Shown one piece after another: positions 1 through 38,124 of a DNA stretch of 38,124 nt. The position numbers and the translations under genes were made by a program. A model generated the notes under the pieces. The model saw only the letters and a program-made list of their open reading frames with translations, did no database searches and was not told the origin of the DNA. Positions within the stretch are counted from its first letter, which is position 1. Every line of letters begins with the position of its first letter. This DNA is from Candidatus Competibacter sp. (lineage in GTDB: Bacteria; Pseudomonadota; Gammaproteobacteria; Competibacterales; Competibacteraceae): assembly GCA_029624815.1 (NCBI GenBank), contig JARSSH010000059.1, positions 14,031 to 52,154 of the forward strand. Direction: 5' to 3'.

Positions 1-450
1 CCTGGACAATGGCCGCTGGAACTGCACATTCTCATCGCCATCCTGGCCTATTCGCTGCTGGCCCTGGCGGCGGCGCAGGCGGCGCTGCTGGCCGTCCAGG
101 ATCGCCGCCTGCGCCGCCGCCAGCCCGGCGGTTTTCTGCGCGGCATCCCGCCGCTCACCGCGATGGAATCCCTGCTTTTCCAGATGATCGGCGCCGGTTT
201 CGTTCTACTCAGCATCGCTCTATTCAGCGGATTGCTGTTCCTCAAGGATGTCTTCGCCCAGCACCTGCTTCATAAAATCGTGCTGTCCTTCATCGCCTGG
301 GGCGTATTCGGGGTGCTGTTGTGGGGCCGCTGGCGCTTTGGCTGGCGCGGCCGCACCGCGATTCGCTGGACCCTGAGCGGTTTTACGTTTCTCGTGCTGG
401 CGTATTTCGGCAGCAAATTGGTGCTGGAGTTGATCCTGCAACGTCACTGA
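1..450 (+). CDS. ypjD: YpjD-like CcsA-family inner membrane protein, 3' part
   Basis: The frame is open from the first base and gives the last 149 residues of a membrane protein; the start lies outside the window. Hydrophobic helices alternate with short Arg-rich loops, for example HLLHKIVLSFIAWGVFGVLL followed by WGRWRFGWRGRTAIRW and a final helix ending in LELILQRH. This matches the C-terminal half of YpjD, a member of the CcsA/HemX-type cytochrome c assembly family. In Escherichia coli ypjD lies between ffh and the CorB gene yfjD, and a CorB-like gene follows here too, which supports the call. YpjD has been connected with Mg2+ transport together with CorB-type proteins, but its biochemical role is not settled. 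The shorter reading from an internal ATG at 163 would remove a helix and is not preferred. Confidence 0.8.
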   Translation, partial: PGQWPLELHILIAILAYSLLALAAAQAALLAVQDRRLRRRQPGGFLRGIPPLTAMESLLFQMIGAGFVLLSIALFSGLLFLKDVFAQHLLHKIVLSFIAWGVFGVLLWGRWRFGWRGRTAIRWTLSGFTFLVLAYFGSKLVLELILQRH

Positions 451-500
451 ACGTGCGCGCCTCAAACCGTCGAGCGCATCGCTTCAGGCCAATCAATGGC

Positions 501-530
501 TTGACAGCGCACGCCAGCCACTCGTAAATA
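501..530 (+). promoter_or_regulatory. Candidate sigma-70 promoter before the CorB-like gene
   Basis: A perfect TTGACA at 501-506 is followed about 18 bases later by a poor -10 match (TAAATA, 525-530). It lies in the 113-base gap between the ypjD-like gene and the TTG start at 564. The -10 is weak, so this is only a candidate. Confidence 0.25.
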
Positions 531-563
531 CGCTTCAATCCACCCAAACCAAGGTTTCGCGAT

Positions 564-1853
564 TTGGACGATCTTCATATTGGCGTGTTGTGCGTCGCCC
601 TGATTCTTCTCATTGGCTGTTCCGCCTTTTTCTCCAGCTCCGAAACCGGGCTGATGACCCTCAACCGCTACCGCCTGCGCCACCGCGCACGGGAAGGCCA
701 CAAGGCCGCGCTGCGCACCAGCCGGCTGCTGGAGCGGCCGGATCGGCTAATCGGCATCATTCTGCTCGGTAACAACTTCGTCAACATTCTGGCGTCTTCG
801 CTGGCCACCATCCTCGCCATCCACTTCTTGGGCGAAGCCGGCATCGCGGTCTCCACCATCGTCCTGACGCTGGTTCTGCTGGTGTTTGGCGAAGTCGCGC
901 CCAAAACGCTGGCGGCCCTGCATCCCGAACGCATCGCCTTCCCCGCTTCCGCGGTGCTGGCGCCGCTGCTCAAGACATTCTACCCGCTGGTGTGGCTGAC
1001 CAACGCGGTGGCCAACAGCCTGTTGCGGCTGTTCCGAGTGACGATTCAGACCTCCAGCCAGCACTCGCTCAGCGCCGAGGAACTGCGCACGGTGGTGCTC
1101 GAAGCCGGGGTCATGATCCCCAAGCGCCATCAAACCATGCTGCTGGGCATCCTGGAGCTGGAGGAAATCACCGTCAACGACATTATGGTGCCGCGCAACG
1201 AGGTGGAGGGCATCGACCTGGAAGACGACTGGGCGAAGATCGTCGCCAAACTGACCCGCAGCCCCTACACCCGCATGCTGGTCTACCGCGACACCTTCGA
1301 TCAGGTCGTGGGCTTTTTGCACCTGCGCAAGGTGCTCAATACGATGATGGAGAAGCCGGATTTCGATCGAACCGATCTGGAGAGCCTGATCCGGGAACCC
1401 TATTTCATTCCCGAAGGCACCTCGCTGACCCGGCAGTTGCTCAACTTTCAGCAGTTGCGCCGACGCGTCGGGCTGGTGGTGGACGAATACGGCGAGGTGC
1501 TGGGGCTGGTGACGCTGGAGGATATCCTGGAAGAGATCGTGGGCGAATTCACCACCGATCCCGCCGCCATCGGCAAGCACAACCTGGTTCCGCGCGCCGA
1601 TGGCGGCTACATGGTGGACGGTCGCACCTCGATCCGCGGCCTGAACCGGGCGCTGGACTGGAAGCTGCCCACCGACGGCCCCCGCACCCTCAACGGCCTG
1701 ATCATGGAGCACCTCGAAACCATCCCCGAACCAGGCGCCCGACTGTCGCTGATGGGTCACCTGACCGAGATCGTGGAAATCTCCGGCAACCGAGTCAAAA
1801 CCGCGATCATCTGGCCGACCGCAGAGGTGGCGCCGGCAACGCAGACCGACTGA
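564..1853 (+). CDS. CorB/HlyC-family transporter (CNNM + CBS pair + CorC_HlyC domains)
   Basis: This 429-residue protein has the usual length and domain order of the YfjD/CorB family. An N-terminal CNNM membrane domain (about 1-190) carries FFSSSETGLMTLNRYRLRHR, the helix NNFVNILASSLATILA and FGEVAPKTLA. A CBS pair (about 200-325) includes IMVPRNEVEGIDLEDDW and LVVDEYGEVLGLVTLEDILE. A CorC_HlyC domain follows (about 340-420). Family members are linked to Mg2+ (and possibly Co2+) transport or efflux at the inner membrane. The start is a TTG: AAGG at 551-554 sits nine bases upstream and the hydrophobic segment begins straight after it. The last 47 bases overlap the 3' end of the convergent dehydratase gene. 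Confidence 0.9.
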   Translation: MDDLHIGVLCVALILLIGCSAFFSSSETGLMTLNRYRLRHRAREGHKAALRTSRLLERPDRLIGIILLGNNFVNILASSLATILAIHFLGEAGIAVSTIVLTLVLLVFGEVAPKTLAALHPERIAFPASAVLAPLLKTFYPLVWLTNAVANSLLRLFRVTIQTSSQHSLSAEELRTVVLEAGVMIPKRHQTMLLGILELEEITVNDIMVPRNEVEGIDLEDDWAKIVAKLTRSPYTRMLVYRDTFDQVVGFLHLRKVLNTMMEKPDFDRTDLESLIREPYFIPEGTSLTRQLLNFQQLRRRVGLVVDEYGEVLGLVTLEDILEEIVGEFTTDPAAIGKHNLVPRADGGYMVDGRTSIRGLNRALDWKLPTDGPRTLNGLIMEHLETIPEPGARLSLMGHLTEIVEISGNRVKTAIIWPTAEVAPATQTD

Positions 1854-3876
1854 CCATCGCGTTCACCCGCTCCTGCCGCCGATCCGCCAACCAGATCCAG
1901 TCCTCGATATCGTTTTCCGGCTGGTACTCGGCCACGGCTTCCCGCAGGATCGCCCGTACGGTCGGATAGTCGAAACCGCGCGAAGCGGTGGCGAGCCGTT
2001 CCAGGCAGTCCCGGACCGCCAGCCATGGCAAATTACGCTCGCAGGCACGGCGGATCATCGGATGCTCGGTAACCAGATCGTCGCTACCGATCAGCAGTTC
2101 CTCACGCAGTTTCTCGCCGCTGCGCAGGCCGGTGAAACGGATTTCGATATCGCCCTCGGGATGATCCTCGTCCCGCACTTCCAGCCCGGACAGCCGGATC
2201 ATCCGCCGCGCCAAGTCGAGAATCCGCACCGGCTCGCCCATATCGAGCAGGAATACATCGCCGCCCTGGGCCAGGGCGCTGGCCTGAACCACCAATTGCG
2301 CCGCCTCGGGGATGGTCATGAAATAACGCTCCACCTCGGGATGGGTTACCGTCACCGGTCCGCCCTTGCGGACCTGCTCACGAAACAGCGGCGCCACCGA
2401 ACCGGAGGAATCCAGCACGTTGCCGAAGCGAACCATGCACAGCCGAGTGGGGCCGCCCTCCCCCGCCAACCCTTGCAGGATCAGCTCGGCCAGCCGTTTG
2501 GTGGCGCCCATCACGTTGGTCGGGCGCACCGCCTTGTCGCTGGAAATCAGCACGAAGGTTCCGACCCCGGCGGCGATGGCGGCCTCGGCGGCCCGCCAGG
2601 TGCCAAACACATTGTTCTGCACCCCCTCGATGGGGTTGCGTTCGACGATCGGAACATGTTTGTAGGCGGCGGCATGATAAACGGTCTCGACCCGAAAGCG
2701 CTCCATGGCCACTTGCAAGCGACGCTGATGAATGACCGAACCCAGCAATGGGATCAGTTCGATGCTCCCTTCGCCCGCAAACTTCCCCTGCTCCGGCGAG
2801 TCGGCGGGCTGCATGTCCGTGCTCCCTTCCGATCCCGAAGTCGCCGGGTCATGGGTAGTGACGGGACGGGCATGCACCATGTTGGCCAACATGGCGCGCA
2901 GTTCCTGCTCGATGGCATAGAGGGCGTACTCGGAGCGCTCGAACAGCACCAGCCGGCACGGCCGCAACAGCAGGATCTGCCGGCACAGCTCGGCCCCGAT
3001 CGAACCGCCCGCGCCAGTCACCATTACGCTCTTGCCGCTCACCCGCGCCCGCAGCAGCGCCTCGTTGGGCTGGACCGAATCACGGCCGAGAATGTCTTCG
3101 ACATCGACTTCGCGAAATTCATCGATGCGCCGAGCGCCGCTGGTCAGCTCCGCCAGGGTGGGCAAGGCCAGCACCCGCACCGGCAAGCCGGCCAACGCTT
3201 CCAAAATATCCCGGCGACGACGGTGCGACGCCGACGGCAGCGCCAGTAGAATCAGGCCGCCTTCATGCTGGGCCACCAGTCGCGGCAGCTTGAACGGCGC
3301 CCGCACCTTAAGACCCAGCACCACGCTGCCCCACAGTTGCGGGTTGTCGTCGACAAACGCGACCGGCACGAATTCGGCGCTATAGCGCAGGGCGTTGGCC
3401 AGTTGCGCGCCGGCTTCGCCCGCGCCGTAGATGATCACGGGCGCGCGCGTCGCGCTGGCCCGGAACCGCTGGCGCAGGATGCGGCGAATCGCCAACCGGC
3501 CGCCGCCGACCAAGGCGACCAGCACCAGCCAACCAATCGGCCAAGACGATCGCGGCACCAGTCCCTGGCGCAGGAACACCCAGACCGCCATCATCAGCAG
3601 AATCCCGGCGCTCACGCCAAACACGATGGTGTACAGCAGGCTTTCGTCGGCATAGCGCAGGATCGGGCGATACAGGCCGACCGCCGCGAAGGTCGGGATG
3701 AGGATGAATACGGCCAACGGAAAAAGCCAGACCACCTCCTGCAACATCGGCGGCCACCCCTCGCCGAGGCGAATGGCGAATGCCGCCCAGACCGCGACCA
3801 GCACGGCGAGCACGTCGCCGGCAATCAGCAGTGCGCGGCGGGCGGTGGTGGGGAGACCGAGGAAATGTTCGAGCAT
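1807..3876 (-). CDS. WbpM/CapD/FlaA1-type nucleotide-sugar 4,6-dehydratase, membrane-anchored
   Basis: This 689-residue protein is of the long WbpM class. It has about four N-terminal membrane helices, a CoA-binding-like Rossmann fold (GAGEAGAQLANAL), and a second Rossmann fold opening with VMVTGAGGSIGAELCRQI. The catalytic region reads ISSDKAVRPTNVMGATKR, with Met in place of the usual Tyr of YxxxK, as in the FlaA1/WbpM/CapD group. These enzymes convert UDP-GlcNAc or related sugars to 4-keto-6-deoxy intermediates for O-antigen or capsule. The frame stays open upstream to 4239, but the ATG at 3876 overlaps the TGA of the WecA-type gene (TGATG), giving the normal N-terminus and coupled translation. 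A non-conserved insert of about 40 residues (about 330-372) sits between the second Rossmann motif and the catalytic region. Confidence 0.92.
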   Translation of the reverse strand: MLEHFLGLPTTARRALLIAGDVLAVLVAVWAAFAIRLGEGWPPMLQEVVWLFPLAVFILIPTFAAVGLYRPILRYADESLLYTIVFGVSAGILLMMAVWVFLRQGLVPRSSWPIGWLVLVALVGGGRLAIRRILRQRFRASATRAPVIIYGAGEAGAQLANALRYSAEFVPVAFVDDNPQLWGSVVLGLKVRAPFKLPRLVAQHEGGLILLALPSASHRRRRDILEALAGLPVRVLALPTLAELTSGARRIDEFREVDVEDILGRDSVQPNEALLRARVSGKSVMVTGAGGSIGAELCRQILLLRPCRLVLFERSEYALYAIEQELRAMLANMVHARPVTTHDPATSGSEGSTDMQPADSPEQGKFAGEGSIELIPLLGSVIHQRRLQVAMERFRVETVYHAAAYKHVPIVERNPIEGVQNNVFGTWRAAEAAIAAGVGTFVLISSDKAVRPTNVMGATKRLAELILQGLAGEGGPTRLCMVRFGNVLDSSGSVAPLFREQVRKGGPVTVTHPEVERYFMTIPEAAQLVVQASALAQGGDVFLLDMGEPVRILDLARRMIRLSGLEVRDEDHPEGDIEIRFTGLRSGEKLREELLIGSDDLVTEHPMIRRACERNLPWLAVRDCLERLATASRGFDYPTVRAILREAVAEYQPENDIEDWIWLADRRQERVNAMVSRSALPAPPLRSAR

Positions 3877-4901
3877 CACGGGACCGATACTGTAGCATGC
3901 CGCCGTTCCAGCCGCCCCACTCCCCACATCAGGAGGCCGTAGACCAGTATCCAAACCATCGCCAGAATTATTTGCCCGGCGGGCGGCAGCCGAACCGCCA
4001 GCAAGGCGGAACCGGCGCAGGCCAGCATCAGCGTATATTCCACCAGCACGGTACGACAATGCCCCCAGCCGAGCACCACCATCCGCTGGTAATAATGGGT
4101 TCGGTGCGCTTCCCAAATCTTCTCCCCGCGCAGCAACCGACACGATAAGGTCACGGTGGCATCGACGATAAAGGGGGAAAACACCAGCAGCGCCGCCCAG
4201 AACGGGAATAAGCCGGCTTTGGCGCCCCACAGACCACACCCGGCCGCCAGAAAGCCCAGCGCGGTGGAACCGGTGTCGCCGAGGAAAATTTTAGCGGGTG
4301 GAAAGTTGTAAACCAGGAAACCCGCACCGGCCGCCGCCACGATCAGACAGAAAGTCGCAAACCCGGCGTCGGCCCAACCCAGGCAAGCCAGCGCCGAAAA
4401 ACCGATCACTGCCATGCCGCTGGCGAAACCGTCCATGCCGTCCATGAAGTTGTAGAGGTTGATCATCCAAACGATGAACAGCAGGGTAAGAGGGATGGCA
4501 ACCCAAGCAGGAAGAACCAAGGCAAGACCGGGTAGGGCCAATGAACCGGGCGCCAGATCCGCCACCAACAAGCTGACAGCGGCCAGCAGATGAACTAAGA
4601 TGCGCCACCGGGCAGCGACGCTCTTGCGGTCATCCTGAAACGACACCAGCGCTAGTGGAATCAGGCCGGCAAGCAAGAACCCCGTGATCCGAAAAAGCGA
4701 GGAGGAGGTGGTTTCGATAATCACGGCGATCGATACGCCGGCGAAGATCCCTCCCAAAACCGCCAATCCCCCTGTTCTTGGAACAGGCTGTCCGTGCAGG
4801 GAACGAGCGGTTGGATAATCGATGAGGCGCAGATGCACAGATGCATTCAAAAGACGCCTATTCAAAAATAATGTGATCGTGAATGCCAATAGCGCGTTCA
4901 T
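3876..4901 (-). CDS. WecA/MraY-family undecaprenyl-phosphate sugar-1-phosphate transferase
   Basis: This polytopic protein of the glycosyltransferase 4 (WecA/WbpL/MraY) family starts a polysaccharide by moving a sugar-1-phosphate from a UDP-sugar to undecaprenyl phosphate at the inner membrane. Family motifs are in order: the Asp pair in SFQDDRKSVAARWRILVHLL, the catalytic loop NLYNFMDGMDGFASGMAVIG, FLGDTGSTALGFL, and a basic loop ending EAHRTHYYQRMVVLGW. The ATG at 4901 puts the first helix (NALLAFTITLFLN) directly at the N-terminus. A start at 4958 would add 19 hydrophilic residues and run into the divergent exporter gene. The gene is coupled to the downstream dehydratase by TGATG. The identity of the sugar (GlcNAc, FucNAc or QuiNAc) cannot be read from the sequence. 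Confidence 0.9.
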   Translation of the reverse strand: MNALLAFTITLFLNRRLLNASVHLRLIDYPTARSLHGQPVPRTGGLAVLGGIFAGVSIAVIIETTSSSLFRITGFLLAGLIPLALVSFQDDRKSVAARWRILVHLLAAVSLLVADLAPGSLALPGLALVLPAWVAIPLTLLFIVWMINLYNFMDGMDGFASGMAVIGFSALACLGWADAGFATFCLIVAAAGAGFLVYNFPPAKIFLGDTGSTALGFLAAGCGLWGAKAGLFPFWAALLVFSPFIVDATVTLSCRLLRGEKIWEAHRTHYYQRMVVLGWGHCRTVLVEYTLMLACAGSALLAVRLPPAGQIILAMVWILVYGLLMWGVGRLERRHATVSVP

Positions 4902-4935
4902 CGTTACAGTCCGGAGACAGGTATCCACTTTAATA

Positions 4936-5748
4936 ATGCTTGAGTACGACTCTAGCAATAGACCACCACCAGTGATTGACGAGCTTATTCAGCTCGTTCA
5001 TTATCGTGACCTAATCTTTCTGATGGTGGAAAATATCATAAAAAATCGCTACAAGCGTTCGGTGCTTGGTATTTTTTGGATGTTGCTTAATCCATTACTG
5101 CAAACGATAGTGCTCACCATCGCTTTTGGCGCAATGTTTAAATCATCGCTACCCAATTATGCGATTTACCTATTATGTGGCTTACTGGCATGGAATTTTA
5201 TCACACAAACCACTCAGTACGCCATGAGCACCATGGCGTATGGTGGGGGTTTACTCAAGAGGGTATATATTCCACGAGCCACCTATATTGTTGCGGCGGT
5301 TGGAAATGGGTTAATTAATTTTCTGGTTTCAATTGCTTCCTTAATTATTATCGCCATTTTTCTCGCTCATCCGATAACGCTGACTTGGCTATTTCTACCA
5401 GTCAGTATCCTTATTTTAGCTATATTTGCGCTTGGATTTGCGTTGCTTTTATCTACTTCGTCTGTATTTTTCACGGATACAGTGGATATTTATCAGGTAC
5501 TGATTCAAGCTTTCTTTTTTCTGACGCCTATCATGTACCCCTCCTCGATCCTTCCAATCGAGTTGAGCCGCTTATTGGCATTTAATCCATTCTTGATATT
5601 AATCGACATTTTTCGCATACCCATATATGTCAATCAGTTGCCTAGCGTCGATCTTATCATAAGCTCGATATTGCTCGCACTCATGACCTTAGCTGCTGGC
5701 TGGATCATGTTCACAAAAAAAGCCGACCAGATCGCTTATCGTCTTTAA
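4936..5748 (+). CDS. ABC-2 polysaccharide exporter permease (Wzm-like)
   Basis: This 270-residue permease has about six membrane helices in the ABC-2 layout of Wzm/KpsM/RfbA: a short cytoplasmic start, then ENIIKNRYKRSVLGIFWMLL and NPLLQTIVLTIAFGAMF, ending near FTKKADQIAYRL. It would form the inner-membrane channel for lipid-linked polysaccharide, powered by the ATPase two bases downstream. The frame runs back to 4822, but the extra 38 residues are basic and not family-like, so the ATG at 4936 is used. No good ribosome-binding site is visible before it. Base composition becomes AT-rich at this gene. Confidence 0.9.
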   Translation: MLEYDSSNRPPPVIDELIQLVHYRDLIFLMVENIIKNRYKRSVLGIFWMLLNPLLQTIVLTIAFGAMFKSSLPNYAIYLLCGLLAWNFITQTTQYAMSTMAYGGGLLKRVYIPRATYIVAAVGNGLINFLVSIASLIIIAIFLAHPITLTWLFLPVSILILAIFALGFALLLSTSSVFFTDTVDIYQVLIQAFFFLTPIMYPSSILPIELSRLLAFNPFLILIDIFRIPIYVNQLPSVDLIISSILLALMTLAAGWIMFTKKADQIAYRL

Positions 5749-5750
5749 AA

Positions 5751-6491
5751 ATGAACGATATCGCCATAAAGCTTGAGAATATAACGGTTCGGTTTCGTAT
5801 TCCACATGAAAAAATCCCGACTTTCCAAGAATATGCGATTCGCTGGCTGAAGCGGCATAGCGTTAATTATTCAGATTTCAATGCCTTAAATAATATTAGT
5901 TTCTCAATAAAGAAAGGTCAAACCTTCGGAATTATAGGTTCCAATGGCGCAGGGAAAAGCACTCTCCTCAAAGTAATCTCACGAGTTATTCGCCCTACTC
6001 AAGGACGGGTTTTCTTGAGAGGACGCATTGCGCCATTACTCGAACTTGGCGCAGGATTCGACTATGAAATGACGGGCCGTGAAAACATCTTTCTGAATGG
6101 CGCGGTATTAGGGTTCAGTCGCAAGCATATAGCAAGTCGTATAGAGAAAATTGTGGAATTTTCTGGTATTGAGGAATTTATTGACGCCCCAGTTCGCACC
6201 TACTCCAGTGGTATGGTAGCAAGGTTGGGATTCGCGGTCGCGACGGATGTTCAACCTGAAGTTCTTGTCATCGACGAGATACTATCGGTGGGGGATATTG
6301 ATTTTCAAAAAAAATCGGCAGAAAGAATTTTGGAGTACTACAACAATGGTTCAACGATTCTTGTTGTTTCCCATAATCCAGCTTCGATAAGGCAACTCTG
6401 CACTCATGTAATATGGTTGGAGCATGGTTGCATAAAAACGATGGGGCCTGTGGACGATATTATTAATGATTATTCATCGCCACTTTCATAA
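5751..6491 (+). CDS. ABC polysaccharide exporter ATPase (Wzt-like, no carbohydrate-binding tail)
   Basis: This 246-residue nucleotide-binding subunit has Walker A GSNGAGKST (about 64-72), a Q-loop region near LLELGAGFDYEMTGRENIF, signature YSSGMVARLGF, Walker B EVLVIDEI and the switch His in VVSHNP. These match TagH/KpsT/Wzt ATPases that export O-antigen, capsule or teichoic acid. The protein ends soon after the ATPase fold. It lacks the C-terminal carbohydrate-binding domain of E. coli O9a-type Wzt, which couples export to recognition of a capped chain end. That places it with systems in which polymerisation and export are coupled in another way. The start codon follows the permease stop by two bases, so the two genes are one operon. 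Confidence 0.93.
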   Translation: MNDIAIKLENITVRFRIPHEKIPTFQEYAIRWLKRHSVNYSDFNALNNISFSIKKGQTFGIIGSNGAGKSTLLKVISRVIRPTQGRVFLRGRIAPLLELGAGFDYEMTGRENIFLNGAVLGFSRKHIASRIEKIVEFSGIEEFIDAPVRTYSSGMVARLGFAVATDVQPEVLVIDEILSVGDIDFQKKSAERILEYYNNGSTILVVSHNPASIRQLCTHVIWLEHGCIKTMGPVDDIINDYSSPLS

Positions 6492-6853
6492 AGCATCTAT
6501 GAAACAGCTTCGTGCAGCGATAGCGCATTAGTAGCAAGTCAGCCCTAGCAAAGCCTTTGGATTTACGGAGAACTCCTCAAAGGCACTAAGGCCATGCACA
6601 CTGCCCGAGGCGGCAGGTACTACTAGCGAAAAAATGCCTATTCGCTAGAAAAATGCTTGCAATCACTTTGGATCTATCGTTGGGAACCTGATCAATGAGC
6701 TATTAATCGATAACTAGCGGTGGTCAATATCCTCCGCATCCGGCTGTGCTATAAGCCAACTTCTCTGGACAAATTCGAATATTATGCGCCCCAGATAGAA
6801 CTGGAGGCTGACCTAAGTTAATTATCTATTATCTAAATTATTGAAGGTGCCTT
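6492..6853. other. Non-coding gap with a possible gene remnant
   Basis: This 362-base stretch separates the exporter genes from the sulfotransferase fusion. A short open frame at about 6715-6819 encodes a peptide including CYKPTSLDKFEYYAPQIELE and ends in TAA. It has no convincing start and may be the tail of a decayed gene. The last bases hold a good ribosome-binding site (AAGG at 6844-6847, six bases before the ATG at 6854). I see no clear terminator or transposase. Confidence 0.3.
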
Positions 6854-9800
6854 ATGCAGATCATTATCCTTGGTATGCACCGATCCGGAACATCGGCAGT
6901 AACTCGCTTAGTGAATATGATGGGCGCTTATATTGGGCCTGAAAACCTAATTGGACAACCAGCGTTAGACAATCTTAAAGGATTTTGGGAACGATACGAT
7001 GTGCGCGCATTAAATGACGACATTCTGAAAGCGCTTGGTGGAAACTGGAACCATTATGTAAAACCGGATATTGAAAAACTATCAGACAGTGATTTGGAGC
7101 GATTTAATAAGCGTGCGAAAAATATGGTTTTTAATCTTGATACCCATCGACCATGGGTACTCAAGGATCCTCGGTTATGCTTACTTTTTCCCTTCTGGCG
7201 CACTTTGTTGGAAGTTCCGATTTGCTTAATCGTTTACCGCTCACCATTGGATGTGGCATTTTCAATAAAACGGCGTAATCAATTCCCTCTTAGTGTTGGA
7301 ATTGCTTTATGGGAATTTTATCAACGCCATGCGCTGGTGGCTTCAGAAGGACTACCAAGAATTTTAGTTTGTTATGCAGATCTCATTAAGGATCCAGTTA
7401 AGGAAACCACCCGTTTATACACAGCGCTAGAAGATTTAGGTGTACGCGGATTAAGATTACCCTCTGAACGTGAAATCCGAGCGTTTATCGACTCTGCCCT
7501 CCAGCACGAATGCACGGATATCGAAGCGTATTACGAGCGCTTGAATTTCCAACAGCAGGAGCTTGTACGCCATTTTGAAAATGGCACTGTTCTCAATACT
7601 AGGAACACAACCGCAGAGCTATCGGCTAATGCACATGAGTTGCTGATTATTGCGACCGACCTCGATACCGCCCGAGCCGACCTCGATACCGCCCGAGCCG
7701 ACCTCGATACCGCCCGAGCTGGCAATCTTTCCTTAATGGCTTTAAAAGAAAAAGATGAGCGCAACTCGATTGAGCTAAAACAACTAAAATTGACACAAAA
7801 CAATCTTGAAGATCGCCTTCATTACTTAGAATATCGCGAGGCGGAACTAACCCGCTGGATTAATGCGTTACTCTCTAGCGTGAGCTGGAAAATCACAGCC
7901 CCATTACGAGCAGTCGCAAATTTTAAAAACTGGGTAGCCTTGAGAAACCATGATGTAAAAGATGCCTATAAGAAAGGTGGCATTCTTAATATAGTCAGCC
8001 ATACGTCGAGTTACTTTTCTACAAGCTTATTTGGTGCAAATCCGGCTAAGCATCCAATCCTGCAGCACAATAGTACAATCGTTCAATTACCTAATGACTC
8101 ACCATCGAAAAATCCTCAGCTACTCGATAGCAACATCGTTTCTCAAGCCGTATCACAGGTAATTTCATCTCAGTTTGATGTGGTTTGTTTTGCAAATATT
8201 GAATGGTCAGCACGCTATCAACGCCCTCAGCATCTCATGAGTCAATTTGCAAAAAATGGCTATAGGGTATTTTACATAATTGCTTCAAGGCGCCCTCCAG
8301 CAAATGTAGCCTATATGATCGATGAAGTAGCTGAAAATATATATGAAATATGCCTTCACGTAGGTTCTGTTCAAAATTTCTATGACGAGATAATTGAGCA
8401 CAATAACCAGCTTGATTTTCTAAATTCCTTGGCTGAATTGATAAAAGATTATCGAATAAAAACTGCCATTTCAGTGGTTCACTTGCCGTACTGGACACCA
8501 CTGGCGCTTGAGCTAAGATCTCGATATGGCTGGAAAATTCTATACGATTGCATGGATGAGTGGATTGACTTTCCGAATATTGGCAAGGCATTGATTGAAC
8601 AAGAAGAAATTCTTGTTCGACAAAGTGACCTTGTAACTGTTACGGCATCACTTCTTTATGATAAATGGTCGCCAGTCGCTCGACACTGTATATTAATAAG
8701 AAATGCCGTCGATTATGTGTTCTTCAGAAAACATTGCTCTCCTAATCCACTCTTGGACGATATAGCTAGGCCTATAATTGGGTACTATGGAGCACTGGCT
8801 GAATGGGTTGATTTTGAACTACTATCGTTCTTGGCGGAAGCTAGACCCAACTGGAGCTTTGTGTTAATTGGAGATATATTTGTTGACGATATTGCTGGAC
8901 TGGAAAAAATGCAGAATATTTTCATGCTGGGCCGTCGGCCTTATACAGATATGCCACGTTTTCTCTATCACTTCGATGTATGTCTAATTCCATTTAAACT
9001 TAATAATGTGACGCATGCAGTCGATCCTGTCAAATTTTACGAATTTGTTAGTGCTGGAAAACCTATCGTGTCGGTCCCACTGAAGGAATTGAAGATATAT
9101 GGCGATTATATATATTTTGCCGATCAGCCAGAAGATTTTTTGAAGCAATTAGAAACCGCACTGGTTGAAAACAATTTTGATTCTTTTAATAAGCGGATTG
9201 AATTAGCCCAACAAAACGATTGGTCTAATCGTTTCGATAAGATTCTTTCATCGATTAATGAACTTTATAAAAAAGCTTCCTTTATTATCGTCACCTATAA
9301 TAACTGCAATCTTACACAGCTTTGTGTTGAAAGTATTTTTCGAAATACGACATACCCCAATTATGAAGTCATTTTAGTTGATAATGCCTCGTCTGACGAT
9401 ACTCGTAATTATTTACGCTATTTGGCTCGCACGTCTGACCGTATTAAAATCATTCTCAATGATCAAAACTTGGGGTTTGCAAAAGCAAATAATCAGGGAC
9501 TCAAGGTAGCAACAGGCGAACTTCTTGTGCTGTTGAATAATGATACCGTAGTGCCGCGAGGCTGGCTTGATCCACTACTAAAGCATCTAGAAAATCCAGA
9601 TATTGGTTTGGTTGGACCTGTAACCAATTTTGTTGGAAACGAAGCTAAAATCGATATTGACTACCAGTCACTCGATGAGATGGAATTTTTTGCCGACCGC
9701 TATACTGACGCTCATACAGGTAAGGCTTTTGATATCGCGGTGCTCGCGATGTTTTGTGTGGCCATGCGCCGTAATGTCTTTGAAAATATCGGCTTTCTCG

Positions 9801-10027
9801 ATGAAAAATTTGGAATCGGCATGTTTGAGGATGACGATTATAGTAACCGTATTCGTGAGAAGGGGTTACGTGTAGTATGTGCTGAAGACGCTTTTGTTCA
9901 CCACTTTGGGCAAGCTGCATTTAAGAAATTAATTGAAACGGGTGAATACCAGAAAATCTGGGCTAACAATCAGGCCTACTATGAGGAAAAATGGGGAAAA
10001 TGGAAGCCTCATACGCACCGCGGCTAG
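6854..10027 (+). CDS. Sulfotransferase / coiled-coil / GT4-like / GT2 fusion protein
   Basis: This 1057-residue cytoplasmic protein has at least four parts. Residues 1-230 resemble a PAPS-dependent sulfotransferase, with a 5'-phosphosulfate loop IIILGMHRSGTSAVTRLV and a 3'-phosphate region near CLIVYRSPLDVAFSIKRR. Residues about 254-335 are a predicted coiled coil containing DLDTARA three times, followed by SSVSWKITAPLR. Residues about 435-795 form a GT-B glycosyltransferase (WSARYQRPQHLMSQFAKNGY; C-terminal half with PVKFYEFVSAGKPIVSVPL). Residues about 805-1040 form a GT-A family 2 domain (SFIIVTYNN, VILVDNASSDDTRNYL, NDTVVPRGWLDPLL, FEDDDYSNRIREKGL). It probably adds sugars and sulfate to the exported polysaccharide. 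PAPS use is inferred from family motifs; no sulfate-activation genes are in the window. Confidence 0.88.
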   Translation: MQIIILGMHRSGTSAVTRLVNMMGAYIGPENLIGQPALDNLKGFWERYDVRALNDDILKALGGNWNHYVKPDIEKLSDSDLERFNKRAKNMVFNLDTHRPWVLKDPRLCLLFPFWRTLLEVPICLIVYRSPLDVAFSIKRRNQFPLSVGIALWEFYQRHALVASEGLPRILVCYADLIKDPVKETTRLYTALEDLGVRGLRLPSEREIRAFIDSALQHECTDIEAYYERLNFQQQELVRHFENGTVLNTRNTTAELSANAHELLIIATDLDTARADLDTARADLDTARAGNLSLMALKEKDERNSIELKQLKLTQNNLEDRLHYLEYREAELTRWINALLSSVSWKITAPLRAVANFKNWVALRNHDVKDAYKKGGILNIVSHTSSYFSTSLFGANPAKHPILQHNSTIVQLPNDSPSKNPQLLDSNIVSQAVSQVISSQFDVVCFANIEWSARYQRPQHLMSQFAKNGYRVFYIIASRRPPANVAYMIDEVAENIYEICLHVGSVQNFYDEIIEHNNQLDFLNSLAELIKDYRIKTAISVVHLPYWTPLALELRSRYGWKILYDCMDEWIDFPNIGKALIEQEEILVRQSDLVTVTASLLYDKWSPVARHCILIRNAVDYVFFRKHCSPNPLLDDIARPIIGYYGALAEWVDFELLSFLAEARPNWSFVLIGDIFVDDIAGLEKMQNIFMLGRRPYTDMPRFLYHFDVCLIPFKLNNVTHAVDPVKFYEFVSAGKPIVSVPLKELKIYGDYIYFADQPEDFLKQLETALVENNFDSFNKRIELAQQNDWSNRFDKILSSINELYKKASFIIVTYNNCNLTQLCVESIFRNTTYPNYEVILVDNASSDDTRNYLRYLARTSDRIKIILNDQNLGFAKANNQGLKVATGELLVLLNNDTVVPRGWLDPLLKHLENPDIGLVGPVTNFVGNEAKIDIDYQSLDEMEFFADRYTDAHTGKAFDIAVLAMFCVAMRRNVFENIGFLDEKFGIGMFEDDDYSNRIREKGLRVVCAEDAFVHHFGQAAFKKLIETGEYQKIWANNQAYYEEKWGKWKPHTHRG
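7658..7720 (+). repeat. Three 21-bp tandem repeats, each encoding one coiled-coil heptad
   Basis: Units lie at 7658-7678, 7679-7699 and 7700-7720. The first two are identical; the third differs only in its last base. Each encodes DLDTARA or an equivalent register, seven residues, so gain or loss of a unit keeps both reading frame and heptad phase. The units are GC-rich inside an AT-rich gene, which suggests recent amplification or separate origin. Confidence 0.95.
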
Positions 10028-10053
10028 CTGTTAATTTCTTCCATAATTCGCGA

Positions 10054-10062
10054 TGATATAAT
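10054..10062 (+). promoter_or_regulatory. Extended -10 promoter for the methyltransferase gene
   Basis: TGATATAAT combines the TGn extended -10 motif with a perfect TATAAT (10057-10062). Transcription would start near 10069, about 26 bases before the ATG at 10095. A Shine-Dalgarno GGAGG at 10084-10088 lies between them. No good -35 is seen, as is usual for extended -10 promoters. Confidence 0.55.
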
Positions 10063-10094
10063 CTTTTCGAATAGCGTTATTTTGGAGGCCGCCG

Positions 10095-11018
10095 ATGAAT
10101 AATGATAAAAAAAAGACTGCCGATTATTGGTCGCAAAATGTGGCGGGATCGAATCCTTTTTCTCCTGATGTCTATTGGTTGGCTGTACCAGAAGTACAGA
10201 GGCGCTATCAAAAAAAGGCTTGTGCTAATAAGCCTTTTCCAAGCTGGGTAGAATATTGCGTTAAGGAATTTTTAGGAAGTAATATTCCTGTACAAAAAAT
10301 GCTCAGTATTGGCTGTGGAATTGGCGGTTTGGAGCGCCATTTATTTAATTTAAATGCATTTCAACATTGTCATGCCATCGATATTTCTCCAAGAGCCATC
10401 GAAATTGCCAAGCAAGAGGTAGAGCAACTCGGCATAACCTCCATCATATATTCAGTATATGATGTCGAGGTTATGGATCTAGCAGTAAACCAATATGATG
10501 CGGTTTGGTTTAACGGTTCGCTACATCATATTAAAGAATTGGAAACAGTTTGTAATCGGGTCAAGCGAGCATTAAAACCGGGAGGATGGCTATTTTTTAA
10601 TGAATATGTTGGCTTTAATCGGTTTGCCTTTTCAAGCCGCCAACGTGATATTATCCAACATGCGTTTTACCTAATCCCATTGCGGTATCGACGCTCTTTC
10701 GTGCATCAGACTACGAATACATACCAGGAAACTCCACCCATACCCGACCCCACGGAAGTTGCGCGCACAGATCCCTCCGAAGCGGTACGATCACAAGATA
10801 TTTTGCCGATTGTCAATAAGTTGTTTGAGGTCGTAACCACTAACAACTGCGGCGGCTCTCTGCTGCAATTCTTGCTTAGTGGAATTGCCGGTAACTTTAA
10901 GTTATCCGACCCCCAATCAATGCTAATTCTTAACATGTTATTTGAGATAGAGGATGCACTTATCGACGCTGGAGATATTCAGAGCGATTTTGTTGTATTA
11001 GCAGCACGAGCTAATTAA
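10095..11018 (+). CDS. Class I SAM-dependent methyltransferase
   Basis: This 307-residue protein has a Methyltransf_11/25-type fold. The SAM-binding motif I is MLSIGCGIGGLERHLF (about 74-89), followed by the acidic residue at HAIDISPRAIEIAKQE. Motif II lies near YDAVWFNGSLHHI, and motif III at KPGGWLFFNEYVG. Such enzymes in polysaccharide loci methylate sugars or chain ends, but the acceptor cannot be told. An excellent GGAGG at 10084-10088 sits six bases before the ATG, and the extended -10 promoter just upstream suggests separate expression from the fusion gene. It is the last gene of the AT-rich island. Confidence 0.85.
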   Translation: MNNDKKKTADYWSQNVAGSNPFSPDVYWLAVPEVQRRYQKKACANKPFPSWVEYCVKEFLGSNIPVQKMLSIGCGIGGLERHLFNLNAFQHCHAIDISPRAIEIAKQEVEQLGITSIIYSVYDVEVMDLAVNQYDAVWFNGSLHHIKELETVCNRVKRALKPGGWLFFNEYVGFNRFAFSSRQRDIIQHAFYLIPLRYRRSFVHQTTNTYQETPPIPDPTEVARTDPSEAVRSQDILPIVNKLFEVVTTNNCGGSLLQFLLSGIAGNFKLSDPQSMLILNMLFEIEDALIDAGDIQSDFVVLAARAN

Positions 11019-11203
11019 GAGCAACAGTTTACTTCAAATATTGCCATTTCAGGTTTGAACGAGATTCAATCCTTGAACTATACGCAATATTGCTAGTTGG
11101 ATGACTGTTCTATACTGCCGATCCCGAACTGATCTGTCAGCCAGCGAGACTAACCTCGGGTAGAATTCACCTCGCATCCAAGCAATGGAGTCCGCTAAAC
11201 CAA

Positions 11204-11359
11204 ATGGTTGATATCGACTTGAGCCGATTACAAAAAAAGGTCGGGGCTCGCTGGCGGATACTAATCAAACGCAATCACGCGGCACCCCGCTTCTTTAAAT
11301 CACAAAAAAAACGAGACGCCTACATCTCGGCAGCGACTCAAAATGGCGAGAGGCTATGA
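11204..11359 (+). CDS. Possible 51-residue basic protein overlapping wecB
   Basis: An ATG at 11204 opens a frame of 51 codons that starts MVDIDLSRLQKKVGARWRIL and ends QNGERL. Its TGA overlaps the wecB start as ATGA, the usual arrangement for coupled translation, and wecB itself has only a weak, close ribosome-binding site. The peptide is rich in Lys and Arg, has no membrane segment and is not one I recognise. It could equally be the tail of a decayed gene at the boundary between AT-rich and GC-rich DNA. A GGAG lies about 14 bases before the ATG, which is too far to be strong support. The rest of the 11019-11355 gap shows nothing else. Confidence 0.35.
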   Translation: MVDIDLSRLQKKVGARWRILIKRNHAAPRFFKSQKKRDAYISAATQNGERL

Positions 11360-12468
11360 ATACTCGCACGTCCAGAATTCTCTGTGTTATTGGCACCCGA
11401 CCCGAAGCCATTAAAATGGCGCCAGTCATTCTGGCTCTAAGGAATGAGGACTGGGCCGATGTCCGGGTGCTAGCCACCGCCCAGCACCGGGATATGCTGG
11501 ACCAAGTGCTGTCGATCTTCGGTATCGACCCCGATATCGATCTCGATATCATGCGTCACAATCAGGCGCTCACCACGCTGACGGCGCGACTGCTGCTTGA
11601 TCTCGACGATGTGCTGCACGCCGAACGACCCGAAGCAGTCCTGACTCAAGGCGACACCACCACGGTCATGAGCGCGGCGCTGGCCTGCTTCCATCACCGA
11701 ATTCCGGTCGGACACGTCGAGGCTGGTCTGCGCACCGGAGATATGCTCAATCCCTTCCCGGAAGAAATGAATCGGGTGTTGACCGGCCGCCTGGCTCGAT
11801 GGCATTTCGCCCCCACGTACAGCGCCAGAGACAACTTGCTGCGGGAAGGCATACTGGATGAAACGATCCATGTCACTGGCAATACCGTTATCGACGCACT
11901 TTTGAACGTGGTTGATCGACACCCAACAGTCGGTCTGCCGCTTGATCCCTCTAAGCGGTTGATTCTGGTAACCGCACACCGACGGGAAAATTTCGGTGGG
12001 CCTTTCCGAGCGATCTGCCGCGCCATTCGCATCCTGGCGGACCATAACGAGGATATCCAGATTCTCTATCCGGTCCATCCCAACCCTAACATCCATACGG
12101 CAGCCTACGAAATGTTGGACGGTCACCCACGCATCGTTCTCTGCAAGCCCTTGGACTATCTACCCTTCGTGGGTGCGATGCAACAATCCTATTTTATTTT
12201 GAGCGATTCAGGCGGAGTGCAGGAAGAAGCGCCGGCTTTAGGCAAACCGGTCCTGGTGTTGCGGCGCGAAACCGAACGGCCTGAAGCGGTTCGGGAGGGC
12301 GTGGTCAAGCTGGTGGGGCCCAATCGGGATCGTATCGTCTCGGAAGCTCAGCGCCTGCTAGACGATCCCGCTGCCTACCGAGAAATGGCTCGGGGTGTTT
12401 CTCCATATGGCGATGGCCATGCCGCCGCAAGAATCGTGGCGGTACTGCGCGACGCGTTAGTGGGGTAA
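11356..12468 (+). CDS. wecB: UDP-N-acetylglucosamine 2-epimerase (non-hydrolysing)
   Basis: This 370-residue protein has the usual length for WecB/MnaA. It converts UDP-GlcNAc to UDP-ManNAc in the cytoplasm. Diagnostic stretches are CVIGTRPEAIKMAPVI, GDTTTVMSAALACF, VGHVEAGLRTGDMLNPFPEE, TAHRRENFGG, and SDSGGVQEEAPALGKPVLVL followed by RRETERPEA. No UDP-ManNAc dehydrogenase (WecC) gene is in the window, so UDP-ManNAc may be used directly, or WecC may be encoded elsewhere. The gene starts the GC-rich segment after the AT-rich island and probably leads an operon with the two GT4 genes that follow. Confidence 0.95.
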   Translation: MNTRTSRILCVIGTRPEAIKMAPVILALRNEDWADVRVLATAQHRDMLDQVLSIFGIDPDIDLDIMRHNQALTTLTARLLLDLDDVLHAERPEAVLTQGDTTTVMSAALACFHHRIPVGHVEAGLRTGDMLNPFPEEMNRVLTGRLARWHFAPTYSARDNLLREGILDETIHVTGNTVIDALLNVVDRHPTVGLPLDPSKRLILVTAHRRENFGGPFRAICRAIRILADHNEDIQILYPVHPNPNIHTAAYEMLDGHPRIVLCKPLDYLPFVGAMQQSYFILSDSGGVQEEAPALGKPVLVLRRETERPEAVREGVVKLVGPNRDRIVSEAQRLLDDPAAYREMARGVSPYGDGHAAARIVAVLRDALVG

Positions 12469-12473
12469 GCTGA

Positions 12474-13739
12474 TTGCGCGTTCTTGTCATTGCCTATGAA
12501 TTCCCCCCCATCATCGCCGCTCAATCGCTCCGGTGGTTTTATCTGACCCAAGAACTGGCACGCATCGGCGTCGAGGTTCATGTGCTATGCCCCTCTTTTC
12601 CAGCGCTTGAGGGATTGCATCCGGTCATCTTCGAGCCCGGTATCGTTCTCCACCGGGTCTGGCCCGGTCCATTCGTCGGACTGTCGCAATGGCTGGTTCG
12701 CGCTACGCGTAGCAATGCCATCACTGGCGCGTCGGATACCGGCAACATCCAACCCTTTTTTCTGCGAAGCTATCGGCTGACGCGCAAGCTGCTCGATCAT
12801 CTGCTTTTTCCAGACCTGCGCACGGAGTGGTATCCCTTCGCGCGCCGAAGACTTCATCGACTGCTGATCGATTACCGATTTGACGCGATGATCAGTTCGC
12901 ACGAACCTGGGGTCGATTTATTGTTGGGTCTATGGGCACAAAAGCAATTTAAGGTTAAGTGGATCGCCGACCTCGGCGATCCCATTCTGACACCGTATTC
13001 GCCGGGCTGGCGGCGGAAGATCGATACCCAGTTCGAGAGTCGCATCTTGCGGCAAGCCGATAGCGTGCTATTAACCAACGATTGGGTCAAACGCTTGCTT
13101 TGCGATCGCCATCGATTCACGGATGTTTCCAACAAGCTGATCTGTATTCCACAGGGCTTTCCAGAGCATTTGCCATTCGGTCATTCGGAAACCAGCCTGC
13201 TTTCCACTGGGGTCATGAATATTGTCTTTACTGGAACATTCTATCGCGATTTTCGTAGCCCACTACAATTTGCCCTAGCGTTGCGAGACATGAACGCGGA
13301 CGACATCATGATGACGGCGATTGGTGACAACCTCGATTTCATCCCAATATTTAAAGACATATCCAACATCCGCTTTCTCGGCAAGATCAATCACTTCGAG
13401 TGCCTTGCCGCACAAAGGGAGGCGGATCTGCTATTGAATATCGGTAATCTCCAGAGCTATCAAGTTCCCGGAAAAATCTTCGAATATCTCGGTGCAGCCA
13501 AGCCTATCCTGCATATCAAGACCAGCGAGGATGATATTGGGGCCAATTTGGTTCAGGAATTAAATGCTGGTCTAGTGGTGAAAAACGACCGTATCGCAAT
13601 CAAGACTGGATTACAACATCTACTGGAATTGTGGCGAAACCACAGACTCACCCAATCATTCCCACCCAATTTCGCCGCTATTGCACAATATTCCTGGTCG
13701 GCGCGCGCCAAGGATTTGCTTCAATTACTTACCCGCTGA
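12474..13739 (+). CDS. GT4-like glycosyltransferase
   Basis: This 421-residue GT-B protein is of the GT4 type. The N-terminal fold opens with RVLVIAYEFPPIIAAQSLRW and continues VEVHVLCPSFP. The C-terminal donor half contains VFTGTFYRDFRSPLQFALAL and PGKIFEYLGAAKPILHI. It would transfer a sugar from a nucleotide donor onto the growing lipid-linked chain at the inner face of the membrane. The start is TTG at 12474, five bases after the wecB stop, where GGGGTAAG serves as a ribosome-binding region. The tight spacing places it in the wecB operon. Donor and linkage are unknown. Confidence 0.85.
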   Translation: MRVLVIAYEFPPIIAAQSLRWFYLTQELARIGVEVHVLCPSFPALEGLHPVIFEPGIVLHRVWPGPFVGLSQWLVRATRSNAITGASDTGNIQPFFLRSYRLTRKLLDHLLFPDLRTEWYPFARRRLHRLLIDYRFDAMISSHEPGVDLLLGLWAQKQFKVKWIADLGDPILTPYSPGWRRKIDTQFESRILRQADSVLLTNDWVKRLLCDRHRFTDVSNKLICIPQGFPEHLPFGHSETSLLSTGVMNIVFTGTFYRDFRSPLQFALALRDMNADDIMMTAIGDNLDFIPIFKDISNIRFLGKINHFECLAAQREADLLLNIGNLQSYQVPGKIFEYLGAAKPILHIKTSEDDIGANLVQELNAGLVVKNDRIAIKTGLQHLLELWRNHRLTQSFPPNFAAIAQYSWSARAKDLLQLLTR

Positions 13740-13777
13740 AGGAGTCGCCGACTATCCTTTCGTGACTGTCAGATTAC

Positions 13778-14884
13778 ATGAGCGATTCTGCTGGAAGACG
13801 TCAATTCATACTTTACGACTACCTGCAAGTGGCTGGCGGAGCGGAGCGGCTGACACAAGTACTGGCGGAGGCTCTGCCGGATTTCCAAATGGTGGTCTCC
13901 CAGATTTATCCCGACTACCGGTACCTTGCCGACCCCTCCTCCAGTGCGCCACTGATACTTTCAAAGGGCATCGATCGGCTATTGGGAAGGATACCCGCCG
14001 CGATTTTCAATTTTTCCCTGCGGGCACAATTCCTGCGCGATGCCGATACTGTTCTATACAGCGGTTTTTATGCACCGCTGGCCGTTCGTCACCAACGGCG
14101 AGGATACAAGATCTATTATTGCCATACACCACCGCGTTATGCCTTCGATTTGAAGCAAGAGTATCTCGATCGATTGCAACCATCCCTACGCCCTGGGTTT
14201 AAGGTATTCGCTCACTGGATCAAAAAACGTTATCTCGCATCCATGTATAAAATGGACCGAGTTATTGCCAATTCGAACAATGTTCGATCCCGGTTATTAA
14301 ATATCGCGGGTATCGATGCTGAAGTCGTCCATCCACCGATCGATACGGATCTATTTTGCTGGCTGGGGCAAGGTAATTATTATGTTTCAACCGCACGATT
14401 GGAACCGAACAAACGTGTCGATCTAATCGTCGAAGCGTTTCGACGCATGCCTGACCAGCGACTCATCGTTCTTTCGGGAGGCAGTGCGTTCGAACGACTG
14501 AAAATCAGGGCTGGGAAAATGAGTAACATCCATTTCACCGGCTGGCAAACAGACGAGCAACTCAGACGATGGATCGGCAGAGCCATAGCCACTCTCTACA
14601 TTCCAGTGAACGAAGATTTTGGCATGTCGCCGGTGGAAAGCATGGCGGCCGGCAAACCCGTAATCGGGGTTGCCGAAGGTGGCTTACTGGAAACGATCCT
14701 GGATGGAAAAACTGGAATCCTGCTGCCGGCGGAACCGACTGTCGATCACATCGTCGGAGCCGTCCGACAACTGACAGCCCATCGTGCCTTGGCGATGAAG
14801 CCGGATTGCAAAGCTCGCGCCCGGTTATTTTCCAGGAGCATCTTCATCGATCAAATGCGGACTATTCTTAAAGGCACTTCTTAA
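13778..14884 (+). CDS. GT4 glycosyltransferase (WbaZ/mannosyltransferase-like)
   Basis: This 368-residue GT4 protein has the acceptor-side motif VAGGAERLTQVLAEALPDFQ and YCHTPPRYAFDLKQEYLDR, which is typical of mannosyl- and rhamnosyl-transferases of the WbaZ type. In its donor half are TARLEPNKRVDLIVEAFRRM and the EX7E motif region NEDFGMSPVESMAAGKPVIG. It lies 38 bases after the previous GT4 gene in the same direction and is probably co-transcribed with wecB. The ribosome-binding site before the ATG is not obvious. Sugar specificity is inferred only from family resemblance. Confidence 0.87.
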   Translation: MSDSAGRRQFILYDYLQVAGGAERLTQVLAEALPDFQMVVSQIYPDYRYLADPSSSAPLILSKGIDRLLGRIPAAIFNFSLRAQFLRDADTVLYSGFYAPLAVRHQRRGYKIYYCHTPPRYAFDLKQEYLDRLQPSLRPGFKVFAHWIKKRYLASMYKMDRVIANSNNVRSRLLNIAGIDAEVVHPPIDTDLFCWLGQGNYYVSTARLEPNKRVDLIVEAFRRMPDQRLIVLSGGSAFERLKIRAGKMSNIHFTGWQTDEQLRRWIGRAIATLYIPVNEDFGMSPVESMAAGKPVIGVAEGGLLETILDGKTGILLPAEPTVDHIVGAVRQLTAHRALAMKPDCKARARLFSRSIFIDQMRTILKGTS

Positions 14885-15327
14885 GTGGTGACCTTCACCG
14901 ATAAAAGCACCGACGCCATGCGCCAAACCGAAAAAATTTCAACCGATCCTGGTTTCGTTTTCGACCGGCGAAAAGCCCAATGAGCGGACCGCATCCATCG
15001 CAATGCCGGATTCGATCTGGATCGCCAGAACACTACCGAAGGAACAAGTTGCAAGATCGTTCGTCTACACTACCCTATGCAGGGATTGCCGTTTGCGCCC
15101 ACACCACGGATCAAGGGCTGGGGACGGAGTGGACATTGTCTGAACAAAACTTATTATGAATCAATGTGTTATTTGTATGGCTGGCTTGGCGACCAAGGAG
15201 AAAACACGGCGGCTGAAGGATGAGTTGTGGTCAATTTCCAAAATTTGTTGTAAATTTGAAAAGAGTTGTAAATTTGAAAAGAGTATTGTAGATTGTGATC
15301 AAGGTTCTGTACGAGCCCAAGGAGTAC
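14885..15327. other. Gap with a degenerate open frame and no recognised gene
   Basis: After the GT4 stop codon, the same frame stays open to a TGA at 15221-15223 except for one TGA at 14981-14983. The second part could encode about 79 residues, including RIKGWGRSGHCLNKTYYESM, but has no upstream start codon. I do not recognise it; it may be a decayed gene. The right part is AT-rich and carries an 18-bp tandem duplication. No terminator is apparent. Confidence 0.3.
15247..15282 (+). repeat. 18-bp perfect tandem duplication
   Basis: The units at 15247-15264 and 15265-15282 are identical (GTTGTAAATTTGAAAAGA). They lie 45 bases before the start of the small exported protein gene, in its leader or promoter region. 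They may be a regulatory duplication or simple slippage. Confidence 0.9.
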
Positions 15328-15768
15328 ATGGTGTATTTGTTACGTCGTCTGGTCATGATATTGTTAGTGTATCCCGCGATGACCGCCTCGGTTGTCGCGG
15401 CCGCCGAGGCGGTTCCGGCCGCCGAGGCGGTCCAGGCGCGGCGGGCAGTCCTGGAACAGCGTGTTGCTGCTTGGTGGGATGCGTTGATTCGCCAGGATTT
15501 TTCGGCTGCCTACTCCTTCACCTCACCAGGGTATCGGAAGTCCTACTCGCTTACCGCTTTCAAGGGTAAATTTGACAAAAAGTCAGACTGGCGAGGCATC
15601 AAAGTCGTCGATGTCGATTTCAAGGGCGATGACGCCGCGACGGTCGGCATCAATATGCATTTCGTGTATCATGACCCGCAAGCCGAGCGGGATTTTGATA
15701 TGCGGACTTACGTCCAGGAACCTTGGGTGCTTGTGGACGGGCAGTGGTGGTATCTGGTGAAAGACTGA
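15328..15768 (+). CDS. Small exported protein with NTF2-like/Cif-type fold (hypothetical)
   Basis: From the ATG at 15328 this is 146 residues. A hydrophobic leader (YLLRRLVMILLVYPAMTASV) is followed by a short Ala/Glu/Val repeat (AEAVPAAEAVQA). The mature part begins RRAVLEQRVAAWWDALIRQD, continues FSAAYSFTSPGYRKSYSL and ends QWWYLVKD. The pattern of WWDALIRQDFSAAYSF and a C-terminal Trp-rich strand fits SnoaL/NTF2-like exported proteins of unknown function. AAGGAG lies three bases before the ATG at 15328 and six before the adjacent GTG at 15331, so either may be used; a GTG at 15295 would add 11 polar residues. No function can be given. Confidence 0.65.
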   Translation: MVYLLRRLVMILLVYPAMTASVVAAAEAVPAAEAVQARRAVLEQRVAAWWDALIRQDFSAAYSFTSPGYRKSYSLTAFKGKFDKKSDWRGIKVVDVDFKGDDAATVGINMHFVYHDPQAERDFDMRTYVQEPWVLVDGQWWYLVKD

Positions 15769-15800
15769 TCCGAGGCTTGCGGTGGGCTCAAAGTATCCAG

Positions 15801-15842
15801 GCCGTTTCGTTTTTTTTCGTTTCGTTCCGTTTCGTTTAGTTC
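15801..15842 (+). repeat. TTTCG-rich low-complexity tract
   Basis: An imperfect run of TTTCG/GTTTC units with an eight-T tract fills the leader of the following gene. It could act as an upstream transcription signal or be simple slippage. A strong AAGGAG follows at 15852-15857. Confidence 0.6.
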
Positions 15843-15865
15843 GCCTTAATTAAGGAGTTGTCGAC

Positions 15866-17278
15866 ATGATCAATCGAAAGATGAAGCAACTGGCATTGGC
15901 GGTAGGGGTGGCGCTGGGCGGCATGGGCCTGTTGCCGTCCGCCGAGGCGGTGAGCGTGTCCGCCGACAATCTGGGGCAGGTGCTGATCTTCCCCTACTAT
16001 ACGGTGCGGGGTGGCTGGAACACGCTGTTGGGCGTCACCAACACCAGCGATCGGGTGGTCGCGGTCAAGGTGCGTTTCCACGAAGCCCTGAACTCGCGCG
16101 ATGTGTTCGACTTCAATATTATCCTGTCGCCGTGGGATATCTGGACGGGCTGGTTGGCGGAGGGCGGTAACGGTCCGGTCCTCAGCACCACCGACCTCAG
16201 TTGCACGGTTGGCGCCATTCCCGCCGGAGGCCAGCCGTTCACGACGACGGCCTATACCGCTAGCGGGACGGATGACGGTGGCCCGACCACGGTGGATCGG
16301 CTGCGCGAAGGTTACGTGGAAATGATCATGATGGGCGCGGCGGTGGCCAATACGACCAATCCGCTGGCCGCTGGCGCCATCCACAAGAACGGCGCCGCCC
16401 CCACCGGCTGCGGCGCTCTGACCGCGGCCTTCACGTCTCCCACCGGCCTCCCCTCTTTGCAGGCCGCGTTCCCCGAATACATCCCCAGCCCGCTCAAGGG
16501 CACGTTCGCCTTGGTGAACGCATCGCCGGGCAAGGGCTTCAACGCCGTCGGTCTGCCGACCGCGTTGAACAATTTCCGGACCACGCCGTTCATGACGTTG
16601 CAACTGCCTCCGAGCGGTAACGTCCCCTTCACGAGCTCCGGGTACGAACCCACCTTGGCTGCGGCCACCACAACTGGCGTCTATTATAACGCCAGCACCG
16701 ACCTGCCGGTCCCCGGTGCGCCCAGCGGGGCTGCCGCCGTCTCCAGCGCACTGTCGGTGAGCAGCGTCCTCAACGAGTGGTCGCGGCGCGACAACCCCGG
16801 CGCGGGCTGGTCGACCCTGACCGATTGGGTGGTTACCTTCCCCACCAAGGCGTTTTATGCCGATCAAAACACGAGTGTGTATGGTGGGTGGGGTCCTCCG
16901 GGTCAGCGTCAGGGTCTGCCTCAGGGTGTGGCCCCATTCACCGAGACCTTCACCGAGGGCCAATCTTGCGACCAGGTTAACCTAAGGATATATGACCGGG
17001 AAGAGCAGCCGGCTCCGATTTCCGCATTCTCGCCGTGGGTCACTCCCCAACTGTGCTATGAAGCCAACGTGTTGACCTTCAATCAGGGTGCGCTGCTGGC
17101 CTCGCCGAATGCTTCCTCCATCAGCTACCCGACCAGCTTCCTTTTTGGTTGGATGAGTATCGACTTCACCACCCCTCTGCCGGCGATCGGCTTCGCGATC
17201 ACCAGCCGGGATAGCGGCAACGCCTTGTTGAGCGAGGCGGCCTTGTACGATCATTCGTACATCCGGCCTATTCGCTAG
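15866..17278 (+). CDS. Large exported surface protein (hypothetical)
   Basis: This 470-residue protein has a clear signal peptide (KQLALAVGVALGGMGLLPSA, cleaved near AEA). The mature protein starts VSVSADNLGQVLIFPYYTVR and continues GGWNTLLGVTNTSDRVVAVK, a start I associate with uncharacterised exported proteins in beta- and gammaproteobacteria. It is rich in Gly, Thr, Ser and Pro, with few Cys, suggesting an extracellular or outer-surface beta-rich protein. AAGGAG sits eight bases before the ATG, and a strong terminator follows, so it is likely well expressed as a single gene. No enzymatic motif is seen. It may be a substrate or client of the neighbouring isomerase, but this rests only on position. 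Confidence 0.75.
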   Translation: MINRKMKQLALAVGVALGGMGLLPSAEAVSVSADNLGQVLIFPYYTVRGGWNTLLGVTNTSDRVVAVKVRFHEALNSRDVFDFNIILSPWDIWTGWLAEGGNGPVLSTTDLSCTVGAIPAGGQPFTTTAYTASGTDDGGPTTVDRLREGYVEMIMMGAAVANTTNPLAAGAIHKNGAAPTGCGALTAAFTSPTGLPSLQAAFPEYIPSPLKGTFALVNASPGKGFNAVGLPTALNNFRTTPFMTLQLPPSGNVPFTSSGYEPTLAAATTTGVYYNASTDLPVPGAPSGAAAVSSALSVSSVLNEWSRRDNPGAGWSTLTDWVVTFPTKAFYADQNTSVYGGWGPPGQRQGLPQGVAPFTETFTEGQSCDQVNLRIYDREEQPAPISAFSPWVTPQLCYEANVLTFNQGALLASPNASSISYPTSFLFGWMSIDFTTPLPAIGFAITSRDSGNALLSEAALYDHSYIRPIR

Positions 17279-17321
17279 TGATTTGCCGATGTAAAAGCTG
17301 TATCGCTTCAGTCTAGGCCCG

Positions 17322-17348
17322 GGCCCGCGTTAAAAGCGCGGGCCTTTT
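17322..17348 (+). terminator. Rho-independent terminator
   Basis: An eight-base perfect stem (GGCCCGCG at 17322-17329 and CGCGGGCC at 17337-17344) with a seven-base loop is followed by TTTT at 17345-17348. It lies 43 bases after the stop of the exported surface protein gene. Confidence 0.85.
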
Positions 17349-17405
17349 CGTTGCTATCGGGGAAACGGCACGCGCTTCCCCTTGCTTCCATCCGAGAACC
17401 TTGCG

Positions 17406-18302
17406 ATGACGACCGTGCGTTTTTTACTGATCGAAATGCTGCTGTTTTCGCTATTGGCCGTGTCGGTGGCGCACGCCGACGATCAAGATCAACAGATTCT
17501 CCTGAGCGCCGGGGATCTCATCGTCACCGAGCAGGATCTGCAACAGGAACTACTGCTGCTGCCCGAGATCGAACGGACTCAGACCCTGGCCACACCGACC
17601 AAGCTCAAGGAACTGCTGGGCCAGATTTTTCTGGGCAAGCGCATGATCGCCGAGACCGAACGCTTGGGTCTGGAGCAGACGCCGCTGGCTCAGGCCCGCC
17701 TGGCGGCGGCGCGGCGACGGGCTCTGTCCGAAACCCTGCGCGATCATGTCCAGAAACAGATCGAACCGCCCGATTTCGCGGCGCTGGCGCGCGAACACTA
17801 TACCGTCAGCCGCGACGAATTCCGGTTGCCGGATCGCTTCAAGGCCGCGCATATCCTGAAAAAAGTCAATTGCGACTGCGAACGGGAATCCCAACGGCAG
17901 AAAATCGAAGCCTTACTGACCCGCCTGAAAGCCGGGGAGGATTTCGCGGCCTTGGCCAAGGCCGAATCCGAGGATACCGGCAGCGCCGAGAAAGGTGGCG
18001 AGCTGGGCGACTGGGTCAAGCGCGACGATCTGGTCGCGCCATTCGCCGACGCTCTGGCCAAACTGGACACCGGTCAACTCAGTGATATCGTGGAAACCCA
18101 ATATGGATTCCATATCGTCAAGCTGCTGGATCGGCAGCTCGCGCGACAGCAAAGCCTTGAGGAAGTCCAGCAAAGTCTGGAACAGCGTTTGCGCCAGACC
18201 TACACCCAAGAGCAATTGCGCAAACAGCTCGGGAGCTACATGCCCGGCGCGGACGCGAAATACAACGAATCCGCACTGAACGCTTTGTCCCGCGGCCCAT
18301 GA
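17406..18302 (+). CDS. Exported parvulin-type peptidyl-prolyl cis-trans isomerase
   Basis: This 298-residue protein has a signal peptide (VRFLLIEMLLFSLLAVSVAH, cleaved near AHA). A SurA/PrsA-like helical N-terminal region (about 35-130) is followed by one PpiC/rotamase domain (about 145-245). The parvulin motifs are RFKAAHILKKV, AKAESEDTGSAEKGGELGDW and VETQYGFHIVKLL. A C-terminal helix with Gln-rich LEEVQQSLEQRLRQTYTQEQ follows. It would assist folding of exported or outer-membrane proteins. Two close cysteines (VNCDCERE) precede the helix of the isomerase domain. The ATG at 17406 puts the hydrophobic core near the N-terminus; an ATG-like start at 17382 adds eight polar residues. It overlaps the next gene by four bases (ATGA). 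Confidence 0.85.
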   Translation: MTTVRFLLIEMLLFSLLAVSVAHADDQDQQILLSAGDLIVTEQDLQQELLLLPEIERTQTLATPTKLKELLGQIFLGKRMIAETERLGLEQTPLAQARLAAARRRALSETLRDHVQKQIEPPDFAALAREHYTVSRDEFRLPDRFKAAHILKKVNCDCERESQRQKIEALLTRLKAGEDFAALAKAESEDTGSAEKGGELGDWVKRDDLVAPFADALAKLDTGQLSDIVETQYGFHIVKLLDRQLARQQSLEEVQQSLEQRLRQTYTQEQLRKQLGSYMPGADAKYNESALNALSRGP

Positions 18303-20035
18303 AGTTTGCAGGAGCCGATCACTCCTTGAATTATGGCGCCTGCTCCAAGCCTGCCTCCACAGGGGAAGCGGTTAGCGAACGCTTCCCCCTCGTTCTGTTT
18401 GGCATCGTCCTGCTGCTGAGCACCTTGAACGCTTTCCACCACTACTTGGGGGCTGGGCGAGACGATGTATTCATCACGCTGTGGGCTGCTAAAACACTGG
18501 GAACCGACTCCTGGTTTATCAATTACAACGGCGAACTCCAGGAAATCTCTTCCAGCATTCTCGGCGCGCTAATCGCCAAGTTCGCCTATATTTGTTGCGC
18601 GGAAAACTACTATCTAGCCAATAAACTATTTGGGTGGGGAGCCGCGCTCACGACTCTAACGGTTATCTGGTTCCAGCAACGGACCTTTTTCCGCTACTCT
18701 CCCGCTTTCAGCGCCATCGCCACGGCCGCTCTACTCGGCTTCAACTCCAGCTTTGCCTACTGGGGTTTCGGTGGGCTAGAAACGCCCTATTACGCGCTGC
18801 TTATCCTCCTCTATGTCGCCCTCGCCAGCCGGCTTTTTTGCCTCTCTGGCATGGAGGTGTCAGGAAGGGTTTATCATGCCTTGGCTATCGTACAGATTTT
18901 CGCCATTCTCTGCCGACCGGAAGGATTCTGGCTGATCGGCGCCACTCTGGCTTTGGTGTTGTTGTATTGGCCAGCCGATTCGAACCGAGGTGTTCGAACG
19001 ATCAAAATCGCGGTTCTCCCGCCATTGGCTTTCCTTATCGCCTTATTCGCGATCCGCCATGGGATGACTGGCGCTATTTTCCCCAATCCCGTCTATGCCA
19101 AGGTATCGATGAGCCATCTTGGCGGCTTTCGGGAAGGCTGGGATTACCTGAGCCAATTTTATGGCGTTGGAGTTCCAGGCATTCTCCTGTTTGGAACCAC
19201 CATCCTATCCTTCACATGGGTGGGCCATGCCGCTTTCAAACGTTTCTTGTCTCACCCGGAAAGCATTCAACTTGAAAGCCGCATTCTGGTACCCGCCCTT
19301 TGCATCTGCGCCTACGAAGCTTTTGTCGTCATCGTCAAGGGCGACTGGATGGAATATTATCGATTTCTAGTACCGACATTAGGATTAAAGATGCTGCTGC
19401 TGGTTATGCTGGGCGAAAAGCTCCATGGCTTGACGCCTTCTTATTCCCGCCGAGTAGCATCGGCATCGGTGTCAATAATCCTGTTTTTAATCATAGCGGA
19501 CGAATTGCGATATCGGTCTCCGAAAGACTGTTCGAAGCGTCTTGACCTTGGGTTTTTTGAAAAATTTCTTGCTCATCCCAATGACGCAATCATCACCCTC
19601 AATTGCGCTCACCAGCGCGACCGTTACGCGATTCGACCCTTCATCGAGCAGGAATTACCCGCCTATCTGGCGCAAAAGGGTCACTTGACCATCGTGACTT
19701 ATCAAGGCGGCTATTTCCCTTATTTCCTTCGGGAAAAATTCTCGCCAGAGGAAATCACTCTCGTTGATACAACCGGTTTGCTCAATCTTGAAATTGCCAG
19801 GATCGAGGGAGAAAAAATTCCGACCGGCAATAAATATCTTGACGATATTCCAGCTATTCTCAGCGGTGAGGTTCCTAGACTGTCGGAACGAGTCTTCCGC
19901 TATCGACCGAATATGATTTATATGCTGGGCGAAAGAGAAACCGATCCAGCCAAACTCAAAGTGATTGGATTCGATAAGATTCATCAGGCACCCGGCGCGG
20001 TGGTCTATCTCAAAACCCACGATGTGGCCCACTGA
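18299..20035 (+). CDS. GT-C-like polytopic membrane glycosyltransferase (putative)
   Basis: This 578-residue protein has about ten membrane helices and a C-terminal soluble part of about 200 residues. After the first helix, GRDDVFITLWAAKTLGTDSW followed by FINYNGELQEISSS resembles the first periplasmic loop of GT-C enzymes of the arabinofuranosyltransferase type (DDAxI..RYA..). The Asp pair would bind the polyprenyl-phosphate sugar donor. The likely job is transfer of a lipid-linked sugar to a glycan or protein on the periplasmic side. The soluble tail includes HLTIVTYQGGYFPYFLREKF. It is coupled to the isomerase gene through ATGA. A perfect inverted repeat lies in its N-terminal coding part (18362-18388). 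Confidence 0.75.
   Translation: MKFAGADHSLNYGACSKPASTGEAVSERFPLVLFGIVLLLSTLNAFHHYLGAGRDDVFITLWAAKTLGTDSWFINYNGELQEISSSILGALIAKFAYICCAENYYLANKLFGWGAALTTLTVIWFQQRTFFRYSPAFSAIATAALLGFNSSFAYWGFGGLETPYYALLILLYVALASRLFCLSGMEVSGRVYHALAIVQIFAILCRPEGFWLIGATLALVLLYWPADSNRGVRTIKIAVLPPLAFLIALFAIRHGMTGAIFPNPVYAKVSMSHLGGFREGWDYLSQFYGVGVPGILLFGTTILSFTWVGHAAFKRFLSHPESIQLESRILVPALCICAYEAFVVIVKGDWMEYYRFLVPTLGLKMLLLVMLGEKLHGLTPSYSRRVASASVSIILFLIIADELRYRSPKDCSKRLDLGFFEKFLAHPNDAIITLNCAHQRDRYAIRPFIEQELPAYLAQKGHLTIVTYQGGYFPYFLREKFSPEEITLVDTTGLLNLEIARIEGEKIPTGNKYLDDIPAILSGEVPRLSERVFRYRPNMIYMLGERETDPAKLKVIGFDKIHQAPGAVVYLKTHDVAH
18362..18388 (+). repeat. Perfect 9-bp inverted repeat inside coding sequence
   Basis: GGGGAAGCG (18362-18370) and CGCTTCCCC (18380-18388) flank a nine-base loop, within codons about 22-30 of the GT-C-like gene. 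A less perfect GGGGAA...TTCCCC pair occurs at about 17359-17381, upstream of the isomerase gene. These may be REP-like hairpins. Confidence 0.7.
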
Positions 20036-20143
20036 CCGAACGAGTGAACCGCCGGACCCGACCGACCGCTTGCGGACAATTCTCCATCGCTATCCAAACG
20101 CGCGTACACTGAATCGCGACCCCGGATCGAAGGAAGCCATCAC

Positions 20144-20893
20144 ATGACCATGACCGACCTCAAGGCGCAACTACAAGCCGAACTCCCCGAACTGCTCAAG
20201 CAGGATCACAACTTCCGGCAATGGTTGGAGCAACTGATCCGACAAACGGCGGTCATGCCGGAAAGTTTCGACGCCCGCTTCGACCGGATGCTGCAAGAAT
20301 TCGCCGCTGACCGCGCCGAGCAGCGACGTAAGTGGGATGAGCACGACCGCGCATGGGAGGAATGGTCGGCCAAATTCGATGCCCACGCTGAGGAGCAGCG
20401 CCGCAAATGGGACGAACAAAACCGTAAGTGGGACGAGCAAAACCGTAAGAACAACGAATTACTGGAGGAAATCAAGCTCTCCCGCTCACGCCAGGATCAG
20501 GGCATCGGCGCATTGGGGGCACGCTGGGGCATCGCTTCCGAACACAGTTTCCGCGCCGCGCTGAAGGGAATACTGGAAAAAAGTTTTGGCGTCGAAGTGC
20601 TAAACGTCAACGAGTTCGACGACGAAGGCACGGTCTTCGGTACGCCCGACCAAATCGAGATCGACATCATCATCAAGAACGGCGAACTGATCCTTTGCGA
20701 ACTGAAATCCTCGATGTCCAAGTCGGACATGTACACCTTCGACCGCAAGGTGCGCTACTACGAGCGGCGCCATCGACGCCAAGTCCAGCGCAAGATCGCG
20801 GTTTCGCCGATGGTTCCTCCACCCGTCCGCGCCGTCGCCGAAAAACTGGGAATCGAAGTGTTCGGCTACGCCGAGGACGTCACTGGCGCGTGA
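20144..20893 (+). CDS. DUF3782-type coiled-coil + PD-(D/E)XK nuclease-like protein
   Basis: This 249-residue protein has an N-terminal helix, then a charged coiled coil (about 55-110) built of heptads such as RRKWDEQ and NRKWDEQ. A compact C-terminal domain (about 120-249) has a PD-(D/E)XK-like core: Asp174 in DQIEIDIIIKNG, then Glu186 and Lys188 in ELILCELKSS. This is the layout of DUF3782 proteins, known from cyanobacteria, archaea and some proteobacteria, with no settled role. The active-site pattern suggests a nuclease or a nuclease-derived DNA-binding protein. GAAGGAAG lies about eight bases before the ATG. It sits among glycan genes with no visible partner and may be a mobile insertion. 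Confidence 0.8.
   Translation: MTMTDLKAQLQAELPELLKQDHNFRQWLEQLIRQTAVMPESFDARFDRMLQEFAADRAEQRRKWDEHDRAWEEWSAKFDAHAEEQRRKWDEQNRKWDEQNRKNNELLEEIKLSRSRQDQGIGALGARWGIASEHSFRAALKGILEKSFGVEVLNVNEFDDEGTVFGTPDQIEIDIIIKNGELILCELKSSMSKSDMYTFDRKVRYYERRHRRQVQRKIAVSPMVPPPVRAVAEKLGIEVFGYAEDVTGA
20402..20443 (+). repeat. Two 21-bp direct repeats encoding heptads RKWDEQN
   Basis: Units at 20402-20422 and 20423-20443 differ at three silent positions. A third partial unit follows from 20444 and an older diverged copy starts near 20309. As each unit is one heptad, the coiled coil can lengthen or shorten in phase. Confidence 0.85.
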
Positions 20894-20935
20894 AAAAGGC
20901 GATCCCGCTCCCACCGGCCGCGCGCGGACCCGTCG

Positions 20936-21640
20936 ATGGCTGAACCCGGCTGCCCCATCGCCCTGATCCCCGCCCATAATGAGGAAGCCACCGTCGGGAC
21001 CATCGTCGCCCAGGTTCGGGAGTTGTGGCACTGTCCGGTAGTGGTCATCGACGATTGCAGCACGGATGCGACGGCGCGAACCGCCCATGCCGCCGGCGCC
21101 ACCGTGCTGCCGCTGACCCTGCAACTCGGGGCCTGGGGCGCGATTCAGACCGGTTTGCGCTACGCTCTGCGCCAGGGCTACCGCACCGCCATCACCCTCG
21201 ACGCCGACGGCCAGCACGAACCCCAAGGCATCGGCACCCTGCTGCAACCGCTGGCCGACGGCCAAGCCGAGATTGCCATCGGCGCCTTTCCGGAACGCGC
21301 TAGCCGCGCCCGGCGGTTCGCCTGGAGCTATTTTCGCTGGCTGACCGGTCTAAAACTGGAAGACATCACCTCCGGCTTCCGGGCCTACAACCACACGGCG
21401 ATGACCGCGCTCGCCTCCCGCGAAGCCAGCCTGCTCGACTATCAGGATGTGGGCGTGCTGCTGATCCTGCGCCGCAAGGGTCTGCGCACCATCGAAGTGC
21501 CGGTGGCGATGCAACCGCGTGTGCTGGGCGCCTCCCGAGTGTTTCGCTCCTGGTGGGTTGTGGGAAAATACATGCTGCAAACCAGCCTGCTCTGCCTCGC
21601 CCGGGTCGGCTACAATTTGCCGCCCGGAGCCGACGACTGA
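20936..21640 (+). CDS. GT2 glycosyltransferase (polyprenyl-phosphate sugar synthase-like)
   Basis: This 234-residue GT-A protein is of the DPM1/UgtA type. It starts with IALIPAHNEEATVGTIVAQV and VVVIDDCSTDATARTAHAAG, has the catalytic DxD region TAITLDADGQHEP, and contains LEDITSGFRAYNHTAMTAL. It lacks C-terminal membrane helices. Such enzymes load a sugar onto undecaprenyl or dolichyl phosphate or act on lipid-linked acceptors. The gene is followed eight bases later by a DUF2304 membrane gene, a pair often found together. That fits supply of polyprenyl-linked sugar donors for the GT-C proteins in this locus. Confidence 0.88.
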   Translation: MAEPGCPIALIPAHNEEATVGTIVAQVRELWHCPVVVIDDCSTDATARTAHAAGATVLPLTLQLGAWGAIQTGLRYALRQGYRTAITLDADGQHEPQGIGTLLQPLADGQAEIAIGAFPERASRARRFAWSYFRWLTGLKLEDITSGFRAYNHTAMTALASREASLLDYQDVGVLLILRRKGLRTIEVPVAMQPRVLGASRVFRSWWVVGKYMLQTSLLCLARVGYNLPPGADD

Positions 21641-21648
21641 CACCCCTG

Positions 21649-22095
21649 ATGATTACCTACCAAATTACCTCGATGGCAATCGGGGTCGGCCTCGCCGCTA
21701 TTATCCTGTTCCTGGTCCGCCGCGATCATCTGCACGGTCCCTATGCCCTCTGGTGGATCGGAGCCGCCGCAACGGTCGCCCTATTGGGTCTGTTCCCGCG
21801 CCTGTTCGACGTTCTGGCCAATAAGATGGGCGTTAGCTACCCGCCGATCCTCGCCATCGTGCTGGGGTTCGGCCTGCTGCTACTCAAAATGTTGACCATG
21901 GATCTGGATCGCTCTCGGCAGGAACGGCTGATCCGCCGGCTCGCGCAGCGGCTGGCCATGTTGGAGGCGCGGGAAAGTCCCTCTCCTTCCCAAGCTCTCC
22001 CTCCTCCAGGGGCAACAGAGAAAATAGCCAGCACGGACCCAACGGCATTGGATCTCGTGGCAACTGCTCCTCGGCGTGGAAGAGATCGAGAGTAA
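21649..22095 (+). CDS. DUF2304 small membrane protein
   Basis: From the ATG at 21649 this is 148 residues with three membrane helices: ITSMAIGVGLAAIILFLVRR, GPYALWWIGAAATVALLGLF and PPILAIVLGFGLLLLKMLTM. A basic amphipathic tail (RQERLIRRLAQRLAMLEAR) follows. This is the DUF2304 layout; these proteins commonly lie beside GT2 genes and may anchor or regulate the soluble transferase. The frame extends upstream to 21553 over the GT2 gene, which is rejected. The last 40 residues are Pro/Ser-rich and include a REP-like stretch (about 21978-22020), so the natural C-terminus may have been replaced. Confidence 0.8.
   Translation: MITYQITSMAIGVGLAAIILFLVRRDHLHGPYALWWIGAAATVALLGLFPRLFDVLANKMGVSYPPILAIVLGFGLLLLKMLTMDLDRSRQERLIRRLAQRLAMLEARESPSPSQALPPPGATEKIASTDPTALDLVATAPRRGRDRE
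21978..22020 (+). repeat. REP-like C/G-skewed element A, in the DUF2304 tail
   Basis: A C-rich arm (CCCTCTCCTTCCC) is followed by CTCCCTCCTCCAGGGGCAAC. It reads as SPSPSQALPPPGATEK. It resembles the dispersed CCCTC...GAGGG repeats of many proteobacteria, and elements B and C in this window, but is the most diverged of the three. Confidence 0.45.
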
Positions 22096-22101
22096 GCGGG
22101 C

Positions 22102-23340
22102 ATGCGCGCGCTCCATATCGGCAAATACTATCCGCCGTTCGCCGGTGGCATCGAGCATTTCCTGGCCGACCTGCTGCCGGCGCTGGGGGCGCACGACATC
22201 ACGGCGGCGGCGCTGGTGCATGACGAGCAACCGCGCTGGGGTGGCCAATGGCCTTCCACCCTCGCCCCACCCCTCTCGGAGGGGCGGGAAGAAACGCCGA
22301 TCTACCGCGCGCCGTGCTTCGGCCGACTGCTGTATGCCCCGATCAGTCCCGCGTTTCCGATCTGGCTGCACCGGGCAATCCGCGATTTCCGCCCCGACCT
22401 GCTGCACCTGCACCTACCCAACACCTCCGCGTTCTGGGCGTTGGCGGTTCCCGCCGCGCGCCGCCTGCCATGGATCGTCCATTGGCACGCCGACGTGGTG
22501 GCCTCCGCCATCGACCGGCGGTTGGCGCTGGCCTATCGCCTGTATCGACCGTTCGAGCAGCGTCTGTTGGCCGCCAGTCGGGCGGTGGTCGCCACCTCGC
22601 CGCCGTATCTGGAGGCCAGCACCGCGCTCGCCCCCTGGCGCGAACGCTGCCACATCATTCCGCTGGGCCTGAACCCCACGCGCATCGCCGAGCCCGACCC
22701 GGCGGCGCGGACCCGAGCGGAATCATTATGGGGAACAACGGGATTTCGGGTGCTGGCCATCGGCCGCCTGACCTACTATAAAGGCCACGATGCACTGATC
22801 CGGGCCGCCGCCAGCCTTGAAAATAGCCGGGTGCTGATCGCGGGCGCCGGCGAGCGCCGGGAGCGGCTCAGCGCGTTGATCCAGTCGTTGGGGTTCGGCG
22901 AGCGAGTGGGTCTGCCCGGCTTCCAGCCCGAGGCCGTCCTCAACGCCCTGCTGGCCAGTTGCGACCTGCTATGCCTGCCGTCGCTGGAGCGCACCGAGGC
23001 TTTTGGGCTGGTGTTGCTGGAGGCGATGCGCTTTGGCAAGCCTGTCGTGGTGAGTGACATCCCTGGCTCCGGCGCGGGCTGGGTGACGCGGCAAGCCGGT
23101 CACGGTCTGCTCGTTCCACCGGGCGACGCGGCGGCGCTGGCGGCGGCGCTACGCGCGCTCCAGCACGACCCCAACCGGCGGCGAACCCTGGGTCAGGCAG
23201 GCGCGGCGGCGTTGCGGGAACGATTTGGCATCGAGCCAGTCGCCGCGGCCGTGGCGGCGCTATATCGGCGGGTGCTCGCGGCCGCGCAACCGTCCGTTCC
23301 GTTCTCCCCCGGAGGGAAAAGGATGGGGGGCGAGGGATGA
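22102..23340 (+). CDS. GT4 glycosyltransferase with REP-derived insert and tail
   Basis: This 412-residue GT-B protein of family GT4 has an N-terminal MRALHIGKYYPPFAGGIEHF, and donor-side motifs LAIGRLTYYKGHDALIRAAA and ERTEAFGLVLLEAMRFGKPV (EX7E). It would add a nucleotide-activated sugar to the growing glycan. Two parts look foreign: a short insert near residues 50-67 (PSTLAPPLSEGREET) and the last 20 residues (QPSVPFSPGGKRMGGEG). Both are encoded by REP-like elements B and C. The gene starts six bases after DUF2304 and its last 81 bases overlap the convergent GT-C gene. Confidence 0.88.
   Translation: MRALHIGKYYPPFAGGIEHFLADLLPALGAHDITAAALVHDEQPRWGGQWPSTLAPPLSEGREETPIYRAPCFGRLLYAPISPAFPIWLHRAIRDFRPDLLHLHLPNTSAFWALAVPAARRLPWIVHWHADVVASAIDRRLALAYRLYRPFEQRLLAASRAVVATSPPYLEASTALAPWRERCHIIPLGLNPTRIAEPDPAARTRAESLWGTTGFRVLAIGRLTYYKGHDALIRAAASLENSRVLIAGAGERRERLSALIQSLGFGERVGLPGFQPEAVLNALLASCDLLCLPSLERTEAFGLVLLEAMRFGKPVVVSDIPGSGAGWVTRQAGHGLLVPPGDAAALAAALRALQHDPNRRRTLGQAGAAALRERFGIEPVAAAVAALYRRVLAAAQPSVPFSPGGKRMGGEG
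22250..22300 (+). repeat. REP-like element B, in-frame insertion in a GT4 gene
   Basis: CCACCCCTC (about 22267-22275) and GAGGGGCGG pair with one mismatch around a three-base loop, preceded by CACCCTCGCC. It encodes PSTLAPPLSEGREE, residues not expected in a GT4 fold, and resembles element C on the opposite strand. Confidence 0.65.
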
Positions 23341-24741
23341 GGGCTGAAACACCGTCAATATCCAGAACAGGAACGCGGGGACGAACTCCAAAAATACCCG
23401 ATTGATACTGGTGTACTGCTCGGCCCAAAGCTGGGCATCGGTTAGGAAAAACAGTACGAACAGGGCCAGCAGGCTGGTGGCGACAAAAACCAGTTCCGCC
23501 CGCTCCCAGCGCGCCGCGCCGCGCCTGACCACCGAAACCCCCGCCACCCCCGCCGCCAACAGCATCAGATACCCGAACAAATGCCAGTTCGCCAACACCA
23601 GAAAATTCATCACCACCGGGTCCCAGCTCCCCCGATAACCCAGGGTAAACCGACCCAGATAAGGCGCCTGGATCAATGCCGGCGTCAGCCGAAATTCCCC
23701 CAATCCTGGAATGCTGAATACCACCCCGCCCGCCAGCCACCAACCCAATCCGACGAGCAGCGCCAGCCCCGCCAGCGCCAGCAGCCACCCTCCTCGCAGG
23801 CGGGCGACCAACAACGCCGGCACAAACAACAACAGCCAGACCGTTCCCTCCAGCTTGATCGTGGGGCAGGCCAGCGCCAGCAGCAGCGCCAGCCAACCCT
23901 GCCGGCGATCACCATCCCGCGCCCACTGGAAGAAAGCGATCGCCGCCAGGCCGAACACCGCTGCCAGCCAGAGATCGGCGTAACCCGCCAAGGCGACATG
24001 GGTATCCAACAGCGGCAACGACAAGAGCAGCCAAGTGAAAATCAGCGCCGTCAAAGATGAGACGCCCCACAGTCGAGCCTGTCCGTAAAATCCAAAACCC
24101 AGCGCCAAGGCCGCGCACAGCCATGGCAGGTTAGCGGCGGTCTCGTTCCAGGCGCCGTACGCCAAGGTCGGCCACAGCACCAGCAGCGGCGCCGTATATG
24201 GATAGGTCCAGGCATGGATGGTGTAAGCCGAATTACTGGGGTCGGCCAACCAATGCCGCGGGTCCACGAACGGCGTCAACCGCCGCAACTCCGACCATAC
24301 TCGCGGCCGAACGGTCCAGGTGGTCCATGCATCCCAGGGGTACAGGGGTTGCCACCAAATCTCCCGCGCCAGATCGGCCAACCGCCACCCCAGCCAGAGC
24401 AGCAACACTACGAATAATGCCCGCCGCCAAACTTCCTGCCCGCGCCAATGGATTCCGTTGGAACTCGCGTCCGGGTCGCGCCGCGGTCGCCGCCACGCCA
24501 GCCAGCCGCCCGACAGGGCCAGCAGCGTCAATACCGCGATCGGACCGGCAAAGTTCAGCGGCAACCCCACCGCCGCCTGCACGCGCAGCAGCAGAGTTAC
24601 CGCCAGCAGGCCCATCACGCCGCCATACCCCAGCGCCAACGGCCAGATACCCGCCGGGGCATCGCGCCAGAGCGCGCGCAGCCAGAGCACACCCGCCAAC
24701 CACGGCAGACCTAATGCCAAACCAACCCGCCACCACTCCAT
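23260..24741 (-). CDS. GT-C-like polytopic membrane protein
   Basis: This 493-residue protein has about eleven membrane helices. A conserved loop PLYPWDAWTTWTVRPRVWSE resembles the WDAxxxWxxKAR motif of uncharacterised GT-C/PMT-like membrane transferases. It probably transfers sugar from a polyprenyl-phosphate donor at the periplasmic face, but the catalytic acid is not certain. It starts six bases after the stop of the membrane protein gene upstream and closes the five-gene minus-strand operon. The C-terminus (FQPSSLAPHPFPSGGERNG and beyond) is encoded by REP-like element C and overlaps the convergent GT4 gene by 81 bases. The original stop has probably been lost. Confidence 0.78.
   Translation of the reverse strand: MEWWRVGLALGLPWLAGVLWLRALWRDAPAGIWPLALGYGGVMGLLAVTLLLRVQAAVGLPLNFAGPIAVLTLLALSGGWLAWRRPRRDPDASSNGIHWRGQEVWRRALFVVLLLWLGWRLADLAREIWWQPLYPWDAWTTWTVRPRVWSELRRLTPFVDPRHWLADPSNSAYTIHAWTYPYTAPLLVLWPTLAYGAWNETAANLPWLCAALALGFGFYGQARLWGVSSLTALIFTWLLLSLPLLDTHVALAGYADLWLAAVFGLAAIAFFQWARDGDRRQGWLALLLALACPTIKLEGTVWLLLFVPALLVARLRGGWLLALAGLALLVGLGWWLAGGVVFSIPGLGEFRLTPALIQAPYLGRFTLGYRGSWDPVVMNFLVLANWHLFGYLMLLAAGVAGVSVVRRGAARWERAELVFVATSLLALFVLFFLTDAQLWAEQYTSINRVFLEFVPAFLFWILTVFQPSSLAPHPFPSGGERNGRLRGREHPPI
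23290..23345 (-). repeat. REP-like element C at the shared 3' ends of two convergent genes
   Basis: Read on the minus strand it runs CATCCCTCGCCCCCC, then CCTTTTCCCTCCGGGGG and GAGAACGG. It matches element B in order and spacing of its C-rich and G-rich arms. It supplies the last codons of both the plus-strand GT4 gene and the minus-strand GT-C gene. Confidence 0.65.
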
Positions 24742-24747
24742 CGCCGT

Positions 24748-25944
24748 TCAGCCTCCACGCACCCGAAACAGCGCGCCCGCCGCCGCGACATGCAGCATCT
24801 CCGCCGGCAACCGCCCACCTTGCCATTCCAGCGCTTGCGAGCCGCGGTTATAACCCACGCCGTTCAGAGGCGACAGGATCAACACATAATCGCCGGCGCG
24901 CGCCTCGCCGGGATTCGGTACTTGCGAGAAACCGGCATAGCCATTGTGCGGCAACAAATGATAGCGGGCGCGACCGGCTTGGAATCCATAAGGATCGGCA
25001 CTGACGATGAACAACCGGATCGGCCGTTCCGGCAAGCGCCGACGCACCTCCAGCAGAAATCGGTACAGATCGCCGTCCAGCGCCGCCAGCCGCCGATCCT
25101 CCTCGGTCTTGCCGGCGAAATTCTTCACGGTTTGTTCGAGCCGCTGGCGCAAGTCCCACTGCCAGCGCAGGTCCAACGCCAGCCAGCCGAGCAAAAACAG
25201 CGCGGCGTAGGGCATCAACTTTCGACGATGCGACGGATCGAGCAGCGCGTACAACACGCCGCTAACGCCGATCCATAGCGCCACCACCAACACTGGCGGA
25301 AACAAGGCATCCAGCGGCGCACCCGCCGTGTAATTGATGGAGCGCTGGCTCCAGTCTTCGAACGAGGTCCACTCCTCCAAAGCCCAGCGCAGCAAGTCGC
25401 CAAAGGAGAGCGACGCCGGCCGCAACTCCAGCCATTCCAACCGCGGCGGTTGCGGGAACGGTCCGGGCACGATCAGACCGAGGGCGGCAATCCGGCCTTG
25501 CCAGTACGGTTCGGTGCGCAAATCCAGGATGCCGATTCCGTCGGACCCGACTGGCGGCAACGTGAGCACCCGGTTCTTTTGCGGTTCGGCCAGCGTCACC
25601 CAGACCAATCGCAACTGGCGGTTCGGTTCGAGCCCATGCACCCGCCAGGACAGGCGGTCGTACAACGCCGCCCGAACCATGCGCCGCACCAAACCCTGCG
25701 CCACCGCCACCCCTTCCGGACCCGGTTGGCGGATTTCCAATCCAGCAGGACTGGACTCGCCCCGACCGACCACCAATCGCAGCTCGGCCCCCGCCAGCAC
25801 CACCGGCGGCGCCACGACCCGCAAGCCGCCCAACCGATAAAACAGCAACAGCACCAGCATGCTCGCCAGAGCGCCGCCAACAACCGCTAGCAACCACAAT
25901 CCATACGGCCGCGGCCCGCGCGACCAATTCCAAGTTTTCGTCAT
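24748..25944 (-). CDS. Membrane protein with periplasmic domain (hypothetical)
   Basis: This 398-residue protein has an N-terminal helix (GLWLLAVVGGALASMLVLLL), a soluble region of about 180 residues, two central helices (PPVLVVALWIGVSGVLYALL and PYAALFLLGWLALDLRWQWD), and a C-terminal soluble domain. The last reads like a binding or hydrolase-like fold (RPIRLFIVSADPYGFQAGRA, LPHNGYAGFSQ) without clear catalytic residues. I do not recognise a named family. The ATG at 25944 overlaps the epimerase stop by four bases (ATGA), so it is co-translated in the glycan operon; a frame extension to 26046 is rejected. It may partner the GT-C protein encoded next. Confidence 0.7.
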   Translation of the reverse strand: MTKTWNWSRGPRPYGLWLLAVVGGALASMLVLLLFYRLGGLRVVAPPVVLAGAELRLVVGRGESSPAGLEIRQPGPEGVAVAQGLVRRMVRAALYDRLSWRVHGLEPNRQLRLVWVTLAEPQKNRVLTLPPVGSDGIGILDLRTEPYWQGRIAALGLIVPGPFPQPPRLEWLELRPASLSFGDLLRWALEEWTSFEDWSQRSINYTAGAPLDALFPPVLVVALWIGVSGVLYALLDPSHRRKLMPYAALFLLGWLALDLRWQWDLRQRLEQTVKNFAGKTEEDRRLAALDGDLYRFLLEVRRRLPERPIRLFIVSADPYGFQAGRARYHLLPHNGYAGFSQVPNPGEARAGDYVLILSPLNGVGYNRGSQALEWQGGRLPAEMLHVAAAGALFRVRGG

Positions 25945-26951
25945 TGGGTCGATTTCCGCGACTCGTTGTTGAAGTACCGCTCCAACGTCCATGCCGGCCG
26001 AAAACCCAACTCCCGCTCGATCCGCATGGAACTGTAACAGGCCCACCCCAGCAACTTGTCCAACACGGTTCGCGCCCGACGATCACGGCGACCGACCAGC
26101 CACAACAGAGCATCCGACAAATCGGCTACGCCGTAAAGCACGCCGGCCGGCACCGCCCAAGCGGGCACGGATCGCCCCAGCGACCGGCGCGCCATCGCAT
26201 ACAATTCCCGACCGGAATAGGGTTGTCCGTCGCTCACCAGATAGGTCCGGCCGGCGGCGGCGGGCCGCGTGGCGGCCAGCAGCAGGGCTTGTGCCACATC
26301 GTCCACATGGACCAGCGAGCGGCGATTGCCCGTTTCCGGCAGCGGCGGCAACCAGCCGCGCCGCGCGACGGCGATCAAGCGCGTTAGATTGCCTTTCATC
26401 CCCGGACCATAGACCAGAACCGGCCGCACATTGACCGCATGAAAACCATGCTCGCGACCCATCGCCAGCACCCGCTCCTCGGCGGCGCGCTTGGCGCGAC
26501 CATAGGGCGTATCCGCCGCCGCATCCCAACTTTCGTCCACGCAGCGCGGGCCGGGATCGCCCACCGCCTTGCAACTGCTCAGGAAGACGAAGCGCCCGAC
26601 TCCGGCCGCCGCCGCCGCATCGAGCAGGCGAAAAGTTCCCTCGGCGTTCACCGCCCAGTGTCGGGCCGCGAAATCCGGCGTGTCCGCCGCGTCGGCATGG
26701 GCGAAACCGGCGACATGCAGCACCGTGTCAATCCCCACACAGGCGCGCGCCAGGCTGGCGGCATCGCTCAGATCGCCGATCGCCTTCTCTACCTCATTCC
26801 AATCCTGGCAGCCACCCGTGCCCTGACTCCTGACCAACACCCGCACGCACGCGCCCCGTTCGCGCAGCGCGGCGACCAAGCGGCGGCCGATAAAACCGGT
26901 TCCGCCAGTCACCAGCACCGCTCTTCCCCGGAAAAAATCCGCCGCTACCAC
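25941..26951 (-). CDS. NAD-dependent epimerase/dehydratase (extended SDR)
   Basis: From a GTG at 26951 this is 336 residues, the usual size. The nucleotide-binding motif is AVLVTGGTGFIGRRLVAALR. The catalytic set is Ser in FVFLSSCKAVGD and YGRAK in DTPYGRAKRAAEERVLAM. NVRPVLVYGPGMKGNLTRLI and SLVHVDDVAQALLLAATRPA complete the UDP-glucose 4-epimerase/WbpP-like pattern. It would interconvert or modify nucleotide sugars, though family members can also act on other substrates. The long open frame upstream to 27608 is a shadow of the preceding gene. The GTG start overlaps that gene by seven bases; a TTG at 26960 is an alternative. Confidence 0.85.
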   Translation of the reverse strand: MVAADFFRGRAVLVTGGTGFIGRRLVAALRERGACVRVLVRSQGTGGCQDWNEVEKAIGDLSDAASLARACVGIDTVLHVAGFAHADAADTPDFAARHWAVNAEGTFRLLDAAAAAGVGRFVFLSSCKAVGDPGPRCVDESWDAAADTPYGRAKRAAEERVLAMGREHGFHAVNVRPVLVYGPGMKGNLTRLIAVARRGWLPPLPETGNRRSLVHVDDVAQALLLAATRPAAAGRTYLVSDGQPYSGRELYAMARRSLGRSVPAWAVPAGVLYGVADLSDALLWLVGRRDRRARTVLDKLLGWACYSSMRIERELGFRPAWTLERYFNNESRKSTQ

Positions 26952-28570
26952 CCGCGCCAACCGTACCGGTTGAAGAACTTCACCGCCGCTCGCAGAAACA
27001 GACCGACATGGCGGACTCCCTTGCGGGCGGCATGGCCGCCAAGATGGATGACGCGCACCGCTGGCACATACGCCAACCGAGCCACCTCCGCCAAGCGCAG
27101 GCTTAAATCGAAGTCCTCGAAATAGAGAAAATATTCCGGCCGGAATCCTCCAACCCGCTCCAGCGCCGTCCGCCGGCACAGCATGAAACAGCCGCTGGCG
27201 ATGGGCGGGTTCCACAGCACGGCGTCGCCGATTCGATCGCGCAGTTCGTAACGATCCAGCCGGTTGCGAAAACGCCGCCGCAACCCGGCCGGGGCGAATC
27301 CGCGCAAGGCCAGATCCAGCACCGTCGGGTAACGTTTGCACAGATACTGCCGTCGGCCGTCTCCGTCCCAGACCGCCGGCGCCACCAGCCCCGCATCGGG
27401 ATGGGCGACCAGAAACGCCAGACCCTCGCTCAGGGCGTCTTCTTCGAGCAGCACATCGGGGTTGAGAACAAGGTGAAATTCGCCGGCGCCCCGATAAAAC
27501 GCCAGATTGTGGCCAGCGCCATAACCGACATTGCCCTGCCCGCTCAGCAATTCGACCGTTGCCGGCAAATCCGCCGCATCCAGCAACCGCCGCAAGGATT
27601 CGCGCCAATCGGAACCGGGACCGTTATCGACCAGGATCAATCGCGCCCGATCCAACAGCCCTCGTTCAGCCGCATGCCGCAATGCCCGCCCCAAGCGTTC
27701 CAGCACGGCGGTCAGCACGGACGGATCGGGGGCGTGGGTGACGATGGCCACGGTCAGCGTGGTGATCACGGGCGGCTTTCGCGCCGCCAGCCGAACCGCC
27801 AACGCCGCCTGGGCCGCCTGGGCCGCTTCGGAGGGGACGGAAATCAGCGTGTCGCCCGCGCCATCCGCCGGAACGGCGGTCACGATGAACTGATAAACCA
27901 GCGCCTCGGGCCGATCCAGCAAGGCGCGGATTACCTCGACCGGCAGCGTCTCGACCCAGCCGCCTTCGATCCACTGCTCGGCGAACTCGGACCGGTCCAG
28001 GTCCATGATCGTCGTTTCCAGCGCGACCGCCCGTAGGTCATGCTCCTCCAGCAAGCGAAGCAGAGAGTCGCGAGTAAGGAAACGTAGATGGGTTTCGTCG
28101 AGCAGTCCCTCGGGCCGATAGCGGAAATCGCCAGCCAGCAGTTCGGCGATCAGACCGGCATAGGCCGCGTTCGGCACCGACAGCAGCACCCGCCCGTTCG
28201 GGGCCAGCAGGCCGGGCAGTTGCGCGAGAACCGCGCCGGGCTGGCGCAAATGCTCCAGGATATCGGCGCAGATAATGAAGTCGTAGCGCTGGCCGGCGAA
28301 ACATTCGGCCAACACGATGCTTTCGAGGTCGACACACTCCAGGCGGCGGTACCAGGATGTCGCCGCCGCCACCGCCACCGGGTTGTATTCGACCCCGTCC
28401 ACCGCGCAATCGAGCGTTTCGGCCAGATAGCGACCCAGCACACCCGGACCAGCGCCCAGATCCAGCACCCGGCTGCCAGGCCGGATCTGGCGGGCGAGTC
28501 TGGCCAACGAGTCCTGGCTGTTTGGGTCCAGGGTACGATGATAAACGTGTGCGGTGGAAACGCCGGACAT
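26945..28570 (-). CDS. Methyltransferase-GT2 fusion protein
   Basis: This 541-residue protein joins two enzymes. Residues about 1-215 form a class I SAM methyltransferase, with motif I SRVLDLGAGPGVLGRYLAET, acidic residue at VDGVEYNP, and FIICADILEHLRQPGAVLAQ. Residues about 275-540 form a rhamnosyltransferase-like GT2 domain: LTVAIVTHAPDPSVLTAVL, LILVDNGPGSDWRESL, LVLNPDVLLEEDALSEGL and YFLYFEDFDLSLRLAEVARL. A Pro/Ala-rich stretch links them. The fusion suggests that methylation and sugar addition act on the same glycan end. It follows the GT2 gene by 16 bases and overlaps the epimerase gene. Confidence 0.88.
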   Translation of the reverse strand: MSGVSTAHVYHRTLDPNSQDSLARLARQIRPGSRVLDLGAGPGVLGRYLAETLDCAVDGVEYNPVAVAAATSWYRRLECVDLESIVLAECFAGQRYDFIICADILEHLRQPGAVLAQLPGLLAPNGRVLLSVPNAAYAGLIAELLAGDFRYRPEGLLDETHLRFLTRDSLLRLLEEHDLRAVALETTIMDLDRSEFAEQWIEGGWVETLPVEVIRALLDRPEALVYQFIVTAVPADGAGDTLISVPSEAAQAAQAALAVRLAARKPPVITTLTVAIVTHAPDPSVLTAVLERLGRALRHAAERGLLDRARLILVDNGPGSDWRESLRRLLDAADLPATVELLSGQGNVGYGAGHNLAFYRGAGEFHLVLNPDVLLEEDALSEGLAFLVAHPDAGLVAPAVWDGDGRRQYLCKRYPTVLDLALRGFAPAGLRRRFRNRLDRYELRDRIGDAVLWNPPIASGCFMLCRRTALERVGGFRPEYFLYFEDFDLSLRLAEVARLAYVPAVRVIHLGGHAARKGVRHVGLFLRAAVKFFNRYGWRGW

Positions 28571-28586
28571 GGATTTCGATCCTGCT

Positions 28587-29618
28587 TCAGCCGCCGCCGC
28601 GACGGTAAAGCGTCAACAGACCGCGGCTCATCGTCCGCCGCAACTCCCAAGCCGAAACCCGGCGGTGGGCCTGGATGACGCGCCGCTGCCGCCAGCAGCG
28701 CGAAAACCCACAACAAAGCGCATCCCGCTTGGCGCGTAGCAAAGGACCGGCCTGACCGCGCACTGCGTACCAGAACACGGCGCCCAGATTCAGCAGCAGA
28801 TGCTGCGGCAGGTAGAACCAGAACAGAGGACCGGGCATGTTCTTGACATAGGTCCAGACCAGGTTGCGATGGCCGTGATAGAGCGAAAACGGGCTGCGCC
28901 GGCCAGTCACCGCCGAACCGACGTGCCGGACCACGGCATCCGCCACGTACCGGCTGCGATAGCCGAGCAAGCGCAATCGAAATCCTAAATCGACATCTTC
29001 GAAATAACAGAAATAATCTTCGTCGAAACCGCCTGCTTCGAGAAAAGCGTCGCGACGATACAGGGCCGCCGCCGCGCAGGGGGCGAAAATTTCTCCACTG
29101 ACACACACGCCGGCGGCTGCGGGCCGACCGTGATCGCGCCGCCAGGCCAAGCCGCTGACATGATAAACATCGCCGGTGCCATCGAGCCGGCCGGAATCGC
29201 TGGCATCCACCAATCGGGCGCCAAAGCTGACGCATTCGGAATGAATCCGCGCCGCCGCCAGCAATCGCTCCAGCCAGTCCGGTTGCGGAAAGGCGTCGGG
29301 ATTGAGCAGCGCCAGCCATTCCGCCTCGCCCGCCCGTCGCGCCGCCAGATTGTTAGCGGCGGCGAACCCCAGGTTGCGATTTGAACGGATGCATTCAATG
29401 TCGGGGTATTCGGATTCCAGATGATCGGCGGAACCGTCGCTGCTGGCGTTGTCCACCACGACGATTCGATCCGGGCGTCGAGTCTGGGCGCGCAGGTGAC
29501 GCAAGCACTCCCCGAGCAGGTCTCCACTGTTGAAGTTGACGATAATCGCCGCCACGTCTCCAGTCGTCAAATCCCGTCCCCCTGCCCTGTCTTTCGCCTG
29601 GCGCACTGCCCGGCTCAT
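28587..29618 (-). CDS. GT2 glycosyltransferase (rhamnosyltransferase WbbL-like)
   Basis: This 343-residue GT-A protein leads the minus-strand operon. Motifs are VAAIIVNFNSGDLLGECL, RIVVVDNASSDGSADHLESE, NRNLGFAAANNLAARRAG, WLALLNPDAFPQPDWLERLL and YFCYFEDVDLGFRLRLLGY, the full WbbL-type set. A C-terminal hydrophobic region (LFWFYLPQHLLLNLGAVFWY) may attach it to the inner membrane. The rhamnosyl donor is only inferred from family members. It is divergent from the WbsX gene across a 177-base gap that should hold promoters for both; I could not identify convincing boxes there. Confidence 0.88.
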   Translation of the reverse strand: MSRAVRQAKDRAGGRDLTTGDVAAIIVNFNSGDLLGECLRHLRAQTRRPDRIVVVDNASSDGSADHLESEYPDIECIRSNRNLGFAAANNLAARRAGEAEWLALLNPDAFPQPDWLERLLAAARIHSECVSFGARLVDASDSGRLDGTGDVYHVSGLAWRRDHGRPAAAGVCVSGEIFAPCAAAALYRRDAFLEAGGFDEDYFCYFEDVDLGFRLRLLGYRSRYVADAVVRHVGSAVTGRRSPFSLYHGHRNLVWTYVKNMPGPLFWFYLPQHLLLNLGAVFWYAVRGQAGPLLRAKRDALCCGFSRCWRQRRVIQAHRRVSAWELRRTMSRGLLTLYRRGGG

Positions 29619-29795
29619 TTCCCAGCGAATGCCAATACCCTAGAATGCCAGCTCAATGGAATCCGGCGCCGTACCCCGCTTCCTGGCGATGCAAGCCCAC
29701 GGGGCGTCCACCATAGCGGTTCCATCCAACCGAAATCAACCGCCACCCACACGGCCCGTCGCCGGCCAAACCGCCTTCAGGCCCCGCCACCCCAC

Positions 29796-31127
29796 ATGCT
29801 GAGCAGAATCCGAATCCTGGCAGGAAAAAGCACTCGCTTTCTCTACCGCCGGCTGCCGCTGCCGCTGCCGGTTCGGTGGCGCATCAAATCTTTCCTCTAC
29901 CGGCATCTTGGCCCGTTTCTCAAAAACAGCGCCAACTATCGGCAGTGGCTGATACAGACCGGGGCCATTCGATCAAAGCCGGCGCAATCACTCGATTGGG
30001 CAACGGCCCAATCGCCACCGATGCTGAACGTCGGCCCGGAAAACCCAGCCTCATCCAAAAATCCGCCAGACCCTGTCGCCGACCCGGTGCGCCTGATCGC
30101 TTTCTACCTGCCGCAATATCATCCGATCCCGGAAAACGACCGCTGGTGGGGCAAGGGCTTCACCGAGTGGACCAACGTCACCAAGGCCACGCCCAATTTC
30201 GCCGGTCACTACCAACCGCGCTTGCCGGCCGATCTGGGATTTTACGACTTGCGCGTGCCCGAGGTTCGCGACGAACAGGCCGCCCTGGCCCGGCAATACG
30301 GAATCCACGGATTTTGCTACTACTACTACTGGTTCGCCGGCAAGCGCTTGCTGCACCGGCCATTGGACGAAGTGGCGCAATCGGGCCACCCCGATTTTCC
30401 GTTCTGTGTCTGTTGGGCCAACGAGAACTGGAGCCGGCGCTGGGACGGCCTCCACGCCGACATTCTGATCGCACAGCAACACTCCGACGAGGACGATCTA
30501 AATTTTATCCAATCCCTGGAGCCCGCCTTGCGCGACCGGCGCTACATCCGGGTCAACAACCGGCCGCTGCTGCTGGTCTACCGCGCCAGTTTGCTGCCGG
30601 ACCCGAGCCGAACCGCCGCGATCTGGCGGCGGTATTGCCACGAGGCCGGGCTCGGCGAGATCTATCTGGCGGCGGTGCAAAGCTTTGGCGCCGACGACGA
30701 TCCGCGCGGTTTCGGTTTCGACGCCGCCGTCGAGTTTCCACCGCACGCCATGGCGGTGCTGGCCGAACGGCCAACGCGGATGCTCAATCCGGCCTTTCAG
30801 GGTATGTTCTACGATTACGTCGCCACCGCCGAGGTCTTCATGAACCGGCCGCCGACGCCCTATCCTTTTTTTCGCACCGCCATGCCCTCCTGGGACAACA
30901 CCGCCCGCCGGCAAGACGCCGGCGAAATCTTCCTGAACGCCACACCGGAATGCTACGAGCGCTGGCTGCGACGGCTGGTGGAACTAACCCGTGGCTCTCG
31001 CACCGGCCCTGAACGTTTGGTGTTCATCAACGCGTGGAACGAATGGGCCGAAGGCAATTATCTGGAACCCGATCGACAATTCGGTCATCGCTATCTGGAA
31101 GCGACCCGCGACGCCCTTGGACGATGA
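29796..31127 (+). CDS. WbsX-family glycan enzyme with N-terminal linker module
   Basis: From ATG at 29796 this is 443 residues. The main domain (about 85-440) is of the WbsX type (GH99-like): [66 protein letters not shown] and [17 protein letters not shown]. Such proteins occur in O-antigen and capsule loci, sometimes fused to glycosyltransferases; whether they transfer or cut sugars is unsettled. The first 55 residues (RFLYRRLPLPLPVRWRIKSF, then FLKNSANYRQWLIQTG) match the duplicated linker module of the neighbouring WbsX fusion. No clear ribosome-binding site is seen; that homology supports this start. It ends directly against the convergent gene. Confidence 0.85.
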   Translation: MLSRIRILAGKSTRFLYRRLPLPLPVRWRIKSFLYRHLGPFLKNSANYRQWLIQTGAIRSKPAQSLDWATAQSPPMLNVGPENPASSKNPPDPVADPVRLIAFYLPQYHPIPENDRWWGKGFTEWTNVTKATPNFAGHYQPRLPADLGFYDLRVPEVRDEQAALARQYGIHGFCYYYYWFAGKRLLHRPLDEVAQSGHPDFPFCVCWANENWSRRWDGLHADILIAQQHSDEDDLNFIQSLEPALRDRRYIRVNNRPLLLVYRASLLPDPSRTAAIWRRYCHEAGLGEIYLAAVQSFGADDDPRGFGFDAAVEFPPHAMAVLAERPTRMLNPAFQGMFYDYVATAEVFMNRPPTPYPFFRTAMPSWDNTARRQDAGEIFLNATPECYERWLRRLVELTRGSRTGPERLVFINAWNEWAEGNYLEPDRQFGHRYLEATRDALGR

Positions 31128-34100
31128 TCATGGCGAGGATGCACCGTCACCCACCGATGCCAAGGACTGCTCCGGAGTGGTGGAAACATCGTCGAGCAAC
31201 CTGCCCAGCCGTTCCAGCCCCCGGGCGTAGGAAAAATTCTGCTCCATGAACTCCAGACCGTTGTCGGACAGATCGCTCCACAGCGCTTCATTCTGGTGCG
31301 CCTCGATGACCGCGTCGGCAAAGCGCTCGGCATCGGCGCCGATCATCACGTTGACACGGTCCGTAAGTCCCATGCCTTCGGCGGCGACCGGAGTGGCCAC
31401 GCAAGGAACGCCATAACTCAAGCTGGTGCCGATCTTGCCCTTGATGCCCGCGCCGTAGCGTAACGGCGCCACCGACAGGCGGCAACGGGCGAAGATGGGG
31501 GCCAAATGTTCGACGAAGCCAACGATGTCCACGCCCGGCTCGCGCCCCAGCCCGGCGACTTCGGCCGGCATGTTGCTACCGACGATCAGGAATCGCATGT
31601 CAGGAACCGCTTGCCGGATTCGCGGCCAGATCTCGGCCACAAAGTAATTGACGGCGTCGATGTTTGGGTCGAACAGGAACCCGCCGATAAACACGATGTC
31701 GCGGCGCTGCCGGAAAGGCGCGGCCGAACCGTGAATTTCCCGCGCGTAGGGAATCGCCGCCACCCGGATATCCGGCCATTCGCGCCGCACGATCTCCCGT
31801 TCGGATTCGCTGATCACGATCGTCGCGTCGGACTGCCGCATCACCGCGTATTCCAGCGCCTTGGTCCGGCGGGCCTGTTTGGCGAGTTCGGCCGATTGTT
31901 CGATCCGCGCCTGTCGCTCCTCGCGGACAAAATGCAGATCGACCGTATTGAAGATCACTCGGGCGTTCCGACAGAAACGCCGCACCGCTCCAATATGCTG
32001 CGCCGCATGATGCGCGCGTTCCAGCATGACCAGATCGTAGTAGGCGCCGCGGATTTCCAGATGAGCGCTTAACGAGGACGTGTAGGGCTGGTAAAGGCAC
32101 TCGACCCCAATGCGCTGGAGCGCTTCGGTATAGCGGCCGGCATGGCGTAAGTCGTGCGGGCAAAACACCACCTTAAAACCAAGCGCCTGCATCATCCGAA
32201 TATATTGCAGGGTATCGATGGAGCCGGAATCCTTGTCCGGCATCGGCGTCGTCACATCGACGATTAGCGCCCACCGACGAGCAGTGCGCTCCCGCGCCAG
32301 CCAAGGATCGTTTTCGCGGGTTCCGTGCGCGGCCAGAACCTCTCGCCATTTGGCCAGAAACTTGGTTTGATTCACGAGCTGATAGGCTTTGACTCCCTGG
32401 CGAACATCGGTGCCGGAGGTGACGCCCTCGAAATGGATCACCCTGGAAAAGGGTTGCAGCAATACCCGATGGCCCGCCTGCCGGACGGCGAAGGCGAGAT
32501 CCGTGTCCTCGTAGTAGGCGGGCGCGAACCGCTCGTCGAACCCACCCAAATCCTCGAACAGGGATCGCGGAATCATGAGGCTGGCTCCGGAGCAGTAGTC
32601 CACCTCTCGCAGGAAGGCGTACTCCGGCTTATTGGCGTCATCGTCGCGCCCGTAGTTCAAACCCGATCCATCGCTCCAGATCAGTCCGCCCGCCTCTTGC
32701 AGCCGTCCATCCGGGTAAACCAGCTTCGATCCGACCAAACCCACATTGGCGTGGGTGGCGAAAGTGTCCAGCAATTCGTCCAGCCAACCGGGCAGCGCTT
32801 CGGTATCGTTGTTGAGAAATAGGAGATAGTCGCCGCGAGCATGCACAGCCGCCTTGTTGCAGCTCCGTAGAAAACCCAGGTTCGTTTCGTTGTGGATTAC
32901 GCGCACTCCTCGCACCAAAGCCAGCAACTCGGATGTGCGATCGGTGGAGCAATCGTTCAGGATGATCACTTCGTAAGAAGCGCGGGGCTGGCTACGCTGA
33001 ATCGATCGCAAGCAGTGCAGGGTATACGCAACCTGGTTGTAGACCGGGACGACGATCGACACCTGGGGAGCATCGACCTCGGGAAACTCGATCGCGGCCG
33101 CATCCTCGGGCGTTTCCACCGGTACCGGCGTGGCTAACGCGGCATGAAAAACCGGCGCCGCCAGCTCCTGGGTTTCCCGCCAGCGCCGATAGGCCGCCGT
33201 GTCCTGGAACAGCCGGGGAAACCGTTCGAAGGCGCGATGCGCCAGTTCGATTTTGCTGGTGCGGGCCAACGGCATGTGCCGGTACAACCCGCGGATCAAC
33301 CGCTGGGCCAGGGAGGTCTTGGCGACTTCCGATGTGGAGTATTCGCGGGTTTCCCACCAGTGCCGATAGGCCGCCGTGTCCTGGAACAGCCGGGGAAACC
33401 GTTCGAAGGCGCGATGCGCCAAGTTGATTTTCATGGCGCGCGTCAAGGGCATGCGCCAATAGAGCCATCTCAACACCCGCAGGGCATAACTCGCTTCGGC
33501 GATCACGGGAACAGGAGCGGCGCCGTCGGGAACTTGCGGTTCCGTCATCGCCTCGATCGGCTTGCTTTGTTCCATCGAAGGCTTCATCTCGATGATGTCG
33601 GCATGGCTGGCAACTTGCGGGGTATCGGCTGTTCCACAAACCGCGCGGAAGGTCGCCTCAATATAGGCATGCCCATACTTCTGATCGGGCTCAAGATGAC
33701 AGCCCTCCGCCCATTCGTTCCAAGCGTTGATAAATATCAGGCGCTCATCGCCGCGCAAACGCTGGCAGGTTTGCTCGACCATTCGAGCCAACCACGTTTC
33801 ATAGCGCCGCGGGCTTGAGTTGACGAAGATCAGACTGGTATCCTGCCGGCGCGCTGTATTATCCCATGAGGGCATGACGCCACGGAACAAGCGATAAGGC
33901 GGAAGCTCCCGGCGTGTGGCAACATCGATGACTCTCTGGATATCGACCAAGTGGCCACGGAAGCCCGAACTACTCAGTTGATCGTGGTACTTATCGTTGC
34001 AATTCCAGTTAAAATCGGTGCCATGAGGAGGAAACTCCACGGCGGCATCAAAACCATAGGGCGTTGGATCGCCGATGCCAAAACTCTGAACGGCAACCAG

Positions 34101-34715
34101 ATAGGGATCGTTTAACCCCGCCATGGCGCACTCATTGCGCCATAGTTCGACAGTCCGCTTTAGATCGGGAATGATGTCGATACGATAGATCAGCAGCAGA
34201 GGGCGGCCGTTTACATGGATATAGCGTCGATCGAGGAAAAAGGGAAAAAGACTCTGGATAAAGTTACGACTATCTTCCTCGGAATGCTGTTGCCCGATCA
34301 GCACTTCACTCGACCGTCCGTCCCAAGCTCGGGTCCAGTCCTCGTTCGCCCAGCAAATGCAAAATGGGAAATCGGGCTCACCGCTTCGTAGAGTTTCCTC
34401 CAAGGGCCGAAATAGCAGCCGCTTGCCGGCAAACCAGTAATAGTAGAAACAAAAGCCATGAATCCCGGCGCGGCGGGCCAATTCCGCCTGTTCCAAGCGG
34501 GTTTCGTTGATACGCAAGTCATAAAAACCCAGATCAGCCGGAAGATGGGGTTGGTAATGATCCCTGAAGTTTGGGCGTGCCTTGACGACATTGCTCCACT
34601 CTGTAAATCCTTTTCCCCACCATTCATCATTCTCGGGAATCGGATGAAATTGAGGAAGATAAAACGCAATTGCACGCACATGTGGCAACGAGGGTTGCAC
34701 AATCAATGCCTCCAT
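31128..34715 (-). CDS. WbsX-GT2-GT4 fusion protein with duplicated linker module
   Basis: From the ATG at 34715 this is 1195 residues. Residues about 10-365 form a WbsX domain ([63 protein letters not shown]). Residues about 410-515 hold two copies of a 59-residue module ending [18 protein letters not shown]. Residues about 548-800 are a GT2 domain ([69 protein letters not shown]). Residues about 835-1180 are GT4-like ([40 protein letters not shown]). It could add two or more sugars in sequence. Starts at 34766 (ATG) or 34784 (TTG) are possible but add residues outside the family domain. Confidence 0.87.
33169..33432 (-). repeat. Two-copy 177-bp repeat unit encoding a linker module
   Basis: About 75 near-identical bases at about 33171-33245 recur 177 bases later at about 33348-33422. 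They encode [18 protein letters not shown] followed by W. The spacing of exactly 59 codons keeps frame. Low DNA divergence points to a fairly recent duplication. Confidence 0.85.
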
Positions 34716-34936
34716 TTTGAGCGCATTAAAAGCAAAGTAATGATTATCTTTACGACAATAAATCATTAAGCTTAATAGTTTCAAATCAAAAGCAAAATTT
34801 ATTATATGAGGTGTAATACCTTATTGACCTGCTACCGAAAAGCGCAGAATTCTTCTTAATCAAACAAACTGTATGACCTCATAAATATGGTAAAAAACCA
34901 GTTTTGGCAAGCGAAGCTCCTTGATTTATAACCCAT

Positions 34937-35938
34937 TTATTTTGGCTTTAAAAACAAGATAATTTGATATGGATCCATACTATTATACTCCAAACAAACC
35001 AAATCCCATTGTGGAAAATGGCTAACAAAATAATCCAGCGATATCGAGGTGTCACCATAGGTAATATCGCCATCGATCGGAGGCAGATCAAGCGGAGAAA
35101 AAGCAAATCCATTTTCATCATGGCTAGCCAACATCTCCGATGCTATTTCTCCTTTGTTGTGTATTTCCCAGTATTCTTTTGGCCTAATGGTAATCACTAA
35201 CAAACCGTTATCCGCTATATAATCTCTCAAAGTCTTGAGTACAACATGTGTTGTTTTTTCGCTTAAATGAGTAAATACAGAAAAAGCAAAAATCAAGTCG
35301 AATCTTTTATTGAATGGTAGGCTTTTTGGTACCCACTCGGAAAGTGCAAGATTGGCTTTTATACCATGCTTCTTACACTCATCAATAGATTGATCCCAAG
35401 GATCCACCGCATAAATATTTTCGAAACAAAAAAATTTATACAAAAGCCTAGTCAATCTACCCCATCCACAACCGTAATCAAGAACAACCGTTTTTTCTAA
35501 TGATTTCCCAGTAATTGCCATATATCCAAAAGCAAGCGCCTTTATGAACCCCAAGGACTGATCTAATAAAACCTGACCACAATTGCCTGTCCAGTGTCTT
35601 TGAACTTCTTCTGATGGCATAGTCGGAAAAAATGCCTTGATATTTGGATACTCTGTAGGTACTTCGAGTAATAGCTTACCAAATATTTCCATTGGGATAT
35701 ATTTAAATAGGCATGGTATATCAGATGGTTGCGCCATTGATATCTTTTTATCTATATCCTGTAATTTATCATCAAAGAGTGAAATCGTAATTTTATTATC
35801 AACCGCCTCAACCGCCTCAACCGCCTCAACCGCCTCAACCGCCTCAACCGCCTCGGCTTTCACAGTCACAACTCGGCGGAGACAATTTATCATTTTATCG
35901 GAAATCTGACGCACACCTAACAACCAATTTACGTTCAT
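34937..35938 (-). CDS. SAM-dependent methyltransferase with EAV minisatellite
   Basis: This 333-residue protein has a class I methyltransferase domain in its second half: motif I TVVLDYGCGWGRLTRLLYKF, the acidic residue at YAVDPWDQSIDECKKH, FDLIFAFSVFTHLSEKTTHV and YIADNGLLVITIRP. The first 130 residues are divergent and include six EAV tripeptides encoded by a GC-rich 9-bp tandem repeat. The gene is AT-rich, unlike the GC-rich locus to its left, and 152 AT-rich bases with no feature separate it from the ATG at 34784-34715 region. It could methylate a sugar or a chain end; the substrate is unknown. Confidence 0.83.
   Translation of the reverse strand: MNVNWLLGVRQISDKMINCLRRVVTVKAEAVEAVEAVEAVEAVEAVDNKITISLFDDKLQDIDKKISMAQPSDIPCLFKYIPMEIFGKLLLEVPTEYPNIKAFFPTMPSEEVQRHWTGNCGQVLLDQSLGFIKALAFGYMAITGKSLEKTVVLDYGCGWGRLTRLLYKFFCFENIYAVDPWDQSIDECKKHGIKANLALSEWVPKSLPFNKRFDLIFAFSVFTHLSEKTTHVVLKTLRDYIADNGLLVITIRPKEYWEIHNKGEIASEMLASHDENGFAFSPLDLPPIDGDITYGDTSISLDYFVSHFPQWDLVCLEYNSMDPYQIILFLKPK
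35801..35854 (+). repeat. Six perfect 9-bp tandem repeats
   Basis: AACCGCCTC is repeated six times with no mismatch, encoding six EAV tripeptides on the minus strand. Copy-number change keeps the frame, so it would change linker length and not switch the gene off. Confidence 0.97.
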
Positions 35939-36221
35939 AATAATGCCTTATTAATCATGTTAAGCACCCTCGGTGAAGCTAGGGGCTTTAGTGTAGGAGC
36001 GCATCAAAGCGCTATCAAATCATGCGCCACCGAAGTTGACAGTGCCCACTCTGGTGGTTAAGCACCTATTCGGCTGGAAAAACAACTGCCACCACCTCGA
36101 ATCTGTCATTAGAAAATCGCTCAATAAATTATCGGAAGCCAAGATACCAAGATTACTGCTCATTTTGTTGAAAAACCGCGTCAGTCACAGGATAATATTC
36201 ACACAGTTTTAGTAAATTTAA
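35939..36221. other. AT-rich gap without a recognised feature
   Basis: This 283-base gap lies between the methyltransferase start and the coiled-coil fragment, both on the minus strand. It should hold the methyltransferase promoter, but no strong -35/-10 pair, terminator or RNA gene was recognised. Confidence 0.4.
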
Positions 36222-36899
36222 TTATTTGATCCTCAATAAGTTATCCTTAACTACCTTGCTGATAAACCGCAATGGCATTGTCACCTTCCAAGAGGTGGAT
36301 GCATACAGATCGCTTACTGTCGCCTGTAGCATTGCACACTGCTTGCCAAGATCCTGGTAATTTTTTTGGCAGTTATCAAGCTCGGCTTGATATTTATAAA
36401 CCAAAGTTTCTAATCGCTTTTGCTCCCTTTCTAGATTGGCACAATCACACCTGCATCTGGCAAGCTCCATATCAAGCCGTTCCATCTCCGCTTGCCGCCA
36501 AGCCCGCTCATCCTTTAGCTCTTGCAAGGCACTAAGATACTCACTAACTTGTCGCCGAACAAATCGTTGTTGCGGATATTCCGTGGAAAGAACCTGTTCC
36601 ATAATTTCCAGCAAGTCGGTTCGATTCAAATTATCCAGATAGGTTTCAAATCTTAGAGAGGGAGGATAGTAGTATCCTTGTAGCATCGACCCAGCCTCGA
36701 CTATTGGAGAAGCAGATATACTATCAACTAACTGGAGTGGCTCAGTATATCGCTGCAAATAGTCTTCAGGTATCATTACCTTATTCTCCAAGGATATACG
36801 ATGGCCATAATTCAAACCATAAGAAAAAACGTGGTCTAGCCTTGAAATTGGAGTAAAGTTTCCACAACGCTTACGCAGTTCTTCGACCCGAGCGTAACT
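36222..36899 (-). pseudogene. Coiled-coil fragment ending in SWKxTxPLR, probably 5'-truncated
   Basis: The open frame runs from paired stop codons near 36900 down to 36222, but has no ATG before 36776; a TTG at 36815 would give 197 residues. The N-terminal part (IPEDYLQRYTEPLQLVDSIS, SMLQGYYYPPSLRFETYL) is not recognised. Residues about 95-165 from the TTG are a coiled coil (ERLDMELARCRCDCANLERE). It ends with STSWKVTMPLRFISK, nearly the same as SSVSWKITAPLR after the coiled coil of the 1057-residue fusion. That motif usually sits between a coiled coil and glycosyltransferase domains, so this looks like the remnant of a larger glycan enzyme. A short intact protein from TTG or ATG cannot be excluded. 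Confidence 0.5.
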
Positions 36900-37041
36900 T
36901 TATTATTTGTTCAGGTACGGAACGCTTTTACATTCGTTGTAAACATTGAGGTCATCCGCCTGACCGAACTAACTGGAATGCCTGCGACGGCATAAAAATA
37001 TGTTGATCGCCGCTTTGGGTCGACGGATGACTGTATTGAGT

Positions 37042-37785
37042 TTATTCCACAATAACTCGGGCGTTAATTGCCTGAATTGGACGATTATTTGGATGATGCA
37101 TCGTATGAGCAAATTTTTTAATCTGCTCCTTGGAAGCGGTTTCGGCCTGTTTCATGACCAGCCACCACACGCCTTCGGAGCACGGCGGAGTGGTTAGCGA
37201 ACCATTGAAACGATAGTATTCACGCTGCGGGGGCAGCAGGATGCCGGCATCAACCATCGACTCCAACACTTGGGCATTCCCCGCCTGTTCGGGTATCTGT
37301 GCCCAGATCTTTTCCAATCCAGCATTCGCTTTTTCTTCATTAAACATTACTGCAATGACAGCAAGATTACCATCCTGGTCCGCATGTACAAAATGTGCTT
37401 CCATGGGATAGGAATGGCCTTTGATCATATTTTCACTTGGTGAGTGAAAATGAAATTGCTTTAATTCGAATACGTGTCCATCCACACTAATTGTGCTGCC
37501 TGGTTTATAGTTGATTTGAATGGTATGACCATTGTTGACTATCTCATGACCTCCAGCTTTGTAATCGATCTTGATCTCTGAAAGGTCGCCTTGAATCATC
37601 CCAGTTAGATTGACAGGAGATTGGTTCTTACCGGTAGAACATGTGGAGAACTCTTTTGCCAGTTTACCCCAGTGCTCTGGACCTCCGGGGCCTGAGTATG
37701 ACCAATGCGCCTGTTTATCGGCAATAGCCGATGTCGAAAGGCACATTCCAGCAAGCAGCAATGATGTGGCGATACTTGTCTTCAT
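37042..37785 (-). CDS. Periplasmic alpha-class carbonic anhydrase
   Basis: This 247-residue protein has a signal peptide (TSIATSLLLAGMCLSTSA, cleaved near AIA). The alpha-carbonic anhydrase fold includes HWSYSGPGGPEHWGKL, CSTGKNQSPVNL and the zinc ligands His112 and His114 in QFHFHSPSEN and His131 in EAHFVHAD. YRFNGSLTTPPCSEGVWWLV follows. Cys49 and Cys202 are placed to form the usual disulfide. It hydrates CO2 in the periplasm. GAGG lies about ten bases before the ATG. It stands apart from the glycan genes, at the AT-richer right end, and probably forms its own transcription unit. Confidence 0.95.
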   Translation of the reverse strand: MKTSIATSLLLAGMCLSTSAIADKQAHWSYSGPGGPEHWGKLAKEFSTCSTGKNQSPVNLTGMIQGDLSEIKIDYKAGGHEIVNNGHTIQINYKPGSTISVDGHVFELKQFHFHSPSENMIKGHSYPMEAHFVHADQDGNLAVIAVMFNEEKANAGLEKIWAQIPEQAGNAQVLESMVDAGILLPPQREYYRFNGSLTTPPCSEGVWWLVMKQAETASKEQIKKFAHTMHHPNNRPIQAINARVIVE

Positions 37786-38124
37786 CGTTGGATTCCTCGC
37801 ATTGGGGAACTGGTTAAAAAAATCTGATTTATCACATCAGGAGCACTAAAAAGTAAGCTCTTCATCGGTTCTTGTACATCTGGTCTCCAAAGACAGATTT
37901 TGGCCTGCAGGTTAACGGTTAGGTAAATATTTTTCAAGATCAGCTTGTTATTTACGAGCCATTAACCACAAACCACTTTAATGAGACACAAAGTCCTCAT
38001 TTTCACAAGAATCGACGAAGAACCCCTACACAGCCATTGAAACCTTATTTTCCTCTACTTGCTCCAGCCATCAGCCCTGTAAAGGTGTGGTATTTTCATT
38101 AAGAAAGAAGCCTTGCTGTTGAAA
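37786..38124. other. AT-rich region upstream of the carbonic anhydrase gene
   Basis: No gene was recognised in the last 339 bases. An inverted pair CTGAT-N7-ATCAG (37824-37840) lies about 40 bases before the carbonic anhydrase start and could be an operator, but its spacing does not fit the CRP or FNR consensus. The region should include the carbonic anhydrase promoter. Confidence 0.3.

Follow-up and report, generated by a model that had tools for sequence, protein, structure and literature searches.

The window, a 38,124-nucleotide stretch of contig JARSSH010000059.1 from Candidatus Competibacter sp., carries on its forward strand an open reading frame at positions 6854-10027, which encodes a fusion protein of 1057 residues in the order sulfotransferase, helix or coil, GT4 and GT2. 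All features described below lie on the same strand. The same operon contains a Wzm/Wzt-type ABC exporter (4822-6491). The Wzm-type permease (4822-5748, 308 residues) matched Pfam ABC2_membrane and is 76% identical to that of the closest relative, G024; its best NCBIfam match was the galactan permease Wzm/RfbD at 80 bits, below the cut-off of 380. The Wzt-type ATPase (5751-6491, 246 residues, 83% identical to that of G024) returned just ABC_tran and general P-loop matches in the Pfam search, and its NCBIfam matches to teichoic-acid (206 bits) and galactan (197 bits) exporter ATPases were both below cut-off. The C-terminal carbohydrate-binding domain Wzt_C (PF14524) was absent from the fusion locus and present at two other sites in the genome. 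Therefore, the first-pass annotation correctly described an ATPase without the carbohydrate-binding tail, and the cap-recognising Wzt module that belongs to the terminator class is missing at this locus.

Downstream of the fusion gene lie a methyltransferase gene (10095-11018), which also adjoins the fusion in G024 (80% identity) and G018 (77%), and a WecB-like UDP-GlcNAc 2-epimerase gene (11356-12468), which is colinear in both relatives and 78% identical in G024. Two more glycosyltransferase genes follow within 12474-14884 (12474-13739 and 13778-14884); both are colinear in G024, and the first alone was recovered in the compared G018 stretch. Upstream, the 362-bp gap between the ATPase and the fusion gene (6492-6853) gave no DNA match at E<=1 to the compared loci and no protein match better than E 0.35, and the idea that it preserves traces of an earlier cap gene was rejected.

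The N-terminal module (residues 1-244, 6854-7585) matched Pfam Sulfotransfer_3 at residues 3-193 with 29.7 bits against a cut-off of 27. In the AlphaFold2 model of residues 1-440, a sulfotransferase fold is followed by a single helix at residues 258-373. The best among the listed solved relatives was TPST1 (5wrj; Z 16.1, rmsd 4.1, 207 aligned residues), and the fold matches include many PAP/PAPS complexes. G7, H9, R10, G12, T13, S14, R129 and S137 were invariant among 29 aligned sequences; we take these residues to have cofactor-loop and PAPS-sulfotransferase roles. By family score, fold and cofactor-loop residues, the module is a member of the PAPS-dependent sulfotransferases. The genome also returned two APS-kinase matches over the full length, which point to a supply of PAPS.

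The C-terminal half consists of a GT4-like module (8174-9253, residues 441-800 under the boundaries used in the comparisons) and a GT2 module (residues 801-1057, 9254-10027). The former is 78% identical to its counterpart in G024 and 54% to that in G018, and its Glyco_trans_1_4 match at residues 640-768 scored 26 bits, slightly below the cut-off of 27. The latter matched Glycos_transf_2 at residues 809-979 with 107 bits (E 1.2e-30) and is 84% identical to G024. Thus, the reading frame, Pfam and AlphaFold2 agree with the previously proposed order of sulfotransferase, coil and two glycosyltransferases after Wzm/Wzt.

Between the two halves, Tandem Repeats Finder detected an array at 7656-7719 with a period of 21 bp, 3.0 copies, 100% matches and a score of 128, the top-scoring tandem array in the window. 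Its codons (7658-7720, residues 269-289) spell DLDTARA three times, as the first-pass annotation had claimed in describing three 21-bp units that encode three identical heptads. The array has a GC content of 72% (GC3 0.86) vs 39-45% GC in the remainder of 4822-11018. A GC-rich donor elsewhere in the genome was considered and rejected, since a search of the array DNA against its own genome returned only the array itself at E<=1e-3.

The array lies within the helix at residues 258-373 (7625-7972), which is predicted with fair confidence and would be a putative coiled-coil ruler, its oligomerization being likewise putative. The COILS-type score of the segment 260-334 reached 1.44, compared with no more than 1.23 in the protein's globular domains; however, shuffles of the same residues gave a mean of 1.30 and a 95th percentile of 1.52, and the real score falls within this range. 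Of the coiled coil proposed earlier, a predicted continuous helix between the modules therefore stands, whereas a coil score above that of shuffled residues does not. The motif SWKITAPLR follows at the coil exit (residues 344-352, 7883-7909). It reads SWKITSPLR in G024 and SWRMT in Escherichia coli WbdD at residue 594, and the window gene and WbdD share S-x-SW[RK]-x-T at the end of their coils. As a universal mark of the family the motif was rejected, because the strict pattern occurs in just 10 of the 54 full-length homologues.

In G024, the exporter, the coil and the glycosyltransferases are all retained, with a methyltransferase and a putative kinase-like module in place of the sulfotransferase. 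Over the coil-GT4-GT2 part, the two genes are 72.7% identical in DNA across 2383 columns. In the window gene, this similarity begins at base 803, the first base of the array at 7656-7719, and in the G024 gene at base 1769; the arrays occupy bases 803-866 and 1768-1841, respectively, such that the similarity starts within one base of both array starts. The G024 N-terminus is a methyltransferase whose fold matches, in a list spanning residues 35-333, include CgnL (Z 16.0), and in the domain after it D461, N466, D479, E481 and W482 were invariant among 10 aligned homologues. This N-terminal module resembles known chain terminators, and its second domain is putatively kinase-like. Homology to WbdD at the sequence level was rejected: the comparison with WbdD was not significant (E 0.054), and WbdD was absent among the 48 PDB matches obtained at E<=0.1 with the whole G024 protein as the query. 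Because the same chassis carries a terminator-like cap in G024 and the similarity starts at the array, the probable role of the sulfotransferase is to cap chains from the distal end of a coiled-coil ruler. The two types of cap module may have been exchanged at the array, as one part of an explanation to which, taken whole, we give slightly better than an even chance.

Arrays with at least 90% identity were present in 10 of the 54 full-length homologues (9 of 53 excluding the window gene), in all ten cases at the coil, compared with 3 of 490 other reading frames and 1 of 19 coil-containing control frames; given the last count, coil-containing frames in general might carry similar arrays. The 13 stronger arrays (best arrays with identity >=85% and score >=100) all had periods of 7, 11, 14, 18, 21, 28 or 32 residues, each of the form 7a+11b, with the caveats that large sizes satisfy this form trivially, that the 13 are not independent lineages and that arrays at 85-88% identity might partly reflect the heptad periodicity of the protein. 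The cut excluded, for example, L034 (score 84), L144 (score 69) and L074, the last with a 107-residue period (72%) away from the coil. When every array row with a period of at least 15 bp in the full-length genes was counted, 39 of 46 periods fitted the form, and the seven exceptions, such as the periods of 8 residues (L135) and 5 residues (L132), were weak (score <=66). The earlier expectation of tandem units that keep the register is supported for the coil. A strict whole-heptad rule was rejected, since only nine of the 13 stronger periods are multiples of 7 and the E. coli/Enterobacter coil indels have other sizes (15, 25, 32, 43 and 96 residues).

Coil length also differs among relatives, compared with one genome for each species. 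The spacer measured 137 residues in G000, 338 in G018, 228 in G008 and 160 in G003, where the strict motif pair defines it in four sulfotransferase proteins only and G003 was added by distance. A Lacimicrobium relative, found by a pattern scan of genome contigs, has the identical module order and no array. The first-pass annotation had suggested a search for orthologs with other heptad counts; coil length and units do vary among relatives, but G024 also has three copies.

Several known systems resemble this arrangement. WbdD of E. coli O9/O9a likewise has an N-terminal cap enzyme, a coil with the exit motif and adjoining wzm/wzt genes, and altering its coil length alters the modal chain length (PMC5082667). 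It differs in lacking glycosyltransferase modules, in its cap, a methyltransferase-kinase, and in a longer Wzt (431 residues vs 246 in the window). The WbdD coil contains no tandem array; one weak 15-bp array (score 50) lies downstream of it. Fused formats are known from the Klebsiella pneumoniae O7 protein ORF6, a methyltransferase-kinase-coil-GT2-GT2 protein and demonstrated terminator, and from O12 WbbB, with a Kdo transferase at the same position (Kdo transferase-coil-GT-GT); both combine terminator, coil and polymerizing glycosyltransferases in one chain exported by an ABC transporter (PMC11231755). Their caps are methylphosphate or Kdo, whereas that of the window protein is predicted to be sulfate and its glycosyltransferases are GT4 and GT2, and the likeness is one of description (PMC11231755). 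The window protein has a predicted sulfotransferase on the distal, N-terminal side of its coil, where a chain-modifying type of enzyme would act on the chain end, and GT4 and GT2 modules on the side where, in the O12/O7 format, polymerization would take place. By this analogy, it looks like a version of known chain-measuring machines with a new cap.

In the Aeromonas salmonicida wbsalmo locus, a 216-residue sulfotransferase-domain protein is encoded between wzt and wbbB; there, the sulfotransferase is a separate protein and Wzt has 438 residues (PMC4483657). The methyltransferase-coil gene of E. coli group 3 capsules (PMC13171606) combines a putative cap enzyme, a very long coil and the exit motif SWKLTAPVR next to ABC exporter genes. 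It differs in being a methyltransferase without a fused glycosyltransferase, in its capsule exporter and in having a terminator role that is itself inferred. Its alleles of 2739, 2643 and 2451 bp reveal natural variation in coil length. NeuO of the E. coli K1 prophage is a polysaccharide-modifying enzyme to which slippage adds whole heptads, grading its activity; however, its unit is 7 bp with on/off phase switching, its heptads are unresolved in the crystal and form no ruler, and it is an O-acetyltransferase of another fold (PMC3046976). Among the papers listed by literature searches naming sulfotransferase, none dealt with a sulfotransferase terminator, and an earlier mention is possible. 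The main text of PMC11231755 has no word starting with "sulf". Predicted sulfotransferases do figure among the modification genes of group 3 capsules in work published in 2023 (PMC10433991).

We therefore propose, as somewhat more probable than the opposite, that the fusion protein unites polymerase and terminator in a single polypeptide and makes a surface glycan whose exporter is Wzm/Wzt, with the coil as a labile ruler and caps exchanged at the array. The C-terminal GT4 and GT2 modules would extend the chain at the membrane, and a parallel helical coil of approximately 86 residues (approximately 13 nm by arithmetic) would keep the sulfotransferase distant from them. Once the growing non-reducing end reached the sulfotransferase, it would be sulfated from PAPS and growth would stop; through this spacing, coil length would set the modal chain length. 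Over evolution, in-frame units that preserve the stripe of the helix would be gained, homogenized and lost. This explanation draws on the order of the modules, the fold, the operon context, the swap of caps, the recurrence of arrays and the length differences among relatives, from which we infer chain-end sulfation, GT4-GT2 polymerization, ruler function and tuning by repeat number.

The length of surface polysaccharides matters for phage attack, for immunity and for how the envelope functions, and coiled-coil rulers have been proven in a few serotypes. One chassis bears two caps, the swap point coincides with a heptad array, coil arrays recur across the family, and E. coli plasmids carry near-identical natural alleles that differ almost solely in coil length, which together make a ruler reset by gain and loss of repeats directly testable. 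More doubtfully, terminal sulfation might represent a new cap chemistry for ABC-exported glycans that operates without an exporter cap-binding domain, and the coil rulers of such terminators might be general adjustable loci, with register-compatible units of 7, 11, 14, 18, 21, 28 and 32 residues that expand, contract and homogenize, resetting length, and with caps swapped at the array. The carbohydrate-binding domain of Wzt has been described as essential for capped O-antigen export (PMC9445017). If chains with a sulfate cap do leave through a Wzt that lacks this domain, this stated hallmark would be broken. The chemistry of chain termination is reportedly covered by a 2019 census.

A serious competitor, to which we grant not quite an even chance, accepts the terminator-type ruler and regards the 21-bp array as a neutral by-product that tunes nothing; as such, it is compatible with the ruler part of our proposal. 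Helices would tolerate in-frame, helix-compatible duplications, and selection would purge large changes in chain length. The window gene and G024 have equally many heptads despite 27% DNA divergence, which agrees with this, as do the array-free G012, G025 and G030 (991, 990 and 986 residues in total), the single array among 19 coil controls and E. coli wbdD, the prototype ruler gene, whose length was the same in all 48 full-length rows. However, arrays with differing units recur in many homologues, G008, G001 and G003 differ in coil units and length with sulfotransferases that are 70-80% identical, and the capsule alleles of MB20 and S1-ZIM-01-A are 99.9% identical except for one 288-bp in-frame coil indel. 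The earlier interpretation is thus partly supported: its WbdD-like capping and ruler logic is favored by the cap swap in G024, the shared exit motif and the adjacency to Wzt, and the tail-less Wzt and the invariant wbdD count against parts of it.

In an unlikely alternative, the sulfotransferase would modify the repeat units, or a sugar inside the chain, during synthesis, and the helix would be just a spacer or oligomerization stalk of a multi-enzyme synthase that measures nothing. A Wzt without a cap-binding domain suits decoration, and so does a second family (f34), in which 26 of 30 sulfotransferase loci had no Wzt within the fetched stretch (4 of 30 did) and most proteins of the Wzt-less loci keep the coil. 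Against it, the equivalent position in G024 is held by a methyltransferase and kinase-like module of the chain-end-capping type (PMC11231755), and the coil-exit motif is common to WbdD. The previously suggested link to exporter genes holds in the window gene's own family, where 8 of 10 close sulfotransferase loci directly follow Wzt and 9 of 10 have it within the fetched stretch, but not in those 26 loci of f34. In the nine Wzt-bearing loci, Wzt measures 227-253 residues, the absence of the tail being judged by length only. G024 Wzt, at 243 residues, is likewise tail-less and stands beside a methyltransferase-type cap. Some neighboring genes in f34 are metabolic.

An assembly or collapse artefact, with another real copy number, is highly improbable, as the reading frame is open across the array, an array occupies the corresponding position in G024 and, at 64 bp, the window array would fit inside a typical short read, although a 100-N gap breaks the coil array of G001, from the same genus, and assemblies therefore do fail in such arrays. 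The array DNA also has weak matches of 23-34 bp in G003 and G007.

We analyzed the forward-strand gene at 6854-10027, which encodes a protein of 1057 residues. Pfam placed a Sulfotransfer_3 domain at residues 3-193, a group-1 glycosyltransferase match slightly below the cut-off at 640-768 (GT4) and Glycos_transf_2 at 809-979 (GT2). By Pfam, the upstream genes encode a Wzm-like permease and a Wzt of 246 residues, and the downstream genes encode a methyltransferase, an epimerase resembling WecB and two additional glycosyltransferases. AlphaFold2, given residues 1-440 and an alignment of 29 sequences, yielded the sulfotransferase domain followed by a single helix at 258-373 (mean pLDDT 80.9; blocks of 73-90 over 261-340 and of 63-65 over 341-370). 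The best solved relatives among the matches listed, also in the Foldseek comparison, were PAP-bound tyrosylprotein sulfotransferases; structure comparison with 5wrj gave Z 16.1 and rmsd 4.1 over 207 aligned residues, at 13% identity. Residues G7, H9, R10, G12, T13, S14, R129 and S137, which we take to be the PAPS-binding positions, were invariant in all 29 aligned sequences. Two full-length APS-kinase matches were found in the same genome, so the host can probably make PAPS. A COILS-type score marked residues 260-334, exceeding the globular domains of the protein, and shuffles of the segment's own residues scored similarly.

The gene most likely encodes a polymerase-terminator with sulfation as the end step. 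A single polypeptide in the format of the Klebsiella pneumoniae O12 and O7 terminators would both extend the chain and terminate it by sulfation. We infer that the chain end would be the acceptor, that GT4-GT2 would carry out polymerization and that chain length would track coil length. Among the papers listed by literature searches naming sulfotransferase, none was on such a terminator, and an earlier mention may exist. The main obstacle to the terminator reading is that the Wzt has no carbohydrate-binding domain, because passages of PMC9445017 describe this domain as essential to capped export. The Wzt of G024, the closest relative, is equally short despite a methyltransferase-type cap, which suggests that this clade may couple capping to export differently. 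Since its Wzt is short and has no such domain, we set the window protein outside the cap-recognizing class, as a variant that probably works alike. Two further Wzt genes with a Wzt_C carbohydrate-binding domain (L157:7662-9095 and L158:7485-8795, both in its own genome) point to other exporters that are probably cap-recognizing.

The link to exporter genes put forward in the first-pass annotation held in the window's own family and largely did not hold in a second one, so the refuting outcome named there, orthologues lacking such a link, was seen in part. In the former, Wzt (227-253 residues) was present in the fetched stretch at nine of the ten loci with a close sulfotransferase and lay directly upstream at eight. 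In the second family, f34, a close sulfotransferase occurred in 29 of 42 genomes (30 loci); Wzt (E<1e-25) was found at 4 of these loci and not at the other 26, some stretches being shortened by contig ends, and 39 of the 42 genomes encode a Wzt somewhere. Some neighbors at f34 loci without Wzt were metabolic (ten neighbor ORFs inspected).

The G024 operon is colinear with that of the window (identities: Wzm 76%, Wzt 83%, methyltransferase 80%, WecB 78%, two other glycosyltransferases 55-56%), and its fusion retains the coil, GT4 (78% identical) and GT2 (84% identical). Its N-terminus is a methyltransferase, followed by a second domain in which D461, N466, D479, E481 and W482 are invariant across 10 aligned homologues, a pattern that reads as kinase-like. 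The methyltransferase resembles CgnL (Z 16.0), besides many other structures; a passage of PMC11231755 names CgnL as the closest structural relative of the K. pneumoniae O7 terminator methyltransferase. The BLASTN alignment of the two fusion genes starts at base 803 (window gene) and base 1769 (G024 gene), at most one base from the starts of their arrays (gene bases 803-866 and 1768-1841), and continues almost to the gene end at 72.7%; looser protein alignments reach further upstream, from residue 257 or 207. Given these onsets and the different N-termini, two unrelated cap modules are mounted on one coil-GT chassis, with the join at the array position.

The window array (7656-7719; period 21, 3.0 copies, 100%) was the top-scoring array of the whole window in Tandem Repeats Finder and encodes DLDTARA three times from residue 269. 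It has 72% GC and a GC3 of 0.86, with 39-45% GC in the remainder of 4822-11018, and a search of the 3.6-Mb genome found no second match (E<=1e-3). Within each of the window and G024 genes the three full copies are identical, the sole exception being window base 7720, the last base of the third copy, while the 21-bp units of the two genes differ at 6 of 21 bases (counted from the sequences). Had the arrays remained unchanged after the two genes diverged (by 27% at the DNA level), some 11 mismatches between copies would be expected over 42 bases; one was observed, at the array edge. This suggests that either the arrays were homogenized or one ancestral heptad expanded separately in each lineage. 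The varying heptad number proposed at first pass was not borne out in this pair, as both genes carry three copies, which argues against rapid length change.

Our family set comprised 54 full-length homologues (at least 700 residues, window gene included), 48 of sulfotransferase type and the rest of methyltransferase type. Arrays of at least 90% identity occurred in 10 of the 54 (9 of 53 without the window gene). In the same stretches they were found in 3 of 490 other ORFs with 200 or more residues, and in 1 of the 19 such ORFs that have long coils; these coil controls are few, and by them the family is not set apart from coil proteins at large. All ten array midpoints lay within 25 residues of predicted coil, which makes up 7,606 of 66,371 residues. 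At a stronger cut (best arrays, at least 85% identity, score at least 100; 13 genes), the periods were 7, 11, 14, 18, 21, 28 or 32 residues; 13 of 13 equal 7a+11b and nine are multiples of 7, counted over lineages not independent of each other and against a 7a+11b background of 42% of sizes 5 to 40. When weak arrays were counted too, there were 46 rows with a period of 15 bp or more; 43 of them were in frame, and 39 had a period of the form 7a+11b.

Four proteins carry both the end motif of the sulfotransferase and the coil-exit motif in strict form, and the spacer between the two measured 137 residues in the window protein, 338 in G018, 228 in G008 and 188 in G123; that of the interrupted G003 gene equals 160 residue-equivalents. 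This sulfotransferase-coil gene (L031:5536-6427, same genus) is broken by frame changes, through decay or assembly error. The sulfotransferases of G008, G001 and G003 are 70-80% identical, and their coils have a 32-residue unit in G008, a 28-residue unit around a 100-N assembly gap in G001 and neither in G003. The homologues in G012, G025 and G030 have no arrays and comprise 991, 990 and 986 residues. A GT2-type protein upstream of another sulfotransferase-coil gene (L121:3247-5739) likewise contains a coil, in which tandem repeats of 84, 102 and 186 bp (97-98%) occur.

In the O9 locus of Escherichia coli HS, wbdD is 2127 bp long, the WbdD coil ends at SWRMT by the same COILS-type scorer, and the Wzt has 431 residues; the locus has a single tandem row, weak and of period 15 bp, which lies downstream of the coil. 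At a coverage of at least 80%, wbdD was present in 210 of 5,426 E. coli genomes. It was full length in 48 of 60 rows (60 of 263 records), all exactly 2127 bp; therefore, length variation of the prototype ruler was not seen in this sample. A methyltransferase-coil gene of the E. coli group 3 capsule, located beside exporter genes, encodes a 912-residue protein in which long coil segments are predicted between residues 298 and 796 and which has the exit motif SWKLTAPVR. Across 17 E. coli records, its length was 2739 bp in nine, 2451 bp in three (two of which may be one plasmid) and 2643, 2664, 2754 and 2523 bp in one each; the one further record is partial. In eight aligned pairs of eight E. coli and Enterobacter alleles (L166-L168, L170-L174; the 2754-bp allele left out), length differences were confined to residues 298-796. 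A 96-bp difference corresponds to a single unit of a 96-bp tandem array that the longer allele has in about 2 copies; the MB20 and S1-ZIM-01-A alleles differ by 288 bp and are otherwise 99.9% identical; an Enterobacter plasmid allele differs by 129 bp; and alleles 84.5% identical differ by 75, 96 and 45 bp. Therefore, rulers of this kind, the gene being a putative terminator, do change length naturally by in-frame coil indels, and these indels are not whole heptads.

Other repeats were also observed in the window. At 20401-20458, 21-bp tandem repeats inside a second gene (20144-20893; Pfam DUF3782 and PDDEXK_10) likewise fall in a charged heptad-like stretch (RKWDEQN). An 18-bp direct repeat, GTTGTAAATTTGAAAAGA or its complement, is common to the window (15247-15284) and other family genomes (L039:13380-13419, L038:722-761 and, more loosely, L026:952-1000); the window copy lies inside a 137-aa ORF (15156-15569) upstream of the gene for a secreted-looking protein. 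A perfect 9-bp repeat, TCAACCGCC, whose period is a multiple of three, occupies 35799-35854 in 6.2 copies.
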